A stretch of DNA of 64,000 bases from Leeuwenhoekiella blandensis MED217 (GTDB taxonomy: Bacteria; Bacteroidota; Bacteroidia; Flavobacteriales; Flavobacteriaceae): contig NZ_CH672395.1 in the NCBI RefSeq assembly GCF_000152985.1, forward strand, positions 906,567 to 970,566, given 5' to 3'. How positions within the stretch are numbered: the stretch's first letter is position 1; every line of letters begins with the position of its first letter. The notes beneath the pieces are model-generated. The model was not told the origin of the DNA and did no database searches. It saw nothing but the letters and a program-made list of their open reading frames with translations. The translations under genes and the position numbers were made by a program. Of the stretch, positions 1 through 64,000 are shown one piece after another.

Positions 1-1753
1 GGTTAGTCACTCCAGAATCCCAGAATACCTGAGTTGCGTTATCTTGTCTTTGACTAACATTTGGATTCGCGTTAACTTCGCTTGAAGGATATAGAAGTGT
101 TCTTGGGAACGGTCCTGGGTTAGGATCTATATTTCTAGCAAGTGTTCTAGGGTATCCTGTTCTTCTGATGAAGTTGAATGCGTCAGCACCACCGCCATAC
201 ATTGCGATGAAGAATTGCTCACCTAGGATGTCTAATTTTGACTTTTCAACAGGCCATCCGAAAGCATCTAATGCCGTGTCATCATCCGCGTCAGCAAAAT
301 CATCTGTGATGTCTGCGATAAAGTCGTCGATTTCTTCCTCTGTTGGAGCTAAACTTATGTCTGCAGTAGGGTCTGTAAATGTAGTTACATAACTGATAGA
401 TTCAGTTACACCGGCTTCAAATGCAGCTTCAGCATTGCTGTCTTGACCTAACATGGTATATGCTTCAGCTCTCCAGAATTCAACAAATGAAGATAAAATA
501 ATAGGCTCGATACCAGCACCACCGGCTCCAAGGCCAAGTCCTACTGCTGCATCATAAAATGTGATGTCGCTTTGATCTGCTGAAAGAATTACCCAGTCTA
601 AATTGTCGTCAAATCTACCTCCTGCAGGATATACACCAGACGCTGTTCTCAAGAATGAATCTGGTGGAATACCTTCGTTATTACCGTGAATTCTACCCCA
701 GTATCCTAAGCGCATAGAACACCAGTAATCTTCTTCCTCGGTGAATTCTAGGTGGGCAGGAACATCTTGTGCGGAACACGCTAATGCAGCTGCATCAACA
801 TCTCCATTGTATAGGTAATAACTTTCGTCTGCTTCCCAAAACATTAGCGTGAAGCTACCTGGAGTTACAGCATTCTGGCGATAGAAATAATATCTTCTGC
901 GAGGATCAGTATTGCTCGACAAGTCTCCATAAGTTCCTGCCATTAAATTCATCAACCAGTTAGATCTGTAAAGACCGGCACCGCTATCTGTATAATCACT
1001 GGCGTAATCAGGATGACGGGTGTCTGGTTGCTGTAGATTTGTACCATAAGCAAAAGCAAAATTATCATCTGCACTTTCGATAACATTGGTAGCATTAATT
1101 ACACCATTGTAATCTCCTGTTGTAAGGGCGGCACGCATTTTAAGCGTATTAATGAATTTTATCCATTTGCTGGCATCACCTTCGTAATAAAGATCTGTTG
1201 AAGTACCTGCACTTGAACCCTGTAAAAGAGCAGAAGCTTCATCTAATAAGCTTATTGCAGCTTCATAGACAGCAGCATCATCATCTAATTGTGGGTTAGG
1301 AAATTCTAAAGGCATGTTTGCTTCAGTCCAAACGATATCACCAATATAGTCAACCAGTAACATCATTAAGTGTGCTTGCATCGCTTTTGAAGCACCTAAG
1401 ATATAGTCGTAAGACCCATCTGTGTTAGATTCCTCGATTACGGCAATGTCAGGATTCATGGAGCTGAATAGATTCCCCCAAGGGCCGTTCATAGTACCAC
1501 TGCCGTAAGCATTAAAGTAAATACGGTCGCTCATATAGTCTATTCTTCCAAGCTGCGCGCCGATGTTGTTGAAAGAGGCAACACCATTTCTATAACTCAA
1601 TTGTACACTATTAAATAATAGTGACGGGTTGGCCTGATCGGGGCTCAACGAGTTGGGGTTTTCTAGCATTTCTAGCTCAACGGTCTCACAACTTTGAAAG
1701 ACTGTAAAGGCTGAAAGAAAAGCTATAAATAATACATTATATATTTTTTTCAT
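1..1753 (-). CDS. SusD/RagB-family nutrient-binding outer-membrane lipoprotein (3' end cut by window edge)
   Basis: The reading frame opens at the ATG complementary to 1751-1753 and stays open to the left edge, about 584 codons, so the stop lies outside. The N-terminus has Lys-Lys, a hydrophobic stretch and a lipobox ending FQSC near residue 22, so it is an exported lipoprotein. The body has SusD features: NPNSLSPDQAN near the start, helical TPR-like middle segments, and a late LLYPSSEVNANPNV segment that is typical just before the SusD C-terminus, so only a few residues are missing. SusD proteins cap the SusC channel and capture oligosaccharides or peptides. The susC partner lies 51 bp upstream on the same strand. 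No glycosidase or peptidase is visible beside the pair, so the substrate cannot be named. Confidence 0.92.
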   Translation of the reverse strand, partial: MKKIYNVLFIAFLSAFTVFQSCETVELEMLENPNSLSPDQANPSLLFNSVQLSYRNGVASFNNIGAQLGRIDYMSDRIYFNAYGSGTMNGPWGNLFSSMNPDIAVIEESNTDGSYDYILGASKAMQAHLMMLLVDYIGDIVWTEANMPLEFPNPQLDDDAAVYEAAISLLDEASALLQGSSAGTSTDLYYEGDASKWIKFINTLKMRAALTTGDYNGVINATNVIESADDNFAFAYGTNLQQPDTRHPDYASDYTDSGAGLYRSNWLMNLMAGTYGDLSSNTDPRRRYYFYRQNAVTPGSFTLMFWEADESYYLYNGDVDAAALACSAQDVPAHLEFTEEEDYWCSMRLGYWGRIHGNNEGIPPDSFLRTASGVYPAGGRFDDNLDWVILSADQSDITFYDAAVGLGLGAGGAGIEPIILSSFVEFWRAEAYTMLGQDSNAEAAFEAGVTESISYVTTFTDPTADISLAPTEEEIDDFIADITDDFADADDDTALDAFGWPVEKSKLDILGEQFFIAMYGGGADAFNFIRRTGYPRTLARNIDPNPGPFPRTLLYPSSEVNANPNVSQRQDNATQVFWDSGVTN

Positions 1754-1804
1754 ATTAAAAATTTTTAGTAGATGCTATTATAATTGTAGACTTCTACGAT
1801 TAGC

Positions 1805-4800
1805 TTAGAATGTCGCTTTAACGCTTAATCCATATCTTCTTGAACTAGGACCGTTGAGGTAGTCAAACCCACGTCCGTTACCAACACCAATACCAGCAAC
1901 GTTAGGGTCAAAATTAGCGCGGTCTGGTGTGTTGTAAGCATCATACCATAGGTTGTAACCTGCAGCAGTAATAGATAAATTGCCAAATGGAGTTTTATCC
2001 AACCATTTTTTAGGCATACTGTAGCTTAATGATAATTCTTTAAGTCGTATTACTGAAGCATCATAGATTCTTAATTCGCTAGGACCAAAAAGGACGTTAT
2101 CAAAATAGAATGATGAGTTGTCTAATTGTTGTCTGTTAGGAGACCCATCGGCCAATACACCTGGTAGGATAAATGGCTCTCTACGATCAGGGTTGATTAA
2201 ACCACGACCTAATAAAGTTCCTATTGTTTGTGAGTAGATGTCACCACCACTTACGTGACTAAGTTGAAAACCAAGTGTGAAGTTTTGGTAAGAGATCGTG
2301 TTGATCAAGTTCATTACATAGTCAGGGTTTGGATTACCGATTATAGGAGCGATAGAACGTGCTCCGTCAGTTCCTGCCTCTACCTCGTTACCTGCAGCAT
2401 CAATGTAAACTTCTGTTTCAGACACATAGAAACCGTCGTTACCAACCACATAATCTCCGTTATCGTCGCGAAGAATACGGCTTCCTACGATCACCCCAAG
2501 TTGCTCACCTTGAATAGCAGCGTTACCTAGGTTTGAGAATCCTGCATAAACAATTTGGTCACTTCCTAGTTCAGTAACGATTTGCTCGTTTGTAGTGAAG
2601 TTAACTCGTGTATTCCAATTGAAACCTGTTGGTTCAGAACTCTTAAAGATGTCTACTCCAAGATCAACTTCCCAACCGGTACCTTCTACTTTACCAATGT
2701 TTCCTGTAGTACTTGTGTATCCAGAAGATGTGGATAATGGAATACCTACAATCTGATCTGTAGTGGTACGATCATAGTAAGATAAACTTACATCTAGTCG
2801 GTTTTTAAGCAATCTAGCATCAAAACCAACTTCCCATTCGCTAATTAATTCTGGTCTTAGGTTAGGGTTTGCAAGACCATCGCTTACTGCATTGGTTACA
2901 ATTCCGCCTGGTCCTCCAACGGCACCACCTGAAACTTGGGTAGATTGACCGATGGTGTTTACCGTAGGGTAGCCGCCAGGGAATCCTGCAGATGATCCAA
3001 GACCTGCTCTTAATTTAAGATAGTTTAGGCCTAAACTGTTTCCGCCGCCAAAACCTTCAAAAGCTGATGTTGGGATGAAAGAAGCACTTACACTAGGGTA
3101 GAATTGACTGTTGTTTTCTGAAATAAGGTTAGAGATCCAGTCATTTCTTCCAGATAATGATAGATAAAGATAGTTGTCGTATTCAAACGATAAATCTCCA
3201 AATAAACCTATTGTATTTCTTTCGGAAGTGCTTTGAATTGGTAATTGGTTTTCAAAGTTGAAGTGTCTTTGTACGTTATATACAATTTGACTTGTACTAG
3301 CAACACCTTGTCTGTCGTAATATTCTCCTAAAGAGCTTCCACCTACAAGAAAGCTAACGTTTAGCTTTTGGTCTGCCGTTAAGTCATAGTTTCCTGAAAA
3401 TGCTGCATAGTGATTAAAGTTAGTTCTATTGTTATCCCAAGTGTCATAATAACCAAAGCGGTCAGCATCACTGTTTACACCTCCTCGGTTTGAGTAGGAG
3501 TGGTTTCTTTCATTATAGATGTCGATACCTCCACGATATAGGAAACTAACATTGTCGTTAAACTCATAAGATAGCTGCGCGTTACCAAAAACACGATTAG
3601 TAAGCTGTCCGTTTTGAGCGTTTGCCACAATCCAACGTGGGTTTACAATGTCGTTACCATTACGATAGTAAATACTACCTCCCGTTTCAGGGATTTCATA
3701 AGGTAAGCCCATAAGGTCAACACTAATAGGTGTAAAGAATACTTGACCGAAAACAGATAAACCGTAATTCGCGTTACCATCACTCGCCGCTACTGGTGGC
3801 GTTACAAAATTTGTTCTTGAGTAGTTAAGAATTCCTGTCACAGTAAACTTATTAGTCAATTTAGCACGACCACCTACAGAGAGTGTGTTCCTGGTAAGAC
3901 TGTTTCCAGGAGTAAACCCTTCATCGTCTGTGTGACCAAAGTTTACGTTGAAAGACATATTGCCGTCATCAGAGGCTCCTCTAATGTTTAAAGAAGTGCT
4001 GCTTACGCTACCTGTTCTGAAAAAGTTTTCAACACTGGCATAAGGTCTGTAGGCATAGTCAACACCTTGATAAGACTGATAAAGTTCATTATCTCCACCT
4101 AAGAAGTTTCTTAGGAATGCGTTTGTTGAGTAAGGATGCGGAACGTTTCCATTTGCATCAACAATCCCTGCAGGGTCATTTAAATAACCGTCAACACCAT
4201 TAGGGTTGAAGTTTGGACCATAGTTACTAAAGAACCATCCAAAAGATTGGTTAAAACCTCCACCATACTCTTGTTGATAATCTGGAAGAGATGCGATTTC
4301 ATTGAAAAAGAAAGACTGGTTCAATGTGATTTCAGTTTTCTTCTTAGCTCCTTGGCCACTATTTGCTTTAGTAGTGATTAATATAACCCCGTTTCTACCA
4401 TCGGTACCGTATAGTGTAGCAGCTGCCAGACCTTTAAGTACAGTAACGCTCGCGATGTTGTTAGGGTCAATATCTAAGAAGCGGCTCGAACCTGTGTTAC
4501 CGTTAACAAAACTTCCTGATGAGTTGGTGTCACTTGCAAAAGGCACACCGTCAACAACGAATAAAGCCTGGTTACTACCATTGATGGAGGTGTAACCACG
4601 TATTACCACGTTTGTTGCAGAACCGGAAGTACCGTTTTGTGCAGTGATCTCAACACCTGAAGCCTTACCTGATAGAACACGAGCAACGTCAGATTCTGGA
4701 CGTTGTTCTAATTCGTCTGAAGCTACTTCACTTACAGCGTAACCTAGTGCTTTTTTCTCCCTTTTAATTCCTTGGGCGGTTACAACTACTTCTTCGAGTG

Positions 4801-5098
4801 CTTCACCTGCTGTTAATTGAACATCAATAGTAGAAGAAGTGCCTACTGTTACATCTTGCGGAGAAAATCCTACATAACTAAATGTAAGCACGTCTCCGGT
4901 TGATGCTTCAATAGAATACAATCCATCAAAATCTGTTTGAGTTCCGGTTGATGTTCCGGAGATAAGAACGTTAACCCCGGGAAGTGGGACACCACTATCG
5001 TCGGTTACCGTTCCAGAAATTGTTCTGGTTTGTGCAAAAGAAACTTGCACAACTAATGCTACAAAGAGCATTAGAAATCCTTGTAATCGTTTTTTCAT
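1805..5098 (-). CDS. SusC/RagA-family TonB-linked outer-membrane transporter
   Basis: 1097 residues, a normal SusC length. Signal peptide at about 1-22 ending FAQ. A carboxypeptidase-regulatory-like domain at about 27-100 (ISGTVTD, PLPGVNVL, FDGLYSI), then the SusC linker EEVVVTAQG. The plug domain carries RGYTSINGSNQ and FVVDGVPF, followed by the 22-strand barrel that ends in Phe. It imports nutrients across the outer membrane using TonB energy, with the SusD-like lipoprotein encoded just downstream acting as lid. No anti-sigma or sigma gene adjoins it, so the pair is probably not under the usual hybrid ECF control. The family call is secure; the substrate is unknown. Confidence 0.96.
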   Translation of the reverse strand: MKKRLQGFLMLFVALVVQVSFAQTRTISGTVTDDSGVPLPGVNVLISGTSTGTQTDFDGLYSIEASTGDVLTFSYVGFSPQDVTVGTSSTIDVQLTAGEALEEVVVTAQGIKREKKALGYAVSEVASDELEQRPESDVARVLSGKASGVEITAQNGTSGSATNVVIRGYTSINGSNQALFVVDGVPFASDTNSSGSFVNGNTGSSRFLDIDPNNIASVTVLKGLAAATLYGTDGRNGVILITTKANSGQGAKKKTEITLNQSFFFNEIASLPDYQQEYGGGFNQSFGWFFSNYGPNFNPNGVDGYLNDPAGIVDANGNVPHPYSTNAFLRNFLGGDNELYQSYQGVDYAYRPYASVENFFRTGSVSSTSLNIRGASDDGNMSFNVNFGHTDDEGFTPGNSLTRNTLSVGGRAKLTNKFTVTGILNYSRTNFVTPPVAASDGNANYGLSVFGQVFFTPISVDLMGLPYEIPETGGSIYYRNGNDIVNPRWIVANAQNGQLTNRVFGNAQLSYEFNDNVSFLYRGGIDIYNERNHSYSNRGGVNSDADRFGYYDTWDNNRTNFNHYAAFSGNYDLTADQKLNVSFLVGGSSLGEYYDRQGVASTSQIVYNVQRHFNFENQLPIQSTSERNTIGLFGDLSFEYDNYLYLSLSGRNDWISNLISENNSQFYPSVSASFIPTSAFEGFGGGNSLGLNYLKLRAGLGSSAGFPGGYPTVNTIGQSTQVSGGAVGGPGGIVTNAVSDGLANPNLRPELISEWEVGFDARLLKNRLDVSLSYYDRTTTDQIVGIPLSTSSGYTSTTGNIGKVEGTGWEVDLGVDIFKSSEPTGFNWNTRVNFTTNEQIVTELGSDQIVYAGFSNLGNAAIQGEQLGVIVGSRILRDDNGDYVVGNDGFYVSETEVYIDAAGNEVEAGTDGARSIAPIIGNPNPDYVMNLINTISYQNFTLGFQLSHVSGGDIYSQTIGTLLGRGLINPDRREPFILPGVLADGSPNRQQLDNSSFYFDNVLFGPSELRIYDASVIRLKELSLSYSMPKKWLDKTPFGNLSITAAGYNLWYDAYNTPDRANFDPNVAGIGVGNGRGFDYLNGPSSRRYGLSVKATF

Positions 5099-5349
5099 GT
5101 TTAATATTTATTTGAATTAGCCGAGGATAAAAATGATTAAAAAAATAGACTCAAACAACAAATTTGGTGTTATTTTTAAATTTTTGTTAATTTAATTATG
5201 CTAATGTGTTAATTAAGGATATTTCTAATTTTTATCCTTTTTAACTGATAATACTTTAAAATTAACAGTATTTAACAATGTTTGATTTATCTTGGTGTTA
5301 AATAGTCAATTTTACTATTAGGTTTGTTTTGTTGTGGGTTGCCGCTCTT
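5099..5349. other. AT-rich spacer upstream of susC
   Basis: 251 bp between the Omp85-type gene and susC, very AT-rich. It must hold the minus-strand promoter of susC and perhaps the end signal of the upstream gene. I see many short TTAATTAA/TTAACA-type words, but no clear TTTG-N19-TAnnTTTG pair and no strong terminator hairpin. Confidence 0.4.
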
Positions 5350-7017
5350 TTAGAAAACGGTTAAAAAAGTTAAATGAAGAATTGTGTTGGAAAAATCAAA
5401 ACCTTCTTTTGGTTTTAAGCCGTTGGCGAGATTCAATTTTAATGTGCCTGATTGAGTTAAGAAAGAAGTTCCAAACCCGAATGAGTATAGTGTGTTTTTT
5501 TGGTTGGTGATGTCGTTTTTGATGTAGGCCAAGTCAAATATGCTGTTTATGTAGAGTTTTGAAGAGGGGGTGTATCTAAATTCAGACTGAATGCTGCTAA
5601 ACGTGTTGGCGTTTAGGCTGTTTTCTTTGAAGCCTCTTAAGGTGTTCATTCCGCCAAAGCGCTCTAGTTCATTGGTGAGATAACTGCTCGATTGTAAATA
5701 GTGGGTTTTGTTCTTTAGGTGTATCTGTGTGTTGTTTGAAGTGTTAAATGATTTTATAGCTTCAATGCCTAATGCGAATTGTGTGACTGTGTTTTCTGTT
5801 TGGCGTTGTGCAAATCCTGTGTAAATTTTAATTGTTTCTGTATTGCTAAAAAATGAAAGCGTGGTTCTTCTGTTGTATTGAAAGCCTAGACCGATTCTGT
5901 TTTTAGTGAATTCTTCTGTAGATGCAAGTGGGGTTGGTGTTGTGGAGCTTTCAAAATTATAAGCTAAGCTGATCTCTGATTGTGGAGAGGGGTTGTAGGA
6001 GATCTCTAAGCCTTGTGTGGTGTTAGTAAACGTGCTGTCTTGTCTAAAGATATTGAGCTGAGCGTTAAGGCTTAGAGGTGTTTTTAAAATAAAAGGCAAG
6101 TGAGCGTGGAGATTGAATGTTTGTTGCTCATCGCCATTGCTTTTGTAGAGTAGATTTATTGATTCGCCATAATTAAAGTTGTTGGTTAGCGCTAAATCTA
6201 AGTTGCCGTCAACTCGTAGCTTGCTGATATCTTCTCTTGAGGCGAATCCTAAAAAGCCTTCAAGTCTGTTGATGTTTTTCTTCTTTATATATAGGTAGAG
6301 GTTTGTGCTGTCTTTTGAAAAGAATAGTTCTGGTTCCTGTGTTTGTTGAATGAAAGGGATGTTTTCTAAATTCTTTGTTATTGATATAATTTCGTCGCGC
6401 TTGAACAATGTGGTCTTGCTGATCTTTAGAAAGTGCTTGAGGAATGATTTTGGGAATTTATCATATCCTTTGATGGTGACGGTGTTAAGTAGGCGTTGTT
6501 GTTCTCTTGTTAAAATGAGTGTAGCTTGGGTGTGGTTATTAGATTGACGAATATTTACCAGGCTTACAGAGGAGAGTGGGAAACCTGAGTTGTTTTCGGC
6601 GGCTAGCAATTTCTGAAATGTAGGTTGTAATTCGTCTATTGCAATGCGGAATTTGTTTTCAGAAAATGGGATGCTGCTTTTTCTTATCGTTTCGATGAGT
6701 ATAGGATTGGTTGTTTTTAGGGTGATCGAATCAGTTCTCTTTCCTAAATGAAGTTTTAGTGAGGTTGAATTCGAGCTGTCTGACTTTATGTCTGAAAAGT
6801 AATGTTGAAAATAGCCTCTTATATATAAGGAGTCGTTTAAGGATTGAATGGTTGCTTTTAATTCTTGTTTTGAATTGAAGTTGTTGGGTTTTGTGATGGA
6901 ATTGATAATGCTATCCGCTGAAGCTGAATTGGTGAAAATGTTTAAATGGATTTTTTGTGCGGATATCGATTGACCTAAAAGGAAGAGTGTGCCGAGGATG
7001 AAGAATTTAAGCTTCAA
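5350..7017 (-). CDS. Omp85-type (BamA/TamA/TpsB-like) outer-membrane barrel protein with N-terminal POTRA-like region
   Basis: 555 residues with a signal peptide at 1-20 (ending SAQ). The first 250 residues are alpha/beta and POTRA-like; a segment reading LNTVTIKGYDKFPKSFLKHFLK resembles the start of a POTRA repeat. The last 300 residues alternate as beta strands and contain GGMNTLRGF, matching the conserved RGF of the Omp85 L6 loop. The protein ends in an aromatic strand. It is shorter than BamA (about 800), with at most two or three POTRA domains, so it is nearer TamA or two-partner-secretion translocators. It probably inserts or exports a protein at the outer membrane. It diverges from the ribosomal operon, and no obvious partner gene adjoins it. 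The specific role is unknown. Confidence 0.72.
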   Translation of the reverse strand: MKLKFFILGTLFLLGQSISAQKIHLNIFTNSASADSIINSITKPNNFNSKQELKATIQSLNDSLYIRGYFQHYFSDIKSDSSNSTSLKLHLGKRTDSITLKTTNPILIETIRKSSIPFSENKFRIAIDELQPTFQKLLAAENNSGFPLSSVSLVNIRQSNNHTQATLILTREQQRLLNTVTIKGYDKFPKSFLKHFLKISKTTLFKRDEIISITKNLENIPFIQQTQEPELFFSKDSTNLYLYIKKKNINRLEGFLGFASREDISKLRVDGNLDLALTNNFNYGESINLLYKSNGDEQQTFNLHAHLPFILKTPLSLNAQLNIFRQDSTFTNTTQGLEISYNPSPQSEISLAYNFESSTTPTPLASTEEFTKNRIGLGFQYNRRTTLSFFSNTETIKIYTGFAQRQTENTVTQFALGIEAIKSFNTSNNTQIHLKNKTHYLQSSSYLTNELERFGGMNTLRGFKENSLNANTFSSIQSEFRYTPSSKLYINSIFDLAYIKNDITNQKNTLYSFGFGTSFLTQSGTLKLNLANGLKPKEGFDFSNTILHLTFLTVF

Positions 7018-7096
7018 AATTTAAATGGAGTTAGGTTAGGTAATCGTTAAGAATTTAATAATAGAAAAATCTCTTTGAAAATTAATGATTTAAGTG

Positions 7097-7126
7097 TTGA
7101 AATACTAGATTTATTTTGTAGCTTTG
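7097..7126 (+). promoter_or_regulatory. Predicted promoter of the ribosomal superoperon (upstream of rpsL)
   Basis: A TTG at 7097-7099 and TAGCTTTG at 7119-7126 are separated by 19 nt, matching the Bacteroidota pattern TTTG-N17-20-TAnnTTTG. Transcription would start near 7133, leaving a leader of about 48 nt before rpsL. It is the best candidate promoter for the 17-kb gene run that follows. Confidence 0.65.
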
Positions 7127-7180
7127 CACACCCTTAGAAAAGGGCTATTATAATAACTATAATTTAGGTAAAAGGAAATT

Positions 7181-7555
7181 ATGCCAACAATTTCACAATT
7201 AGTACGAAAAGGAAGAGCCAAGATAACCAAGAAGAGTAAATCGGCTGCTTTGGATTCGTGCCCACAACGCCGCGGGGTTTGTACCCGTGTGTACACCACT
7301 ACGCCTAAGAAACCTAACTCAGCGATGCGTAAAGTAGCGCGTGTTAGATTGACTAATGGTAAAGAGGTGAATGCATACATTGGTGGTGAAGGACACAATT
7401 TGCAAGAGCACTCGATAGTATTGGTTAGAGGTGGAAGGGTAAAAGATTTGCCAGGTGTTAGATATCACATTGTACGTGGAGCTTTGGATACCGCAGGTGT
7501 TCAGGGAAGACTACAGCGTCGTTCTAAGTATGGAGCAAAACGCCCTAAGAAGTAA
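7181..7555 (+). CDS. rpsL: 30S ribosomal protein S12
   Basis: 124 residues, full length for S12. It contains the invariant [11 protein letters not shown] segment and the [14 protein letters not shown] loop that reaches the decoding centre and carries the lysines mutated in streptomycin resistance. Both keep the wild-type-like PKKPNS and KDLPG contexts. S12 helps to monitor codon-anticodon pairing in the A site. It is the first gene of the str segment, followed by rpsG after 22 nt, and starts behind the predicted promoter at 7097-7126. The ATG start matches the usual [13 protein letters not shown]-terminus. Confidence 0.99.
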
Positions 7556-7577
7556 TTAAAACTTTTAAAGAGAAGAA

Positions 7578-8054
7578 ATGAGAAAAAGACAGGCCAAAAA
7601 AAGACCACTTTTACCAGATCCTCGTTTTAACGATCAGCTGGTTACGCGTTTCGTTAACATGATGATGTGGGACGGTAAGAAGTCGGTAGCCTTTAAAATC
7701 TTTTACGATGCAATGGATATCGTAGAGGAGAAGAAAAACAACGACGAAAAAACAGCTTTAGAAGTTTGGAAAGACGCCCTTTCTAATGTTATGCCTCATG
7801 TTGAAGTGCGTAGCCGTAGAGTAGGTGGTGCTACTTTTCAAATTCCTATGCAAATTAGACCAGATCGTAAGATTTCAACTGCTATGAAGTGGTTGATTAG
7901 CTTTGCTAGAAAGCGTAATGAAAAATCGATGGCTTCTAAGTTAGCGGCAGAGGTTCTTGCTGCAGCTAAAGAAGAAGGTGCTGCTGTTAAAAAACGTACA
8001 GATACTCATAAGATGGCAGAAGCAAATAAAGCATTCTCTCACTTTAGATTCTAA
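7578..8054 (+). CDS. rpsG: 30S ribosomal protein S7
   Basis: 158 residues, standard bacterial S7 length. It carries [15 protein letters not shown] near the start and the [15 protein letters not shown] beta hairpin that contacts the E-site codon-anticodon. S7 nucleates assembly of the 16S 3' major (head) domain. In E. coli it also represses its own operon by binding the rpsL-rpsG spacer. Here that spacer is only 22 nt, so the E. coli-type site cannot be present in the same form. fusA follows after 5 nt, suggesting tight translational coupling. Confidence 0.99.
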
Positions 8055-8059
8055 AAAAA

Positions 8060-10192
8060 ATGGCACAAAGAGATTTAAAATTTACAAGAAACATAGGTAT
8101 TGCGGCTCATATTGATGCGGGTAAAACTACAACTACTGAGCGTATACTTTATTATACTGGTGTAAGCCATAAAATAGGTGAGGTGCACGATGGTGCGGCT
8201 ACTATGGACTGGATGGAGCAAGAGCAAGAGCGTGGTATTACTATTACTTCTGCTGCAACAACTTGTACTTGGAAATTCCCAATGGAGAATGCACAGCCAC
8301 TTCCAGATACAAAAGATTATAACTTCAATATTATCGATACTCCGGGACACGTTGACTTTACTGTAGAGGTAAACCGTTCTTTACGTGTACTTGATGGTCT
8401 TGTTTTCTTATTTAGTGCAGTTGATGGTGTTGAGCCGCAATCTGAAACTAACTGGAGACTTGCTGATAACTACAAAGTGCCACGTATGGGCTTTGTGAAT
8501 AAAATGGACCGTCAAGGGTCAAATTTCCTTGAGGTTTGTAAGCAGGTTAAGGAAATGCTAGGTTCTAACGCAGTGCCTATCGTACTTCCAATCGGTGAAG
8601 AGGCAGACTTTAGAGGAATTATCGACCTTGTTAAGAACCGTGCGGTTGTATGGCATGATGAAACTCAAGGATCGACTTTTGATGTTATTGATATCCCTGA
8701 AGAGTTAAAAGAAGAGGCAAAAATGTATCGTGGTATGTTGATCGAAGAGGTTGCTGCTTACGATGAGAATTTGCTTGAGAAATTTATGGAGGATGAAGAT
8801 TCTATTACGGAAGATGAGGTGCACGCTGCGCTTCGTGCTGCTGTGATGGATATGTCTATCATTCCTATGATTTGTGGTTCTGCCTTTAAAAATAAAGGGG
8901 TGCAGTTCTTGTTAGATGCTGTATGTCGTTATTTGCCATCTCCTGTAGATAAAGAAGGTATTACTGGGATCAATCCAGATACTGAAGAAGAAGAAATTCG
9001 TAAGCCAGATGTTACTGCTCCATTTGCAGCATTAGCATTTAAAATTGCTACTGATCCATTTGTTGGTCGTTTAGCATTCTTCCGTACCTATTCAGGTCGT
9101 TTAGAGGCTGGTTCTTATGTGTTGAACAACCGTTCAGGTAACAAAGAGCGTATTTCTCGTATCTATCAGATGCACTCTAATAAGCAAAATGCTATCGACT
9201 TTATCGAGGCAGGAGATATTGGAGCAGCTGTAGGATTTAAAGATATTAAGACTGGTGATACGTTATCAGATGAGAAACACCCAATCGTACTTGAGAGTAT
9301 GGAGTTTCCTGATCCGGTAATTGGTATCGCAGTTGAGCCTAAAACTAAGGCAGATGTTGATAAATTAGGTATGGCTTTGGCTAAGTTGGCAGAAGAAGAT
9401 CCAACATTCCAAGTGCGTACTGATGAAGCTTCTGGTCAGACTATTATTTCTGGTATGGGTGAGCTTCACTTAGATATTATTGTAGATCGTCTTAAGCGTG
9501 AGTTCAAAGTAGAGGTTAGTCAAGGTCAGCCGCAGGTTGAGTACAAAGAGGCTATTACTCGTGTTGCAGATCACAGAGAGGTTTATAAGAAGCAGTCAGG
9601 TGGACGTGGTAAATTCGCAGATATCGTATTTACATTAGAGCCTGCTGAAGAAGGTAAAGTTGGTTTAGAGTTTGTTAACGAAGTGAAAGGTGGTAACGTT
9701 CCTAAAGAATATATTCCTGCTGTAGAAAAAGGATTCAAAACAGCGATGATCAATGGTCCTTTGGCTGGGTTTGAGGTTGATGCTATGAAAGTTACGCTTA
9801 AGGATGGTTCTTTCCATCCTGTAGATTCTGATGCATTGTCTTTTGAGCTTGCTGCTAAATTAGGATTTAAAGCTGCTGCAAAAGCTGCTGGAGCTGTTGT
9901 TCTTGAGCCAATGATGAAAGTGGAGGTAATTACTCCAGAAGAAAACATGGGTGATATTGTGGGTGACCTTAACCGTCGTCGTGGTCAGATGAGTAGTATG
10001 GGTGACCGTGCTGGAGCAAAAGTTGTAAAAGCTATTGTGCCGCTTTCTGAGATGTTTGGTTATGTAACTACATTACGTACACTTTCTTCTGGTCGTGCAA
10101 CTTCTACAATGGAATTTTCACACTATGCAGAAACTCCTTCTAACGTATCTGAAGAAGTTATTGCTGCAGCAAAAGGAACTGCTAACGCTTAA
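8060..10192 (+). CDS. fusA: Elongation factor G
   Basis: 710 residues. The GTPase motifs are intact: [12 protein letters not shown] at 16-27 (P-loop), switch I ending in RGITI at 58-62, DTPGH at 93-97 and NKMD at 147-150. Domains II to V follow, with [18 protein letters not shown] in domain III and the domain IV glycine-rich loop [13 protein letters not shown] uses GTP to drive translocation of tRNA and mRNA and, with RRF, ribosome recycling. Its position in the str operon after rpsG and before rpsJ fits the translocase EF-G rather than a paralogue. tuf is not in this operon, as is usual for Bacteroidota. Confidence 0.99.
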
Positions 10193-10203
10193 TTTACTAG
10201 GAA

Positions 10204-10509
10204 ATGAGTCAGAAAATCAGAATAAAACTTAAATCTTACGATCATAACTTAGTAGATAAGTCTGCTGAGAAAATCGTAAAAACGGTAAAAAGTACCGGTG
10301 CTGTAGTTACGGGACCAATCCCACTTCCTACGCACAAAAAAATCTTTACTGTATTGCGTTCTCCACACGTAAACAAGAAATCACGTGAGCAGTTTGAGCT
10401 TAGCTCTTACAAACGTTTACTTGATATATACAGTTCATCTTCAAAAACGATCGATGCGTTGATGAAGCTTGAATTGCCAAGTGGTGTAGAGGTAGAGATC
10501 AAGGTATAA
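10204..10509 (+). CDS. rpsJ: 30S ribosomal protein S10
   Basis: 101 residues, typical S10. It shows [14 protein letters not shown] at the start, [30 protein letters not shown] in the middle (described here by its PLPT and SPHV landmarks) and [11 protein letters not shown] at the end. S10 sits in the 30S head and, in other bacteria, doubles as NusE in antitermination. It lies 11 nt after fusA, so the str and S10 segments are joined. The following gap of 156 nt before rplC is the largest in the superoperon and contains hairpins. Confidence 0.99.
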
Positions 10510-10665
10510 GTAACCTTCCGCATCGCGGAATAACATGTCCTGAGCTGCGGGCGAGGGAAAAACGGATAAAAATACATTCAGGGTCGAAGGTATTTTGACC
10601 CTGTTTTATTTTCGACAAGAGTCGATAAAAAAGAATTAAATAAGTAATAATCAATAATAATTAAT
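10510..10665 (+). promoter_or_regulatory. Structured spacer between rpsJ and rplC (candidate L4/L3-type leader or attenuator)
   Basis: Three simple hairpins can be drawn. The first is TTCCGC/GCGGAA with a 3-nt loop at 10516-10530. The second is CAGGGTC (10579-10585) with GACCCTG (10597-10603), followed by a T-rich run TTTTATTTT that makes it terminator-like. The third is TCGAC-AAGA-GTCGA at 10612-10625. All other neighbouring gaps here are mostly 2-25 nt. The gap precedes rplC and rplD; L4 (rplD) is the classical S10-operon autorepressor in E. coli, where the leader lies before rpsJ instead. Function is inferred; structures are seen. Confidence 0.5.
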
Positions 10666-11277
10666 ATGTCTGGGTTAATTGGAAAAAAAGTAGGTATGAC
10701 CAGCATCTTTGATGAGAATGGGAAGAATATTCCTTGTACCGTTATCGAAGCAGGTCCCTGCGTTGTTACCCAAGTCAGAACCGAAGAGGTTGACGGGTAT
10801 AGTGCTCTTCAATTAGGTTTCGATGACGCAAAGACTGCAAATAAAGCTGCTCAAGGCCATGCCAAGAAAGCAGGTACAGTTGCAAAGCGTAAAGTTGTCG
10901 AGTTCCAAGATTTTGAAGGTGAGTACAAATTAGGTGATGCAGTAACTGTTGAGGTCTTTAAAGAAGGTCAGTTTGTAGATGTAGCTGGTACTTCAAAAGG
11001 TAAAGGTTTTCAAGGTGTTGTTAAGCGTCATGGTTTTGGTGGTGTAGGACAGTCTACCCACGGTCAGCATAACCGATTAAGAGCTCCAGGTTCTATCGGT
11101 GCGGCATCTTATCCTTCTCGTGTGTTCAAAGGAATGCGCATGGCAGGACAAATGGGAAATGAGCGAGTAAAAGTTCAAAATTTAAGAGTGTTAAAAGTAG
11201 TTGCTGAAAAGAATCTACTTGTGGTTAAGGGTTGTGTTCCTGGTCACAAAAACTCTTATGTAATTATTGAAAGATAA
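10666..11277 (+). CDS. rplC: 50S ribosomal protein L3
   Basis: 203 residues. The N-terminus [15 protein letters not shown] and the long loop with [14 protein letters not shown] and [16 protein letters not shown] are L3 hallmarks; this loop reaches the peptidyl-transferase centre. The glutamine in the THGQHNR segment is the site methylated by PrmB in some bacteria. L3 is a primary 23S-binding protein that starts 50S assembly. Its TAA stop overlaps the rplD ATG by one base (TAATG), so the two are translationally coupled. It follows the structured spacer at 10510-10665. Confidence 0.99.
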
Positions 11278-11906
11278 TGAAAGTAGCAGTAGTTGATATT
11301 AAAGGAAAAGAAACAGGTAGAGAGGCAAACCTTTCTGATTCTGTTTTCGCTATAGAGCCTAATGATCACGCTATTTACTTAGATGTGAAGCAGCACCTTG
11401 CTAATAAAAGACAAGGTACTCACAAATCTAAAGAGCGTGCAGAAATTGCCGGAAGTACACGTAAGATCAAAAAACAAAAAGGTACTGGTACAGCGCGCGC
11501 TGGTAGTATCAAGTCTGGTGTATTTAAAGGTGGAGGTAGAATGTTTGGACCAAGACCACGTAATTATTCATTTAAATTGAATAAAGGTCTTAAGCGTTTA
11601 GCAAGACGTTCTGCGCTTACTCTTAAAGCAAATGACAAAGCAATAACAGTAGTTGAGGATTTTAATTTCGAAACTCCAAAAACTAAGAATTTTGTTGATG
11701 TTGTAACTGCTTTAGGCTTAGATAATAAAAAGTCTTTGTTTGTGTTGGGCGCGTCAAATAATAATGTATATTTGTCGTCACGCAATTTAAAGACCTCTGA
11801 GGTTATAACGAGTTCAGAATTAAGCACTTACAAAATTATGAATGCAAATAATGTAGTGTTTTTAGAAGGATCTCTAGAAGAAATTGAGCAAACTTTAAGT
11901 AAGTAA
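11277..11906 (+). CDS. rplD: 50S ribosomal protein L4
   Basis: 209 residues. It includes the extended loop with [13 protein letters not shown], a GTGTARAGS segment and [15 protein letters not shown], the part of L4 that lines the polypeptide exit tunnel and influences macrolide binding. L4 is an early 23S-binding protein and, in gammaproteobacteria, the autogenous repressor of the S10 operon. That makes the hairpin-rich gap just before rplC worth testing as its mRNA target. It starts within the rplC stop codon and is followed by rplW after 4 nt. Confidence 0.99.
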
Positions 11907-11910
11907 CAGC

Positions 11911-12201
11911 ATGAGTATTTTAATAAAACCCGTGATTACCGAAAAAGCTACAATGGATAGTGAGCTTAATAGCCGCTATACATTTGAAGTAAATCCCGGT
12001 TCGAATAAGATCGAAATTAAAAACGCTGTAGAGGCGACTTATGGTGTTTCGGTAATTAAAGTTAGAACAATGAACGTTCGCCCAGATCGTAGTACCAAGT
12101 TTACAAAATCTGGTATGATCACTGGTAAAACAAAAGGCTTTAAGAAAGCTATTGTACAGGTGGCGGAAGGTGATGTGATTGATTTTTATAGTAACATTTA
12201 A
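11911..12201 (+). CDS. rplW: 50S ribosomal protein L23
   Basis: 96 residues, bacterial L23 length. It begins with the characteristic LIKPVITEKAT and has the YTFEVNPGSNKIEIKNAVE core and a C-terminal VQVAEGDVIDFY strand. L23 lies at the exit of the nascent-chain tunnel and is the docking site for trigger factor and SRP; the SRP protein gene ffh is also in this window. It sits between rplD and rplB with spacers of 4 and 9 nt, the standard S10-operon order. Confidence 0.99.
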   Translation: MSILIKPVITEKATMDSELNSRYTFEVNPGSNKIEIKNAVEATYGVSVIKVRTMNVRPDRSTKFTKSGMITGKTKGFKKAIVQVAEGDVIDFYSNI

Positions 12202-12210
12202 GACTAAAAA

Positions 12211-13035
12211 ATGTCAGTAAGAAAATTAAAACCGATCACTCCAGGACAGCGATTTAGAGTAGTTAATGGGTTTGACGCCATTACTACTGATAAGCCGGAA
12301 AAAAGCCTTTTGGCTCCGATTAAAAAGTCTGGAGGGAGAAACAGTCAAGGTAAGATGACCATGCGCTACAAAGGTGGTGGTCATAAGAAACGCTATCGCG
12401 TTATTGATTTTAAAAGAAATAAAGAGGGTGTTCCTGCAACTGTAGCGAGCATCGAGTATGATCCAAATCGTACTGCATTTATCGCTCTTTTGAATTATCA
12501 AGATGGTGAGAAGCGTTACATTATTGCACCTAATGGGTTGCAGGTAGGTCAGAACGTTGTGTCTGGCTCTGGTTCTGCTCCTGAAATTGGGAATGCATTG
12601 ATGTTATCAGATATTCCGTTAGGAACTATTATTTCTTGTATTGAATTACGTCCTGGCCAAGGTGCTATTATGGCGCGTAGTGCAGGTGCGTTTGCGCAAT
12701 TAATGGCTCGTGATGGGAAGTTTGCAACAGTGAAGTTGCCTTCAGGTGAAACAAGATTAATTCTTGCTAACTGTATGGCTACTATTGGTGCAGTATCTAA
12801 CAGTGATCATCAGCTTATCGTTTCTGGTAAGGCTGGTAGAAAACGCTGGTTAGGTAGACGTCCACGTACAAGACCAGTAGTTATGAACCCTGTTGATCAC
12901 CCAATGGGTGGTGGTGAAGGTCGTGCTTCTGGAGGTCACCCACGTAATAGAAACGGTGTTCCTGCTAAAGGTTATAGAACCCGTACTAAGACGAAAGCGA
13001 GTAATAAGTATATTGTAGAACGTAGAAAGAAATAA
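12211..13035 (+). CDS. rplB: 50S ribosomal protein L2
   Basis: 274 residues, standard L2. It has [22 protein letters not shown] near residue 42, and the C-terminal [17 protein letters not shown] segment with the histidine implicated in peptidyl-transferase function (His229 in E. coli numbering). L2 is needed for subunit association and tRNA binding. The fold is an OB domain followed by an SH3-like domain and ends in basic RKK. It lies between rplW and rpsS with short gaps, and nothing in it is unusual. Confidence 0.99.
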
Positions 13036-13041
13036 TAAGAT

Positions 13042-13320
13042 ATGGCACGTTCATTAAAAAAAGGACCTTACGTTCACTATAAGTTAGAGCAAAAAGTTGC
13101 TGCTAATGTAGAGTCTAACAAAAAGACGGTAATCAAAACTTGGTCAAGAGCCTCTATGATTACTCCTGATTTTGTTGGTCAAACAATAGCTGTTCATAAC
13201 GGTCGCCAATTTGTTCCGGTTTATGTAACTGAGAACATGGTAGGTCATAAATTAGGAGAATTTTCACCTACACGATCATTTAGAGGTCATGTTGGGTCAA
13301 AAAATAAAGGTAAAAAATAA
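13042..13320 (+). CDS. rpsS: 30S ribosomal protein S19
   Basis: 92 residues. It starts with [18 protein letters not shown] and has the KTWSRAS and [17 protein letters not shown] landmarks, then [16 protein letters not shown], all diagnostic for S19. S19 is in the 30S head and contacts the A-site tRNA and the intersubunit bridge B1. It has a 6-nt spacer after rplB and 8 nt before rplV, in the conserved S10-operon order. Confidence 0.99.
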
Positions 13321-13328
13321 TTGAAGCT

Positions 13329-13739
13329 ATGGGAGTTCGTAAAAAGGAAAGAGCAGAGCAGATAAAAGAGGCTAAGAAAAGTTTAGCCTTTGCAAAACTG
13401 AACAACTGCCCTACTTCGCCTCGTAAGATGCGCTTAGTTGCAGATCTTGTACGCGGTCAAAAAGTAGAGAAGGCGCTTCAAATATTGAAATTTAGTAATA
13501 AAGAAGCTTCTCGTCGTGTAGAAAAATTAGTTCTTTCTGCTATTTCAAACTGGCAAGAGAAAAACGAAGATGCGAGTATCGAGGATGCAGACTTGTTTAT
13601 TAAAGAAATTCGTGTTGATGGAGGAAGTATGTTAAAAAGACTTCGCCCTGCACCACAAGGTCGCGCACATAGAATAAGAAAACGCAGCAATCACGTTACA
13701 GTTGTGCTTGGTGCTAAAGATAACACACAAAGCAAGTAA
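13329..13739 (+). CDS. rplV: 50S ribosomal protein L22
   Basis: 136 residues, longer than E. coli L22 (110) because of a charged N-terminal extension ([18 protein letters not shown]) that is common in Bacteroidota. The core reads [19 protein letters not shown]. The tunnel-lining hairpin contains [19 protein letters not shown] followed by [15 protein letters not shown]. This hairpin narrows the exit tunnel next to L4 and is a known macrolide-resistance site. It is followed by rpsC after 3 nt. Confidence 0.98.
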
Positions 13740-13742
13740 TAA

Positions 13743-14459
13743 ATGGGACAGAAGACAAATCCAATCGGGAATCGCCTAGGTATTATCAGAGGATGGGAAT
13801 CTAACTGGTACGGTGGTAACGACTACGGTGATAAACTTGCCGAAGACGATAAGATTAGAAAGTACATTCACGCTCGTTTATCAAAAGCTAGTGTGTCTAG
13901 AGTAATTATTGAGCGTACGCTTAAGCTTGTAACCGTTACTATCACTACTGCTCGTCCTGGTATCATTATCGGGAAAGGTGGTCAAGAGGTAGACAAGTTG
14001 AAAGAGGAACTTAAACAAATTACTAACAAGGAAGTTCAGATCAATATTTTTGAGATCAAACGTCCAGAACTTGACGCATATTTAGTTGCTTCCTCAGTAG
14101 CTCGTCAAATTGAAAATCGTATCTCTTACCGTCGTGCCACAAAAATGGCAATCGCGGCTGCAATGCGTATGAACGCAGAGGGTATCAAGATACAGATTTC
14201 AGGTCGTTTGAACGGTGCTGAAATGGCACGTTCAGAATCTTATAAAGAAGGTCGTATTCCTTTATCAACATTCAGAGCTGATATTGATTATGCTTTGGTA
14301 GAAGCGCATACTACTTACGGTAGATTGGGTATCAAAGTATGGATCATGAAAGGTGAGGTTTACGGTAAAAGAGAATTATCTCCTTTAGTAGGTCTTGCTA
14401 AGAAGCAAGGAAAGGGCGGTCGTGGATCTGGTTCGCCAAAATCACGTCGTAGAAAGTAA
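13743..14459 (+). CDS. rpsC: 30S ribosomal protein S3
   Basis: 238 residues. It has an N-terminal [14 protein letters not shown], a type II KH domain with [18 protein letters not shown], and a C-terminal domain with [15 protein letters not shown] and [19 protein letters not shown] basic tail ends RRRK. S3 forms part of the mRNA entry tunnel and its helicase activity with S4 and S5. The gene follows rplV after 3 nt and precedes rplP after 19 nt. Confidence 0.99.
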
Positions 14460-14478
14460 TTTTTTAAAGTAAAACAAG

Positions 14479-14901
14479 ATGTTACAGCCTAAAAAGACAA
14501 AATTCCGTAAGCAACAGAAGGGTCGTATGAAGGGTAATGCCGGTAGAGGGCATCAACTATCAAACGGAACTTTTGGTATCAAATCTCTTGATGCAAATTT
14601 CCTTACGGCTAGACAAATAGAAGCTGCACGTATTGCTGCCACACGTTTTATGAAACGTGAGGGTTCATTATGGATTAGAATTTTTCCAGATAAGCCTATT
14701 ACAAAGAAACCTCTTGAGGTACGTATGGGTAAAGGTAAAGGTGCTGTTGAATACTGGGCAGCTGTCGTTAAACCTGGCAGAATGCTCTTTGAAATTGGAG
14801 GTGTATCTGAACCAGTAGCGCGTGAAGCGTTACGTTTGGCGGCTCAGAAGCTTCCTGTGAGAACAAAATATGTAGTAGCTAGGGATTATCAAGCTGACTA
14901 A
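14479..14901 (+). CDS. rplP: 50S ribosomal protein L16
   Basis: 140 residues. It starts [19 protein letters not shown] and carries [31 protein letters not shown] and [20 protein letters not shown]. The arginine in the RMGKGKG segment is a hydroxylation site in some bacteria. L16 helps place aminoacyl-tRNA in the A site and is essential for the peptidyl-transferase centre. It is followed by rpmC after 11 nt. Confidence 0.99.
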
Positions 14902-14912
14902 ATTCTAGAAAA

Positions 14913-15104
14913 ATGAAACAATCAGAAGTAAAAGAACTATCTGTAGCAGAATTACAGGAAGAGTTAGTAAAAGCAAAAAGAGCTTATTCTGACTTAAAAA
15001 TGGCTCACGCTATTTCTCCTTTGGAAAATCCCATTCAGCTTAGAGGTCTAAGAAGATCTGTAGCGCGTATTGCTACTGAGCTTACAAAAAGAGAATTACA
15101 ATAA
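14913..15104 (+). CDS. rpmC: 50S ribosomal protein L29
   Basis: 63 residues, two antiparallel helices. The diagnostic parts are [20 protein letters not shown] and the C-terminal [21 protein letters not shown]29 sits beside L23 at the tunnel exit. Its TAA stop shares a base with an ATG at 15104, but the likely rpsQ start is 12 nt further on at 15116. Confidence 0.98.
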
Positions 15105-15115
15105 TGCTGCTTAAG

Positions 15116-15373
15116 ATGGAAAAAAGAAATTTAAGAAAAGAACGTATAGGTGTCGTTACGAGTAATAAAATGCAGAAGTCTATTGTGGTTTCTGAGGTTA
15201 AGAAAGTAAAACACCCTATGTATGGTAAATTCGTTTTAAAAACGAAAAAATACGTAGCGCACGACGAGCAAAATGACTGCAATATTGGGGATACTGTAAA
15301 GATCATGGAAACACGACCTTTAAGTAAATCAAAAAGTTGGAGACTTGTAGAAATCATTGAAAGAGCTAAGTAA
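15116..15373 (+). CDS. rpsQ: 30S ribosomal protein S17
   Basis: 85 residues from the ATG at 15116, giving [22 protein letters not shown], the usual S17 N-terminus. An in-frame ATG at 15104 that overlaps the rpmC stop would add MLLK and cannot be excluded. The OB-fold core has [19 protein letters not shown] and the signature [24 protein letters not shown]17 binds the 5' domain of 16S rRNA early in assembly. rplN follows after 2 nt. Confidence 0.98.
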
Positions 15374-15375
15374 TT

Positions 15376-15744
15376 ATGTTACAACAAGAATCAAGATTAA
15401 GAGTAGCTGACAACACTGGAGCAAAAGAAGTTTTGACTATTCGTGTGTTGGGCGGTACAAAAAGAAGATATGCTTCTGTAGGTGATAAAATTGTTGTTTC
15501 TGTAAAAGATGCAACTCCTAACGGTCAAGTAAAAAAAGGAGCCGTTTCAACTGCAGTTGTAGTGCGTACACGTAAAGAAGTACGTCGTCCTGATGGATCT
15601 TATATCCGTTTTGATGATAATGCTTGTGTACTTTTAAATGCTCAAGGAGAAATGCGCGGTACACGTGTATTTGGCCCTGTAGCGAGAGAGCTTCGTGAAA
15701 AGCAATTCATGAAGATTGTATCATTAGCGCCAGAGGTGCTTTAA
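15376..15744 (+). CDS. rplN: 50S ribosomal protein L14
   Basis: 122 residues, invariant length. It starts [20 protein letters not shown] and contains the L14 signature region with [23 protein letters not shown] and the C-terminal [20 protein letters not shown]14 contacts L19 and 16S helix 14 in an intersubunit bridge and is the binding site of the silencing factor RsfS. It is spaced 2 nt after rpsQ and 12 nt before rplX. Confidence 0.99.
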
Positions 15745-15756
15745 TACAGTAAAAAG

Positions 15757-16068
15757 ATGACAAAGCTTAAAATAAAAGTTGGAGATAACGTTAAGGTAAT
15801 TGCCGGTGATCATAAAGGTCAAGAAGGTAAAGTGCAACGCGTTATTAAAGATAAGAACAAAGCAATCGTTGAGGGGATTAACCTAGTGTCTAAACACGAG
15901 AAGCCTAGTGCTTCAAATCCTCAAGGAGGTATTGCAAAGAAAGAGGCGCCTATTCACATTTCAAATCTTTCATTAGTAGATGCTAACGGAGATACTACTC
16001 GCGTTGGATACAGAGTGGAAGGAGATAAGAAAGTGCGTTTTTCTAAAAAATCAAATGAAGTAATTTAG
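15757..16068 (+). CDS. rplX: 50S ribosomal protein L24
   Basis: 103 residues. A KOW motif lies near the N-terminus ([20 protein letters not shown]), followed by [35 protein letters not shown] and [18 protein letters not shown]24 is one of the two assembly initiators that bind the 5' end of 23S rRNA. It ends 2 nt before rplE. In E. coli the S8 repressor site lies in this rplX-rplE junction; here there is no room for it. Confidence 0.99.
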
Positions 16069-16070
16069 TT

Positions 16071-16622
16071 ATGGCTTACATTTCAAGACTAAAGACAGAA
16101 TATAAAGAGCGTGTAATATCTGCTCTTACTGAAGAATTTGGGTATAAGAATGTTATGCAAGTACCTAAATTAAGAAAGATCGTTATCTCAAGAGGTATCG
16201 GTGCAGCTGTTGCAGATAAGAAACTAATTGATTATTCTGTAGAAGAATTGACAACAATTTCTGGTCAGCGAGCTGTAGCTACTGTTTCTAAAAAGGACGT
16301 TGCGGCGTTTAAACTTAGAAAAGGTATGCCTATTGGAGCAAAAGTTACTTTACGTGGAGAGCGTATGTATGAATTTTTAGATCGTTTGATCACTTCTGCA
16401 TTACCTCGAGTAAGAGACTTTAACGGTATTAATGCTACTGGATTTGATGGTCGTGGTAACTACAACCTAGGGATTACCGAGCAAATCATTTTTCCTGAAA
16501 TTGATATTGATAAAGTGCGTAAAATTGAAGGTATGAATATTACCTTTGAAACTTCTGCAGAAACAGATAAAGAAGCAAAAGCATTATTAACTCAATTGGG
16601 GCTACCCTTTAAAAAGAAGTAA
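16071..16622 (+). CDS. rplE: 50S ribosomal protein L5
   Basis: 183 residues. The L5 landmarks are the [17 protein letters not shown] opening, [35 protein letters not shown] (described by its SGQ and RKGMPIG elements) and the C-terminal [24 protein letters not shown]5 binds 5S rRNA with L18 and forms bridge B1b with S13. It starts 2 nt after rplX and is followed 2 nt later by rpsN. Confidence 0.99.
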
Positions 16623-16624
16623 TT

Positions 16625-16894
16625 ATGGCAAAAGAATCAATGAAAGCTCGTGAGAGAAAACGCGAGAAACTTGCAGCCAAATATGCTGAAAAAAGAAAAG
16701 CCTTAAAAGAGGCTGGAGATTATGAGGCATTACAAAAGCTGCCTAAAAATGCATCTCCTGTACGTCAACATAACCGTTGTAAATTAACGGGACGTCCTAA
16801 AGGATATATGAGAACCTTTGGTATTTCACGTGTAACTTTCCGTGAGATGGCAAACCAAGGTCTTATACCAGGTGTTAAAAAAGCTAGCTGGTAA
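16625..16894 (+). CDS. rpsN: 30S ribosomal protein S14, zinc-free type
   Basis: 89 residues. It ends with [20 protein letters not shown] and [18 protein letters not shown], typical S14. It has only one cysteine, so the four-cysteine zinc ribbon of the short (61-residue) form is absent and this is the longer zinc-independent class. S14 lies in the 30S head and joins late in assembly. Downstream comes a 74-nt gap with a strong hairpin before rpsH. Confidence 0.98.
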
Positions 16895-16968
16895 ATTAAG
16901 AATAAACTGGTTTTAGGTTCGTTATTAGATAGTCTAATAAGGAAAACCAAGACCGCAATTTAATACAA
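16895..16968 (+). promoter_or_regulatory. Two-tier hairpin just upstream of rpsH (candidate S8 autoregulatory site)
   Basis: TGGTTTT at 16908-16914 pairs with AAAACCA at 16943-16949. Inside it, TTATTAGA at 16922-16929 pairs perfectly with TCTAATAA at 16933-16940 around a TAG loop, leaving an asymmetric internal loop (7 nt against 2 nt). The hairpin sits in the only sizeable gap of the spc segment and ends about 20 nt before the rpsH start. S8 is the known autorepressor of the spc operon in E. coli, where it binds a 16S-like internal-loop helix. The structure is seen; the link to S8 is inference. Confidence 0.55.
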
Positions 16969-17367
16969 ATGTATACAGATACTATTGCAGACTTTCTAAC
17001 TAGGATTAGAAACGCAGCGGCAGCAAACCACAGAGTTGTGGAAATTCCTGCTTCAAACTTAAAAAAGGAGATAACCAAGATCTTATTTGATCAAGGTTAT
17101 ATTTTAAGTTACAAATTTGAGAACAAAACTGCTCAAGGTAGCATTAAGATTGCTTTGAAGTACGATAAAGACACTAAGGAGTCTATTATCAAAGACATCC
17201 AGAGAATAAGTAAACCAGGTTTACGTAAGTATGCATCTTCTAAAGATGTGCCACGTATTCTTAACGGTTTAGGTATCTCTATTGTTTCTACTTCAAAAGG
17301 AGTAATGACAGGGAAGCAGGCTCAAAGTGAGAATGTTGGAGGCGAAGTACTTTGCTACGTATATTAA
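16969..17367 (+). CDS. rpsH: 30S ribosomal protein S8
   Basis: 132 residues. It starts MYTDTIADFLTRIRNAAAANH and ends with ISIVSTSKGVMTGKQA and GGEVLCYVY, the conserved STS(K)G and GGE(V/I)LC(Y)V(Y) elements of S8. S8 binds helix 21 of 16S rRNA and organises the central domain. In E. coli it also represses the spc operon through an mRNA mimic. A candidate mimic lies immediately upstream at 16908-16949. rplF follows after 21 nt. Confidence 0.99.
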   Translation: MYTDTIADFLTRIRNAAAANHRVVEIPASNLKKEITKILFDQGYILSYKFENKTAQGSIKIALKYDKDTKESIIKDIQRISKPGLRKYASSKDVPRILNGLGISIVSTSKGVMTGKQAQSENVGGEVLCYVY

Positions 17368-17388
17368 TCAGTTAAAAGGAACAGAGCA

Positions 17389-17937
17389 ATGTCAAGAATA
17401 GGAAAAAATCCAATTACAATACCTTCTGGAGTTACTGTTGATCTAGCAGATGGTATTATTACGGTAAAAGGAAAGTTAGGAGAGCTAAAGCAAGAGTATT
17501 CTAACATAGATATTAAAGTTGAAGAAGAAGAAGGTGTTGTTACACTAGAGCGCCCTTCTGAAAAAGCAGAGTTTAAAGCTAAGCACGGTCTTTATCGTGC
17601 ACTTATTGCCAATATGATCGGTGGTGTTTCTGAAGGATATACTAAATCTTTAGAATTAGTAGGTGTTGGTTATAGAGCAAGCAATCAAGGTCAGAAGTTA
17701 GATATGGCACTTGGTTTTTCACATAACATTGTTATGGATATAGCTCCTGAAGTTAAGGTTGAGACAGTTACTGAAAAAGGTAAAAACCCAATCGTAAAAT
17801 TAACTTCACATGACAAACAATTAGTTGGTCAAGTTGCTGCTAAAATTAGAAGTTTCCGTAAGCCTGAGCCGTACAAAGGAAAAGGTATCAAGTTTGTGGG
17901 TGAACAAATTAGAAGAAAAGCAGGTAAATCTGCATAA
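17389..17937 (+). CDS. rplF: 50S ribosomal protein L6
   Basis: 182 residues made of two similar alpha/beta domains. Landmarks are [15 protein letters not shown], the domain joint around [10 protein letters not shown], and the C-terminal [24 protein letters not shown] containing the L6 signature PxPYKGKGI. L6 lies next to the sarcin-ricin loop and the factor-binding site. It is spaced 21 nt after rpsH and 11 nt before rplR. Confidence 0.99.
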
Positions 17938-17948
17938 TATATAGAGTT

Positions 17949-18302
17949 ATGGCATTTTCAAAGTATACCAGAAGAAATAAAATACGTCGTAGAATTCGCA
18001 AGTCACTTGAGGGTACTACAGAGCGTCCAAGACTATCTGTATATAGAAGTAATAAAGAGATTTACGCGCAGATAATAGATGATACTACCGGTAAAACATT
18101 AGGAGCTGCATCTTCAAGAGATAAAGGTTTCTCTGCAGAAGGCAGCAAAGCTGAAGTAGCTAAGAAGGTAGGTTTAGCAATCGCTGAAAAGGCTAAAGAG
18201 GCCGGTATTGAAGCGGTAGCTTTTGATAGAGGTGGGTATTTATACCACGGAAGAGTAAAACAATTAGCAGAAGGAGCCCGAGAAGGCGGATTAAAATTCT
18301 AA
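17949..18302 (+). CDS. rplR: 50S ribosomal protein L18
   Basis: 117 residues. An arginine-rich N-terminus ([19 protein letters not shown]) is followed by [21 protein letters not shown] and the C-terminal [26 protein letters not shown], the classic L18 ending. L18 binds 5S rRNA together with L5 and anchors it in the central protuberance. rpsE follows after 6 nt. Confidence 0.99.
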
Positions 18303-18308
18303 GAAGTT

Positions 18309-18833
18309 ATGTATCAAAATTATAAAAACGTCGAGTTAGTAAAACCAAGCGGACTTGATCTTAAAGATCGCTTAGTTGGTGTTCAACGTGTTACTAAGGT
18401 AACAAAGGGTGGTAGAGCTTTTGGTTTTTCTGCTATTGTTGTTGTAGGAGATGAGAATGGTGTTGTAGGTCAAGGTCTTGGTAAGTCAAAAGATGTTGCT
18501 AGTGCAATTGCAAAAGCAGTAGAAGACGCCAAGAAAAACTTAGTACGCATTCCGTTAACTAAGAGTACAATTCCTCACGAGCAAAAAGGTAAATATGGTG
18601 GTGCACGTGTGCTGCTTATGCCGGCTGCTCCTGGTACCGGTGTTATTGCCGGTGGTGCAATACGTTCAGTATTAGAGTCTGTAGGTATTCACGATGTACT
18701 TTCAAAAAATCAAGGATCTTCTAACCCTCATAACGTTGTAAAAGCTACCTTTGACGCGCTTTTACAATTAAGAAGTGCAGAAACCGTGGCAAAACAGCGC
18801 GGAATTTCTCTTGAGAAACTTTTTAAAGGATAA
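18309..18833 (+). CDS. rpsE: 30S ribosomal protein S5
   Basis: 174 residues. The N-terminal double-stranded-RNA-like domain has [23 protein letters not shown] with the loop where spectinomycin resistance arises. The C-terminal domain has [27 protein letters not shown], the S5 signature, and [14 protein letters not shown]5 helps decoding accuracy and forms part of the mRNA entry tunnel. The small gene rpmD starts 11 nt downstream. Confidence 0.99.
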
Positions 18834-18844
18834 TTTTTAAGACA

Positions 18845-19024
18845 ATGGCAAAGATTAAAGTAACTAAGGTAAAGAGCGCGATCAATCGTACTCAAAACCA
18901 GAAGAGAACATTAGAGGCGTTAGGTCTTAAGAAAATGGGCCAAGTTGTAGAGCATGAAAATACTCCTAACATCTTGGGGATGATTAATAAAGTAAGTCAT
19001 TTAGTTTCTGTAGAAGAAGCTTAA
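18845..19024 (+). CDS. rpmD: 50S ribosomal protein L30
   Basis: A 59-residue reading frame from the ATG at 18845 to TAA at 19022-19024. It begins [19 protein letters not shown] and contains [20 protein letters not shown] and [12 protein letters not shown], a complete L30. L30 binds 23S rRNA domain II near the GTPase-associated region. It sits between rpsE and rplO, its invariable position in the spc operon, with gaps of 11 and 12 nt. Confidence 0.98.
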
Positions 19025-19036
19025 ACATAATTAACA

Positions 19037-19489
19037 ATGGGTTTAAACAATCTAAAACCGGCAGCTGGCTCGGTAAAAAAGAACGATAGCAGGCGAGGTC
19101 GTGGGGAAGCCACAGGAAATGGTGGAACTGCAGGCCGTGGGCACAAAGGTGCGAAGTCAAGATCAGGATACTCTAAAAAAGTAGGATTTGAAGGTGGACA
19201 AATGCCACTTCAAAGACGTGTTCCTAAATTCGGTTTTACAAATATTAACCGTAAGGAATTCACTGGAGTTAATCTTGATACCCTACAAGAATATGTTGAC
19301 GCTGGTAGAATCAAAGATGAAGTTACCATCGATGTTTTAGTAGAAAACAGATTGGCCGGTAAAAATGATCTAGTGAAGATTTTAGGTCGCGGTGAATTAA
19401 AAGCTAAATTGAAGATTACAGTTCATAAATTTACAGCCTCAGCACAGAAAGCTATTGAAGCAGCAGGCGGAGAAGCAGTAACTTTATAA
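19037..19489 (+). CDS. rplO: 50S ribosomal protein L15
   Basis: 150 residues. A flexible Gly/Arg/Lys-rich N-terminal half with SRRGRGEATGNGGTAGRGHKG and KVGFEGGQMPLQRRVPKFGF leads to a folded C-terminal half with VDVLVENRLAGKNDLVKILGRGEL-like L15/L18e features and KFTASAQKAIEAAGG. L15 penetrates the 23S core and joins midway in assembly. It is followed 11 nt later by secY, as in almost all bacteria. Confidence 0.99.
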   Translation: MGLNNLKPAAGSVKKNDSRRGRGEATGNGGTAGRGHKGAKSRSGYSKKVGFEGGQMPLQRRVPKFGFTNINRKEFTGVNLDTLQEYVDAGRIKDEVTIDVLVENRLAGKNDLVKILGRGELKAKLKITVHKFTASAQKAIEAAGGEAVTL

Positions 19490-19500
19490 CACAAATCAGC

Positions 19501-20838
19501 ATGAAGGCTATAGAAACGATAAAAAATATCTGGAAGATCGAAGAGTTAAAGAATCGCATTCTTTTAACCCTAGGTCTGCTTTTAGTATACCGATTTGGTG
19601 CTCAAATCGTACTTCCGGGTATTGATGCATCTCAATTAGCTAACCTTGCTGCACAGACAGATGGTGGGCTACTTGGTTTGTTGAACGCATTTACAGGAGG
19701 GGCATTTTCTAATGCCTCTGTATTTGCTCTTGGTATCATGCCCTATATTTCTGCATCTATTGTAGTGCAGCTTATGGGTATTGCGGTGCCTTATTTACAA
19801 AAACTGCAAAAGGAAGGTGAAAGTGGACGTCGTAAAATTAACCAGATCACAAGATGGTTAACTATTGCGATTACCTTAATTCAAGGACCTGGTTATATTA
19901 CAAACCTTTTCAACTTGCTTCCGCCGGAAGCTTTTGTAATGGGAAGTAATGTAACGTTTATCATTTCTTCTGTTATTATCTTAACTACAGGTTGTATTTT
20001 TGCAATGTGGTTGGGTGAGAAGATTACCGATAAAGGTATAGGTAATGGTATTTCACTTTTAATTATGGTGGGTATCATCGCGAGATTACCACAATCCTTT
20101 TTACAGGAATGGGTTTCAAGAGTATCTGAATCAAATGGTGGACTAATTATGATTCTTATTGAATTAGTAATTTGGTTTGTTATCATTTTATTATCAGTAC
20201 TTCTTGTGATGGCAGTACGTCAAATACCTGTGCAATATGCAAGAAGAACTGCTAGCGGTAGTTATGAGCGTAACGTAATGGGTAGTAGACAGTATATACC
20301 GCTTAAGCTTAATGCTTCTGGGGTAATGCCTATCATTTTTGCTCAGGCAATTATGTTTATTCCTGGAGCAGTAATTGGTTTGTCTGATTCGCCTTTAGCA
20401 GAGTCTATCGCGTCTCAGTTTACAAATATTTTTGGTTTTTGGTATAATTTGGTATTTGGTCTGTTGATTATAATTTTTACATATTTCTATACAGCCATAA
20501 CCGTTCCTACCAATAAGATGGCCGATGATCTTAAGAGAAGCGGAGGCTTTATTGCCGGTATTAGACCAGGCAGTGAGACTTCAGAATATTTAGATCGTAT
20601 CATGTCGCAAATCACGCTTCCGGGTTCTATATTTTTAGCGCTTATAGCAATATTTCCTGCTGTCGCAGTAAGTGTACTTGGAATGCAACAAGGATGGGCT
20701 TTGTTCTATGGTGGAACATCATTGCTTATTCTAGTGGGTGTAGCTATCGATACTATGCAACAGGTTAATTCATACTTGTTGAATAGACATTATGATGGCT
20801 TGATGAAAACAGGTAAGAATAGAAAAGCAGTAGCATAA
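19501..20838 (+). CDS. secY: Preprotein translocase channel subunit SecY
   Basis: 445 residues with ten predicted membrane helices. Landmarks are [17 protein letters not shown] near helix 1, [17 protein letters not shown], the plug-region glycines, and the cytosolic loop with PVQYARR. SecY with SecE and SecG forms the protein-conducting channel of the inner membrane, driven by SecA and aided by SecDF, which is also encoded in this window. Its TAA stop overlaps the infA ATG (TAATG), giving coupled translation. Adenylate kinase and map, found here in many other phyla, are absent. Confidence 0.99.
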
Positions 20839-21053
20839 TGGCAAAACAACAAGCAATAGAGCAAGACGGTTCAATTATTGAAGCATTGTCTAACGCAATG
20901 TTTCGCGTTGAGCTAGAAAACGGTCACATCGTAACAGCGCATATCTCAGGTAAGATGCGCATGCATTATATAAAATTACTACCTGGGGACAAAGTAAAAC
21001 TTGAAATGAGCCCTTACGATTTAACAAAGGCTCGTATAACTTATAGATACTAG
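20838..21053 (+). CDS. infA: Translation initiation factor IF-1
   Basis: 71 residues, standard. It is a single S1-type OB fold with [52 protein letters not shown] and RITYRY at the end. IF-1 occupies the A site during initiation and helps IF-2 and IF-3. It starts inside the secY stop codon and is followed after 4 nt by rpmJ. The secY-infA-rpmJ-rpsM order is the common spc-alpha junction in Bacteroidota. Confidence 0.99.
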
Positions 21054-21057
21054 TAAG

Positions 21058-21174
21058 ATGAAAGTAAGAGCATCAGTAAAGAAAAGAAGTGCAGACTGCA
21101 AGATTGTACGTCGCAAAGGAAGATTATACGTAATTAACAAAAAGAACCCTAAGTTCAAACAAAGACAAGGTTAA
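21058..21174 (+). CDS. rpmJ: 50S ribosomal protein L36, zinc-free type
   Basis: A 38-residue frame from the ATG at 21058 to the TAA at 21172-21174. It starts [21 protein letters not shown] and ends NPKFKQRQG, unmistakably L36. The zinc-binding set (CxxC plus Cys and His) of the C+ form is reduced to a single Cys and the His is Phe, so this copy should not bind zinc. L36 is a late 50S protein close to the base of the L7/L12 stalk. rpsM follows after 5 nt. Confidence 0.97.
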
Positions 21175-21179
21175 GGATT

Positions 21180-21554
21180 ATGGCTAGAATTGCAGGGGTA
21201 GATATCCCAAAACAAAAGAGAGGTGTAATCGCTTTGACTTACATCTTTGGAATCGGAAAGAGCAGAGCTCAGAAAATATTAGCTCAAGCTGACGTAGATG
21301 AGAATTTAAAAGTAAACGAATGGGATGATGATCAAATTGGTCGTATTCGTGAGGCTGTAGGTTCTTACAAGATAGAAGGTGAACTTAGAAGTGAAGTTTC
21401 TATGAGTATCAAGCGTCTTATGGATATTGGTTGCTACAGAGGAATCAGACACCGTTCTGGTTTGCCACTTAGAGGTCAACGTACAAAGAACAACTCTAGA
21501 ACTAGAAAAGGTAAGCGTAAAACGGTTGCTAACAAGAAAAAAGCAACTAAATAA
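21180..21554 (+). CDS. rpsM: 30S ribosomal protein S13
   Basis: 124 residues. It starts [26 protein letters not shown] with the helix-two-turn-helix fold and ends with [31 protein letters not shown], the S13 signature; the basic tail extends between A- and P-site tRNAs. S13 forms bridges B1a and B1b with the 50S subunit. It is first in the alpha-operon segment, followed by rpsK after 9 nt. Confidence 0.99.
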
Positions 21555-21563
21555 TAATTAACA

Positions 21564-21986
21564 ATGGCAAAGCAAAACACTAAAGGTGGAGGAAAAAGCG
21601 GTAAGGCTGCAAAAACCACTAAAAAGCGTAAAGTAATTGTTGAGTCTGTAGGAGAAGCGCATATTGCAGCGTCTTTCAACAACATTTTAATTTCTTTGAC
21701 AAATAAGAAAGGTGATGTTGTTTCTTGGTCTTCTGCCGGTAAAATGGGCTTTAGAGGTTCTAAGAAAAATACTCCTTACGCTGCTCAATTAGCTGCAGAA
21801 GATGCAAGCAAAGTTGCACACGAAGCAGGATTGCGTAAAGTAAAGGTGTATGTGAAGGGACCAGGTAATGGTCGTGAATCTGCAATCAGATCTATCCACA
21901 ATAGCGGTATCGAAGTAACTGAAATTATCGATGTTACTCCATTACCTCACAATGGATGTCGTCCTCCTAAAAGAAGAAGAGTTTAA
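21564..21986 (+). CDS. rpsK: 30S ribosomal protein S11
   Basis: 140 residues. A Lys/Gly/Thr-rich N-terminal extension (about 25 residues, longer than E. coli) precedes the core with [43 protein letters not shown]-type S11 landmarks and the C-terminal [27 protein letters not shown]11 lies on the 30S platform near the E site and is a possible isoaspartate-modified protein. An 86-nt gap with weak hairpins follows before rpsD. Confidence 0.99.
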
Positions 21987-22072
21987 TCAATTTTTTATAT
22001 CAATCGGGGAGTAACGATTTTGCGAAGGACTAGACCTTAATTCCTTAATCACCCCACTAATTATTTTTTAAA
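21987..22072 (+). promoter_or_regulatory. Spacer with hairpin potential before rpsD (candidate S4 leader)
   Basis: 86 nt in an otherwise compact operon. GGGG at 22006-22009 can pair with CCCC at 22052-22055, enclosing AAGGA (22025-22029) with TCCTT (22042-22046). The pairing is short and AT-flanked, so structure is only suggestive. It precedes rpsD, whose product S4 is the autorepressor of the alpha operon in E. coli and of its own gene in Bacillus. No U-tract terminator is seen. Confidence 0.35.
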
Positions 22073-22678
22073 ATGGCAAGATATACCGGTCCTAAGACTA
22101 AAATCGCTCGTAAGTTTGGAGAAGCGATTTTTGGAGATGACAAATCTTTCGAAAAGAGAAATTATCCTCCAGGTCAGCATGGTAACAACAGACGTCGTGG
22201 TAAGAAGTCTGAGTATGCGATCCAGCTTCAAGAGAAGCAAAAAGCAAAATATACTTACGGGATATTAGAAAATCAATTCCGTAATATGTTTGAAAAAGCA
22301 ACAAGCGCAACGGGAATTACCGGGGTTGTGTTATTACAACTTTGTGAGTCACGTTTGGATAATGTTGTATTCAGAATGGGTATTGCTCCTTCAAGAAGAG
22401 CTGCTCGTCAATTAGTTTCACACAGACATATCACTGTTAATGGTGAGCTTGTAAACATTCCTTCTTATCAATTAAAGGCTGGAGATGTTGTTGCTGTACG
22501 TGAAAAATCAAAATCATTAAGTGCAATTCAGGATTCTTTAGCAAATGCTAGCCACGTATATGAGTGGATTTCTTGGAATAATGATTCAAAACAAGGTACT
22601 TTCGTTTCTGTTCCTGAACGTATTCAGATTCCAGAAAACATCAACGAACAGTTCATTGTCGAATTGTACTCTAAATAA
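22073..22678 (+). CDS. rpsD: 30S ribosomal protein S4
   Basis: 201 residues. It starts [21 protein letters not shown], as in Bacteroidota S4, with [29 protein letters not shown]-type landmarks, and carries an S4 RNA-binding domain with [30 protein letters not shown]. It lacks the four N-terminal cysteines of the zinc form. S4 nucleates the 16S 5' domain and acts in mRNA unwinding; it is an autogenous regulator in several phyla. rpoA follows after 27 nt. Confidence 0.99.
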
Positions 22679-22705
22679 TAAATAACAACTCTTAGAAAAC
22701 ATAAT

Positions 22706-23698
22706 ATGGCATTACTAAATTTCCAGAAGCCCGATAAGGTCATAATGATTGACTCTACTGACTTTGAAGGTAAGTTTGAATTCAGACCTTTAGAGCCAGG
22801 TTACGGTTTAACTGTGGGTAACGCGTTACGTAGAGTATTGCTTTCGTCTTTAGAAGGTTTTGCTATTACTTCTGTACGTGTTGAAGGAGTAGATCATGAG
22901 TTTTCAACTATAGCAGGAGTTGTAGAAGACTTTACAGAAATCATTCTTAATCTTAAACAAGTACGTTTTAAAAGACAGATTGATGAGATTGATAATGAAA
23001 CTGTAACTATTTCGGTTTCTGATAAAGAGCAGTTAACTGCCGGAGATTTCCAGAAATTTATTTCTGGTTTTCAAATTCTTAATCCAGATTTGGTAATCGC
23101 CAATATGGAGAAAAGTGTTAATATCAATATGGAAATCACGGTAGAAAAAGGTCGTGGTTATGTTCCTGCTGAAGAGAATAAGAAACAAAACGCACCTGTA
23201 GGTACGATCTTTACAGATTCAATCTATACTCCAATCAAAAATGTGAAGTATAGCATTGAGAACTATCGTGTAGAGCAGAAGACTGACTATGAAAAGTTGG
23301 TTTTTGAGATCATTACAGATGGTTCTATTCATCCTAAAGATGCTTTAACTGAAGCTGCAAAAACTTTGATTCATCACTTTATGTTGTTTTCTGATGAGCG
23401 TATCACCCTTGAGGCTGATGAGATTGCTCAGACTGAAACTTACGATGAAGAGTCATTGCATATGCGTCAATTGCTTAAGACAAAATTGGTAGATATGGAT
23501 CTTTCTGTACGTGCCTTGAACTGTCTTAAAGCTGCTGAAGTTGAAACTTTAGGAGACTTAGTTTCTTATAACAAGAACGATTTGATGAAATTCCGTAATT
23601 TTGGTAAAAAATCACTTACAGAGCTTGAAGAGCTTGTAAATGTAAAAGGACTGAATTTTGGAATGGATCTTTCAAAATACAAATTAGATAAAGATTAG
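22706..23698 (+). CDS. rpoA: DNA-directed RNA polymerase subunit alpha
   Basis: 330 residues. The N-terminal domain shows [28 protein letters not shown] (landmark [11 protein letters not shown]), which mediates dimer formation and assembly with beta and beta'. The C-terminal domain has [22 protein letters not shown] and [16 protein letters not shown], the helix-hairpin-helix fold that binds UP elements and activators. It is the single alpha gene expected of a Bacteroidota polymerase, which uses the unusual sigma70 recognising TTTG/TAnnTTTG promoters. rplQ follows after a 62-nt gap. Confidence 0.99.
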
Positions 23699-23712
23699 TA
23701 ACGCTCCATATT

Positions 23713-23737
23713 TTGCTCCTCAAAAAGGGTAGAGCAA
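23713..23737 (+). promoter_or_regulatory. Small hairpin in the rpoA-rplQ spacer
   Basis: TTGCTC at 23713-23718 pairs with GAGCAA at 23732-23737 across a 13-nt loop. It is a short stem with no U-tract, in the 62-nt gap between rpoA and rplQ. It could tune rplQ translation or be an mRNA-stability element; chance is also possible. Confidence 0.3.
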
Positions 23738-23760
23738 GATGGTAGCTTAAATTAAATGTC

Positions 23761-24237
23761 ATGAGACACGGAAAAAAGAATAATCATTTAGGACGTCAGA
23801 CCGCTCATAGAAAGTCTATGTTAGCAAACATGGCTTGTTCATTAATTGAGCACAAACGTATCAATACAACTGTTGCAAAAGCAAAAGCTTTAAAGCAGTT
23901 TGTTGAGCCGCTAGTAACAAAGTCTAAAGAAGATACTACTCACAATCGTCGTATTGTGATGAGTAAATTGCGCCAAAAAGATGCGGTTGCAGAACTTTTT
24001 AGAGATGTGGCTGTAAAAGTTGGTGATCGTCCAGGTGGTTATACAAGAATCATCAAATTAGGAAATCGTCTTGGAGATAATGCAGATATGGCGATGATCG
24101 AATTAGTTGATTACAACGAACTATATAACCTTGGTAAAACCAAGAAAAAATCTACTCGTAGAGCAGGTAAGAAAGCATCCACTGCAAAAACTGAAGCTCC
24201 TGTTAAAGAAACAAAAGCTAATGACGAGGAAGAGTAA
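23761..24237 (+). CDS. rplQ: 50S ribosomal protein L17
   Basis: 158 residues. The conserved core of about 120 residues starts [25 protein letters not shown] and has [24 protein letters not shown]. It then has a Lys/Ala/Glu-rich tail of about 35 residues not found in E. coli L17 but usual in Bacteroidota. L17 sits near the tunnel exit. It is the last gene of the superoperon and is followed by a 15-bp-stem terminator at 24263-24298. Confidence 0.99.
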
Positions 24238-24262
24238 AAACATACCAATGTTTTAATTTTTT

Positions 24263-24298
24263 AAAAAAGGATAAGCCTTATGGCTTATCCTTTTTTTT
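24263..24298 (+). terminator. Intrinsic terminator ending the ribosomal superoperon
   Basis: A 15-bp perfect stem (AAAAAAGGATAAGCC with its complement) around a TTAT loop, followed by an eight-T run. An ATG at 24280 that would extend the next gene lies inside this hairpin, so it is not a real start. Confidence 0.9.
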
Positions 24299-24327
24299 GT
24301 ATTTATAAACCTTTAATACTTTTTACT

Positions 24328-25029
24328 ATGCTTAAACCATTCATCAGTCTAGCAGTTTGTATACTTACAATTGCTACAACTTATTCTCAAGATCAAGAAC
24401 GCCTGGTTAATAATCCAGATCAACTATTATCAGTTTCTAATGGAGTGCGTAATTCTTATGGTTCTATACAAAGTATTCCGCCGGTAGCTCGTGTTGAAGG
24501 TACTCCGTATCTATTTGATGACTGGATTCATAGTGCACGTGTGTATGCAACTAATGGGCAACTGTATATGTTAGATAATATCAATCTAAACTTAAATACA
24601 CAGGCTTTTGTAACCAAAATCGGTCAAGATTCCTTATTTACTTTTCAATTTAATCAGATCGATTATTTTGAAGTTTTAGGTAGAAAATATGAAAGTAAGT
24701 TCACTAAGACTGGGAGACAGATTTATGAAGTTATTGCAGATTATGGCGATGACAGACTACTTAGAGCTTATACCGTAAAATTGGTTCCTAGTTCACCGGA
24801 TCCTATGAAAAACAGACCTGTAGATAAATACATCAGAAGAGAGAATTTTTACTATGAGCATGATGATAAAATTACCTTAATGCCATTGCGTAAAGGGCGT
24901 GTGCTTAAATCTTTTGATTTAGAAAAGCCTAAGGAGAAAGAGTTGGTAAAATATGTAAAGCAAAACGACCTTTCTTATGGTGACGAGAAAGACATTATAA
25001 AAATGATGGACTATGTAAATAGTCTTTAA
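24328..25029 (+). CDS. Conserved secreted protein of unknown function
   Basis: 233 residues from the ATG at 24328, chosen because it gives a clean signal peptide (MLKPFISLAVCILTIATTYSQ), whereas the upstream in-frame ATG sits in the superoperon terminator. The mature part is a mix of beta strands and basic residues, with VYATNGQLYMLDNINLNLNT, FNQIDYFEVLGRKYESKF and a charged C-terminal region ending MMDYVNSL. I do not recognise a named domain. It probably acts in the periplasm or at the outer membrane. It is cotranscribed with nothing obvious: a terminator precedes it and carA follows after 64 nt. Confidence 0.8.
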   Translation: MLKPFISLAVCILTIATTYSQDQERLVNNPDQLLSVSNGVRNSYGSIQSIPPVARVEGTPYLFDDWIHSARVYATNGQLYMLDNINLNLNTQAFVTKIGQDSLFTFQFNQIDYFEVLGRKYESKFTKTGRQIYEVIADYGDDRLLRAYTVKLVPSSPDPMKNRPVDKYIRRENFYYEHDDKITLMPLRKGRVLKSFDLEKPKEKELVKYVKQNDLSYGDEKDIIKMMDYVNSL

Positions 25030-25093
25030 AAATTAAATGCAGAAGTTCTGTTTAGTATTATAAACCTTTAAATTAATTTTGAAAAAAAACTAA

Positions 25094-26206
25094 ATGAAAT
25101 ATCAAACCAATAGAAAAGCACTTTTGTTGCTTGCAGACGGTACAATTTTTTATGGCAAATCTGTAGGGAATAAAGAAGGGACTGCTTTTGGAGAAGTTTG
25201 TTTTAATACCGGTATGACAGGGTATCAAGAAATTTTTACAGATCCTTCATATTACGGTCAATTAATGGTTACTACTAATGCACACATTGGTAATTATGGT
25301 GGTAATAATGAAGAAACAGAGTCTGATACCGTAAAGATTTCAGGGCTTATTTGTAAGAATTTTAGTTATAACTATTCACGTATTCGTGTAGATGAATCAC
25401 TTGAGTCATTTTTAGATCGCAATAATCTTTTTGTGATTTCTGATGTTGATACGAGAGCTTTGGTTTCCTATATTCGAGACAATGGCGCTATGAACGCTGT
25501 AATCTCTACAGAGGTGGATGATGTGGAAGGCCTTAAGAAAAAACTGGCTGATGTTCCTAATATGCACGGCTTAGAGTTAGCTTCTAAAGTAAGTACCAAA
25601 GAGCCTTACTATTTTGGAGACGAAAATGCATCTTATAAAGTTGCAGCGGTAGATTTAGGTATCAAGAAAAATATATTGCGCAATATGGCTAAGCGTAATA
25701 TGTATATCAAGGTTTTTCCATATAATACACCTTACGAGGAGATGAAGGCTTGGAATCCTGATGGTTTTTTCCTCTCCAATGGTCCAGGGGATCCAGAGCC
25801 TTTAAAAGAGGTTATTGAAACTGCAAAAAACATACTTGCAGATGATATGCCACTATTTGGAATTTGCTTAGGACACCAGATTATTGCTTTGGCAAACGGT
25901 ATTAGCACATTTAAAATGCACCACGGTCATCGCGGTATTAATCATCCGGTATTGAATCACGGTACGGGTAAAGGAGAGATCACTTCTCAAAATCATGGTT
26001 TTGCTGTGAATTACGATGAGGCTTCAAGCAATCCAGATGTAGAGGTGACGCATAAGCACCTTAATGATCAAACGGTGATGGGACTACGTATGAAGAACAA
26101 AAATTGTTTTTCGGTTCAATACCATCCTGAAGCTGGTCCTGGTCCTAACGATGCAACTTATCTCTTTGATGAGTTTTTAGAACGAATGAATAAAGTTTCA
26201 GTATAA
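25094..26206 (+). CDS. carA: Carbamoyl-phosphate synthase small (glutaminase) subunit
   Basis: 370 residues. The N-terminal half is the CarA-specific domain (FGEVCFNTGMTGYQEIFTDPSY). The C-terminal half is a class I glutamine amidotransferase with the nucleophile Cys258 in LFGICLGHQ and the partners His344 and Glu346 in QYHPEAGPGP. It releases ammonia from glutamine and feeds it to CarB, making carbamoyl phosphate for arginine and pyrimidines. carB is not in the window, a common split in Flavobacteriaceae. A strong terminator follows at 26211-26236. Confidence 0.98.
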   Translation: MKYQTNRKALLLLADGTIFYGKSVGNKEGTAFGEVCFNTGMTGYQEIFTDPSYYGQLMVTTNAHIGNYGGNNEETESDTVKISGLICKNFSYNYSRIRVDESLESFLDRNNLFVISDVDTRALVSYIRDNGAMNAVISTEVDDVEGLKKKLADVPNMHGLELASKVSTKEPYYFGDENASYKVAAVDLGIKKNILRNMAKRNMYIKVFPYNTPYEEMKAWNPDGFFLSNGPGDPEPLKEVIETAKNILADDMPLFGICLGHQIIALANGISTFKMHHGHRGINHPVLNHGTGKGEITSQNHGFAVNYDEASSNPDVEVTHKHLNDQTVMGLRMKNKNCFSVQYHPEAGPGPNDATYLFDEFLERMNKVSV

Positions 26207-26210
26207 ATTA

Positions 26211-26236
26211 AATCCCGGCATTGCCGGGATTTTTTG
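26211..26236 (+). terminator. Intrinsic terminator after carA
   Basis: AATCCCGGC and its complement GCCGGGATT form a 9-bp GC-rich stem around ATT, followed by TTTTT. It begins 4 nt after the carA stop codon. Confidence 0.92.
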
Positions 26237-26406
26237 TTTAAAAGAAGGAGCTTTTAGACTATTGATTAACATATTTCTACAGAATGAAATCAATGCGTAC
26301 AAAGTTTTAAATAATCTTTAAAATTCGTCAAAAGCTCGCTGTTTCTCCGCTCAATAATGCAGTATTGCGTATATTGCGCTAACTATATTAACTAATCAAT
26401 ATTTAA

Positions 26407-27702
<1,296 letters not shown>

Positions 27703-27724
27703 TCTTTAAATGCTTAACTTATTA

Positions 27725-27757
27725 AAAGAGGCGCTTTGATAAAGCGCCTCTTTTTTT
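27725..27757 (+). terminator. Intrinsic terminator after eno
   Basis: A 13-bp stem, AAAGAGGCGCTTT at 27725-27737 and its complement at 27741-27753, with loop GAT, running into a T tract. It closes the eno transcript, so the structured elements that follow need their own promoter. Confidence 0.93.
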
Positions 27758-27999
27758 ATACTCAGGGTCTATTTTGATCGCATTATTTTTTCAGTAAAAA
27801 ATGCTAACTGATTCAAAATGATCATTGTATGAAAATGTAGCAATCCGAATATCTCGCTTTATACAAGTACTTGATGACTTAAATGGTTTGTTTTAACGAT
27901 TAAGTACTTATTTTTTCGATACAATTCAATTTTAGTAAGAAAAAAACTATTAATTTTCCACCGCAAATAAATTGGACTTAATGTTCAAAATTTAGATTA

Positions 28000-28088
28000 T
28001 TTCACCTAACATATCTAGGTAACTAGATCAGAAAATTTGAAGTTGGGTGAAAGAGCGATTCTGAAATAAGTATGTTTCGCTCTTTTTT
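28000..28088 (+). ncRNA. Structured element A upstream of gltA with its own terminator (riboswitch-like or small RNA)
   Basis: TTTCACCTAAC at 28000-28010 pairs over 11 bp (one G-U) with GTTGGGTGAAA at 28042-28052. The stem encloses a 6-bp hairpin ATCTAG/CTAGAT closed by a GNRA-type GTAA loop (28013-28028), and a 13-nt unpaired strand at 28029-28041. Directly after it AAAGAGCG (28050-28057) pairs with CGCTCTTT (28078-28085), followed by T's. The terminator stem shares bases with the 3' end of the first stem. A possible promoter lies just upstream, TTGG near 27973 and TAGATTAT at 27993-28000. It shares a 15-nt core, TTTGAAGTTGGGTGA, with element B. It may be a member of a described flavobacterial RNA family such as Flavo-1, which I cannot check. 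Confidence 0.6.
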
Positions 28089-28161
28089 ACCAAACTTAAG
28101 ATATCTAAGTTTTGAAGTTGGGTGAGGGGTAGTATACTTTTAAAGTATTTACCCCTTTTTT
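28087..28161 (+). ncRNA. Structured element B upstream of gltA with its own terminator (second copy)
   Basis: This element repeats the core TTTGAAGTTGGGTGA at 28111-28125, 75 nt after the copy in element A, and also shares ATATCTA. TTACCAAAC (28087-28095) can pair with GTTGGGTGA (28117-28125) with one mismatch, but the inner hairpin is weaker than in A. It is followed by a strong terminator: GGGGTA (28126-28131) with TACCCC (28150-28155), inner ATACTTT/AAAGTAT, then six T's. Its 5' arm overlaps the T tract of terminator A, so the two elements are physically chained. gltA begins 113 nt further on. Confidence 0.58.
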
Positions 28162-28273
28162 ATTTTCATTTTTTTAACCTTCCTATAAGTGCAAATACTT
28201 TAGAAATCCCTTTGCATTTCGTAATTTAGCAGCTCTTGAAAAAATTGATAATCAGCTAAAACATATTAAAAAA

Positions 28274-29560
28274 ATGGCAGATAATGCTAAACTAGTAATA
28301 GGTGATAAGTCCTATGAGTTTCCTATAGTAACTGGTAGTGAAAATGAAAGTGCAATCGATATCGCCAGCTTGCGCGCAGTAACAGGTGGTTTAACAACTA
28401 TAGATCCCGGTTTTAAAAATACAGGAAGTTGCGAGAGTGCAATAACCTTTTTAAATGGTGAGGAAGGAATCTTAAGATATCGCGGTTACGCCATTGAAGA
28501 TTTAGCTGAAAAAGCTTCTTTCTTAGAAGTGATTTATTTACTGATTTTTGGTGAATTACCTACTGAAGAGCAGTTGACCAAATTTCACAATGACATCAAA
28601 GAAGAAAACCACGTAGATGAAGACGTAAAGAAAATTCTTAACGGTTTTCCTAAGTCAGCGCATCCTATGGGTGTTTTGGCATCGCTTACTTCAGCCTTGA
28701 CCGCATTCAATCCAGATGCTGTTAATGTAGATTCTGAAGAAGATATGTATAACGCAATCGTTAAGCTTCTGGGTAAATTTCCAGTGTTAGTAGCTTGGAC
28801 GATGCGTACCAAAAAGAGCAAGCCACTTGATTATGGTGACGACAGCTTAAATTATGTAGAGAACTTACACAAAATGATGTTCTCTAAACCTAACAGCGAG
28901 TACAAAGTAGATTCAACAATCATTGAAGCTTTAGATAAGCTGCTTATCCTTCACGCAGACCACGAGCAAAACTGTTCAACTTCAACTGTACGTATCGTAG
29001 GATCATCTCACGCAGGTTTATTTGCTTCAATTTCCGCAGGTATTTCTGCACTTTGGGGACCACTTCACGGTGGAGCCAATCAAGCAGTGATTGAAATGCT
29101 TGAAGGGATTAAGGCTGATGGCGGAGATACTAAGAAATATATGGCTAAGGCAAAGGATAAAGAAGATCCATTCCGTTTGATGGGCTTTGGTCACCGCGTT
29201 TATAAAAACTTTGATCCGCGTGCAAAAATCATCAAGAAAGCAGCAGATGACGTTTTAGAACAGTTGGGTATAGAAGACGAAGTACTTGCTATCGCTAAAG
29301 GTTTAGAAAAAGAAGCGCTAGAAGATGAATACTTTGTAAAACGTAAATTATATCCTAACGTAGATTTCTATTCAGGTATCATTTATCGTGCATTAGGAAT
29401 TCCTGTTGAAATGTTTACTGTAATGTTTGCGATGGGTCGTGTGCCAGGATGGATCGCGCAATGGAGAGAAATGCGTCTTCGTAAAGAACCTATTGGACGA
29501 CCACGTCAGGTTTATATAGGCGAGACTCACCGTCCATTTAAAGCGATGAGTGAACGCTAG
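28274..29560 (+). CDS. gltA: Citrate synthase (type II)
   Basis: 428 residues, the hexameric gram-negative length. It has the N-terminal NADH-domain-like segment typical of type II enzymes. Catalytic landmarks are LHADHEQNCSTSTVR and GPLHGGANQAVIEML with the active histidines, and MGFGHRVYKNFDPRA with the third active-site region, then RPRQVYIGE near the end. It condenses oxaloacetate and acetyl-CoA. The start follows a 571-nt spacer holding two terminator-linked structured elements and a possible promoter (TAATTTAG near 28225). Terminator-gated control of TCA entry is therefore possible but unproven. A terminator follows the gene. Confidence 0.99.
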   Translation: MADNAKLVIGDKSYEFPIVTGSENESAIDIASLRAVTGGLTTIDPGFKNTGSCESAITFLNGEEGILRYRGYAIEDLAEKASFLEVIYLLIFGELPTEEQLTKFHNDIKEENHVDEDVKKILNGFPKSAHPMGVLASLTSALTAFNPDAVNVDSEEDMYNAIVKLLGKFPVLVAWTMRTKKSKPLDYGDDSLNYVENLHKMMFSKPNSEYKVDSTIIEALDKLLILHADHEQNCSTSTVRIVGSSHAGLFASISAGISALWGPLHGGANQAVIEMLEGIKADGGDTKKYMAKAKDKEDPFRLMGFGHRVYKNFDPRAKIIKKAADDVLEQLGIEDEVLAIAKGLEKEALEDEYFVKRKLYPNVDFYSGIIYRALGIPVEMFTVMFAMGRVPGWIAQWREMRLRKEPIGRPRQVYIGETHRPFKAMSER

Positions 29561-29581
29561 AATTAAAAAATAAAGTAATTG

Positions 29582-29622
29582 AAGCGGGTTTTTGGAGTTG
29601 ATCAAAAACCCGCTTTTGTTTT
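29582..29622 (+). terminator. Intrinsic terminator after gltA
   Basis: AAGCGGGTTTTTG at 29582-29594 pairs with CAAAAACCCGCTT at 29603-29615 (13 bp), followed by TTGTTTTT. The T-rich tail runs into the promoter of the next gene. Confidence 0.9.
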
Positions 29623-29630
29623 TATATTTG
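29623..29630 (+). promoter_or_regulatory. -7 promoter box of the DDAH-like gene, implying a leaderless mRNA
   Basis: TATATTTG is a perfect TAnnTTTG box. It ends 5 nt before the ATG at 29636. Since Bacteroidota transcription starts about 7 nt after this box, the mRNA should begin at or beside the start codon. A -33 TTG lies in the preceding terminator loop. Confidence 0.6.
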
Positions 29631-29635
29631 CGGGT

Positions 29636-30550
29636 ATGATTAAATTAAATATCACAGACGAAACCTCTCGTCTTCGAGCGGTAATATTAGGGACGGCTTT
29701 GAGCAATGGCGGTGTGCCAAAACTTGAAGATGCTTATGACCCTAAGTCTATTTTACACATAAAACAGAAAACCTACCCTAAAGAGGAGGATATGGTGGCA
29801 GAGATGAATGCTGTAGAAGAGGTTTTTAATAAATATGGCGTACAGGTTTTTAGACCTAAACTTATCGCAGATTATAATCAAATTTTTGCCAGAGATATTG
29901 GTTTTGTGATTGAAGATACGTTCATCAAAGCAAATATTTTACCAGATCGTGAGCAGGAAATCGAAGCTATAGAACACGTGCTCACACAAATTGATCCTGA
30001 GAAAATTGTAAGATTTCCAGAAGAAGCACATATCGAAGGAGGTGATGTGATGCCTTACAAAGATTATATTCTTGTGGGAGTATATCGTGGTCCAGACTAT
30101 TCTGATTATATTATCGCACGCACCAATATGCTAGCGATAGACTATTTGCAAAAGCTGTTTCCAGATAAAAAAGTGGTTTCGTTTAATCTAAGGAAATCAA
30201 ATACCAATCCTTATGAGAATGCTTTGCATTTGGATTGCTGCTTTCAACCGGTTGGAGAAAAATATGCCATTTTGCATAAAAACGGTTTTTTGGAAGCGTC
30301 TGAGTATAATTGGCTTGTAAATCTATTCGGAAAAGAAAATATCTTTGAGATCACTGCGGAAGAAATGTATCATATGAATTCAAACATTTTTTCAATTGCT
30401 CCCGATGTCGTGATTTCAGAACAAAATTTTACGCGTTTAAACACATGGTTACGCGACAAAGGTATTACTGTTGAAGAAGTACCTTATGCCGAAATATCTA
30501 AGCAGGAAGGGCTTTTGCGTTGCAGCACATTACCTCTGGTTAGAGAATAA
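29636..30550 (+). CDS. DDAH/amidinotransferase-family hydrolase (pentein fold, probable arginine-type deiminase)
   Basis: 304 residues from the ATG at 29636; a TTG-initiated 19-residue extension would be read from inside the gltA terminator and is rejected. The family motifs are present: FARDIGFV, AHIEGGDV with substrate-binding acids, LHLDCCF with the catalytic His, and the nucleophile Cys near the C-terminus in GLLRCSTLPL. Enzymes of this type hydrolyse guanidino groups (methylarginine or arginine to citrulline). It is followed by a second pentein enzyme after 119 nt, suggesting a two-step arginine-derivative route. The exact substrate cannot be read from sequence. Confidence 0.82.
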   Translation: MIKLNITDETSRLRAVILGTALSNGGVPKLEDAYDPKSILHIKQKTYPKEEDMVAEMNAVEEVFNKYGVQVFRPKLIADYNQIFARDIGFVIEDTFIKANILPDREQEIEAIEHVLTQIDPEKIVRFPEEAHIEGGDVMPYKDYILVGVYRGPDYSDYIIARTNMLAIDYLQKLFPDKKVVSFNLRKSNTNPYENALHLDCCFQPVGEKYAILHKNGFLEASEYNWLVNLFGKENIFEITAEEMYHMNSNIFSIAPDVVISEQNFTRLNTWLRDKGITVEEVPYAEISKQEGLLRCSTLPLVRE

Positions 30551-30669
30551 AATACCTCGGGCAAATCCAAGAGGCATACGTTAAAAACAAAATTTTGATT
30601 TCTTGGAATCCCGAAAACGATCTGGATATTAAATTCTTTGGCGGAGCCAATAAAATTGTCATTACCCCT

Positions 30670-31602
30670 ATGAAACAGAATACCAATACCGTTTTGATGG
30701 TGCGCCCTGCATCTTTTAGAAAGAACGAGCAAACTGCTGTAAACAATTATTTTCAAGAAGATCTCGCTCTTGAAAATGAAGCTATTAATGCACAAGCGCA
30801 GGAAGAATTTGATGGCTTTGTAGCAAAGCTCAAAGCAGCCGGAATTAATGTTTTGGTACTACAGGATGAGAAGGAGCTAGACACCCCAGATTCTATATTT
30901 CCTAATAATTGGGTGAGTACGCACGCTAACGGTGATGTAGCTGTTTATCCTATGTATGCCGAAAACAGACGCAGAGAGCGTCGTGAGGAGTTTTTTACGT
31001 TACTTGAGGATTCTGGATTTGCTATAAAAAATGTCATTGATTATACCGAAGCTGAAGAGGAAGAACTTTTTTTAGAAGGAACCGGAAGCATTATTCTAGA
31101 TCGGGAAAATGAGAAAGCCTACTGCGCACTTTCAGCACGCGCAGATGAGATGCTTTTTATAGAATTTTGTGAAGATTTTGGATACTTGCCTGTGATTTTT
31201 CACGCCAATCAAACCGTTGATGGTAAGCGCTTACCTATTTATCATACCAATGTAATGATGTGTGTCGCGCAAGATTTTGCCGTGATTTGTCTTCAGTCTA
31301 TAGATGATAAAAAAGAGCGTAAGCAAGTGATCAATCAGCTTAAGGAGTCAGGTAAAAAAATTATAGCGATCACTGAAGCTCAAATGCATCAATTTGCAGG
31401 AAATATGCTTGAAGTTGTGAATGCTTCTGGCCAAAAGTATTTGGTGATGAGTGCGCAAGCGTATAATTCTCTAGACGAAACTCAAATAGCATCTATTGAA
31501 AAATACAGTGAGATTTTAAGCAGTGATCTAAAAACTATTGAAACCTGTGGGGGAGGAAGCGCCCGTTGTATGATGGCAGAAATTTTCCTGCCTAGGTCTT
31601 AG
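30670..31602 (+). CDS. CtlX-type citrulline hydrolase / amidinotransferase-family protein
   Basis: 310 residues from the ATG at 30670 (MKQNTNTVLMVRPASFRKNEQTA). A TTG start at 30595 would add 25 residues of non-conserved sequence. Pentein landmarks are DTPDSIFPNNWVSTH, LEGTGSIILDREN, YHTNVMMCVAQDF with the catalytic His, and the nucleophile Cys in GGGSARCMMAEIF at the C-terminus. Relatives of this kind hydrolyse citrulline to ornithine (CtlX) in other bacteria. Next to the DDAH-like gene it could complete arginine to citrulline to ornithine. Its end overlaps the convergent BCCT gene by 11 bp. Confidence 0.8.
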   Translation: MKQNTNTVLMVRPASFRKNEQTAVNNYFQEDLALENEAINAQAQEEFDGFVAKLKAAGINVLVLQDEKELDTPDSIFPNNWVSTHANGDVAVYPMYAENRRRERREEFFTLLEDSGFAIKNVIDYTEAEEEELFLEGTGSIILDRENEKAYCALSARADEMLFIEFCEDFGYLPVIFHANQTVDGKRLPIYHTNVMMCVAQDFAVICLQSIDDKKERKQVINQLKESGKKIIAITEAQMHQFAGNMLEVVNASGQKYLVMSAQAYNSLDETQIASIEKYSEILSSDLKTIETCGGGSARCMMAEIFLPRS

Positions 31603-33013
31603 CGATTAGATTTTTGATCCACCTGATCAACATCCAAACCATAAAGAAGCTAAGCGGTAGAGATGTTACGATGAGCAACTTTTGCATGGTGTTGAGCACG
31701 TCTATCTCTTCTTTGTTGAAACTTAATACGGTAAAGGCGATCGCGGTAATGGTTAAAATCAATCCCCACAAAATTCTGTTGCGTTTTGATGGCTTCTTTC
31801 TACGAGCACTATGAAGACTTAAAACAAGAATTGCGGAATCTAAAGAAGTCACGAGAAAACTGAGTAATAGCAGGATGACTAGCATGTTGATGATGAATTG
31901 CGCAGGATAATTGCTTAAAAACAAAAATAACGAACTAAACACATTGTCAAACTCGTTGGTATAAGTTCCCCATTGCTGGATAAGATCAAAGGCTGCTTGG
32001 CCAAAAACGGTGAACCAGAAAAAACTTCCTAAAGAGGGAATAAGTAACACACCAATTATAATTTCCCTAAGCGTTCTTCCTCGGGAAATATTGGCGATAA
32101 AAATTCCTGTAAACGGAGCCCAGGCAATCCAAAAAGCCCAATAATAGTAGGTCCAATCTGTTAGAAATTGCTCGCCGGGATTAAAGCTACCATAGGCTAA
32201 ACTAAGCGGAATGAAGTCGACGACATAATGATACAGTGCGATTACAAACTGTTCTAAGATCAAGAGAACATCACTTTGAACAAAAACAAAAAGCAGCAGC
32301 GCAAAACTCATAAATATATTAGCTCGAGATAGTTTTTTAATGCCGTTATGCATTCCACTCAAAGCTGAGATTAGAGATAAAACTCCAACAAGAATTATGA
32401 TGATTAATGTGAAGGACTTACTTAGCGTAGCATTGTCAAGGTAATCGAGTCCGCCTTTTATTTGTCGCGCTCCCAATGCAATAGCGGCAATAAGTCCAAA
32501 AACGGTAGTCAGAATTACGAGGATGTCAATACTCTTAATCCCTATTTTATGGGTTAGCGTTTTAGAGTGAGAGAAAACGGTGCTGCTGGTATAAGCCGGT
32601 CGGCCGTATTTAAATGCAACTGTACCAATCGCTAGGGCAAAAACAGCATAAAAGGCCCAGGCTGTAAATCCCCATTGGTAAAAGGTAAATTCGAGGGCTT
32701 GAATTTCAGCAGATATTTGCGTGAGAATAGGCGGGTTTTGTTGCATAAATACAGGTTCCTGAACGGCTCTAAGCAAAATTCCAGCACCCATTCCTGCGCT
32801 GTATAGCATCGCGATCCAGGAAAGTCTGTTGAATGCTGGTTTTTCAGCCGGTGTACCCAACTTGTATTTTCCTAAAGGAGAACTAGCTACAACTACAAGA
32901 ACCAAAACACAAGCTAAACCAAGAATGAGATAAAACCTTCCAAAATAAGATCTAATGTGTGTCGAAAGGGTTTCGATCAACGCATAGCTTTCTTCAGTGA
33001 ATCCAAAAATCAA
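31592..33013 (-). CDS. BCCT-family (betaine/choline/carnitine) transporter
   Basis: At least 473 residues with about 12 membrane helices. The BCCT signature appears as MLYSAGMGAGILLRAVQEPV and WAFWIAWAPFTGIFIANISRGRT with the tryptophan-rich helix 8. It takes up trimethylammonium compounds, with Na+ or H+. The start is odd: the first standard codon in frame is TTG at 33013, yet the upstream in-frame codons read KKNLLLLVPTGILLLVAFL, which is the missing first membrane helix. That suggests initiation near 33070 at an ATA codon, right after the previous stop. No ATG, GTG or TTG exists there. The coordinates given are the conservative ones. Confidence 0.88.
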   Translation of the reverse strand: MIFGFTEESYALIETLSTHIRSYFGRFYLILGLACVLVLVVVASSPLGKYKLGTPAEKPAFNRLSWIAMLYSAGMGAGILLRAVQEPVFMQQNPPILTQISAEIQALEFTFYQWGFTAWAFYAVFALAIGTVAFKYGRPAYTSSTVFSHSKTLTHKIGIKSIDILVILTTVFGLIAAIALGARQIKGGLDYLDNATLSKSFTLIIIILVGVLSLISALSGMHNGIKKLSRANIFMSFALLLFVFVQSDVLLILEQFVIALYHYVVDFIPLSLAYGSFNPGEQFLTDWTYYYWAFWIAWAPFTGIFIANISRGRTLREIIIGVLLIPSLGSFFWFTVFGQAAFDLIQQWGTYTNEFDNVFSSLFLFLSNYPAQFIINMLVILLLLSFLVTSLDSAILVLSLHSARRKKPSKRNRILWGLILTITAIAFTVLSFNKEEIDVLNTMQKLLIVTSLPLSFFMVWMLIRWIKNLIAKT

Positions 33014-33075
33014 GAACGCGACAAGTAGTAAAATTCCAGTCGGAACTAGAAGAAGTAGGTTTTTCTTTATCGTTT

Positions 33076-34530
33076 TTAGAAGTTTGATATAGCAGCTTTT
33101 TTAGGTTTGTATCGGGCTATATTCCGTATCATTCCACCAAAAATAAAATAGTGAAAAGGCAACATACTAAACCAGTACAGCCGTCCCCACAAGCCTCTGG
33201 GTCTAAAGGTGGCAGTTTGATGTAAAACATTATCGTCATCGATCTCCCAGTCTAGCCAGGCTTCACCGGGAACGCGCATTTCTGCAAAGAGCAGTAATCT
33301 TTTTTCTTTTTTATCAGCTAATAAAACCCGCCAAAAATCTAAAGAATCCCCTTCGTAGAGTTCGTTGTCGTGTGTTCGCCCGCGGCGTAAACCTACGCCA
33401 CCCCAGAGTTTATCAATAAAACCGCGTATTTTCCACAAGGTATTTGCATAATACCAACCGCGTTTTCCGCCTATAGACCATATGTTTTCTAGTGCCTGTT
33501 CAGGGTCTTTTAGTTTGATTTGCTGTCGGTCTTTCAGGCAGCCATATTCAGGAACTTTGATGTAGTGATTAAGATCTTTGCGAAAGCGCCCACTCACTAA
33601 ACTATCCTTCCAGCTAGAAACTACCTGATTTTGTTCGATTTTCTCAAAGGCCATTTTAATGGCGTCATTATAATTTATGGGCTTTATGTCTAGCATTTCC
33701 TGTAGGCGGGTATCGCCTGTGATCACTTCAACGCGCATACTGTCAACAAGGTTGAGTGCTAGTTTATAACTGGTTGAGGTTACAAAATACAACCAGTAAG
33801 AAGAAAGTTTTGGTCTCATTACCGGTACATCAAGAATCGTAAGACTTAGGCCTCGTATTTTAGCATACAAAAGCATCATTTGCTTGTAGGTTAAAACATC
33901 TGGGCCGCCAATATCAAAAGACGCGTTATAACAGGATTCCTTTCCTAAAACTCCGGTTAAATATTGAATCACATTACGAATAGCAATGGGTTGACAGCGC
34001 GTTTTCACCCATTTTGGCGTGATCATTATCGGGAGCTTTTCACATAAGTCTCTAATGATTTCAAAAGACGAACTTCCTGAACCTACGATGATTGCAGCAC
34101 GCAACACGGTAAGGTTGAATTTGCCTTTATAAAGTGTGTCTTCCACTTGTTTGCGCGAGTTGAGGTGCTTGCTTAAGTTTTCATCATTGATGATTCCGCT
34201 TAGATAAATAACCTGTTTGCAATTGGTCTTAGATAGATACACGTTAAAATTTTCTGCGGCGCGCTTTTCTTTCTCATCAAAATCTGAAGTTGATGAGGTC
34301 ATAGAATGAATTAAATAGTATGCTGCATCTATATCTTGTGGGAGGACATTAGGATTAGGTTCTTCTAGAAAATCTATTTCTACAATAGTGATCTTAGAAC
34401 GTATGCGTGGGTTTACGGCGAGCCGATTTTTATCACGAACCGCGCAAACCAGATCGTGCCCTTCTTCAAGTAGAAAGGGAATGAGTCGCATTCCTATGTA
34501 GCCGTTGGCTCCTGTAAGTAGTAATTTCAT
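33076..34530 (-). CDS. SDR-family NAD(P)-binding protein with C-terminal DUF2867
   Basis: 484 residues in two parts. Residues 1-300 form an atypical extended SDR: TGANGYIGMRLIPFLLEEGH with the nucleotide-binding GxxGxxG, then a VIYLSGI segment and DIGGPDVLTYKQMM. Residues 320-484 match DUF2867 (PGEAWLDWEID, LHQTATFRPRGLWGRLYW, FHYFIFGGMIRNI). The reaction is not known; related proteins are linked to membrane or quinone-related oxidoreduction. It lies 5 nt before the BCCT frame extension, so the two are probably one transcript with the unknown gene at 34594-35025. Confidence 0.88.
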   Translation of the reverse strand: MKLLLTGANGYIGMRLIPFLLEEGHDLVCAVRDKNRLAVNPRIRSKITIVEIDFLEEPNPNVLPQDIDAAYYLIHSMTSSTSDFDEKEKRAAENFNVYLSKTNCKQVIYLSGIINDENLSKHLNSRKQVEDTLYKGKFNLTVLRAAIIVGSGSSSFEIIRDLCEKLPIMITPKWVKTRCQPIAIRNVIQYLTGVLGKESCYNASFDIGGPDVLTYKQMMLLYAKIRGLSLTILDVPVMRPKLSSYWLYFVTSTSYKLALNLVDSMRVEVITGDTRLQEMLDIKPINYNDAIKMAFEKIEQNQVVSSWKDSLVSGRFRKDLNHYIKVPEYGCLKDRQQIKLKDPEQALENIWSIGGKRGWYYANTLWKIRGFIDKLWGGVGLRRGRTHDNELYEGDSLDFWRVLLADKKEKRLLLFAEMRVPGEAWLDWEIDDDNVLHQTATFRPRGLWGRLYWFSMLPFHYFIFGGMIRNIARYKPKKAAISNF

Positions 34531-34593
34531 AGCCTTTTAAAGATACAATTTTAAAGGGGTAAGACCCTGTGAAAGTAGTTCTAAAACTTTAGT

Positions 34594-35025
34594 CTAAAGA
34601 TCTTCAGGGCCTAGCGGAAGATTCTCAGCTTTATAATCCATGACTTTTTTTATGAATTTGTGAGTCGCCTTATCATTTGCCTTCGCGCGTATCTTAATAA
34701 AATAGTGATCCCTGTAAATACTGTATTCTTCGGCTTTACCTTTATAAAGACGCAATTTGTAGTAAGGAATGATCAACGCATAAGATTCTAAAAGGGACCG
34801 AAAACCCACAATAATGCCGCTAGGACGCATTTCGATATTACAGGTGTTTACATAGCTGTCGAGGATAAGTAAATTGTGAATCTCAATACTCGTGGAGGTG
34901 ATAAATAGTTTTGACGAACCAATTCCTTTCATTTTAATTCGCTCGCGTAAAGTGAAAGGTTTTCCTACCTCGTTATTGATTTTTCGAGTTACTTCAGGAT
35001 TGTTGTAGGAGACGTTAAGCAGCAT
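34594..35025 (-). CDS. Conserved protein of unknown function
   Basis: 143 residues from the ATG at 35025. A TTG at 35112 would extend it by 29 residues but would place the start across the argS promoter, so the ATG is preferred. It is a soluble, beta-rich sequence with TLRERIKMKGIGSSKLFITSTS, FRSLLESYALIIPYYKLRLYK and YFIKIRAKANDKATHKFIKKVMDY. The pattern of strands ending in a helix is reminiscent of a PH-like fold, which is only an impression. It diverges from argS. Confidence 0.7.
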   Translation of the reverse strand: MLLNVSYNNPEVTRKINNEVGKPFTLRERIKMKGIGSSKLFITSTSIEIHNLLILDSYVNTCNIEMRPSGIIVGFRSLLESYALIIPYYKLRLYKGKAEEYSIYRDHYFIKIRAKANDKATHKFIKKVMDYKAENLPLGPEDL

Positions 35026-35104
35026 TTTTTCTTTTAAAGATATCAATTTACCAGATAATCTGGCTTTTTGGGCATTTAGAAACAAGACAGGTGCTGTATT
35101 TTGC

Positions 35105-35134
35105 TTTGTCAACTGCTTGTTTTACGTATCTTTG
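35105..35134 (+). promoter_or_regulatory. Promoter of argS
   Basis: TTTG at 35105-35108 and TATCTTTG at 35127-35134 are separated by 18 nt, an exact Bacteroidota consensus. Transcription would start near 35141, giving a leader of about 14 nt before the ATG at 35155. Confidence 0.8.
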
Positions 35135-35154
35135 CGCCTTCAGAAAAAGCACTC

Positions 35155-36930
35155 ATGAATTTATCCGAAAAACTCACAAACGCCGTTAAAGATGCGGTTC
35201 AAGAACTGTTTAGCGCAAGCTTAGAAACTGTTGAAGTTCAACCTACTCGTAAAGATTTTGAAGGTGATTTGACAGTGGTTGTATTTCCTATTTTGCGCGT
35301 GGCAAAAGGAAATCCGGCGGTGATTGGTGAGCAAATAGGAACTTATGTGAAGGAGAATCTCGACGAAATTTCAGATTTTAATGTGGTTAAGGGGTTTCTG
35401 AATCTGGTAATTGCAGATGCGTATTATCTGAATTTCTTTGACGGAATTAGAGATCAAATGAACTTTGGTCACGAGCCTGAAGCTGGTAAGGCGGTGATGG
35501 TTGAATATTCTTCGCCTAACACGAACAAGCCATTGCACTTGGGGCATATTCGTAATAATTTATTAGGCTATTCGGTTGCCGAAATTTTAAAAGCTTCAGG
35601 AAAGAAAGTTTATAAAACCCAGATCATCAACGATCGCGGAATTCATATCTGTAAGAGTATGCTGGCGTGGCAGAAATTTGGCGAAGGAGAAACTCCAGAA
35701 TCAACCGGACTCAAAGGGGATAAGTTGGTAGGGAATTATTACGTGAAGTTTGATAAAGCCTACAAAGAAGAGCAATCGTATTTAGTTGCTCAAGGAAAAA
35801 CAAAGGAGGAAGCTGAAAAGGAAGCGCCGCTTATTCTTGAGGCTCAAGATATGTTGCGCAAGTGGGAAGCCGGCGATGAAGAAGTTGTTGCACTTTGGGA
35901 AAAAATGAACGGTTGGGTTTATGAAGGTTTTGAAGAAACCTATAAAAATCTAGGAGTTGATTTTGACAGCTATTATTACGAGAGCAATACCTATTTATTA
36001 GGAAAAGACAATATTGAAGAAGGCCTTAAAAAAGGTGTTTTTTATAAGAAAGGAGACGGTTCGGTTTGGTGTGATTTGACTGAAGATGGTCTTGATGAAA
36101 AACTCGTTTTACGTAGTGATGGTACCGCGGTTTATATGACGCAAGATATAGGTACTGCAATTCAGCGGGTGAAAGATCATCCTGACGTAGGCGGAATGAT
36201 CTATACCGTAGGTAACGAGCAAGATTACCACTTTAAAGTACTTTTCTTGATTCTGAAGAAATTAGGTTATGACTGGGCTGAGCATTTATTCCATCTAAGT
36301 TATGGGATGGTTGATTTGCCTAGCGGAAAAATGAAAAGCCGCGAAGGAACCGTGGTTGATGCAGACGATCTTGTTGAAGAAATGGCGACAACTGCCGGAA
36401 ACATTGCCCAAGAATTAGGAAAACTAGACGGTTATAGCGAGGCTGAAAAGCAAGAGTTATATAAGATTATTGGTCTTGGAGCTTTGAAGTACTATATTCT
36501 AAAAGTAGATCCTAAAAAGCGTATTCTTTTCAATCCTGAAGAATCTGTAGATTTTCAAGGAAATACGGGGCCGTTTATTCAGTATACTTATGCGCGTATT
36601 CAGTCGATCTTGAGAAAAGCGGCAGAGACCGGAGTTGCTGAAGATTATGCGTATGAAGCGCTTCAGCCTAAAGAAAAAGAGCTGATCAAGCAACTTGCTT
36701 TATATCCTGAAACGGTACAGTTGGCAGCAGAAAACCACAGTCCGGCATTGATTGCAAATTACACCTACGATTTGGTAAAAGAGTTTAATTCTTTCTATCA
36801 ACAAGTTTCTATTTTAGGAGCAGATACCGATGCAGAAAAAAGCTTCCGCGTAGCGCTTTCTAAAAAAGTAGGCGAAGTGATCGAAGCAGCATTTGGATTG
36901 CTTGGAATTCAAGTACCGGAGCGTATGTAG
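35155..36930 (+). CDS. argS: Arginyl-tRNA synthetase
   Basis: 591 residues from the ATG at 35155. The 18 codons upstream in frame overlap the promoter and are not translated. Class I motifs: HLGHIRNN (HIGH) near residue 125 in SSPNTNKPLHLGH, and GKMKSREG (KMSKS) near residue 390. The N-terminal tRNA-recognition domain and the C-terminal DALR anticodon-binding domain (YTYARIQSILRKA) are both present. It charges tRNA-Arg. Next to it on the other strand is an unrelated unknown gene, and ffh follows after 170 nt. Confidence 0.98.
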   Translation: MNLSEKLTNAVKDAVQELFSASLETVEVQPTRKDFEGDLTVVVFPILRVAKGNPAVIGEQIGTYVKENLDEISDFNVVKGFLNLVIADAYYLNFFDGIRDQMNFGHEPEAGKAVMVEYSSPNTNKPLHLGHIRNNLLGYSVAEILKASGKKVYKTQIINDRGIHICKSMLAWQKFGEGETPESTGLKGDKLVGNYYVKFDKAYKEEQSYLVAQGKTKEEAEKEAPLILEAQDMLRKWEAGDEEVVALWEKMNGWVYEGFEETYKNLGVDFDSYYYESNTYLLGKDNIEEGLKKGVFYKKGDGSVWCDLTEDGLDEKLVLRSDGTAVYMTQDIGTAIQRVKDHPDVGGMIYTVGNEQDYHFKVLFLILKKLGYDWAEHLFHLSYGMVDLPSGKMKSREGTVVDADDLVEEMATTAGNIAQELGKLDGYSEAEKQELYKIIGLGALKYYILKVDPKKRILFNPEESVDFQGNTGPFIQYTYARIQSILRKAAETGVAEDYAYEALQPKEKELIKQLALYPETVQLAAENHSPALIANYTYDLVKEFNSFYQQVSILGADTDAEKSFRVALSKKVGEVIEAAFGLLGIQVPERM

Positions 36931-36981
36931 CATTTGGTTTTTGATCTGTTTTTTGCTTCAAAAAAGTATGTTCAAATTCCT

Positions 36982-36989
36982 TAAATTTG
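36982..36989 (+). promoter_or_regulatory. Possible -7 promoter box of ffh
   Basis: TAAATTTG matches TAnnTTTG in the 170-nt argS-ffh spacer, but no TTG at the right distance is seen upstream. The leader of about 100 nt contains a small ATCGG/CCGAT hairpin. Confidence 0.4.
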
Positions 36990-37100
36990 CAACCTTAATT
37001 CATATGATGGATTAAATCTATCGGAGTTTTAGCCGATGAAAAATAAGAGTTCAACACATACCTGAGTTTTAGTACAAAGGGTTGTTTTTAGATAAAACCT

Positions 37101-38429
37101 ATGTTTGATAATTTAAGTGATAAGTTAGATAAGGCGATGCACGTGCTTAAGGGGCACGGTCAGATTACAGAAGTAAACGTAGCCGAGACCCTTAAAGAAA
37201 TTCGTCGTGCGCTTGTAGATGCCGATGTTAACTATAAAATAGCTAAAGATTTTACCAATACGGTTAAGGAGAAAGCTTTAGGTCAAGATGTATTGACCGC
37301 TTTAAAACCGGGTCAATTGATGACCAAATTGGTAAAAGACGAACTTACCGAACTTATGGGCGGTGAGGCAGAAGGAATCAATCTTTCAGGAAATCCTTCG
37401 GTTATTTTGATGTCTGGTTTGCAGGGTAGTGGTAAAACCACTTTTTCTGGTAAGCTGGCTAACTTCCTTAAAAATAAAAAGACTAAAAAACCACTTTTGG
37501 TTGCTTGTGACGTTTACCGTCCTGCGGCGATAGATCAGTTGCACGTGGTTGGTGATCAGATAGGTGTTGAGGTTTTTTCTAATAAAGAAGAAAAAGATCC
37601 GGTTAAGATTTCTGAAGCCGCTATTGCACACGCAAAAGCAAACGGATTTAACGCGGTGATTATTGATACCGCGGGTCGACTTGCAGTTGACCAAGCGATG
37701 ATGAACGAGATTGCTGCAATTCACGAAGCGATCAAACCTCAAGAGACTTTATTTGTTGTTGACTCGATGACGGGTCAGGATGCGGTGAATACTGCAAAGG
37801 CATTTAACGATGTCTTGAATTTTGATGGGGTAATCTTAACCAAATTAGATGGTGATACTCGCGGTGGTGCGGCGCTTTCTATCAAAACGGTTGTAGATAA
37901 ACCGATCAAATTCATCGGTACTGGTGAAAAGATGGAAGCAATTGATGTGTTCTATCCTTCACGTATGGCCGATCGTATTCTTGGGATGGGAGACGTGGTG
38001 TCTCTTGTTGAGCGTGCCCAAGAACAGTTTGATGAAGAAGAAGCGCGTAAACTTCAAAAGAAGATCGCTAAGAATCAATTTGGTTTTGACGACTTTCTAA
38101 AGCAGATTCAGCAGATCAAGAAAATGGGTAATATGAAAGATCTTATCGGGATGATTCCCGGTGCAGGTAAAGCGCTTAAAGGTCTTGACATAGATGATGA
38201 TGCTTTTAAAGGTATCGAAGCCATCATTCACAGTATGACACCAGACGAGCGTACTCAGCCGTCGATCATAAATTCTAGTCGTAAAAAACGCATCAGTAAA
38301 GGTTCTGGAACTTCGGTTCAAGAGGTGAATCAGTTGTTGAAGCAATTCAACCAAATGAGTAAAATGATGAAGATGATGCAAGGTGGCGGCGGAGCCAAAA
38401 TGATGCAGATGATGAATCAAATGCGCTAA
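37101..38429 (+). CDS. ffh: Signal recognition particle GTPase Ffh
   Basis: 442 residues. An N domain (1-90) is followed by the G domain: GLQGSGKTTFSGKLA (G1), DVYRPAAIDQL (insertion box), DTAGR (G3), TKLDGDTRGG (G4) and GTGEK (closing loop). The M domain has a methionine-rich C-terminus with many MMKMMQ-type runs that bind signal sequences and 4.5S RNA. It targets membrane proteins to SecY with FtsY. folD is probably the original downstream neighbour; a four-helix-bundle gene with repeat flanks is lodged between them. Confidence 0.99.
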   Translation: MFDNLSDKLDKAMHVLKGHGQITEVNVAETLKEIRRALVDADVNYKIAKDFTNTVKEKALGQDVLTALKPGQLMTKLVKDELTELMGGEAEGINLSGNPSVILMSGLQGSGKTTFSGKLANFLKNKKTKKPLLVACDVYRPAAIDQLHVVGDQIGVEVFSNKEEKDPVKISEAAIAHAKANGFNAVIIDTAGRLAVDQAMMNEIAAIHEAIKPQETLFVVDSMTGQDAVNTAKAFNDVLNFDGVILTKLDGDTRGGAALSIKTVVDKPIKFIGTGEKMEAIDVFYPSRMADRILGMGDVVSLVERAQEQFDEEEARKLQKKIAKNQFGFDDFLKQIQQIKKMGNMKDLIGMIPGAGKALKGLDIDDDAFKGIEAIIHSMTPDERTQPSIINSSRKKRISKGSGTSVQEVNQLLKQFNQMSKMMKMMQGGGGAKMMQMMNQMR

Positions 38430-38437
38430 GCAGCATT

Positions 38438-38496
38438 CAGTTTACAGCGAGCAGTCTCAGTTTACTGTAGGCAGTTTCAGTAAGCAGTTTGCAGCC
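38438..38496 (+). repeat. Degenerate 20-bp tandem repeats upstream of the four-helix-bundle gene
   Basis: Two contiguous 20-bp units (38438-38457 and 38458-38477), both CAGTTTAC-(5 nt)-GCAGTYT, agree at 15 of 20 positions. A third partial unit follows (CAGTAAGCAGTTTGCAG). They begin 8 nt after the ffh stop. Similar words in the opposite orientation follow the gene. Confidence 0.6.
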
Positions 38497-38526
38497 GTAT
38501 TTATCTTTCGGTAAAAAATAGAACTT

Positions 38527-38892
38527 ATGGGTGTGGAAGATTTATTAGCATATCAGAAAGCTTTTGATTTAGCTATGGATGTCTTCGATATCTCTAAGGC
38601 CTTTCCGAGAGAAGAGCAATATTCACTTACTGATCAAATTAGAAGGTCATCAAGAGCTGTTTGTGCAAATATGTCTGAATCATACCGAAAGCAGAGGTAT
38701 CAGAAACACTTTGTAAGTAAGTTAACTGATTGTGATGCCGAAAATGGAGAGACCCAAACGTGGTTAAAATTTGCAAAAGCTTGCAATTATATTTCTGTAG
38801 AAATGTATTTGGCTACTCTTGAGAAAAGTCAGGAAGTAGGTAGATTAATAAATTATATGATTAATAATCCGGGAAAATTTGGTTCAAACTGA
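38527..38892 (+). CDS. Four-helix-bundle protein (S23/TIGR02436-type)
   Basis: 121 residues, the family length. Landmarks are LLAYQKAFDLAMDVF, FPREEQYSLTDQIRRSSRAVCANMSES and LKFAKACNYIS. Relatives occur as intervening-sequence proteins in spirochaete 23S rRNA genes and as Avd, the accessory protein of diversity-generating retroelements. Most genomic copies are free-standing and of unknown role; a basic surface suggests nucleic-acid binding. No reverse transcriptase or variable repeat lies here. It sits between ffh and folD, flanked by CAGTTT-type repeats of opposite orientation. Its stop codon lies in the first downstream repeat, so the cassette boundary includes the gene end. Confidence 0.9.
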   Translation: MGVEDLLAYQKAFDLAMDVFDISKAFPREEQYSLTDQIRRSSRAVCANMSESYRKQRYQKHFVSKLTDCDAENGETQTWLKFAKACNYISVEMYLATLEKSQEVGRLINYMINNPGKFGSN

Positions 38893-38919
38893 ATACTGCC
38901 AACTGTTCCTGCCAACTGA
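38886..38919 (-). repeat. Degenerate CAGTTGGCAG repeats downstream of the four-helix-bundle gene
   Basis: AACTGAATACTGCC, AACTGTTCCTGCC and AACTGAT follow one another. Read on the minus strand they give CAGTTGGCAG-type words that resemble the upstream units in inverted orientation. The repeat contains the stop codon of the four-helix-bundle gene and ends 7 nt before the folD start. Confidence 0.55.
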
Positions 38920-38925
38920 TATAAA

Positions 38926-39813
38926 ATGACAATCTTAGACGGAAAGAAAACCAGTAACGATTTAAAAAACGAGATCGCCGAAGAAGTAAAGGCGATGAAA
39001 GAACGAGGTGAAAAAGTACCTCATTTGGCGGCTGTTTTGGTAGGTAACGATGGCGCAAGTTTGACGTATGTGGGAAGTAAAGTACGTGCTTGCGAGCGTA
39101 TTGGTTTTGAGTCTACATTAATTCAATTGCCTGAGGAAACTACAGAAGAAGAGCTTTTAGATCATATCAATAAGCTGAATAACAATCCTGAGATTGACGG
39201 CTATATTGTTCAGCTGCCTTTACCGAAGCATATTGACGAGCAAAAAGTCTTATTGGCTGTAGATCCTGACAAAGATGTAGATGGGTTTCACCCGACTAAC
39301 TTTGGTAAAATGGCGCAAGATATGCCTGTTTTTATCCCAGCGACACCGTTTGGAATAATGGAATTGCTCAAGCGCTACAACGTAGAGACTTCAGGAAAGC
39401 ATACGGTTGTAATTGGCCGTAGTCACATTGTAGGTCGTCCTATGAGTATTTTGATGTCTCAGAAAGGAACGCCTGGTGACAGTACAGTTACCTTGACGCA
39501 CAGTCGAACTAAAAATCTTGAAGAACTTACTAAGCAAGCAGATATCATTATTACAGCCTTAGGAGTGCCTGAATTTTTAAAGGCCGACATGGTTAAGGAT
39601 AATGTAACGGTTATCGATGTGGGCATTACTCGCGTACCAGACGAAACTAAAGAGCGCGGTTATCGAATCGCGGGTGATGTAGATTTTGCTGAGGTAAGTA
39701 AAAAAGCAGATTTTATTACGCCGGTTCCTGGTGGAGTAGGGCCTATGACCATTGCGATGTTGTTAAAAAACACCTTGCTTGCCAGAGCAAGACATAACGA
39801 ACTTCAATCTTAA
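38926..39813 (+). CDS. folD: Methylenetetrahydrofolate dehydrogenase / methenyltetrahydrofolate cyclohydrolase
   Basis: 295 residues. Signature elements are [22 protein letters not shown] with the catalytic lysine, [24 protein letters not shown], the NADP-binding [17 protein letters not shown] and [18 protein letters not shown]. It interconverts methylene-, methenyl- and formyl-tetrahydrofolate for purine and formyl-Met synthesis. It starts 33 nt after the four-helix-bundle gene, directly behind repeat sequence, so its own promoter must lie upstream of or within that cassette. A terminator follows at 39833-39862. Confidence 0.98.
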
Positions 39814-39832
39814 GTGTTGAAAGTTAAGTATA

Positions 39833-39862
39833 AAAAAAGAGGTCTCACAGACCTCTTTTTTA
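39833..39862 (+). terminator. Intrinsic terminator after folD
   Basis: A perfect stem (AAAGAGGTCT with AGACCTCTTT) around CAC, with A's before and T's after, so it can serve both strands. Confidence 0.9.
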
Positions 39863-39974
39863 TTGGTGACACCAAAGGATTCAATATTTTGAGGCTTGGC
39901 TTGAATTTGAAAATTCGTTTTAAGCCAGTGCCTCAACGATTGCCCTAAGGTAGATTTTTTCAGTGAAATTTGAA

Positions 39975-40715
39975 TTAAAGTAAATGTCTTGCGCCTAAGG
40001 CTGCTCCAATGATTCCCGCGTGATTACGTGTGTGTGCCGCTACAATAGGAATGTCTGTCTTTAAATACTTGATGTATTCGTCCAGGTTTTTGCTAGCGCC
40101 ACCACCAATGATGATCATTTCGGGTTGCGAAATCTGCGTAGTGAGCTGTATAAATTTATTGAAACGTTTTCCCCACTTTTTAAAACTCATTTTGTTATCC
40201 AGACGGACGCGACGAGAAGCATACTTTTCAATAATTTTTTTCTTCTTGTAGCGCATTTGCCCAAGTTCAAAATTAGGGATGAGTTCGCCGTTATAAAAAA
40301 CACCACTTCCTATTCCTGTGCCTACGGTCACCACGATAACCAGACCTTCAACGCCTTTGCCAACGCCAAACTCCATTTCAGCCAAGCCGGCGGCATCTGC
40401 ATCGTTCATTACATTTACAGGAAGACCTATTTTTTGCGAGATCATATCATCTACTTGGATGCCCACCCAAGACTTATCGAGATTACCATGTTCTATCGCT
40501 TTTCCTTTATGAATAACTGTTGGGAATCCTACGCCTACAGGACCTTTCCAGTCCCAATGTTTTACAACTTCTGCTATGGTTTTGACCATGGCTTTGGGTT
40601 CGCGGGGAACGGGAGTGTCGAGTCTAAAACGTTCACCTAAATATTCTTCTTTTTCGAGGTTTACAGGTACTCCTTTGATGCCTGATCCACCTACGTCTAC
40701 TCCCAGTATTTGCAT
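39975..40715 (-). CDS. ppgK: ROK-family polyphosphate--glucose phosphotransferase (polyphosphate glucokinase)
   Basis: 246 residues from the ATG at 40715; an upstream TTG (40757) would add 14 residues. The phosphate-binding motif LGVDVGGSGIKGVPV opens the protein, then VGVGFPTVIHKGK, MNDADAAGLAEMEFG with the catalytic Asp and VTVGTGIGSGVF. There is no classical ROK zinc-binding cysteine cluster, which fits the polyphosphate-dependent branch. It phosphorylates glucose using polyphosphate (sometimes ATP). It is the last gene of a minus-strand run and its end faces the folD terminator. Confidence 0.85.
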   Translation of the reverse strand: MQILGVDVGGSGIKGVPVNLEKEEYLGERFRLDTPVPREPKAMVKTIAEVVKHWDWKGPVGVGFPTVIHKGKAIEHGNLDKSWVGIQVDDMISQKIGLPVNVMNDADAAGLAEMEFGVGKGVEGLVIVVTVGTGIGSGVFYNGELIPNFELGQMRYKKKKIIEKYASRRVRLDNKMSFKKWGKRFNKFIQLTTQISQPEMIIIGGGASKNLDEYIKYLKTDIPIVAAHTRNHAGIIGAALGARHLL

Positions 40716-40795
40716 AAATAATTTTTTGGTCTCAAATAAAAAGTACTCAAAATTCAATATTAAATTTTAAGCAGCTGGTAATCTTAAGTGGCAAT

Positions 40796-41275
40796 TTATT
40801 GAAAAATGATAAAAACAAGTAAAATAATTGTAAGAATGTAATAGAGCCAATAGGGTTTAAAGTGCGTCGGGTCTGAGCCCAAAAGCAGTTTGGTAATCTT
40901 AAACATGAATGGGCGATTTTTTGCAATAAAGTTATACCCCTTATCGCTTAAGTATTGAAAACTTCGGCTGTTGATGTACCATTTGTGCATATTGATTTTT
41001 AAAGAATCACTATATGTATAACAGCGATAGGCCGAGTCAGGACCGCTGTAGACGCTTCCGTCAGGCTCAATTAATCTGCTGGCTTTTTTAAATTCTTTTA
41101 ATGGAATATCAGGAAATGCTTTGTGCGCCTCTTGATAGGTTTTATAAGCAATAGCATCTTTGGTTTTGAGTTTCCAACGTGTGACCCAATATTTGCAAAA
41201 CCCGCAAGTGCCGTCCCATATGAGTACGGGTTTGTTTTCAGGAGGAAATTTAGTTTTCTTGATCTTCTGAAACAT
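40796..41275 (-). CDS. DCC-family (DUF393) thiol-disulfide oxidoreductase-like protein
   Basis: 159 residues. The DCC motif is present as LIWDGTCGFCKYWVTRWK (DxxCxxC), followed by YKTYQEAHKAFPDIPL and a C-terminal hydrophobic helix (YILTIILLVFIIF). Members have a thioredoxin-like fold; their substrates are not known. Its ATG lies inside the 3' end of the AI-2E-type permease gene (26-bp overlap), so the two are likely cotranscribed and coupled. Confidence 0.85.
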   Translation of the reverse strand: MFQKIKKTKFPPENKPVLIWDGTCGFCKYWVTRWKLKTKDAIAYKTYQEAHKAFPDIPLKEFKKASRLIEPDGSVYSGPDSAYRCYTYSDSLKINMHKWYINSRSFQYLSDKGYNFIAKNRPFMFKITKLLLGSDPTHFKPYWLYYILTIILLVFIIFQ

Positions 41276-42314
41276 CAGGAATGATTTGGTTGATGATTTC
41301 AGGTTCAGGATCGCCGTACTCGTGTTTGTAGATCTTTACAACCAGCAAGAATAAACTTATAAGAAGTGGCCCAAAAATTAAGCCTATAAACCCAAACAAT
41401 GGTACACCGACGATAACACCGATCAGAGTTACCAGCGGATGCACATTAGCTAAGCGTTCTAGCACGTAAAGGCGTATCAAATTATCGGTAGAACCTACAA
41501 CTACGAGGCCGTAAATTGCAATACCCACAGCCTGTAAATTGTTCCCGCTGGCGATCATTAGGATTGTGACCGGCACAATACCTAATAAAGTTCCTATAAA
41601 GGGAATCATGCTTCCAATAGCAGTAATAACAAACCAGAAAAAGGGATCGGGAACACCAAAAATGAAAAAGCCTATTAATGCTACGATTCCCTGAGCAAGA
41701 GCAACAAGGGGTATTCCTAGCGCATTACTTTTTACCATTGCGACACTCTCGTGACCTATGCGCGCAATATTTTCTTTATTTAAGGGGATGAATGCGTAAA
41801 GTGATTGGTGCAGTTTATCGTTGTTGACGAGCATATAGTATAAAATAAAATACATGATACCTATAGCAATAAACACATTGAACGTTCCTCCTGCAAAATT
41901 TTGAAGATTGGTAGAAACCCAGCTTGTGATAGCGTTGGTGTCGATAGATTCACTCACTTTAAAACCAAGATCAGCTTCCCAAACACCTACTTGCTGCTTT
42001 ACAACTTCAACAACCCGTTCAGAGTTCTTAACCGCTTTACCTATTTTATTGGTAAGCATCATCACCGTAAGTCCTATAGGAACGAGTATTACTAAAAAAG
42101 AAGCGAGCATTGCAACTCCTGCAGCAATGCCTTCTTTCCATTTACGTTTGTCAACTAAATAATTATAGAACCTGCGCAGGAGTACATACAAGGTTATTGC
42201 GCCTAAAACTCCAGATAAATAAGGTGTCATTTCTTCTATAATCAAGATGAATAGAAAGAGAATGAGTATGATTAAAAAAAGTTGACGTACGAGTTCTGGC
42301 TTGAGTTTATTCAT
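41250..42314 (-). CDS. AI-2E family transporter
   Basis: 354 residues with about eight predicted helices. The pattern is that of the YdiK/PerM family: MTPYLSGVLGAITLYVLLR, WVSTNLQNFAGGTFNV, the GVPDPFFWFVITAIGSMIPFIGT segment with the family PFxGT signature, and IGVIVGVPLFGFIGLIFGPLLIS. Characterised members export AI-2 or other small molecules or act as Na+/H+ antiporters, so the substrate is open. Its ATG overlaps the stop of the VOC gene by one base. Confidence 0.9.
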   Translation of the reverse strand: MNKLKPELVRQLFLIILILFLFILIIEEMTPYLSGVLGAITLYVLLRRFYNYLVDKRKWKEGIAAGVAMLASFLVILVPIGLTVMMLTNKIGKAVKNSERVVEVVKQQVGVWEADLGFKVSESIDTNAITSWVSTNLQNFAGGTFNVFIAIGIMYFILYYMLVNNDKLHQSLYAFIPLNKENIARIGHESVAMVKSNALGIPLVALAQGIVALIGFFIFGVPDPFFWFVITAIGSMIPFIGTLLGIVPVTILMIASGNNLQAVGIAIYGLVVVGSTDNLIRLYVLERLANVHPLVTLIGVIVGVPLFGFIGLIFGPLLISLFLLVVKIYKHEYGDPEPEIINQIIPDVSEDQEN

Positions 42315-42733
42315 TATTTAGCAAATAATTGAGAAAGGTCTTTGAAGCTTTTAAATTCTAGAGCGTTACCGCAAGGATCATAAAAAAACATTGTGGCTTG
42401 TTCTCCCGGAAGCCCTTCAAAGCGTATATAGGGTTCAATGACAAATTGAATATTCTTATGTTTCAATTTATCAGCAAAGGCTTCAAAATCGTTCCACTCG
42501 AGGACAACGCCAAAGTGTGGTACGGGCACCGCTTTGCCGTCTACTGCATTATGATGCGTACTTTCTTTTTCCTCTTTAGGTTTGTAGTGAATGACGAGTT
42601 GGTGCCCAAAAAAGTCAAAATCTACCCAATGCGTATCGCTGCGACCTTCTTGTAATTCTAAGACGTCTCGATAGAATTCACGGGCTTTGGCGACATCATC
42701 TACAGGGATTGCTAAGTGAAAAGGAGCTGGCAT
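42314..42733 (-). CDS. VOC-family (glyoxalase-like) protein
   Basis: 139 residues forming two beta-alpha-beta-beta-beta units. It begins PAPFHLAIPVDDVAKAREFYRDVLEL with the first metal-ligand histidine, has VPVPHFGVVLEWND in the middle and ends FFYDPCGNALEFKSF with the metal-ligand glutamate. It could be a dioxygenase-like or lyase enzyme; the substrate is unknown. Its stop codon overlaps the ATG of the AI-2E-type permease. Confidence 0.9.
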   Translation of the reverse strand: MPAPFHLAIPVDDVAKAREFYRDVLELQEGRSDTHWVDFDFFGHQLVIHYKPKEEKESTHHNAVDGKAVPVPHFGVVLEWNDFEAFADKLKHKNIQFVIEPYIRFEGLPGEQATMFFYDPCGNALEFKSFKDLSQLFAK

Positions 42734-42757
42734 AAATTGAATAGCGTATTAGGTTGC

Positions 42758-43003
42758 TTAATTATTACGTAGGGCTTTGATCAATTCTTTCTTAGACATT
42801 TTAGATCTACCATCAATACCTACTTTCTGAGCTTGTTGATAGAGCTCTTCTTTGGTTCGCTCTTCGTACTTTTCGGCTTTACCACCTTTTTCACCAGAAT
42901 CTGGAGTGTTTGCGATTCGGGCTGATTTCTCTTTACTGTAGCCTTTATCTCGTAAAGCTTCGTACTGCTCTTCGTTTTTAACTGAAGGAATTTGGGCTGC
43001 CAT
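42758..43003 (-). CDS. Small Rho-N-domain protein (DUF7218-like)
   Basis: 81 residues, highly charged. The N-terminal part (NEEQYEALRDKGYSKEKSARIANTP) resembles DUF7218. The C-terminal part (RTKEELYQQAQKVGIDGRSKMSKKELIKALR) is a SAP/Rho_N-type helix-extended-loop-helix fold known to bind nucleic acid. Related proteins are common stress-type small proteins; the role is not established. It lies 24 nt upstream of the VOC gene on the same strand. Confidence 0.8.
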   Translation of the reverse strand: MAAQIPSVKNEEQYEALRDKGYSKEKSARIANTPDSGEKGGKAEKYEERTKEELYQQAQKVGIDGRSKMSKKELIKALRNN

Positions 43004-43125
43004 AAGTATTATTTTCTTGATCTTAACTTAAATGTAAGACGATTTCAACACTTATGCGGCGCTATTAACACAGGTTTAAAGATTTGTCTATTTTGTGTGT
43101 TACTCCTCGTGGATGGACTAAGGCT

Positions 43126-43923
43126 TTAATTGCGGCGCCTGCGTCGAGGTCCTGATGGTCTAATTTCTGGTTTGTTACCTGTTTGGCTTTCTGGTTCAAA
43201 AGTCTTTGAGCTTCCTTCTAGAAGGCTGTTGAGTTCTTTCAGTTCGGCTGTAGTAAAGGCTCTGTATTTGCCAACGGGAATATCCAGATTAATATTCATA
43301 ATACGCACGCGTTTTAAGCGGGTTACATTGTAGTCTAGGTATTCGCACATACGGCGTATTTGTCTATTAAGACCTTGTGTCAAGATAATTTTAAAACGCT
43401 TTTTCCCAAGCTGTTCTACTTCACATTTTCGGGTTATGGTGTCTAAAATCGGAATTCCGTCAGACATCCGCTTTACAAAAGATGCATCGATGGGTTTGTC
43501 TACATCTACAATGTATTCTTTGTCGTGATTATTACGAGCTCTGAGTATTTTGTTTACAATATCACCATCGTTGGTCAAAAAAATCAATCCTTCACTGGCT
43601 TTGTCTAATCTTCCTATCGGGAAAATACGGGTAGGATAATTGATATAGTCAATAATGTTATCCTTTTCTACTCGTGTGTCTGTAGTACAAACAATGCCTA
43701 CGGGCTTATGAAAAATAAGGTAAACCGGCGGATCTTTTTGTTCGCCTACAATCTTTCCGTCGACTCTAATTTCATCCTCGCTGCTAACTTTGGTACCCAT
43801 TTCTGGGATGTTTCCGTTTACGGTAATTCTACCGGCATCAATAAGTTTATCAGCTTCGCGTCGGGAGCAGTAGCCTACTTCACTCAAGAATTTATTTATG
43901 CGCGTTAATTTATTTTCGGACAT
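43126..43923 (-). CDS. rluF: 23S rRNA pseudouridine synthase RluF-like
   Basis: 265 residues. An S4 RNA-binding domain (RINKFLSEVGYCSRREADKLIDAGRITVNG) is followed by the RsuA/RluB-type catalytic core with FPIGRLDKASEGLIFLTNDG holding the catalytic Asp. The insert reading DTRVEKDNIIDYINYPTRIFP is typical of RluF, which modifies U2604 in 23S rRNA. A disordered tail ends RRRRRN. In Bacteroidota such synthases may replace RluB or RluE, so the exact target uridine is inferred. Confidence 0.9.
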   Translation of the reverse strand: MSENKLTRINKFLSEVGYCSRREADKLIDAGRITVNGNIPEMGTKVSSEDEIRVDGKIVGEQKDPPVYLIFHKPVGIVCTTDTRVEKDNIIDYINYPTRIFPIGRLDKASEGLIFLTNDGDIVNKILRARNNHDKEYIVDVDKPIDASFVKRMSDGIPILDTITRKCEVEQLGKKRFKIILTQGLNRQIRRMCEYLDYNVTRLKRVRIMNINLDIPVGKYRAFTTAELKELNSLLEGSSKTFEPESQTGNKPEIRPSGPRRRRRN

Positions 43924-43951
43924 AGTAGTTTGTTGTAATTTAAGATAAGAC

Positions 43952-44791
43952 TTATTGGTCTAAAAACTTAACGATTTTCTCATTTACCTGAATATCATAA
44001 AGCGAGTGGTTAAGGCCTTCGGTCTCTACAAATTCAGATTCTTCAAGCGCTTCGTGTATGGCTTGTGATCCTGAAAACGGAGTGATGGTGTCTTCTTTAT
44101 CGTGAATGATCAGTGTAGGAACTTTTATTTTTCGGGCAAAAGCCGAAGAAGAAAATTCAACTGTTTTAAAGTTAAAGGTGTCTTGAAAATAGCGGTCTAA
44201 TGCTGCGAGAGCTCTGTTGCTGAGCCCTAAGATCTTTTGATAATCACTAAGAATACTTTCTAGCGTGTCTGGCGCGCCGAGGATCACAAGTTTTTTTGTT
44301 CTGAAGCTTTCTTTTTGTGATTGATTGTAAAGTACGGTCATCCCTCCAACAGAATGTCCTACGAGATAATCGGGCTGATAAGTCTCTAAAATTTTATTTA
44401 AAGCTTGATGGTAAAGCGGTACATAAAAATATTTGCCACTACTATACCCGTGGGCCGGAGCATCAAAGGCTATGATGTTGTAATTCTCTTGCTGAAGTCT
44501 GATAATCATTTCTTTCCAGCGGTGACTGTGGCTTTCCCAGCCGTGTACCAGTAAAATGGTTTTACCGGTCCCTGGCCATTTATAAGGTTGAATGTGGTGT
44601 TCTTCAACGCTTATTTTAGGCTCTAAATTTGGGTTTAGAAATTCTTCGTGATGAGGTCCTATCTTCCCGCGACGGGGTTTACTAAAGACCTTGAAGGCCT
44701 GTTTTGCCGCGGTCTTCGGGGAGAAAATTGCTAGAACGTTTATAGAGCTTCCGATGGCTTTTGGAAGCGCTTTTTTCAAAAATGTATTCAT
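43952..44791 (-). CDS. Alpha/beta-hydrolase-fold protein
   Basis: 279 residues. The fold signature appears as LLVHGWESHSHRW (oxyanion region), the nucleophile elbow VGHSVGGM, the acid in IHDKEDTI and the His in EGLNHSLYD near the C-terminus, a complete Ser-Asp-His triad. It begins with a hydrophobic basic stretch that may be a membrane-associated helix. Substrate unknown. Its ATG begins 1 nt after the T run of a minus-strand terminator hairpin (44792-44817), leaving no room for a normal leader. Confidence 0.88.
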   Translation of the reverse strand: MNTFLKKALPKAIGSSINVLAIFSPKTAAKQAFKVFSKPRRGKIGPHHEEFLNPNLEPKISVEEHHIQPYKWPGTGKTILLVHGWESHSHRWKEMIIRLQQENYNIIAFDAPAHGYSSGKYFYVPLYHQALNKILETYQPDYLVGHSVGGMTVLYNQSQKESFRTKKLVILGAPDTLESILSDYQKILGLSNRALAALDRYFQDTFNFKTVEFSSSAFARKIKVPTLIIHDKEDTITPFSGSQAIHEALEESEFVETEGLNHSLYDIQVNEKIVKFLDQ

Positions 44792-44817
44792 AAAAAAACC
44801 CTCTTTTTGGGAGGGTT
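44792..44817 (-). terminator. Intrinsic terminator (minus strand) directly before the hydrolase start
   Basis: On the minus strand AACCCTC, a CCAAAAA loop and GAGGGTT form a 7-bp stem followed by seven T's; the hydrolase ATG follows 1 nt later. It ends the small membrane-protein gene upstream, or acts as an attenuator for the hydrolase. Confidence 0.75.
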
Positions 44818-44839
44818 AAATATACGTGTTATCTAATTT

Positions 44840-45043
44840 CTAATGTTTGTTTTCGGCGTCGATCACGTCTGTATCTTTTCGGTATTTCAAGAGTGAGATT
44901 CCAGATAAAAAGAAAATACCTCCAAGAATGGCAAGCGCCCAAGGGCTAACGCCTGTGCTCATGCTTCCAAAAACACCCATAATACCCACAACAAGTGAGA
45001 TTGCACCTCCAACGACCATTATTATAGCTAAAATCTTAATCAT
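44840..45043 (-). CDS. Small two-helix membrane protein of unknown function
   Basis: 67 residues with two hydrophobic helices (MIKILAIIMVVGGAISLVVGIMGVFG and WALAILGGIFFLSGISLL) joined by a Gly/Ser/Thr loop and ending in a short charged tail. This DUF3185-like size and layout is common in Bacteroidota, but I cannot name the family with confidence. It is followed by a minus-strand terminator. A 147-nt spacer separates it from the cupin gene. Confidence 0.7.
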   Translation of the reverse strand: MIKILAIIMVVGGAISLVVGIMGVFGSMSTGVSPWALAILGGIFFLSGISLLKYRKDTDVIDAENKH

Positions 45044-45190
45044 AATTTTTATACATATTGGTTAGACTTTAAAAGTACTAGAATCGTCTAAGTCAATAAT
45101 ATAGATTAACGAGGCTTTAGCTAAGAATTAATACTTATTTATAAGTTTTAGATTTCCTTTGATTTTGACTTTCAAGGTGTTGAGGAGGTG

Positions 45191-45562
45191 CTAGAGCGCT
45201 TCCCTATTCACTTTGTTGAAGTCAAAAGCAGGCTTGCAAACCGATATGTAAGTGCAGGGCTCATCAAAAGGATTGCTGTATTGTACTCGAGTACCCGCAT
45301 TAATTCTGATAGATTCCCCTGCTTTTAGAATGATCTTTTCGTCTTCAATTATAAATTGTTTTTGACCGGAAAAGATAAATGTATATTCATCAAATTCTGG
45401 CGTTTGAAAAGGTTCGCTCCAGTTTGGAGGAGCAATCATATGAGCAATACTAAGTTCTGAATTGCCATCGCTGGCTTTGCCAAAATGTTCCCCGATGTAT
45501 TTACCATCATCTGTAGGAACCACAAACGGATTTTTTTGAAGGGTATAGTTTTTTTTAGCCAT
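45191..45562 (-). CDS. Cupin-domain protein
   Basis: 123 residues, a single double-stranded beta-helix. The sequence shows FDEYTFIFSGQKQFIIEDEKIILKAGESIRINAGTRVQYSNPFDEPCTY, the two cupin motifs in degenerate form (EYTFIFSG and PxD-like ends). His metal ligands of the first motif are missing, so it may be a non-metal or sugar-binding cupin. Role unknown. It starts 12 nt after the lipoprotein gene end on the same strand. Confidence 0.82.
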   Translation of the reverse strand: MAKKNYTLQKNPFVVPTDDGKYIGEHFGKASDGNSELSIAHMIAPPNWSEPFQTPEFDEYTFIFSGQKQFIIEDEKIILKAGESIRINAGTRVQYSNPFDEPCTYISVCKPAFDFNKVNREAL

Positions 45563-45574
45563 AGCATTATTGAA

Positions 45575-46120
45575 TTACCACCCAATCATAAAATACTTGA
45601 TCTTCGCATCGTTTGGAATTTCCGCTTTAGTGACTTTGGTGTCCATATTAAAACGTAATTCTCCAGGCAGTTCGTCGCGATCAATAGTGAAATACGCGTT
45701 GATGTCATCAACAAAAATAACAATACTACTTATAAGCGTTTCTATGCGTGAAATTTCATACGCATCGGTCAGGTCTTTATACGTGCTGTTTAAATTGATG
45801 CCTTCTTCAGTGGTGTAACGCGCATCAAAGATTTGAACCGTTTTGATTGTTTTGGGATTTCCTTCTTTTACAGGCATCAGACTTAATAACTGCGTTCCGC
45901 CTTTTTCATAAATTTCAATGGCATTTACATTAAGCTCTTCACTCAAGCCAGAATTTTGATCAACCACACTATCGTTCTCAAAAAGGGTTTTGAGTTCATT
46001 TACTTGAGTGTCTTTGGTCAATGGGCCAACTTGAGTAGCGGTGATTGCAAATTTATCTTCAGAATTACAAGAGGTAAAAAGAACGCTGGCAATAAGTGCA
46101 GCAAATAGTATACGTTTCAT
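45575..46120 (-). CDS. Predicted lipoprotein of unknown function
   Basis: 181 residues with a lipoprotein signal peptide (MKRILFAALIASVLFTSC, lipobox FTSC near residue 18). The mature part carries EDKFAITATQVGPLTKDTQVNELKTLFENDSVV, a pattern seen in many flavobacterial lipoproteins that begin with an FxITxxxVGxL(T)xxT motif. It is probably on the periplasmic or outer membrane face. Neighbours are the cupin gene after 12 nt and a HerA-like ATPase upstream. No catalytic motif recognised. Confidence 0.75.
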   Translation of the reverse strand: MKRILFAALIASVLFTSCNSEDKFAITATQVGPLTKDTQVNELKTLFENDSVVDQNSGLSEELNVNAIEIYEKGGTQLLSLMPVKEGNPKTIKTVQIFDARYTTEEGINLNSTYKDLTDAYEISRIETLISSIVIFVDDINAYFTIDRDELPGELRFNMDTKVTKAEIPNDAKIKYFMIGW

Positions 46121-46171
46121 ATTTAGGATCTGGTTTATTCGATTATTTAATTTAATTGTATTGGTCTTACT

Positions 46172-47695
46172 CTATTTAATAAGCTTTCCTAAAATACCTA
46201 AAACTCCACGAATAACCGTAGCGCTGGTAAGTACTTTAATAATTGCTTTTTCTGTTGAATTGCTTCGGGAAGAAGTACGGGTGTTTCGCTTTACTGTTGC
46301 ACGCTCTTGCTGTGCCTTTTCTTTTGCTTCTTCGCTTTCGGCTTTTTTAATTTTTTCATTGAGCAGTTCATAGGCGCTTTCACGATCTACCGCGTCATTG
46401 TATTTAGGTGCAAGAACAGATTTGCGATGTAGCTCTTCGAGTTCGTCTTTAGTCAGAATATCCATACGAGACATAGGTGCGCGCATTAGTGTAGCTGCAA
46501 GTGGAGTAGGACGCCCTTTTTCATCCAAAGCAGAAACAAGCGCTTCACCGGTTCCTAACTGCGTAAGCACTTCTGCGGTATTGTAAAATTCTGAAATGGG
46601 ATAGTTCTCTGCGGTGAGTTTTATCGCTTTTCGATCTTTTGCAGTAAAAGCTCTAAGCGCATGCTGAATTTTTAAACCTAACTGACTCAAAACGCCATCA
46701 GGAACATCGGTAGGGTTTTGCGTTACAAAATACAAACCAACACCTTTTGAACGTATGAGCTTTACTATACTTTCAATCTGGCTGTGAAGCGCTTTTGAAG
46801 CTTCTTTAAAAATAAGGTGGGCCTCATCAATAAAAATCACCAGTTCAGGTTGGTCGCTATCGCCTTGCTCTGGGAAGGTACTGTAGATTTCAGCGAGTAA
46901 GCTCAGCATAAAAGTTGAAAAAAGCTTGGGTCGATCTTGGATATCGGTGAGGCGAATGATGTTTATTTTGCCTCTTCCGCTTTCATCCAGCCGAAGCAGA
47001 TCATCTACGTCAAAAGATTTTTCGCCAAAAAAGATATCAGCTCCTTGTTGCTCCAGTTGAACGATTTTACGCAAGATCGCTCCTGCGGAAGAAGTGGAGA
47101 TTCTTCCATATAAATCTTGTATTTCCTCTTTACCTTCGTCTGTTGCATATTGCAGGACTTTCTTGAAATCTTTAAGATCAAGAAGCGGTAAACTTTTGTC
47201 ATCACAATACTTAAAAAGAATAGCAATGATACCTGCCTGGGCATCGGTAGCGTCAAGAATTCTTGAGAACAAAACAGGACCAAATTCACTCACCGTGGCG
47301 CGCAGTCGCACCCCATCTTGCTCAGACAAGGTGAGTAATTCTACCGGGAAATCTTTGGCCTCAAAAGGTAATCCTATTTTTGCGTGACGCTCATTGATTT
47401 TGGGATGCCCTTCGCTTGCCTTAGCAATCCCGCTCAGGTCCCCTTTCATATCCATTAATAAGACAGGTACGCCTTTTTCTGAAAGATTTTCGGCTAAAAC
47501 CTGAAGTGTCTTTGTCTTACCTGTTCCTGTAGCTCCGGCGATTAATCCGTGGCGATTCAATGTTTTTAGCGGAAGGTTCACGTGTGCGCCGGTAATAGTC
47601 GTCCCATCGAGCATTGCAGCACCAACGGTGATATATGCTCCTTTACACGTGTTTCCTTGTATGATGTGTTCTTTAAAGGCTTCGGTATGACTCAT
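46172..47695 (-). CDS. HerA-like DUF853-family ATPase
   Basis: 507 residues. Walker A is AGATGTGKTKTLQ near residue 57, Walker B is VIFIDEAHLIF near 285, and the FTAKDRKA and arginine-containing segments typical of FtsK/HerA ATPases follow. The DUF853 family is annotated as a putative helicase or DNA translocase, and its substrates are unknown. A coiled, charged linker lies near the C-terminus, with a short basic end. It lies alone on the minus strand and diverges from queE. Confidence 0.87.
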   Translation of the reverse strand: MSHTEAFKEHIIQGNTCKGAYITVGAAMLDGTTITGAHVNLPLKTLNRHGLIAGATGTGKTKTLQVLAENLSEKGVPVLLMDMKGDLSGIAKASEGHPKINERHAKIGLPFEAKDFPVELLTLSEQDGVRLRATVSEFGPVLFSRILDATDAQAGIIAILFKYCDDKSLPLLDLKDFKKVLQYATDEGKEEIQDLYGRISTSSAGAILRKIVQLEQQGADIFFGEKSFDVDDLLRLDESGRGKINIIRLTDIQDRPKLFSTFMLSLLAEIYSTFPEQGDSDQPELVIFIDEAHLIFKEASKALHSQIESIVKLIRSKGVGLYFVTQNPTDVPDGVLSQLGLKIQHALRAFTAKDRKAIKLTAENYPISEFYNTAEVLTQLGTGEALVSALDEKGRPTPLAATLMRAPMSRMDILTKDELEELHRKSVLAPKYNDAVDRESAYELLNEKIKKAESEEAKEKAQQERATVKRNTRTSSRSNSTEKAIIKVLTSATVIRGVLGILGKLIK

Positions 47696-47812
47696 GGGTA
47701 GAAATTTGGACTAAAAATAAGGATTAATGCCAAAATCAAACCGACTTGTAAAATTTAATTTTTAACACTTTTTGCAGGCTTTAGAAGCGCTTTTAAAATA
47801 AGGTTGTAAGCC

Positions 47813-47844
47813 TTTGGTAACGACTTTTATGCGGCGTATCTTTG
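47813..47844 (+). promoter_or_regulatory. Promoter of queE, implying a leaderless mRNA
   Basis: TTTG at 47813-47816 and TATCTTTG at 47837-47844 are 20 nt apart. The ATG at 47851 begins 7 nt after the -7 box, which is where Bacteroidota transcription usually starts. Confidence 0.72.
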
Positions 47845-47850
47845 CGCCCT

Positions 47851-48483
47851 ATGACAAAAGAGGCGACAGCGACCCGGGTAGAGCTGGGAGAGTTACTTCC
47901 GTTAATGGAAGAGTTTTACACCATTCAAGGTGAAGGTTATCACACAGGAACCCCTGCATATTTTATTCGTGTGGGTGGTTGTGATGTGGGCTGCCATTGG
48001 TGCGATGTTAAAGAAAGTTGGGATGCAGCGATTCATCCGCCTACAGAGGCTGCAGCAATTGTTGCTAATGCTAAAAAATACAGTAAGACCATTGTGATCA
48101 CAGGAGGTGAGCCGTTGATGTGGGATATGAATCATCTGACTTCAATGTTGAAAGCAGAAGGTTTGCAAGTACATATCGAGACTTCGGGAGCTTATGAATT
48201 AAGCGGTCACTGGGATTGGATCTGTCTTTCTCCTAAAAAGCGTATGCTGCCTAAGCCGCGTATTTATGAGGAAGCACACGAGTTGAAGGTGATCATATAT
48301 AATAAAAGTGATTTCGCATTCGCGGAAGAACACGCAGCAAAAGTTAATGGTAACTGTCAACTGTTTTTGCAGCCCGAATGGAGTGTGAGAGAAAAAATGA
48401 CGCCATTAATTGTAGACTACGTTATGGCAAATCCTAAATGGAAGGTGAGTCTTCAAACACATAAATACTTGAATATACCTTAA
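47851..48483 (+). CDS. queE: 7-carboxy-7-deazaguanine synthase (radical SAM)
   Basis: 210 residues from the ATG at 47851; a TTG nine bases upstream is part of the -7 box. The radical-SAM cluster is Cys44, Cys48 and Cys51 in GGCDVGCHWCD, with FYTIQGEG before it and ITGGEPLMW as the SAM-binding strand. QueE turns 6-carboxytetrahydropterin into CDG for queuosine. No queC, queD or queF is adjacent. The distal end reads FLQPEWSVREKMTPLIVDYV. A bidirectional terminator follows. Confidence 0.95.
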   Translation: MTKEATATRVELGELLPLMEEFYTIQGEGYHTGTPAYFIRVGGCDVGCHWCDVKESWDAAIHPPTEAAAIVANAKKYSKTIVITGGEPLMWDMNHLTSMLKAEGLQVHIETSGAYELSGHWDWICLSPKKRMLPKPRIYEEAHELKVIIYNKSDFAFAEEHAAKVNGNCQLFLQPEWSVREKMTPLIVDYVMANPKWKVSLQTHKYLNIP

Positions 48484-48513
48484 GCGTGTTATTTGAATAA
48501 CAAGCGCTTGAAT

Positions 48514-48552
48514 AAACAACAAAGGCTTCCAAATTGGAAGCCTTTGTTGTTT
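48514..48552. terminator. Bidirectional intrinsic terminator between queE and the DUF2911 gene
   Basis: A near-perfect stem of about 17 bp (AAACAACAAAGGCTTCC with its complement), A-rich before and T-rich after, between converging genes. Confidence 0.9.
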
Positions 48553-48568
48553 TGTGTGAAAACTACTG

Positions 48569-49123
48569 TTACATTTCAACTTCTTCGATAGGTATTTGAA
48601 TGTAGGTGTCATCCCATCCTAAAAACATATCAGAACCGCTTTCTGTAGGTTGAAAAGAGATTGAGAAAGATTCGATAGGTGCTGCGGTTTTATGCGATGG
48701 AGTCGTAAAACGCACTAAGTCGCGTTCTTCTTTATAACCGTAAGCTCCCCAAGTATCTAAGTCTTTGTTTAAAATTACTGTCCATTCATCTTCATTAGGA
48801 ATCGTGAAAAGTGTGTAAGTTCCTGCAGGAACCTTTGTGTCTCCTACCATCATGTCTTTATAAAACTTGATCTCGGTAGATTCGTTTGCGCCTGTTCTCC
48901 AAACATCACCGTACTTTTCTAAACCATCTTTCTTGGCAAAAACATCACGACCTTTTTTCTGAGGACGACTATAAATTACACGTACACGCGGTGCTTTGTC
49001 TTGCCCGCGATACATTGCTATATCTAACGGACTTTTATCTAATTCACTAAATTTTTGCGCATTTACGCTGCTTCCAAAAAATAAAGCTGCAATTAAAAAA
49101 CTACTTGCTAAAAGGGACTTCAT
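48569..49123 (-). CDS. Secreted DUF2911-family protein
   Basis: 184 residues from the ATG at 49123, giving a signal peptide (MKSLLASSFLIAALFFGSSVNAQ); an upstream ATG 13 codons earlier would spoil it. The DUF2911 pattern is clear: LDIAMYRG, RVRVIYSRPQKKGR, GDVWRTGANESTEI, VPAGTYTLFTIP and EEWTVILNKDLDTWG-type elements. The fold is beta-rich and the function is unknown; the protein is probably periplasmic. It converges with queE at a shared terminator and lies 255 nt from the divergent asnB start. Confidence 0.9.
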   Translation of the reverse strand: MKSLLASSFLIAALFFGSSVNAQKFSELDKSPLDIAMYRGQDKAPRVRVIYSRPQKKGRDVFAKKDGLEKYGDVWRTGANESTEIKFYKDMMVGDTKVPAGTYTLFTIPNEDEWTVILNKDLDTWGAYGYKEERDLVRFTTPSHKTAAPIESFSISFQPTESGSDMFLGWDDTYIQIPIEEVEM

Positions 49124-49321
49124 AAAATGTATTTTATTGTTGAGTATCAAAATTTTATACAAATGTACAATGTGGTAAAAACTGTAATTGTTAAGACTTT
49201 ACTAAAATGGTTGAAGTTTACGCCTGTAAATCGATCTGCATAAAATAGGCATTGTATAGTTTGAATTTGTATTGAAATGAACTTTTAAAGTTTCAATATG
49301 TAATCATATAGGTGTTTTTTG

Positions 49322-49352
49322 TTTGTGAATTAGAATGTAATATACATCTTTG
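49322..49352 (+). promoter_or_regulatory. Predicted promoter of asnB
   Basis: TTTG at 49322-49325 and CATCTTTG at 49345-49352 (one mismatch to TAnnTTTG) are 19 nt apart, placing the start about 20 nt before the asnB ATG. Confidence 0.55.
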
Positions 49353-49378
49353 AACCATCAAATTAAAACAATACGATT

Positions 49379-51070
49379 ATGTGTGGGATAGTATGTGCCT
49401 ATGAATTGAAACAATCTGCTGAGGTTTTAAGACCACAGCTTTTAGAAATGTCTAAAAAAATACGTCATCGTGGTCCAGATTGGAATGGTGTTTATAGTGA
49501 TGAAAAAGCCATTCTTGCGCACGAGCGTTTATCTATAGTTGATCCTGCTTCAGGAAAACAACCTTTATTAAGTCCTGACGGAAAATTAATTCTTGCTGCC
49601 AATGGCGAGATCTATAACCATCAAGAGCTGCGTAAGCAACTTAAAGGACAATACGATTTTAAAACACAGTCAGACTGTGAAGTGATCTTAGCTTTGTATC
49701 AGGAAGAAGGTCCTGGTTTTGTAGACAAGCTAAACGGAATTTTTGCCTTTTCTCTATACGATGCAGAAAAAGATGAGTATTTCGTTGCTCGTGATCATAT
49801 GGGTGTTATTCCACTTTATATGGGATGGGATGAGCACGGAACCTTCTATGTAGCTTCAGAATTGAAAGCTCTTGAAGGAACTTGTACAAAAATTGAATTG
49901 TTTCCTCCGGGGCATTATTTACACAGTTCTGATGGTGAATTGAAAAGATGGTATTCTCGCGATTGGATGGAGTATGATGCGGTTAAAGAGAACGAGACCA
50001 GTATAGAAAAGTTAAGAGAAGCTTTAGAAGCGGCAGTTCATCGCCAGCTTATGTCTGATGTGCCTTATGGTGTTTTACTTTCAGGAGGATTAGATTCTTC
50101 TATTACTTCAGCGGTAGCAAAAAAATATGCTGAAAAACGAATTGAATCTGGAGATACAGACGGGGCTTGGTGGCCAAGGTTACACTCTTTTTCTGTAGGT
50201 CTTGAAGGTTCGCCGGATTTAGCGGCAGCACAGAAAGTTGCGGACCATATTGGTACGGTGCACCACGAGATCAAATTTACCATTCAGGAAGGTTTGGATG
50301 CTATAAAAGATGTTATTTACAACTTAGAAACCTACGACATCACCACGATTAGAGCTTCAACTCCTATGTATTTGATGGCTCGTGTTATTAAGTCAATGGG
50401 GGTAAAAATGGTACTTTCAGGAGAAGGAGCAGATGAGGTTTTTGGAGGATATCTTTATTTCCACAAAGCACCAAACGCTCAGGAGTTTCATGAAGAAACA
50501 GTGCGTAAATTAAGCAAGCTGCATATGTACGATTGCTTGCGAGCAAACAAATCATTAGCTGCTTGGGGGATCGAAGGTCGCGTTCCATTCTTAGATAAAG
50601 AGTTTATGGACGTTGCGATGAGCATCAATCCAGAAGACAAGATGATCAACGGAGAGCGTATGGAAAAATGGGTACTTCGTAAAGCCTTTGAATCGTATTT
50701 GCCAGAGAGTGTTGCCTGGAGACAAAAAGAGCAGTTTTCAGACGGTGTAGGATACAGCTGGATTGATACGCTGAAAGAATTGGTAAATGAAAAAATTAGC
50801 GATGAGCAATTGGCAAATGCTAAGTACAAATTCCCAATTCAAACGCCAACGAATAAGGAGGAATACTATTACAGAAGCATTTTTGCTGAGCATTTCCCAA
50901 GTGATGCTGCTGCATTGAGTGTACCACAGGAAGCTTCTGTAGCATGTAGTACCAAAATCGCTTTAGAATGGGATGAAGCATTTAAAAATATGAACGATCC
51001 ATCAGGTAGAGCTGTGGCAAACGTACACAGTGATGCTTATAAAAAGACTGACTCGCTTAGCCAGCCATAA
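49379..51070 (+). CDS. asnB: Glutamine-hydrolysing asparagine synthase B
   Basis: 563 residues. The class II amidotransferase domain opens with MCGIVC, whose Cys2 is the nucleophile after Met removal, then HRGPDWNGVYSD and NGEIYNHQELR. The synthetase domain carries the ATP-binding SGGLDSSI (residues near 238) and SGEGADEVFGGY. It converts aspartate to asparagine with glutamine and ATP. The gene is preceded by a predicted promoter, ends in DSLSQP, and is followed by a hairpin terminator. It sits between DUF2911 and gyrB. Confidence 0.98.
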   Translation: MCGIVCAYELKQSAEVLRPQLLEMSKKIRHRGPDWNGVYSDEKAILAHERLSIVDPASGKQPLLSPDGKLILAANGEIYNHQELRKQLKGQYDFKTQSDCEVILALYQEEGPGFVDKLNGIFAFSLYDAEKDEYFVARDHMGVIPLYMGWDEHGTFYVASELKALEGTCTKIELFPPGHYLHSSDGELKRWYSRDWMEYDAVKENETSIEKLREALEAAVHRQLMSDVPYGVLLSGGLDSSITSAVAKKYAEKRIESGDTDGAWWPRLHSFSVGLEGSPDLAAAQKVADHIGTVHHEIKFTIQEGLDAIKDVIYNLETYDITTIRASTPMYLMARVIKSMGVKMVLSGEGADEVFGGYLYFHKAPNAQEFHEETVRKLSKLHMYDCLRANKSLAAWGIEGRVPFLDKEFMDVAMSINPEDKMINGERMEKWVLRKAFESYLPESVAWRQKEQFSDGVGYSWIDTLKELVNEKISDEQLANAKYKFPIQTPTNKEEYYYRSIFAEHFPSDAAALSVPQEASVACSTKIALEWDEAFKNMNDPSGRAVANVHSDAYKKTDSLSQP

Positions 51071-51081
51071 CCACGTAAGTT

Positions 51082-51118
51082 AAAAGGTGCTTTTCATTTT
51101 GAGAAGCGCCTTTTTTTT
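51082..51118 (+). terminator. Intrinsic terminator after asnB
   Basis: AAAAGGTGCTT and AAGCGCCTTTT pair over 11 bp with one G-T around an 11-nt loop, followed by a T run. Confidence 0.85.
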
Positions 51119-51244
51119 ATGGTTTATGAGGGAAAAACTCAACTTCATTTAGAATCATCGATTTTAACCTGAATTTTTTCACAATTTGTTGATAACTTCA
51201 ACGCTTTGGCTTGCCATTTGCAAGGGTATCGGGGAGCCTTTTTT

Positions 51245-51252
51245 TATATTTG
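51245..51252 (+). promoter_or_regulatory. Possible -7 promoter box of gyrB
   Basis: TATATTTG matches TAnnTTTG exactly; the nearest upstream TTTG is 24 nt away, a little far. A TGTTGATAA word (DnaA-box-like on the minus strand) lies at 51187-51195. Confidence 0.5.
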
Positions 51253-51294
51253 TTAACTATCTCTCAGCACGCTCAAGAAATGTGCTTAGAGCGG

Positions 51295-51317
51295 CTAAAA
51301 AGGCGACGCTTTTTTAG
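51295..51317 (+). promoter_or_regulatory. Leader hairpin upstream of gyrB
   Basis: CTAAAAAGGC pairs with GCTTTTTTAG (10 bp, one G-U) around a 3-nt loop, 26 nt before the gyrB ATG. The 3' arm is T-rich, but no U tract follows the stem, so it is not a clean terminator. Confidence 0.35.
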
Positions 51318-51337
51318 ATAAAAGATTAACTTAATAA

Positions 51338-53284
<1,947 letters not shown>

Positions 53285-53308
53285 GAATAATCGGTTAAAT
53301 AATGTTTT

Positions 53309-53343
53309 AAAAGCCTGTTCATAATGGAGCAGGCTTTTTTTTT
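53309..53343 (+). terminator. Intrinsic terminator after gyrB
   Basis: AAAAGCCTG (53309-53317) pairs with CAGGCTTTT (53330-53338) over 9 bp, loop of 12 nt, followed by T's. Confidence 0.86.
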
Positions 53344-53419
53344 GTTAAAATTTCAAAGAATATACGGCGGTGACTCTCAGGGGTTTTGTTATTTTTGAAG
53401 AAACCAAATCAATTATTAA

Positions 53420-54418
53420 ATGAAAAAAACATTACTTTTTTGTATTTCAATTTTGGCCTCTGCAAATCTCTTTGCTCAAGAAGACGATGGCTTTGAAGCG
53501 ATCGTAAAGGCAGGTACTGCAGATGCGACAACATTAATGGGGGCTTACATCGCTCCCGCGATGGAAGGTCTTGTTTATAGTATGTCCGGAGGCTGGTATC
53601 ATACAGCAAAAACGCATAAATCCTTAGGTTTTGATATAACCATAGGTTTTAATGGGGCGATTGTTCCTTCAGAAAAGGAGTTGTTTGCTTTCAGTGAATT
53701 GACTTTTCAGAATGATTATACTGCCACATCAGACATTACACCAACAGTAGCCGGTAGCGGAACGCCTGCTGAAGTTACCTTTGATACAAGCGAAGGTGAT
53801 GTGACCTTTACAATGCCAGAAGGGGTAAAAGACGATCTGCCAATTAACGCAGTTCCGGCTCCGGCAATTCAAGCCAGTATAGGGGTGATTAAAGGGACAG
53901 ACGTTATGGTACGCTTTGTTCCTGAAGTAGGTAGTGATAATGTAAAAGGAAAGCTTTTTGGCGCAGGTCTTAAGCATGATCTTATGCAATATTTTGGTCC
54001 TTTAGAGAAGCTGCCTTTAAATATTGCAGTTATGGGTGCATTTACCAATATGAATGTAGATTACGATATTCAGGCAGAATCTGATATTGACGGTCGTAAT
54101 CAAGCGGCTGAATTTAAGTTGAACTCCTATACCGTTCAAGGTGTGGCTTCTTTAGATTTTAAATTCTTGACGTTTTATGGAGGTTTGGGATATACCGGAG
54201 GTAAATCAGAAATAAATGTCCTAGGGACTTATGAGTTTGAGTATGATAATGGAACTCCGGGAGAGGTTACAGATCCTATAATGCTTTCTTATAATCCTTC
54301 TAGCGTGCGTGCATCTTTAGGAGCGCGTTTAAACTTGGCATTCTTTAAAATATTTGCAGATTACACTGTGCAAGAATACAGTAATTTGAGTGCAGGAATT
54401 GCATTCAGTTTTAGATAA
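53420..54418 (+). CDS. DUF6588-family outer-membrane-type protein
   Basis: 332 residues with a signal peptide (MKKTLLFCISILASANLFAQ). The family pattern is DDGFEAIVKAGTADATTLMGAYIAP, then SGGWYHTAKTHKSLGFDITIGFN and repeated beta strands ending in an aromatic residue (AGIAFSFR). The strand-rich C-terminus points to an outer-membrane barrel, but no role is known. It lies alone between gyrB and mdh with its own hairpin terminator. Confidence 0.85.
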   Translation: MKKTLLFCISILASANLFAQEDDGFEAIVKAGTADATTLMGAYIAPAMEGLVYSMSGGWYHTAKTHKSLGFDITIGFNGAIVPSEKELFAFSELTFQNDYTATSDITPTVAGSGTPAEVTFDTSEGDVTFTMPEGVKDDLPINAVPAPAIQASIGVIKGTDVMVRFVPEVGSDNVKGKLFGAGLKHDLMQYFGPLEKLPLNIAVMGAFTNMNVDYDIQAESDIDGRNQAAEFKLNSYTVQGVASLDFKFLTFYGGLGYTGGKSEINVLGTYEFEYDNGTPGEVTDPIMLSYNPSSVRASLGARLNLAFFKIFADYTVQEYSNLSAGIAFSFR

Positions 54419-54448
54419 GCTACTTTTCCATTTTTTCAAATGGTTGCC

Positions 54449-54485
54449 AAAGCCACTTAGAGGTCTATTGCTTTTAAGTGGCTTT
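54449..54485 (+). terminator. Possible intrinsic terminator after the DUF6588 gene
   Basis: AAAGCCACTTA at 54449-54459 pairs perfectly with TAAGTGGCTTT at 54475-54485 (11 bp). The following T-rich stretch (ATATTTTG) is weak. Confidence 0.65.
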
Positions 54486-54661
54486 ATATTTTGAGTAGGT
54501 TTTAGAAAAGGAAGTATAAAGCTTAGGATGTAAATCATAACCTAATTTTAGGCTTTTAGAGTCTTAAATGAGTAAATGAAGTCGTAATTTTAGAGCCGCA
54601 ATCGATAACGCACGCTTATCTGATTTTAAACTTAATTAATAACTTATTTAAATACATACCC

Positions 54662-55588
54662 ATGAAAGTTACCGTAGTAGGAGCAGGAGCTGTAGGTGCA
54701 AGTTGTGCCGAATATATAGCCATGAAAAATTTTGCCTCAGATGTTATTCTTGTTGATATCAAAGAAGGCTTTGCTGAAGGAAAGGCGATGGATTTGATGC
54801 AGACTGCTTCTTTAAATGCATTTGATACCCGAATCACCGGAACCACCGGAGATTATTCTAAGACAGCAGGAAGTGATATTGCTGTAATTACTAGTGGTAT
54901 TCCGCGTAAGCCGGGTATGACTCGTGAAGAACTTATCGGGATCAACGCCGGCATCGTAAAGGATGTTTCTTCAAACCTGATCAAGCATTCTCCAGATGTA
55001 ACCATTATCGTGGTAAGTAACCCAATGGATACGATGACTTATCTTGTGCATAAAACTACCGGACTTCCTAAAAACAAAATTATAGGTATGGGTGGTGCGC
55101 TAGATAGTGCGCGTTTTAAATATCGTTTAGCAGAGGCTTTAGAATGCCCGATCTCTGATGTAGACGGTATGGTAATAGGTGGTCATAGTGATACGGGAAT
55201 GATTCCTTTGACGCGTTTGGCTACTCGCAATAGTGTTTTGGCTTCAGAATTTTTAGCTGAAGATCGCTTAGAGCAAGTGATGGAAGACACTAAAGTAGGA
55301 GGAGCAACCCTTACTAAATTATTAGGAACTTCTGCTTGGTACGCTCCGGGAGCTGCTGTTTCTGGATTAGTACAAGCAATTGCTTGTGATCAGAAAAAAA
55401 TGTTCCCTTGTTCAGCATTGTTAGAAGGAGAATATGATCTTGATGATATTTGTATCGGTGTTCCTGTAATTTTAGGAAAAGACGGTATTGAAAAAATTGT
55501 ACCTGTAGATCTTTCTGATGCTGAAAAAGCAAAACTTCAAGAAAGTGCTGCAGCTGTTAAGAAAACAAACGGATTGCTAGAGCTTTAA
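54662..55588 (+). CDS. mdh: Malate dehydrogenase
   Basis: 308 residues, LDH-like NAD-dependent MDH. The Rossmann start is MKVTVVGAGAVGASCAEY with GxGxxG, then SGIPRKPGMTREELIGINAGIV holding the substrate arginine, VVSNPMDTMTYLV, MGGALDSARFKYRLAEAL and the catalytic His in VIGGHSDTGM. It converts malate to oxaloacetate in the TCA cycle; citrate synthase is also in this window, 25 kb away. Promoter not clear in the 243-nt upstream spacer. A bidirectional terminator follows. Confidence 0.98.
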   Translation: MKVTVVGAGAVGASCAEYIAMKNFASDVILVDIKEGFAEGKAMDLMQTASLNAFDTRITGTTGDYSKTAGSDIAVITSGIPRKPGMTREELIGINAGIVKDVSSNLIKHSPDVTIIVVSNPMDTMTYLVHKTTGLPKNKIIGMGGALDSARFKYRLAEALECPISDVDGMVIGGHSDTGMIPLTRLATRNSVLASEFLAEDRLEQVMEDTKVGGATLTKLLGTSAWYAPGAAVSGLVQAIACDQKKMFPCSALLEGEYDLDDICIGVPVILGKDGIEKIVPVDLSDAEKAKLQESAAAVKKTNGLLEL

Positions 55589-55611
55589 TCTCCGGTTCGT
55601 TCAGTAAATAA

Positions 55612-55640
55612 AAAAAAGGCGCTCAATGAGCGCCTTTTTT
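55612..55640. terminator. Bidirectional intrinsic terminator between mdh and the ribonucleotide reductase gene
   Basis: AAAAAAGGCGCTCA pairs with TGAGCGCCTTTTTT around a single A; with a realistic loop of 3-5 nt the stem is still about 12 bp. It serves the two converging genes. Confidence 0.92.
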
Positions 55641-55660
55641 GTTGGGGAATTCTTAAGCTA

Positions 55661-58219
55661 TTAACCGCATTTTGAAGAGCCACAGCTTTGGCATGTAAGA
55701 CAACCTTCCTGATATATTAATTCTGATGAATTACAGTTGTCGCATTTTTGCTTTCGGGCGATAGTGCCATCGGCAACATAGCGTTTAAGTGCGCGCGCAA
55801 CTCCGTTTTTCCACGTATTGATCGAGGCGCTGTCTAATTGTAAACTGTTGGTGAGTTCAACGGCTTTTTCAATAGGCATCCCATAGCGTAACGTAGTTGA
55901 AATGAGTTTAGCATAATTCCAATATTCAGGATCAAATTTATGCGACAGACCTTCGATAGTGGTTTTATAACCTCTTTTGTTTTTATACTGAAAGTCATAA
56001 CGCGAGCTTCCGTCTTCGTTTCGGTTTTTGATTATAAGCCCTTTTTCTACCCAACGCGGAAGTAAAATTCCGTCTTCATCATCTGCGATTCCTGTGAAGA
56101 TCTCGTAAGGTTTTCCTTCGATCAAGCCTATGAAAGCAATCCATTTTTCTTTATTGTTTTGGAAGCGCACAATATCTGCTTCAAGCACTTGTGGTCTTTT
56201 TGTTGGGAATGCGGTTAAGGTTTCGCTGTCTTCCTCTTCATTTTTCTTTTCATCATTAGAGATCAAAACGCCAGAGCGCGAGCCGTCACGATAGACAGTA
56301 ACACCTTTGCAGCCTGCTTGCCACGCTTCGAGATAGAGCTGCCCTACAAGTTCTTCATCTACATCATTAGGTAAGTTTATGGTAACACTTATGCTGTGAT
56401 CTACCCATTTTTGAACAGCGCCTTGCATGCGCACTTTATTGAGCCAGTCTACATCATTTGAAGTTGCCTGATAATACGGAGATTTGGCAACGATAACATC
56501 AAGCTCTTCCTGACTGTAGTTTTTATCGGTTGCAATGCCATTTATCTGCATCCATTCTTTGAAGCGATGGTGAAAAACAACATATTCTTCCCAAGAGTCA
56601 CCTACCTCGTCAACAAAATCTACGCGTGCTTCCTTATCGTTAGGATTTACTTTTCTTCGGCGTTTATAGACCGGTAAGAAAACAGGTTCGATACCTGATG
56701 TAGTCTGGGTCATTAAACTTGTTGTGCCTGTAGGAGCGATCGTTAGCAAAGCGATGTTACGACGACCGTACTCCAGCATATCGTAGTATAACTTCTCATC
56801 AGCATTTTTTATACGCTGAATGAACGGATTATCCTTTTCTCTTTCTGAATCAAAAATTGGGAATGCACCGCGTTCTTTGGCTGCATAAACCGAAGCACGA
56901 TAGGCTTCTACCGCAATTGTTTTATGTATTTCTACTGAAAATTCATTTCCTGCTTCACTACCATATTTGATGCCAAGAGCAGCAAGCATGTCTCCTTCTG
57001 CAGTGATTCCTATTCCGGTACGGCGTCCTTCTTCAGCTTTCTTTTTGATATTTAACCAAAGATTACGCTCTACATTTTTTACCTCGTCATTCTCTGGGTC
57101 TGCATCAATTTTGGCCAAAATCGCATCTACTTTTTCCAACTCCAGATCGATGATGTCGTCCATTATGCGTTGCGCTTTGGCAATATGTTTTTTGAACAAC
57201 TCAAAATTGAAAGAAGCCTCTGGTGTAAACGGCTTTTCTACATAAGAAAATAAATTGATAGCCAATAGGCGACATGAGTCATAAGGACAAAGTGGAATCT
57301 CGCCACACGGATTTGTAGAGACTGTTTTATAGCCTAGATCAGCATAGCAATCAGGTACAGATTCGCGAGCGATAGTATCCCAAAATAAAATTCCGGGCTC
57401 TGCAGATTGCCAGGCATTGTGAACGATTTTCTTCCAGAGTTTTTCAGCATCGATCTCTTTCTGTTTAATAGGGTTTGGACTAAAAACAGGATATTTCTGC
57501 GTATAGGGTTTGTGATCTTTAACTGCCTGCATAAAGCCGTCGTCAATACGTACCGAAACATTGGCGCCGGTAACTTTACCCTGCTCCATTTTGGCGTCTA
57601 TAAAATCTTCAGCATCCGGGTGATTTATCGAGACCGAAAGCATCAAAGCGCCACGTCTTCCGTCCTGGGCCACTTCGCGTGTAGAGTTTGAATAACGTTC
57701 CATAAATGGAACCAAGCCTGTTGAGGTTAAGGCTGAATTTTTTACAGCAGAACCTTTGGGGCGTATATGTGATAAATCGTGACCTACGCCACCGCGACGC
57801 TTCATCAATTGCACTTGCTCTTGGTCAATTTTCATAATCCCACCGTATGAGTCAGAGCTACCATCATTGCCAATTACAAAACAGTTAGAAAGTGAACCTA
57901 CCTGATATGGATTTCCAATACCTGCCATTGGGCTGCCTTGAGGAACGATGTATTTAAAGTTTTTAATAAGATCAAAAACTTCATCTTCTTGCATCGGATT
58001 GGGGTAGCGTGCCTCAATGCGCGCAATCTCTTTAGCGATGCGTGTGTGCATATCATCTGGCGTTTTCTCATAAATATTTCCGTCAGAATCCTTAAGCGCA
58101 TATTTGTTTACCCAAACGCGAGCAGCCAGATCGTCTCCTTTAAAGTATTTTAAAGAGGCTTCAAAAGCTTCATCTTGGGTGTATGTTTTAGCAATGGGGT
58201 CGGTGATTTGTGTAGACAT
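55661..58219 (-). CDS. nrdJ: Adenosylcobalamin-dependent (class II) ribonucleoside-diphosphate reductase
   Basis: 852 residues. Features: SLSNCFVIGNDGSSDSYGGIM, the finger-loop region CGEIPLCPYDSCRLLAIN with the radical-site Cys, LTIAPTGTTSLMTQTTSGIEP, and a C-terminal segment with paired cysteines (CDNCNSSELIYQEGCLTCQSCGSSKCG, described by its four CxxC-type pairs) that acts as thiol shuttle and zinc site. It makes deoxynucleotides without oxygen, using B12. No cobalamin riboswitch is visible upstream. A minus-strand TTTG-N16-TAATTTCG promoter fits near 58290. Confidence 0.95.
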   Translation of the reverse strand: MSTQITDPIAKTYTQDEAFEASLKYFKGDDLAARVWVNKYALKDSDGNIYEKTPDDMHTRIAKEIARIEARYPNPMQEDEVFDLIKNFKYIVPQGSPMAGIGNPYQVGSLSNCFVIGNDGSSDSYGGIMKIDQEQVQLMKRRGGVGHDLSHIRPKGSAVKNSALTSTGLVPFMERYSNSTREVAQDGRRGALMLSVSINHPDAEDFIDAKMEQGKVTGANVSVRIDDGFMQAVKDHKPYTQKYPVFSPNPIKQKEIDAEKLWKKIVHNAWQSAEPGILFWDTIARESVPDCYADLGYKTVSTNPCGEIPLCPYDSCRLLAINLFSYVEKPFTPEASFNFELFKKHIAKAQRIMDDIIDLELEKVDAILAKIDADPENDEVKNVERNLWLNIKKKAEEGRRTGIGITAEGDMLAALGIKYGSEAGNEFSVEIHKTIAVEAYRASVYAAKERGAFPIFDSEREKDNPFIQRIKNADEKLYYDMLEYGRRNIALLTIAPTGTTSLMTQTTSGIEPVFLPVYKRRRKVNPNDKEARVDFVDEVGDSWEEYVVFHHRFKEWMQINGIATDKNYSQEELDVIVAKSPYYQATSNDVDWLNKVRMQGAVQKWVDHSISVTINLPNDVDEELVGQLYLEAWQAGCKGVTVYRDGSRSGVLISNDEKKNEEEDSETLTAFPTKRPQVLEADIVRFQNNKEKWIAFIGLIEGKPYEIFTGIADDEDGILLPRWVEKGLIIKNRNEDGSSRYDFQYKNKRGYKTTIEGLSHKFDPEYWNYAKLISTTLRYGMPIEKAVELTNSLQLDSASINTWKNGVARALKRYVADGTIARKQKCDNCNSSELIYQEGCLTCQSCGSSKCG

Positions 58220-58769
58220 TGTGTTTTAGGCTTTAGTGCGGTTAAATGTTTGCTTCGGTTGTGTGAAGTTAGTAGAAATATCGAAATTATAAAACCTGTG
58301 ATATTCAAAAGTTTACAGTAAAATAATATAAGTACTTGAAAAACAGTATTTTGAAAAATTATCAACATTAAAAAGTTGACAATTTTTTCAATTTTTGATT
58401 TTTAAATCTTTGATGTGATGTTTTTATTTGAATGGCTTGATTTGTCGTTTTAATGATTGAAATAGGAGGAGATTTTGAAGAAGTTTTTATCAGGGAGGCC
58501 TAGAATATCCAAATCTCATAAAACTGATTTTTGACCGCTGAAAACCTATGGTAAATTGGGCTAATTGATGTATGTGTTCTAATCGTTTTGACTCATTGGT
58601 ACATCAGAACGGATGAAAATTGAAGGAAATAGATTTAAATGAACCTCTTTTAAGTAGTCTAATCTGGTGTGGTTGAGAGTGTTAAAACTATGAAATTAAT
58701 TCAATTTTCAGGGGTTATTCTATTGATTGTTAATCCTTTAAAAGGTTAAAGAAATCAAAAAGATATTTA
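58220..58769. other. Long non-coding spacer between nrdJ and secDF
   Basis: About 640 nt separate the divergent starts. Near nrdJ lies an inverted repeat at 58351-58391 and a plausible minus-strand promoter. The centre (58400-58740) has no convincing ORF, no tRNA, and only weak pairings. A cobalamin box is absent. Nothing else is supported. Confidence 0.5.
58351..58391. repeat. Inverted repeat in the nrdJ-secDF spacer
   Basis: TTGAAAAATTATCAAC and GTTGACAATTTTTTCAA are near-perfect complements (about 16 bp, two deviations) around ATTAAAAA. It includes a DnaA-box-like TTATCAACA at 58359-58367. It could be an operator, an AT-rich terminator or a chance AT palindrome. Confidence 0.45.
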
Positions 58770-58800
58770 TTGGCATTTCTAGGTTGAAACCCTATATTTG
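58770..58800 (+). promoter_or_regulatory. Predicted promoter of secDF
   Basis: TTG at 58770-58772 and TATATTTG at 58793-58800, 20 nt apart, an excellent Bacteroidota promoter. The leader before the secDF ATG is about 54 nt. Confidence 0.75.
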
Positions 58801-58860
58801 CACGTTTTACAAAATCGCCTGAAAAAGGTTCGGGAAGAATTAAATAAATATTAAAGAGTA

Positions 58861-61800
58861 ATGCAAAATAAAGGACTCATTAGAGTATTTGCGATTTTAT
58901 TTGGGTTGGTGTGTTTATACCAGCTTTCGTTTACGTATTTCACTAATCAAACTGAAGAAAAAGCTGCTGCTTTTGCGGCTGATCAAGTTGCTACTACTGT
59001 AGAGGACTATGTTGACAGAAGAGGTGAGGTTGAGCGTCGTTATTTAGATTCTATAGGTAATGATCCAATCGCTTTGGGAATTACGTATAATGACGCAAAA
59101 GAGAAAGAGCTTAATAAAGGTCTGGATCTTAAAGGAGGTATGAATGCAATTCTTGAAATTTCTGTTGCAGATATTTTAAGAGGTTTGAGTAACGACAGTA
59201 CAGATCCTGCTTTTAACCAGGCTTTAGATCAGGCGGCAGAAGCGCAAAAGGATAGTCAAAATAGCTTTTTAGAAGATTTCTTTGATGCTTTTGAAGCGAT
59301 CCCTGGAGATAACAAATTAGCATCGCCAGATATTTTTGCGAATACGACTTTAGGTGAGAAGGTAAACTTCAATATGACAAATGACGAAGTGGAGCCTATT
59401 TTAGCAAAAGAAGTAGAAGAGTCTATCAATTCTGCTTTTGAAGTATTGCGTAATCGTATCGATAAATTTGGTGTTACGCAACCTAACATTCAGCGTTTAG
59501 ATAATCAATCACGTATCTTGATCGAGCTTCCCGGAGCAACAGATATCGAGCGTGTAAAATTTCAATTAGAAAGTACAGCGCAGTTAGAATTTTATAAAAC
59601 ACATTACGCTTCTGAAGTTGCACCTTATTTATTGCAAGTAAATGCTGAGCTTAAAGAGCTTGTTGCTCCAGCAGAAGAAGAGGAAGCGGTTGCTGAAGTT
59701 GATTCATCAGAAAGTACAGATGACTCTATTGAAGAGCTTTTGGCTAGTGAAGAAGATTCTATTAGTCCGGCTCAGGCAAATAACCCATTATTTGAAGTGT
59801 TTAGCTTCAATCCTGCTATTCAGCAGTATGCGCAAGCACCTGTTGTAGGATATGCTCAGGTTAAGGATACGGCAACGATCAACCGCTATTTTGCAATGCC
59901 AGAAATTGCAAGATTACGTCCACAAGGATTGCGTTTTGCTAAATTCAGATGGGGGATTACAGAAGGGGAAACTGATGTTGTGCCGCTTTACGCATTGCAA
60001 TCAGATAGAAGTGGATCTCCTGCAATGGACGGTGATGTTGTACAAGATTCACGTCAACAATATACACAAGCAGGTCAGCCTTCTGTAGGTATTGATTTTG
60101 AAGGTCAGGGTCCTGGTCAGTGGGCTAAATTAACCGGAGAAGTTGCTACCGAAGGAAATACAATTGCTATTGTGCTTGACGGTACTGTATATTCTGCAGC
60201 TTCAGCAAAAGCAGAAATCAAAGGTGGTGCCACTGAAATCTCAGGAAGCTTCACCGTAACAGAGGCACAGGATTTAGCGAATGTTCTCAAAGCGGGTAAA
60301 CTTCCTGCTTCAGCTAAAATTATTTCTTACGACGTAGTTGGGCCTTCATTAGGTCAAGAGGCAATCAACAGTGGTTTAATGTCATTTGTAATTGCTTTAG
60401 TCTTAGTTCTTATTTGGATGGTGTTTTACTATGGTAAAGCAGGTCTTTTTGCAGATGTTGCACTAGCGGTAAACATTCTTTTTATCTTCGGTGTTCTTGC
60501 AGGATTAGGAGCGGTTCTAACCTTACCTGGTATTGCAGGTATTGTGCTTACGATTGGTATGTCGGTAGATGCGAACGTACTTATCTTTGAGCGTATAAAA
60601 GAAGAGATCGCAAAAGGAAAGTCTCAAAAAGATGCTATAAAGGACGGTTTCAGCAACGCATTGTCTTCAATTCTTGATGCTAACATTACAACCTTCTTAA
60701 CGGCGTTGATCTTATTCTTATTCGGTACAGGACCTATTCAAGGTTTTGCAACTACTTTAATGATAGGTATTGGTACTTCGTTGTTCACTGCAATTTTTGT
60801 AACACGTCTTTTCATTGACGGTTATGGTAAGAATGGTAAGTCATTACAGTTCTCTACAGGAGCAACACGTAATCTATTTACCAACTTCAATAGAGATTTC
60901 CTTGCTAAACGTAAGATTGCTTATATAATTAGTGGTGTTCTTATCGTTGTAAGTTTGATCTCTTTATTCACTAACGGTCTGGATCAAGGTGTTGATTTTG
61001 TTGGAGGTCGTAATTACACGGTGCGTTTTGAAAACCCTGTAAATGCAACAGAAGTTGAGCAAAAACTTATCGCTGAACTCGAAAGTGCTCAGGCAAAAAC
61101 GTACGGTGAAGCAAATCAATTAAAGATTACTACAAAGTATCGTATTGATGAAGAAGCTTCAGAAGTAGATGATGATATTCAGCAGAAATTATTTACTGCT
61201 TTACAAAGCTATCTTCCATCAGATCTTACCTTCACGCAGTTTGTAAAAGGTGGTTCAACTGAAGATAAAGTAGGTATTTTAGAGTATAACAAAGTAGGGC
61301 CAACTATTGCAGATGACATTAAGAAAGATTCTTTCTGGGCTGTTTTAGGTTCGTTAGTAGTTGTGTTCTTATACATTTTATTACGATTCAGAAGATGGCA
61401 ATTCTCATTAGGAGCTGTTGCGGCAGTATTCCATGATGTTTTAATTGTTTTAGGAATTTTCTCATTGACCTATCAATTTATGCCATTCAATATGGAAATT
61501 GATCAGTCATTCATCGCGGCAATTCTTACGGTTATTGGTTACTCGCTTAACGATACCGTGGTTGTTTTTGACCGTATTAGAGAGTTTATGAAAGAATACG
61601 GCACAAGCCGTAAAATGGGACTTATAATCAATCAGGCAATCAATAGTACCATTAGTCGTACGTTGAATACGTCTATGACCACTTTAATTGTATTATTGGC
61701 TATTTTTATCTTTGGTGGTGCGAGTATAATGGGCTTTATGTTTGCCTTGATTGTAGGTGTCCTCGTGGGTACTTATTCTTCGATCTTTATTGCAACTCCT

Positions 61801-61875
61801 GTAATGTTTGATACAATACAGAAGAAAGCATTAAAGCCAGAAAAACAAAAAGAGGAAGAAGAGCCAGTGGCTTAA
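58861..61875 (+). CDS. secDF: Protein translocase SecDF fusion
   Basis: 1004 residues: SecD and SecF fused, as usual in Bacteroidota. An N-terminal helix (residues 9-27) is followed by the SecD P1 domain, with an acidic insert (EEEEAVAEVDSSES onward, residues 270-310) that is low complexity. SecD helices contain LTIGMSVDANVLIFERIKEE and SecF begins near residue 690 with GVDFVGGRNYTVRF, then IGYSLNDTVVVFDRIREFM. SecDF uses proton motive force to help SecYEG release exported proteins in the periplasm. A bidirectional terminator follows. Confidence 0.98.
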   Translation: MQNKGLIRVFAILFGLVCLYQLSFTYFTNQTEEKAAAFAADQVATTVEDYVDRRGEVERRYLDSIGNDPIALGITYNDAKEKELNKGLDLKGGMNAILEISVADILRGLSNDSTDPAFNQALDQAAEAQKDSQNSFLEDFFDAFEAIPGDNKLASPDIFANTTLGEKVNFNMTNDEVEPILAKEVEESINSAFEVLRNRIDKFGVTQPNIQRLDNQSRILIELPGATDIERVKFQLESTAQLEFYKTHYASEVAPYLLQVNAELKELVAPAEEEEAVAEVDSSESTDDSIEELLASEEDSISPAQANNPLFEVFSFNPAIQQYAQAPVVGYAQVKDTATINRYFAMPEIARLRPQGLRFAKFRWGITEGETDVVPLYALQSDRSGSPAMDGDVVQDSRQQYTQAGQPSVGIDFEGQGPGQWAKLTGEVATEGNTIAIVLDGTVYSAASAKAEIKGGATEISGSFTVTEAQDLANVLKAGKLPASAKIISYDVVGPSLGQEAINSGLMSFVIALVLVLIWMVFYYGKAGLFADVALAVNILFIFGVLAGLGAVLTLPGIAGIVLTIGMSVDANVLIFERIKEEIAKGKSQKDAIKDGFSNALSSILDANITTFLTALILFLFGTGPIQGFATTLMIGIGTSLFTAIFVTRLFIDGYGKNGKSLQFSTGATRNLFTNFNRDFLAKRKIAYIISGVLIVVSLISLFTNGLDQGVDFVGGRNYTVRFENPVNATEVEQKLIAELESAQAKTYGEANQLKITTKYRIDEEASEVDDDIQQKLFTALQSYLPSDLTFTQFVKGGSTEDKVGILEYNKVGPTIADDIKKDSFWAVLGSLVVVFLYILLRFRRWQFSLGAVAAVFHDVLIVLGIFSLTYQFMPFNMEIDQSFIAAILTVIGYSLNDTVVVFDRIREFMKEYGTSRKMGLIINQAINSTISRTLNTSMTTLIVLLAIFIFGGASIMGFMFALIVGVLVGTYSSIFIATPVMFDTIQKKALKPEKQKEEEEPVA

Positions 61876-61894
61876 CTTGATTAAGTTCGCAAAA

Positions 61895-61930
61895 CAAAAA
61901 AGCTCGATTCATTTGAATCGAGCTTTTTTG
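61895..61930. terminator. Bidirectional intrinsic terminator between secDF and glsA
   Basis: CAAAAAAGCTCGATTCA pairs perfectly with TGAATCGAGCTTTTTTG around TT; about 16 bp, ending in T's on both strands. Confidence 0.93.
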
Positions 61931-61944
61931 TTTTTTAACAGTTT

Positions 61945-62862
61945 CTAAAAAACCGAAATACCTGTTCTGGATGTAAAAAGTTCGAGAACTTTCATTCCTA
62001 ATTCAGAATTGCCTTTTGCGTTCAAAGGAGGGCTCCAAACCGCGATACAATACTGTTTGGGGTGTAGCGCTACGATGCCTCCTCCTACACCACTTTTGCC
62101 GGGAAGACCTACACGGAATGCAAACTCTCCAGATTCATCATAAAAACCACAGGTAAGCATCAAGGCGTTGATGCGTTTTGCAAGAATGGGTTCAAGCGTG
62201 CGCGCTTGTTTGCTATGGTCTCCCTTAGGATAGTTTAAAAAAATAGTAAAGGCTTCTGAAAGCTGTTTGCAGCTCATGGCGATGGCGCATTGATGAAAAT
62301 AAAAATCCAGAACATCATCAACGTTGTGCTGTAAATTGCCAAAGTCTTTCATTAAGTTGGCAAGAGAGGCATTACGAAATTTATGCTTCATTTCTGAAGC
62401 TGCGACGCTTTCGTCGTAAGTTATTGTTTGGTCATTTGCGATGTCACGCACGTAGTGTAAAAAGTCTTCTTTTGGTTTTTTGAGGTGTCCCATAAGAATA
62501 TCTGTGATGACCAAAGCCCCGGCATTGATAAATGGATTGCGGGGAATGCCTTTTTCGTATTCCAGTTGAACTAAAGAGTTGAAAGGGTCTCCTGAGGGTT
62601 CAACATCAACACGTTGCCAGATGCTGTTTCCTGCTAATTTTAAAGCGTATGAAAGGCTTATGACCTTAGAGATGCTTTGTATTGAAAAACGCTCTTCTGC
62701 ATCGCCTAAAGCGAAATGTTCACCAGTTACGCATTGAAGATGTAAGCCAAACTTATGAGCATCCACCTTACCAAGCTCCGGAATATAAGTGGCCACTTTT
62801 CCGGTGTTCTTGAATGAGCTTATTTCCTTTTGGATGCTATCTAGAATGCTTTGATAATTCAT
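61945..62862 (-). CDS. glsA: Glutaminase
   Basis: 305 residues, serine-dependent beta-lactamase-like glutaminase. The active Ser-x-x-Lys is in SIQSISKVISLSYAL, then NPFINAGALVITDILMG, and LPGKSGVGGGIVALHP with the YCIAVWSPPLNAKGNS end. It hydrolyses glutamine to glutamate and ammonia. The ATG overlaps the stop of the preceding unknown gene by 4 nt (ATGA), so both belong to one transcript along with the DUF192 lipoprotein gene. Confidence 0.96.
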   Translation of the reverse strand: MNYQSILDSIQKEISSFKNTGKVATYIPELGKVDAHKFGLHLQCVTGEHFALGDAEERFSIQSISKVISLSYALKLAGNSIWQRVDVEPSGDPFNSLVQLEYEKGIPRNPFINAGALVITDILMGHLKKPKEDFLHYVRDIANDQTITYDESVAASEMKHKFRNASLANLMKDFGNLQHNVDDVLDFYFHQCAIAMSCKQLSEAFTIFLNYPKGDHSKQARTLEPILAKRINALMLTCGFYDESGEFAFRVGLPGKSGVGGGIVALHPKQYCIAVWSPPLNAKGNSELGMKVLELFTSRTGISVF

Positions 62863-63533
62863 TCTTTAGGGAAAAATAAATTCCAATTTCTATCTTCTAT
62901 TAATTGTATTCTGCTGGGAATATATGATTCTCCATTATGAACTAAAGTCTCGCCGTTGGGTTTTATCAAGGCTTGTGAACCGCACCAAGCAGGAGTTCTA
63001 AACATTAGTTCTCTTAAAAAATCTTCTTTATCAGAATAGTAGTATTCTGTACTATCATTGGGATTGTTCTCAAGTGTTATGCCTGATTCAAAGAACTCTA
63101 GAATAACTATGTTTGGGTAATTTTCTTCGATAAAAGCTTTGCTATTGTCGGTGTAATTTTTCCAGTGTTTTATAACCTTTTTAGTATAGTTGTTTGTTGA
63201 ATATTGGCTGCACAGATCATTAACATACGTGTAGCAGATGAAAAAAATTGTGCTCTTATCAAACTTCTTGTGCGTGACTTTTTCTAAATACTCTTTGAGT
63301 TGATTACGGTTTACAACACCTTGTGTGTATTGCGGGATTAGTCGCGCCACACGGCTGCTGTCTTTAGTTTCATAATCCCACCTTGAATATGCCGAATCGC
63401 GATCACGCCAAAGTTTGTCAAATTCCTTTTCTTTTATTTCTTTTCCCTCTATATCAAAATGATATTTTACCCGTTGGGCGGTAGTAGAAATGCTATATAA
63501 TACAAAAAATAAAAAGAGAATTCTAGAGGTCAT
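62859..63533 (-). CDS. Secreted protein of unknown function
   Basis: 224 residues from the ATG at 63533, which gives a signal peptide (MTSRILFLFFVLYSISTTAQ). A longer frame to 63587 would start inside the DUF192 gene. Mature features: YHFDIEGKEIKEKEFDKLWRDRDSAY, an internal repeat of acidic and aromatic residues, FRTPAWCGSQALIKPNG and SYIPSRIQLIEDRNW. I do not recognise a domain. It is probably periplasmic and cotranscribed with glsA (ATGA overlap) and the DUF192 gene (6 nt upstream). Confidence 0.75.
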   Translation of the reverse strand: MTSRILFLFFVLYSISTTAQRVKYHFDIEGKEIKEKEFDKLWRDRDSAYSRWDYETKDSSRVARLIPQYTQGVVNRNQLKEYLEKVTHKKFDKSTIFFICYTYVNDLCSQYSTNNYTKKVIKHWKNYTDNSKAFIEENYPNIVILEFFESGITLENNPNDSTEYYYSDKEDFLRELMFRTPAWCGSQALIKPNGETLVHNGESYIPSRIQLIEDRNWNLFFPKE

Positions 63534-63538
63534 ATTTG

Positions 63539-64000
63539 CTATCTCATTAGCTTCCAATCCACCTTGTCGCCTTCTTTGATATCCCAAAGTTCGGCAATAC
63601 CTGCATTCGTTTCTAAAACATACATTACTGGCACTTCAGAAGGAAGGCTAGTTTCATCCATTGGCTTCGCATTTTCAATGATGGTCGCTATGGTTTTGTC
63701 TTTGGTAATGAAAAATAAGTCTAGTGGAATGTAAGTGTTTTTCATGTAGAAGTTGTGCGGGCGCTCATCGTCAAAAATGAAAAGCATAGCTCTGTTTTGT
63801 GCCATCGACTCCCGATACATTAAGCCGGTTTCGGTCTCGTACTCCGTTTCTGCTACTTCAATGTTTAAATATACTTTTTCTTGATTCTCTTTAATGATTT
63901 GAAGTTTTCCGTCTTGGGTAAAGGTGATTTCTTCCTGAGAAATTTCAGTAGGTTCAGCTTCTTTGTTTTTGCACGAAATGATCGATAAAACTAAAGTAAG
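63539..64000 (-). CDS. DUF192-family lipoprotein (5' end cut by window edge)
   Basis: At least 154 residues; the reading frame stays open to the right edge, and the first few codons lie outside. The visible start reads LTLVLSIISCKNKE, the end of a lipoprotein signal peptide with its lipobox (SIISC). The DUF192 domain follows: TGLMYRESMAQNRAMLFIF, PHNFYMKNTYIPLDLFFI, VLETNAGIAELWDIKEGDKV. The family is a compact beta fold often beside carbohydrate or secretion genes; its role is not established. It is the first gene of the operon with the unknown gene and glsA. Confidence 0.88.
   Translation of the reverse strand, partial: LTLVLSIISCKNKEAEPTEISQEEITFTQDGKLQIIKENQEKVYLNIEVAETEYETETGLMYRESMAQNRAMLFIFDDERPHNFYMKNTYIPLDLFFITKDKTIATIIENAKPMDETSLPSEVPVMYVLETNAGIAELWDIKEGDKVDWKLMR

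Follow-up and report, generated by a model that had tools for sequence, protein, structure and literature searches.

In tandem glycine or guanidine riboswitches, a structured element is followed by a similar second one, with terminators. Among sRNAs, NmsRA and NmsRB of Neisseria meningitidis are described as similar molecules (70% identical) made in tandem, with predicted terminators, UC-rich anti-Shine-Dalgarno regions and a link to central metabolism, gltA being one of their targets (PMC5362039). The paralogous FopS/GibS sRNAs of Bacteroides thetaiotaomicron (RF04319) carry a conserved seed before a terminator hairpin; by the published description, FopS has 14 copies, its seed lies in a predicted single-stranded 5' stretch, and pairing takes place beside the start codon, blocking translation (PMC11697453). 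In Flavobacterium psychrophilum, Rfp18 is reported to affect the mRNA levels of its predicted partners, and its third stem-loop is predicted to pair with protease mRNAs (PMC9723704).

Here we describe two elements, A and B, found between eno and gltA in a window of 64,000 nucleotides (the whole stretch of Leeuwenhoekiella blandensis MED217 DNA analysed, whose coordinates are used throughout; Table 1). Judged from their sequence, A and B are probably tandem sibling genes for base-pairing sRNAs, with a common core as the seed and the mRNA of a kinase as the best candidate target. The tandem, the core, the terminator hairpins, a separate gltA box and the complementary site are all conserved in the sequence comparison; we infer that two RNAs are transcribed, that the core serves as their seed, that the target is repressed and that some signal drives the RNAs. 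The window genome (4.24 Mb) is G000, and G000 to G012 are the 13 genomes of the genus.

Table 1. Features of the eno-gltA interval (window coordinates).
Feature	Coordinates	Strand	Remarks
eno terminator	27724..27754	+	14-pair hairpin with T run; closes the upstream unit
Promoter-like TTGG-N17-TAGATTAT ahead of element A	27972..28000	+	flavobacterial -7 consensus
Element A (predicted sRNA A)	28000..28088	+	predicted start near 28005
Core of A, TTTGAAGTTGGGTGA (proposed seed)	28036..28050	+	
Terminator of A	28051..28088	+	stem AAGAGCGA/TCGCTCTT closing an 18-nt loop, then U tract
Element B (predicted sRNA B)	28089..28161	+	
Core of B (proposed seed)	28111..28125	+	same letters as core of A
Terminator of B	28126..28161	+	GGGG...CCCC plus U tract
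gltA -7-like box TAATTTAG	28222..28229	+	3' of both elements
gltA (citrate synthase)	28274..29560	+	neighbour; outside the sRNA transcripts by the favoured reading

Much of the layout given in a preliminary description of this DNA was confirmed: the 15-nt core occurs twice, 75 nt apart, the word ATATCTA is common to both elements (positions 28011 and 28101), the eno terminator lies upstream with gltA following, and folding shows a hairpin and U tract at the 3' end of both A and B. Exact copies of the core in the whole 4.24-Mb genome number two, those of A and B. A simple consensus terminator scan listed neither terminator (the loop of A has 18 nt and the stem of B is interrupted). Compared with dinucleotide shuffles, A folds with a z score of -5.0 (0/200 as good) and B with one of -3.3 (1/200 as good). 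Other details had to be amended. In element A, TTTCACCTAAC (28000-28010) can indeed pair with 28042-28052 over 11 bp around a 6-bp hairpin capped by GTAA. GTTGGG is preceded by 13 nt that had been taken for a single-stranded bulge, but the predicted fold pairs part of them. Likewise, the promoter-like TTGG and TAGATTAT ahead of A are present (27972-27975 and 27993-28000), at a spacing of 17 nt and not 20.

The flavobacterial -7 consensus is TAnnTTTG (PMC9723704). Read by eye, the position of A's promoter has TAGA in 8/8 main-clade species and TAGAYT in 6/8. If TAGATTAT is the -7 box, A would start near 28005 and the outer pairs of its 11-bp stem would fall outside the RNA; the outer four pairs are those not kept in relatives. 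The sequence upstream of B contains no clear promoter of B's own. Within the terminator of A, the loop at 28059-28076 (TTCTGAAA...AGTA) seems to vary less across the eight main-clade species than its role in termination would call for; it is possibly a second contact site or a start signal for B.

Among the 13 genomes of the genus searched, gltA was found in 12; the thirteenth, G012 (81% complete), in which neither gltA nor an element turned up, was left out. Both elements lie between eno and gltA in 10 of the 12, and neither is found there in G001 and G009. Among named relatives, a Dokdonia MAG has the nearest gltA (85%), and its locus (L033) is the only one of 80 named gltA loci to carry the tandem (3 mismatches in 16 allowed). 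When 397 genomes of the family were scanned by pattern and by covariance model, convincing elements outside the genus were confined to G256, which has both, and G240, which has one; these too are located between eno and gltA, and the G240 element is preceded by what looks by eye like a TTG-N19-TAGCTTTA-like promoter. Below these, model scores in the 397 genomes fell from 36 bits to 32.6 or less for all others. Matches below 33 bits were obtained in 57 further genomes, and none of the 12 loci inspected among them had eno or gltA in the locus. Where the loci of pattern matches outside the genus were inspected, an element-like context was present in G240 and G256 only; some 12 further pattern places outside the genus were judged by the model (R1) alone, and none of their genomes scored above 33 bits with it. 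Three matches at E 5e-4 or better, in G000, G010 and G256, were returned from 395 genomes of the order. Both scans used stricter filters that may miss weak relatives, and their results suggest that the RNA is narrowly spread and its position fixed. In another genus, a 27.8-bit match in the middle of locus L166 (G306) reads TTAGATTTTGAAGTTGGAAAAGGGAG and is followed by a clear terminator; this may be a single element distantly related to B.

The two structured elements run straight into their terminators 5' of a metabolic gene, with position and orientation unchanged wherever both were seen. This recalls tandem transcription-terminating riboswitches in the gltA leader, and the preliminary description had proposed such tandem aptamers gating entry into the TCA cycle. 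It had, however, overlooked the promoter-like box of gltA that lies 3' of both elements. A box of the form TAnTTTAG is present at -51 to -54 of gltA in 11/12 congeners, including G001 and G009, which lack the elements; a clear gltA box is missing in G008, which counts on the riboswitch side. At a wider range, of the 52 closest gltA loci (L033-L084), 39 have a TAnnTTnG box upstream where mononucleotide shuffles would give 11.6, and 31 of the 39 boxes lie 40-50 nt before the gltA ATG; for all 80 loci the figures are 50 and, again from shuffles, 17.7. The distance from the terminator of B to the box is 60 nt in G000, G003, G006, G010 and G011, 65 nt in G007 and 143 nt in G002, G004 and G005. From this conserved box 3' of both elements and the variable gap before it, it is most likely that A and B terminate before the gltA transcript begins.

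The lack of covariation also argues against an aptamer. Across 8 species, none of the 11 pairs of A's stem has changed on both sides; the stem has 84% standard pairs compared with 25-52% for slid versions, and only its inner 7 pairs are formed in all 8 species. For B, 0/8 pairs of the pairing tested show a change on both sides, with 64% paired and 33-55% in slid versions. Moreover, predicted folds differ among genera. A scan of the whole window with Rfam 15 at the gathering score gave a sole match, the S4-Flavobacteria ribosomal protein leader at 22016-22050, before an ORF at 22073 that we take, by its sequence, to be rpsD. Between 27700 and 28300, with E up to 10, matches over A or B were at chance level only, and the FopS model (RF04319) matched neither element, its sole match (E 1.9) lying over the eno terminator. 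A known Rfam RNA was ruled out by the absence of Rfam matches at A and B. Likewise, with gltA's separate box, kept also in species without the elements, and no covariation, a riboswitch or other gltA leader-type element was discarded, and we regard it as scarcely credible; no support was found for gating of the TCA cycle through the gltA leader, though read-through into gltA or an action on it in trans is conceivable. The other possibility raised in the preliminary description, two small RNAs, is supported: elements and terminators are conserved together, and the gltA box stands apart from them.

Downstream of the box, the gltA leader at 28230-28266 is strikingly conserved, with AGCARCTCTTGAA...TTGATAATCAGCTAAAA, or a near match, in most of the 12 congeners, and conserved also in the two without sRNAs. 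This stretch is possibly a separate control element of gltA. The two ORFs 3' of gltA (29579-31602) presumably encode proteins resembling arginine/citrulline-type hydrolases.

The core TTTKAAGTTGGGTRA is present in 24 of 25 element copies, the exception being A of G007, which begins CTTT; the copies were chosen by the core pattern, so that this constancy is partly built in, yet each tandem genome still yields both copies. In the main clade, A and B have the same core, TTTGAAGTTGGGTGA. Elsewhere TTTTAAGTTGGGTRA is the A core (G008, Dokdonia, G256) and TTTGAAGTTGGGTAA the B core (G007, G008, Dokdonia, G240, G256). The main-clade siblings may have become identical by gene conversion or through a shared partner. 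The letters 5' of the core and those of the terminator stems vary among copies; the terminator stems remain paired, and that of A has one pair with changes on both sides across species. In the predicted folds the core is partly paired, and in B of both Dokdonia and G256 a separate hairpin precedes the core, yet part of the core is paired even there. By comparison of the copies, the conserved feature is one strand and not a fold. That this strand stays constant while the 5' part before it varies, and that a terminator follows, suggests that the core is a seed; a conserved candidate seed of the kind expected in a base-pairing sRNA is found here, in copies selected by the core and with the core partly paired in folds. 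Such an sRNA would be expected to have a promoter and an intrinsic terminator but no ORF; folding and stem pairing support the terminator hairpins here, and promoter-like boxes precede A and the G240 element, with no clear one for B.

Candidate targets were sought in the 13 genomes with the exact 12-nt core complement ACCCAACTTHAA, the reversed pattern serving as control. Outside the elements, ACCCAACTTHAA has 56 sites in 12 of the 13 genomes (76 minus 20 antisense copies of the elements' own), which is no genome-wide enrichment over the 52 of the reversed pattern. Nor was the core complement enriched in G000 when up to 3 mismatches were allowed (419 vs 434, from a list that lacks the exact self-antisense copies and so may be incomplete). 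Position gave a different picture: 12/56 sites are followed within 100 nt by an ORF of at least 70 aa, compared with 2/52 for the reversed pattern. Six of the 12 belong to the same kinase gene, 21-23 nt before its ATG, in G000, G003, G004, G005, G006 and G010 (N-terminal parts 45-87% identical); the reversed pattern has no recurring leader site. The G000 protein, of 1205 aa, is a hybrid histidine kinase; its domains are PAS, HisKA, HATPase and a pair of receivers. With the kinase counted once, the leader enrichment is 7/51 vs 2/52 (p 0.08). All 12 leader sites are among the 44 sites of sRNA-bearing genomes, and none of the 12 sites in G001 and G009 is in a leader (p 0.04, where half of the 12 leader sites are one gene); the species being related, these p-values are guides only.

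Within a nine-species group of kinase genes, CCCAACTT is kept in 7/7 sRNA-bearing species and in 0/2 sRNA-less ones. This comparison was made without G011, G008 and the paralogue G000b (43-55% identity, long branches); the tree places the divergent G011 inside the group, and its inclusion makes the count 7/8. The leader reads TCCCAACTTTAA in G002 and, in the sRNA-less species, ACCAACTT (G001) and ATCCAACTT (G009), the last of which could still pair by way of one G-U. A G in the core faces an A of the site in the main clade, so that perfect pairing extends over 9 bp in most species and further in G000 and G002. Duplex energies, calculated with the core of G000, range from -14.1 to -18.9 in the seven sRNA-bearing species and are -11.6 and -10.0 in the two without sRNA; shuffles did as well in 0.2-3.8% of cases for the seven, 16% for G009 and 47% for G001. 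The value for the G000 kinase, -18.9, is lower than at all 55 ORF starts of the window (best -15.4). A conserved complementary site near the start of a putative target is thus found in the kinase leader. Its distribution has exceptions: G008 has no site in its kinase leader although the RNAs are present, in G011 the site is reduced to CCCAACT, kinase matches in G007 and G240 are partial, and G256 and Dokdonia have no kinase match at E 1e-30 although they have the RNAs.

Could the core serve another purpose? In sibling sRNAs that bind a protein through it, acting as titrating or sponge RNAs, the kinase site would be coincidental. Such a role would suit a 15-nt core that is longer and more constant than a minimal seed requires, in A and B alike, and anti-core sites that are not enriched genome-wide. 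The kinase leader, however, has the complement of the core and not the core, which fits pairing better than a shared protein site, and we find protein binding quite improbable.

Other mRNAs were also considered as partners. A 9-mer of the core complement followed by ATG was not enriched in 14 genomes (153 vs 164). A second recurring leader belongs to a repeat protein, leucine-rich-repeat-like by eye, of G004 and G005 (76% identical), with ACCCAACTT 29 nt before its ATG; in the G002 counterpart ACCCAACTT lies 29 nt before a 94-aa ORF with a similar beginning. These leaders (L432 in G005, L433 in G004, L308 in G002) contain ACCCAACTTGAATGAACC in about 45 identical nt, so their conservation is not specific to the site; the repeat-protein leader was kept as a second candidate target. 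The remaining places were set aside. Among the matches listed, recurring ACCCAACTT...ATG places were inspected in 29 regions and 30 loci, and most groups fall inside long coding frames; one is in a 16S-23S spacer (L300), one is a stretch that G006 and G009 share unchanged, and one, in G002 and G004, is non-coding and rich in repeats. The LytTR response regulator P0002 has TCAACCAACTTTAAA before its ATG in G000, a site kept in 0/11 other homologues inspected (last 70 nt). Presumably, GGGUGA of the core could pair with the tail of 16S rRNA; this idea was dropped, as relatives have GGGUAA.

It is conceivable, therefore, that the siblings pair with mRNAs other than that of the kinase, whose site would then be conserved for a different reason, for instance as part of its own promoter or start region. 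The predicted kinase mRNA does begin close to the site, part of which, CCAACTT, remains in the kinase leaders of G001 and G009, both without the RNAs; several sRNA-bearing genomes do not have this kinase, and the ACCCAACTT leader of the repeat protein is kept in three genomes. On the other side, the flanks of the kinase leader have diverged between the two kinase clades and the 12 letters have not, and the repeat-protein leader is identical well beyond its site. We consider this alternative unlikely.

With the kinase mRNA as partner, each RNA would bear the core UUUGAAGUUGGGUGA just 5' of its own terminator hairpin. The core would act as a base-pairing seed, in A partly hidden by the RNA's own 5' end: the arm there (ACCYAAC) is similar to the target and may keep the seed bound, to be displaced by a target. 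In the kinase mRNA, ACCCAACUU begins 21-23 nt before the AUG, near the predicted 5' end, and pairing just 5' of the AUG would block ribosome entry, with less kinase made as a result. FopS-10 has been proposed to block initiation likewise at susC (PMC11697453). The 5' arms of A and B resemble the kinase leader (ACCYAAC / ACCAAACUU) and can each pair with the core of the other element; a fold computed for 28000-28149 shows such a pairing, between A's 5' arm and the core of B. One can imagine from this a self-contained RNA circuit, in which read-through or joint synthesis would yield an inactive A-B duplex and separately terminated RNAs would silence the kinase. This extension is doubtful; if true, the choice of terminator beside gltA would set signalling through a hybrid histidine kinase.

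To our knowledge, few Flavobacteriaceae sRNAs have an assigned seed and target. No paper on the present RNAs was found among those listed on flavobacterial sRNAs, sRNAs of Leeuwenhoekiella or Dokdonia, gltA riboswitches, structured-RNA surveys or the core sequence itself, supplements and most subscription journals being outside the scope of the search. The locus offers a flavobacterial sRNA pair with a 15-nt candidate seed, a genus-wide spread with natural losses and a candidate sensor-kinase target. It also advises caution: when structured, terminator-linked repeats precede a metabolic gene, they are not necessarily riboswitches, and whether that gene has a promoter of its own is decisive.

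Unlike tandem glycine or guanidine riboswitches, the pair is followed by a gene with a box of its own, and there is no covarying aptamer at A or B. Compared by description, NmsRA/NmsRB share the tandem of similar sRNAs with predicted terminators, but the core of A and B is G-rich, and gltA is their neighbour and is not seen as a target (PMC5362039). Rfp18 and the other Rfp RNAs, also compared by description, are sRNAs of the same family of bacteria (PMC9723704). As FopS/GibS are described, they differ in copy number from the two adjacent copies here, in the place of the seed, which in A and B lies between a 5' arm and the terminator and is partly paired in folds, and in the proposed target; the likeness consists in the same phylum, in paralogous sRNAs with a conserved seed before a terminator hairpin, and in pairing beside a start codon to block translation, which is proposed for A and B likewise (PMC11697453).
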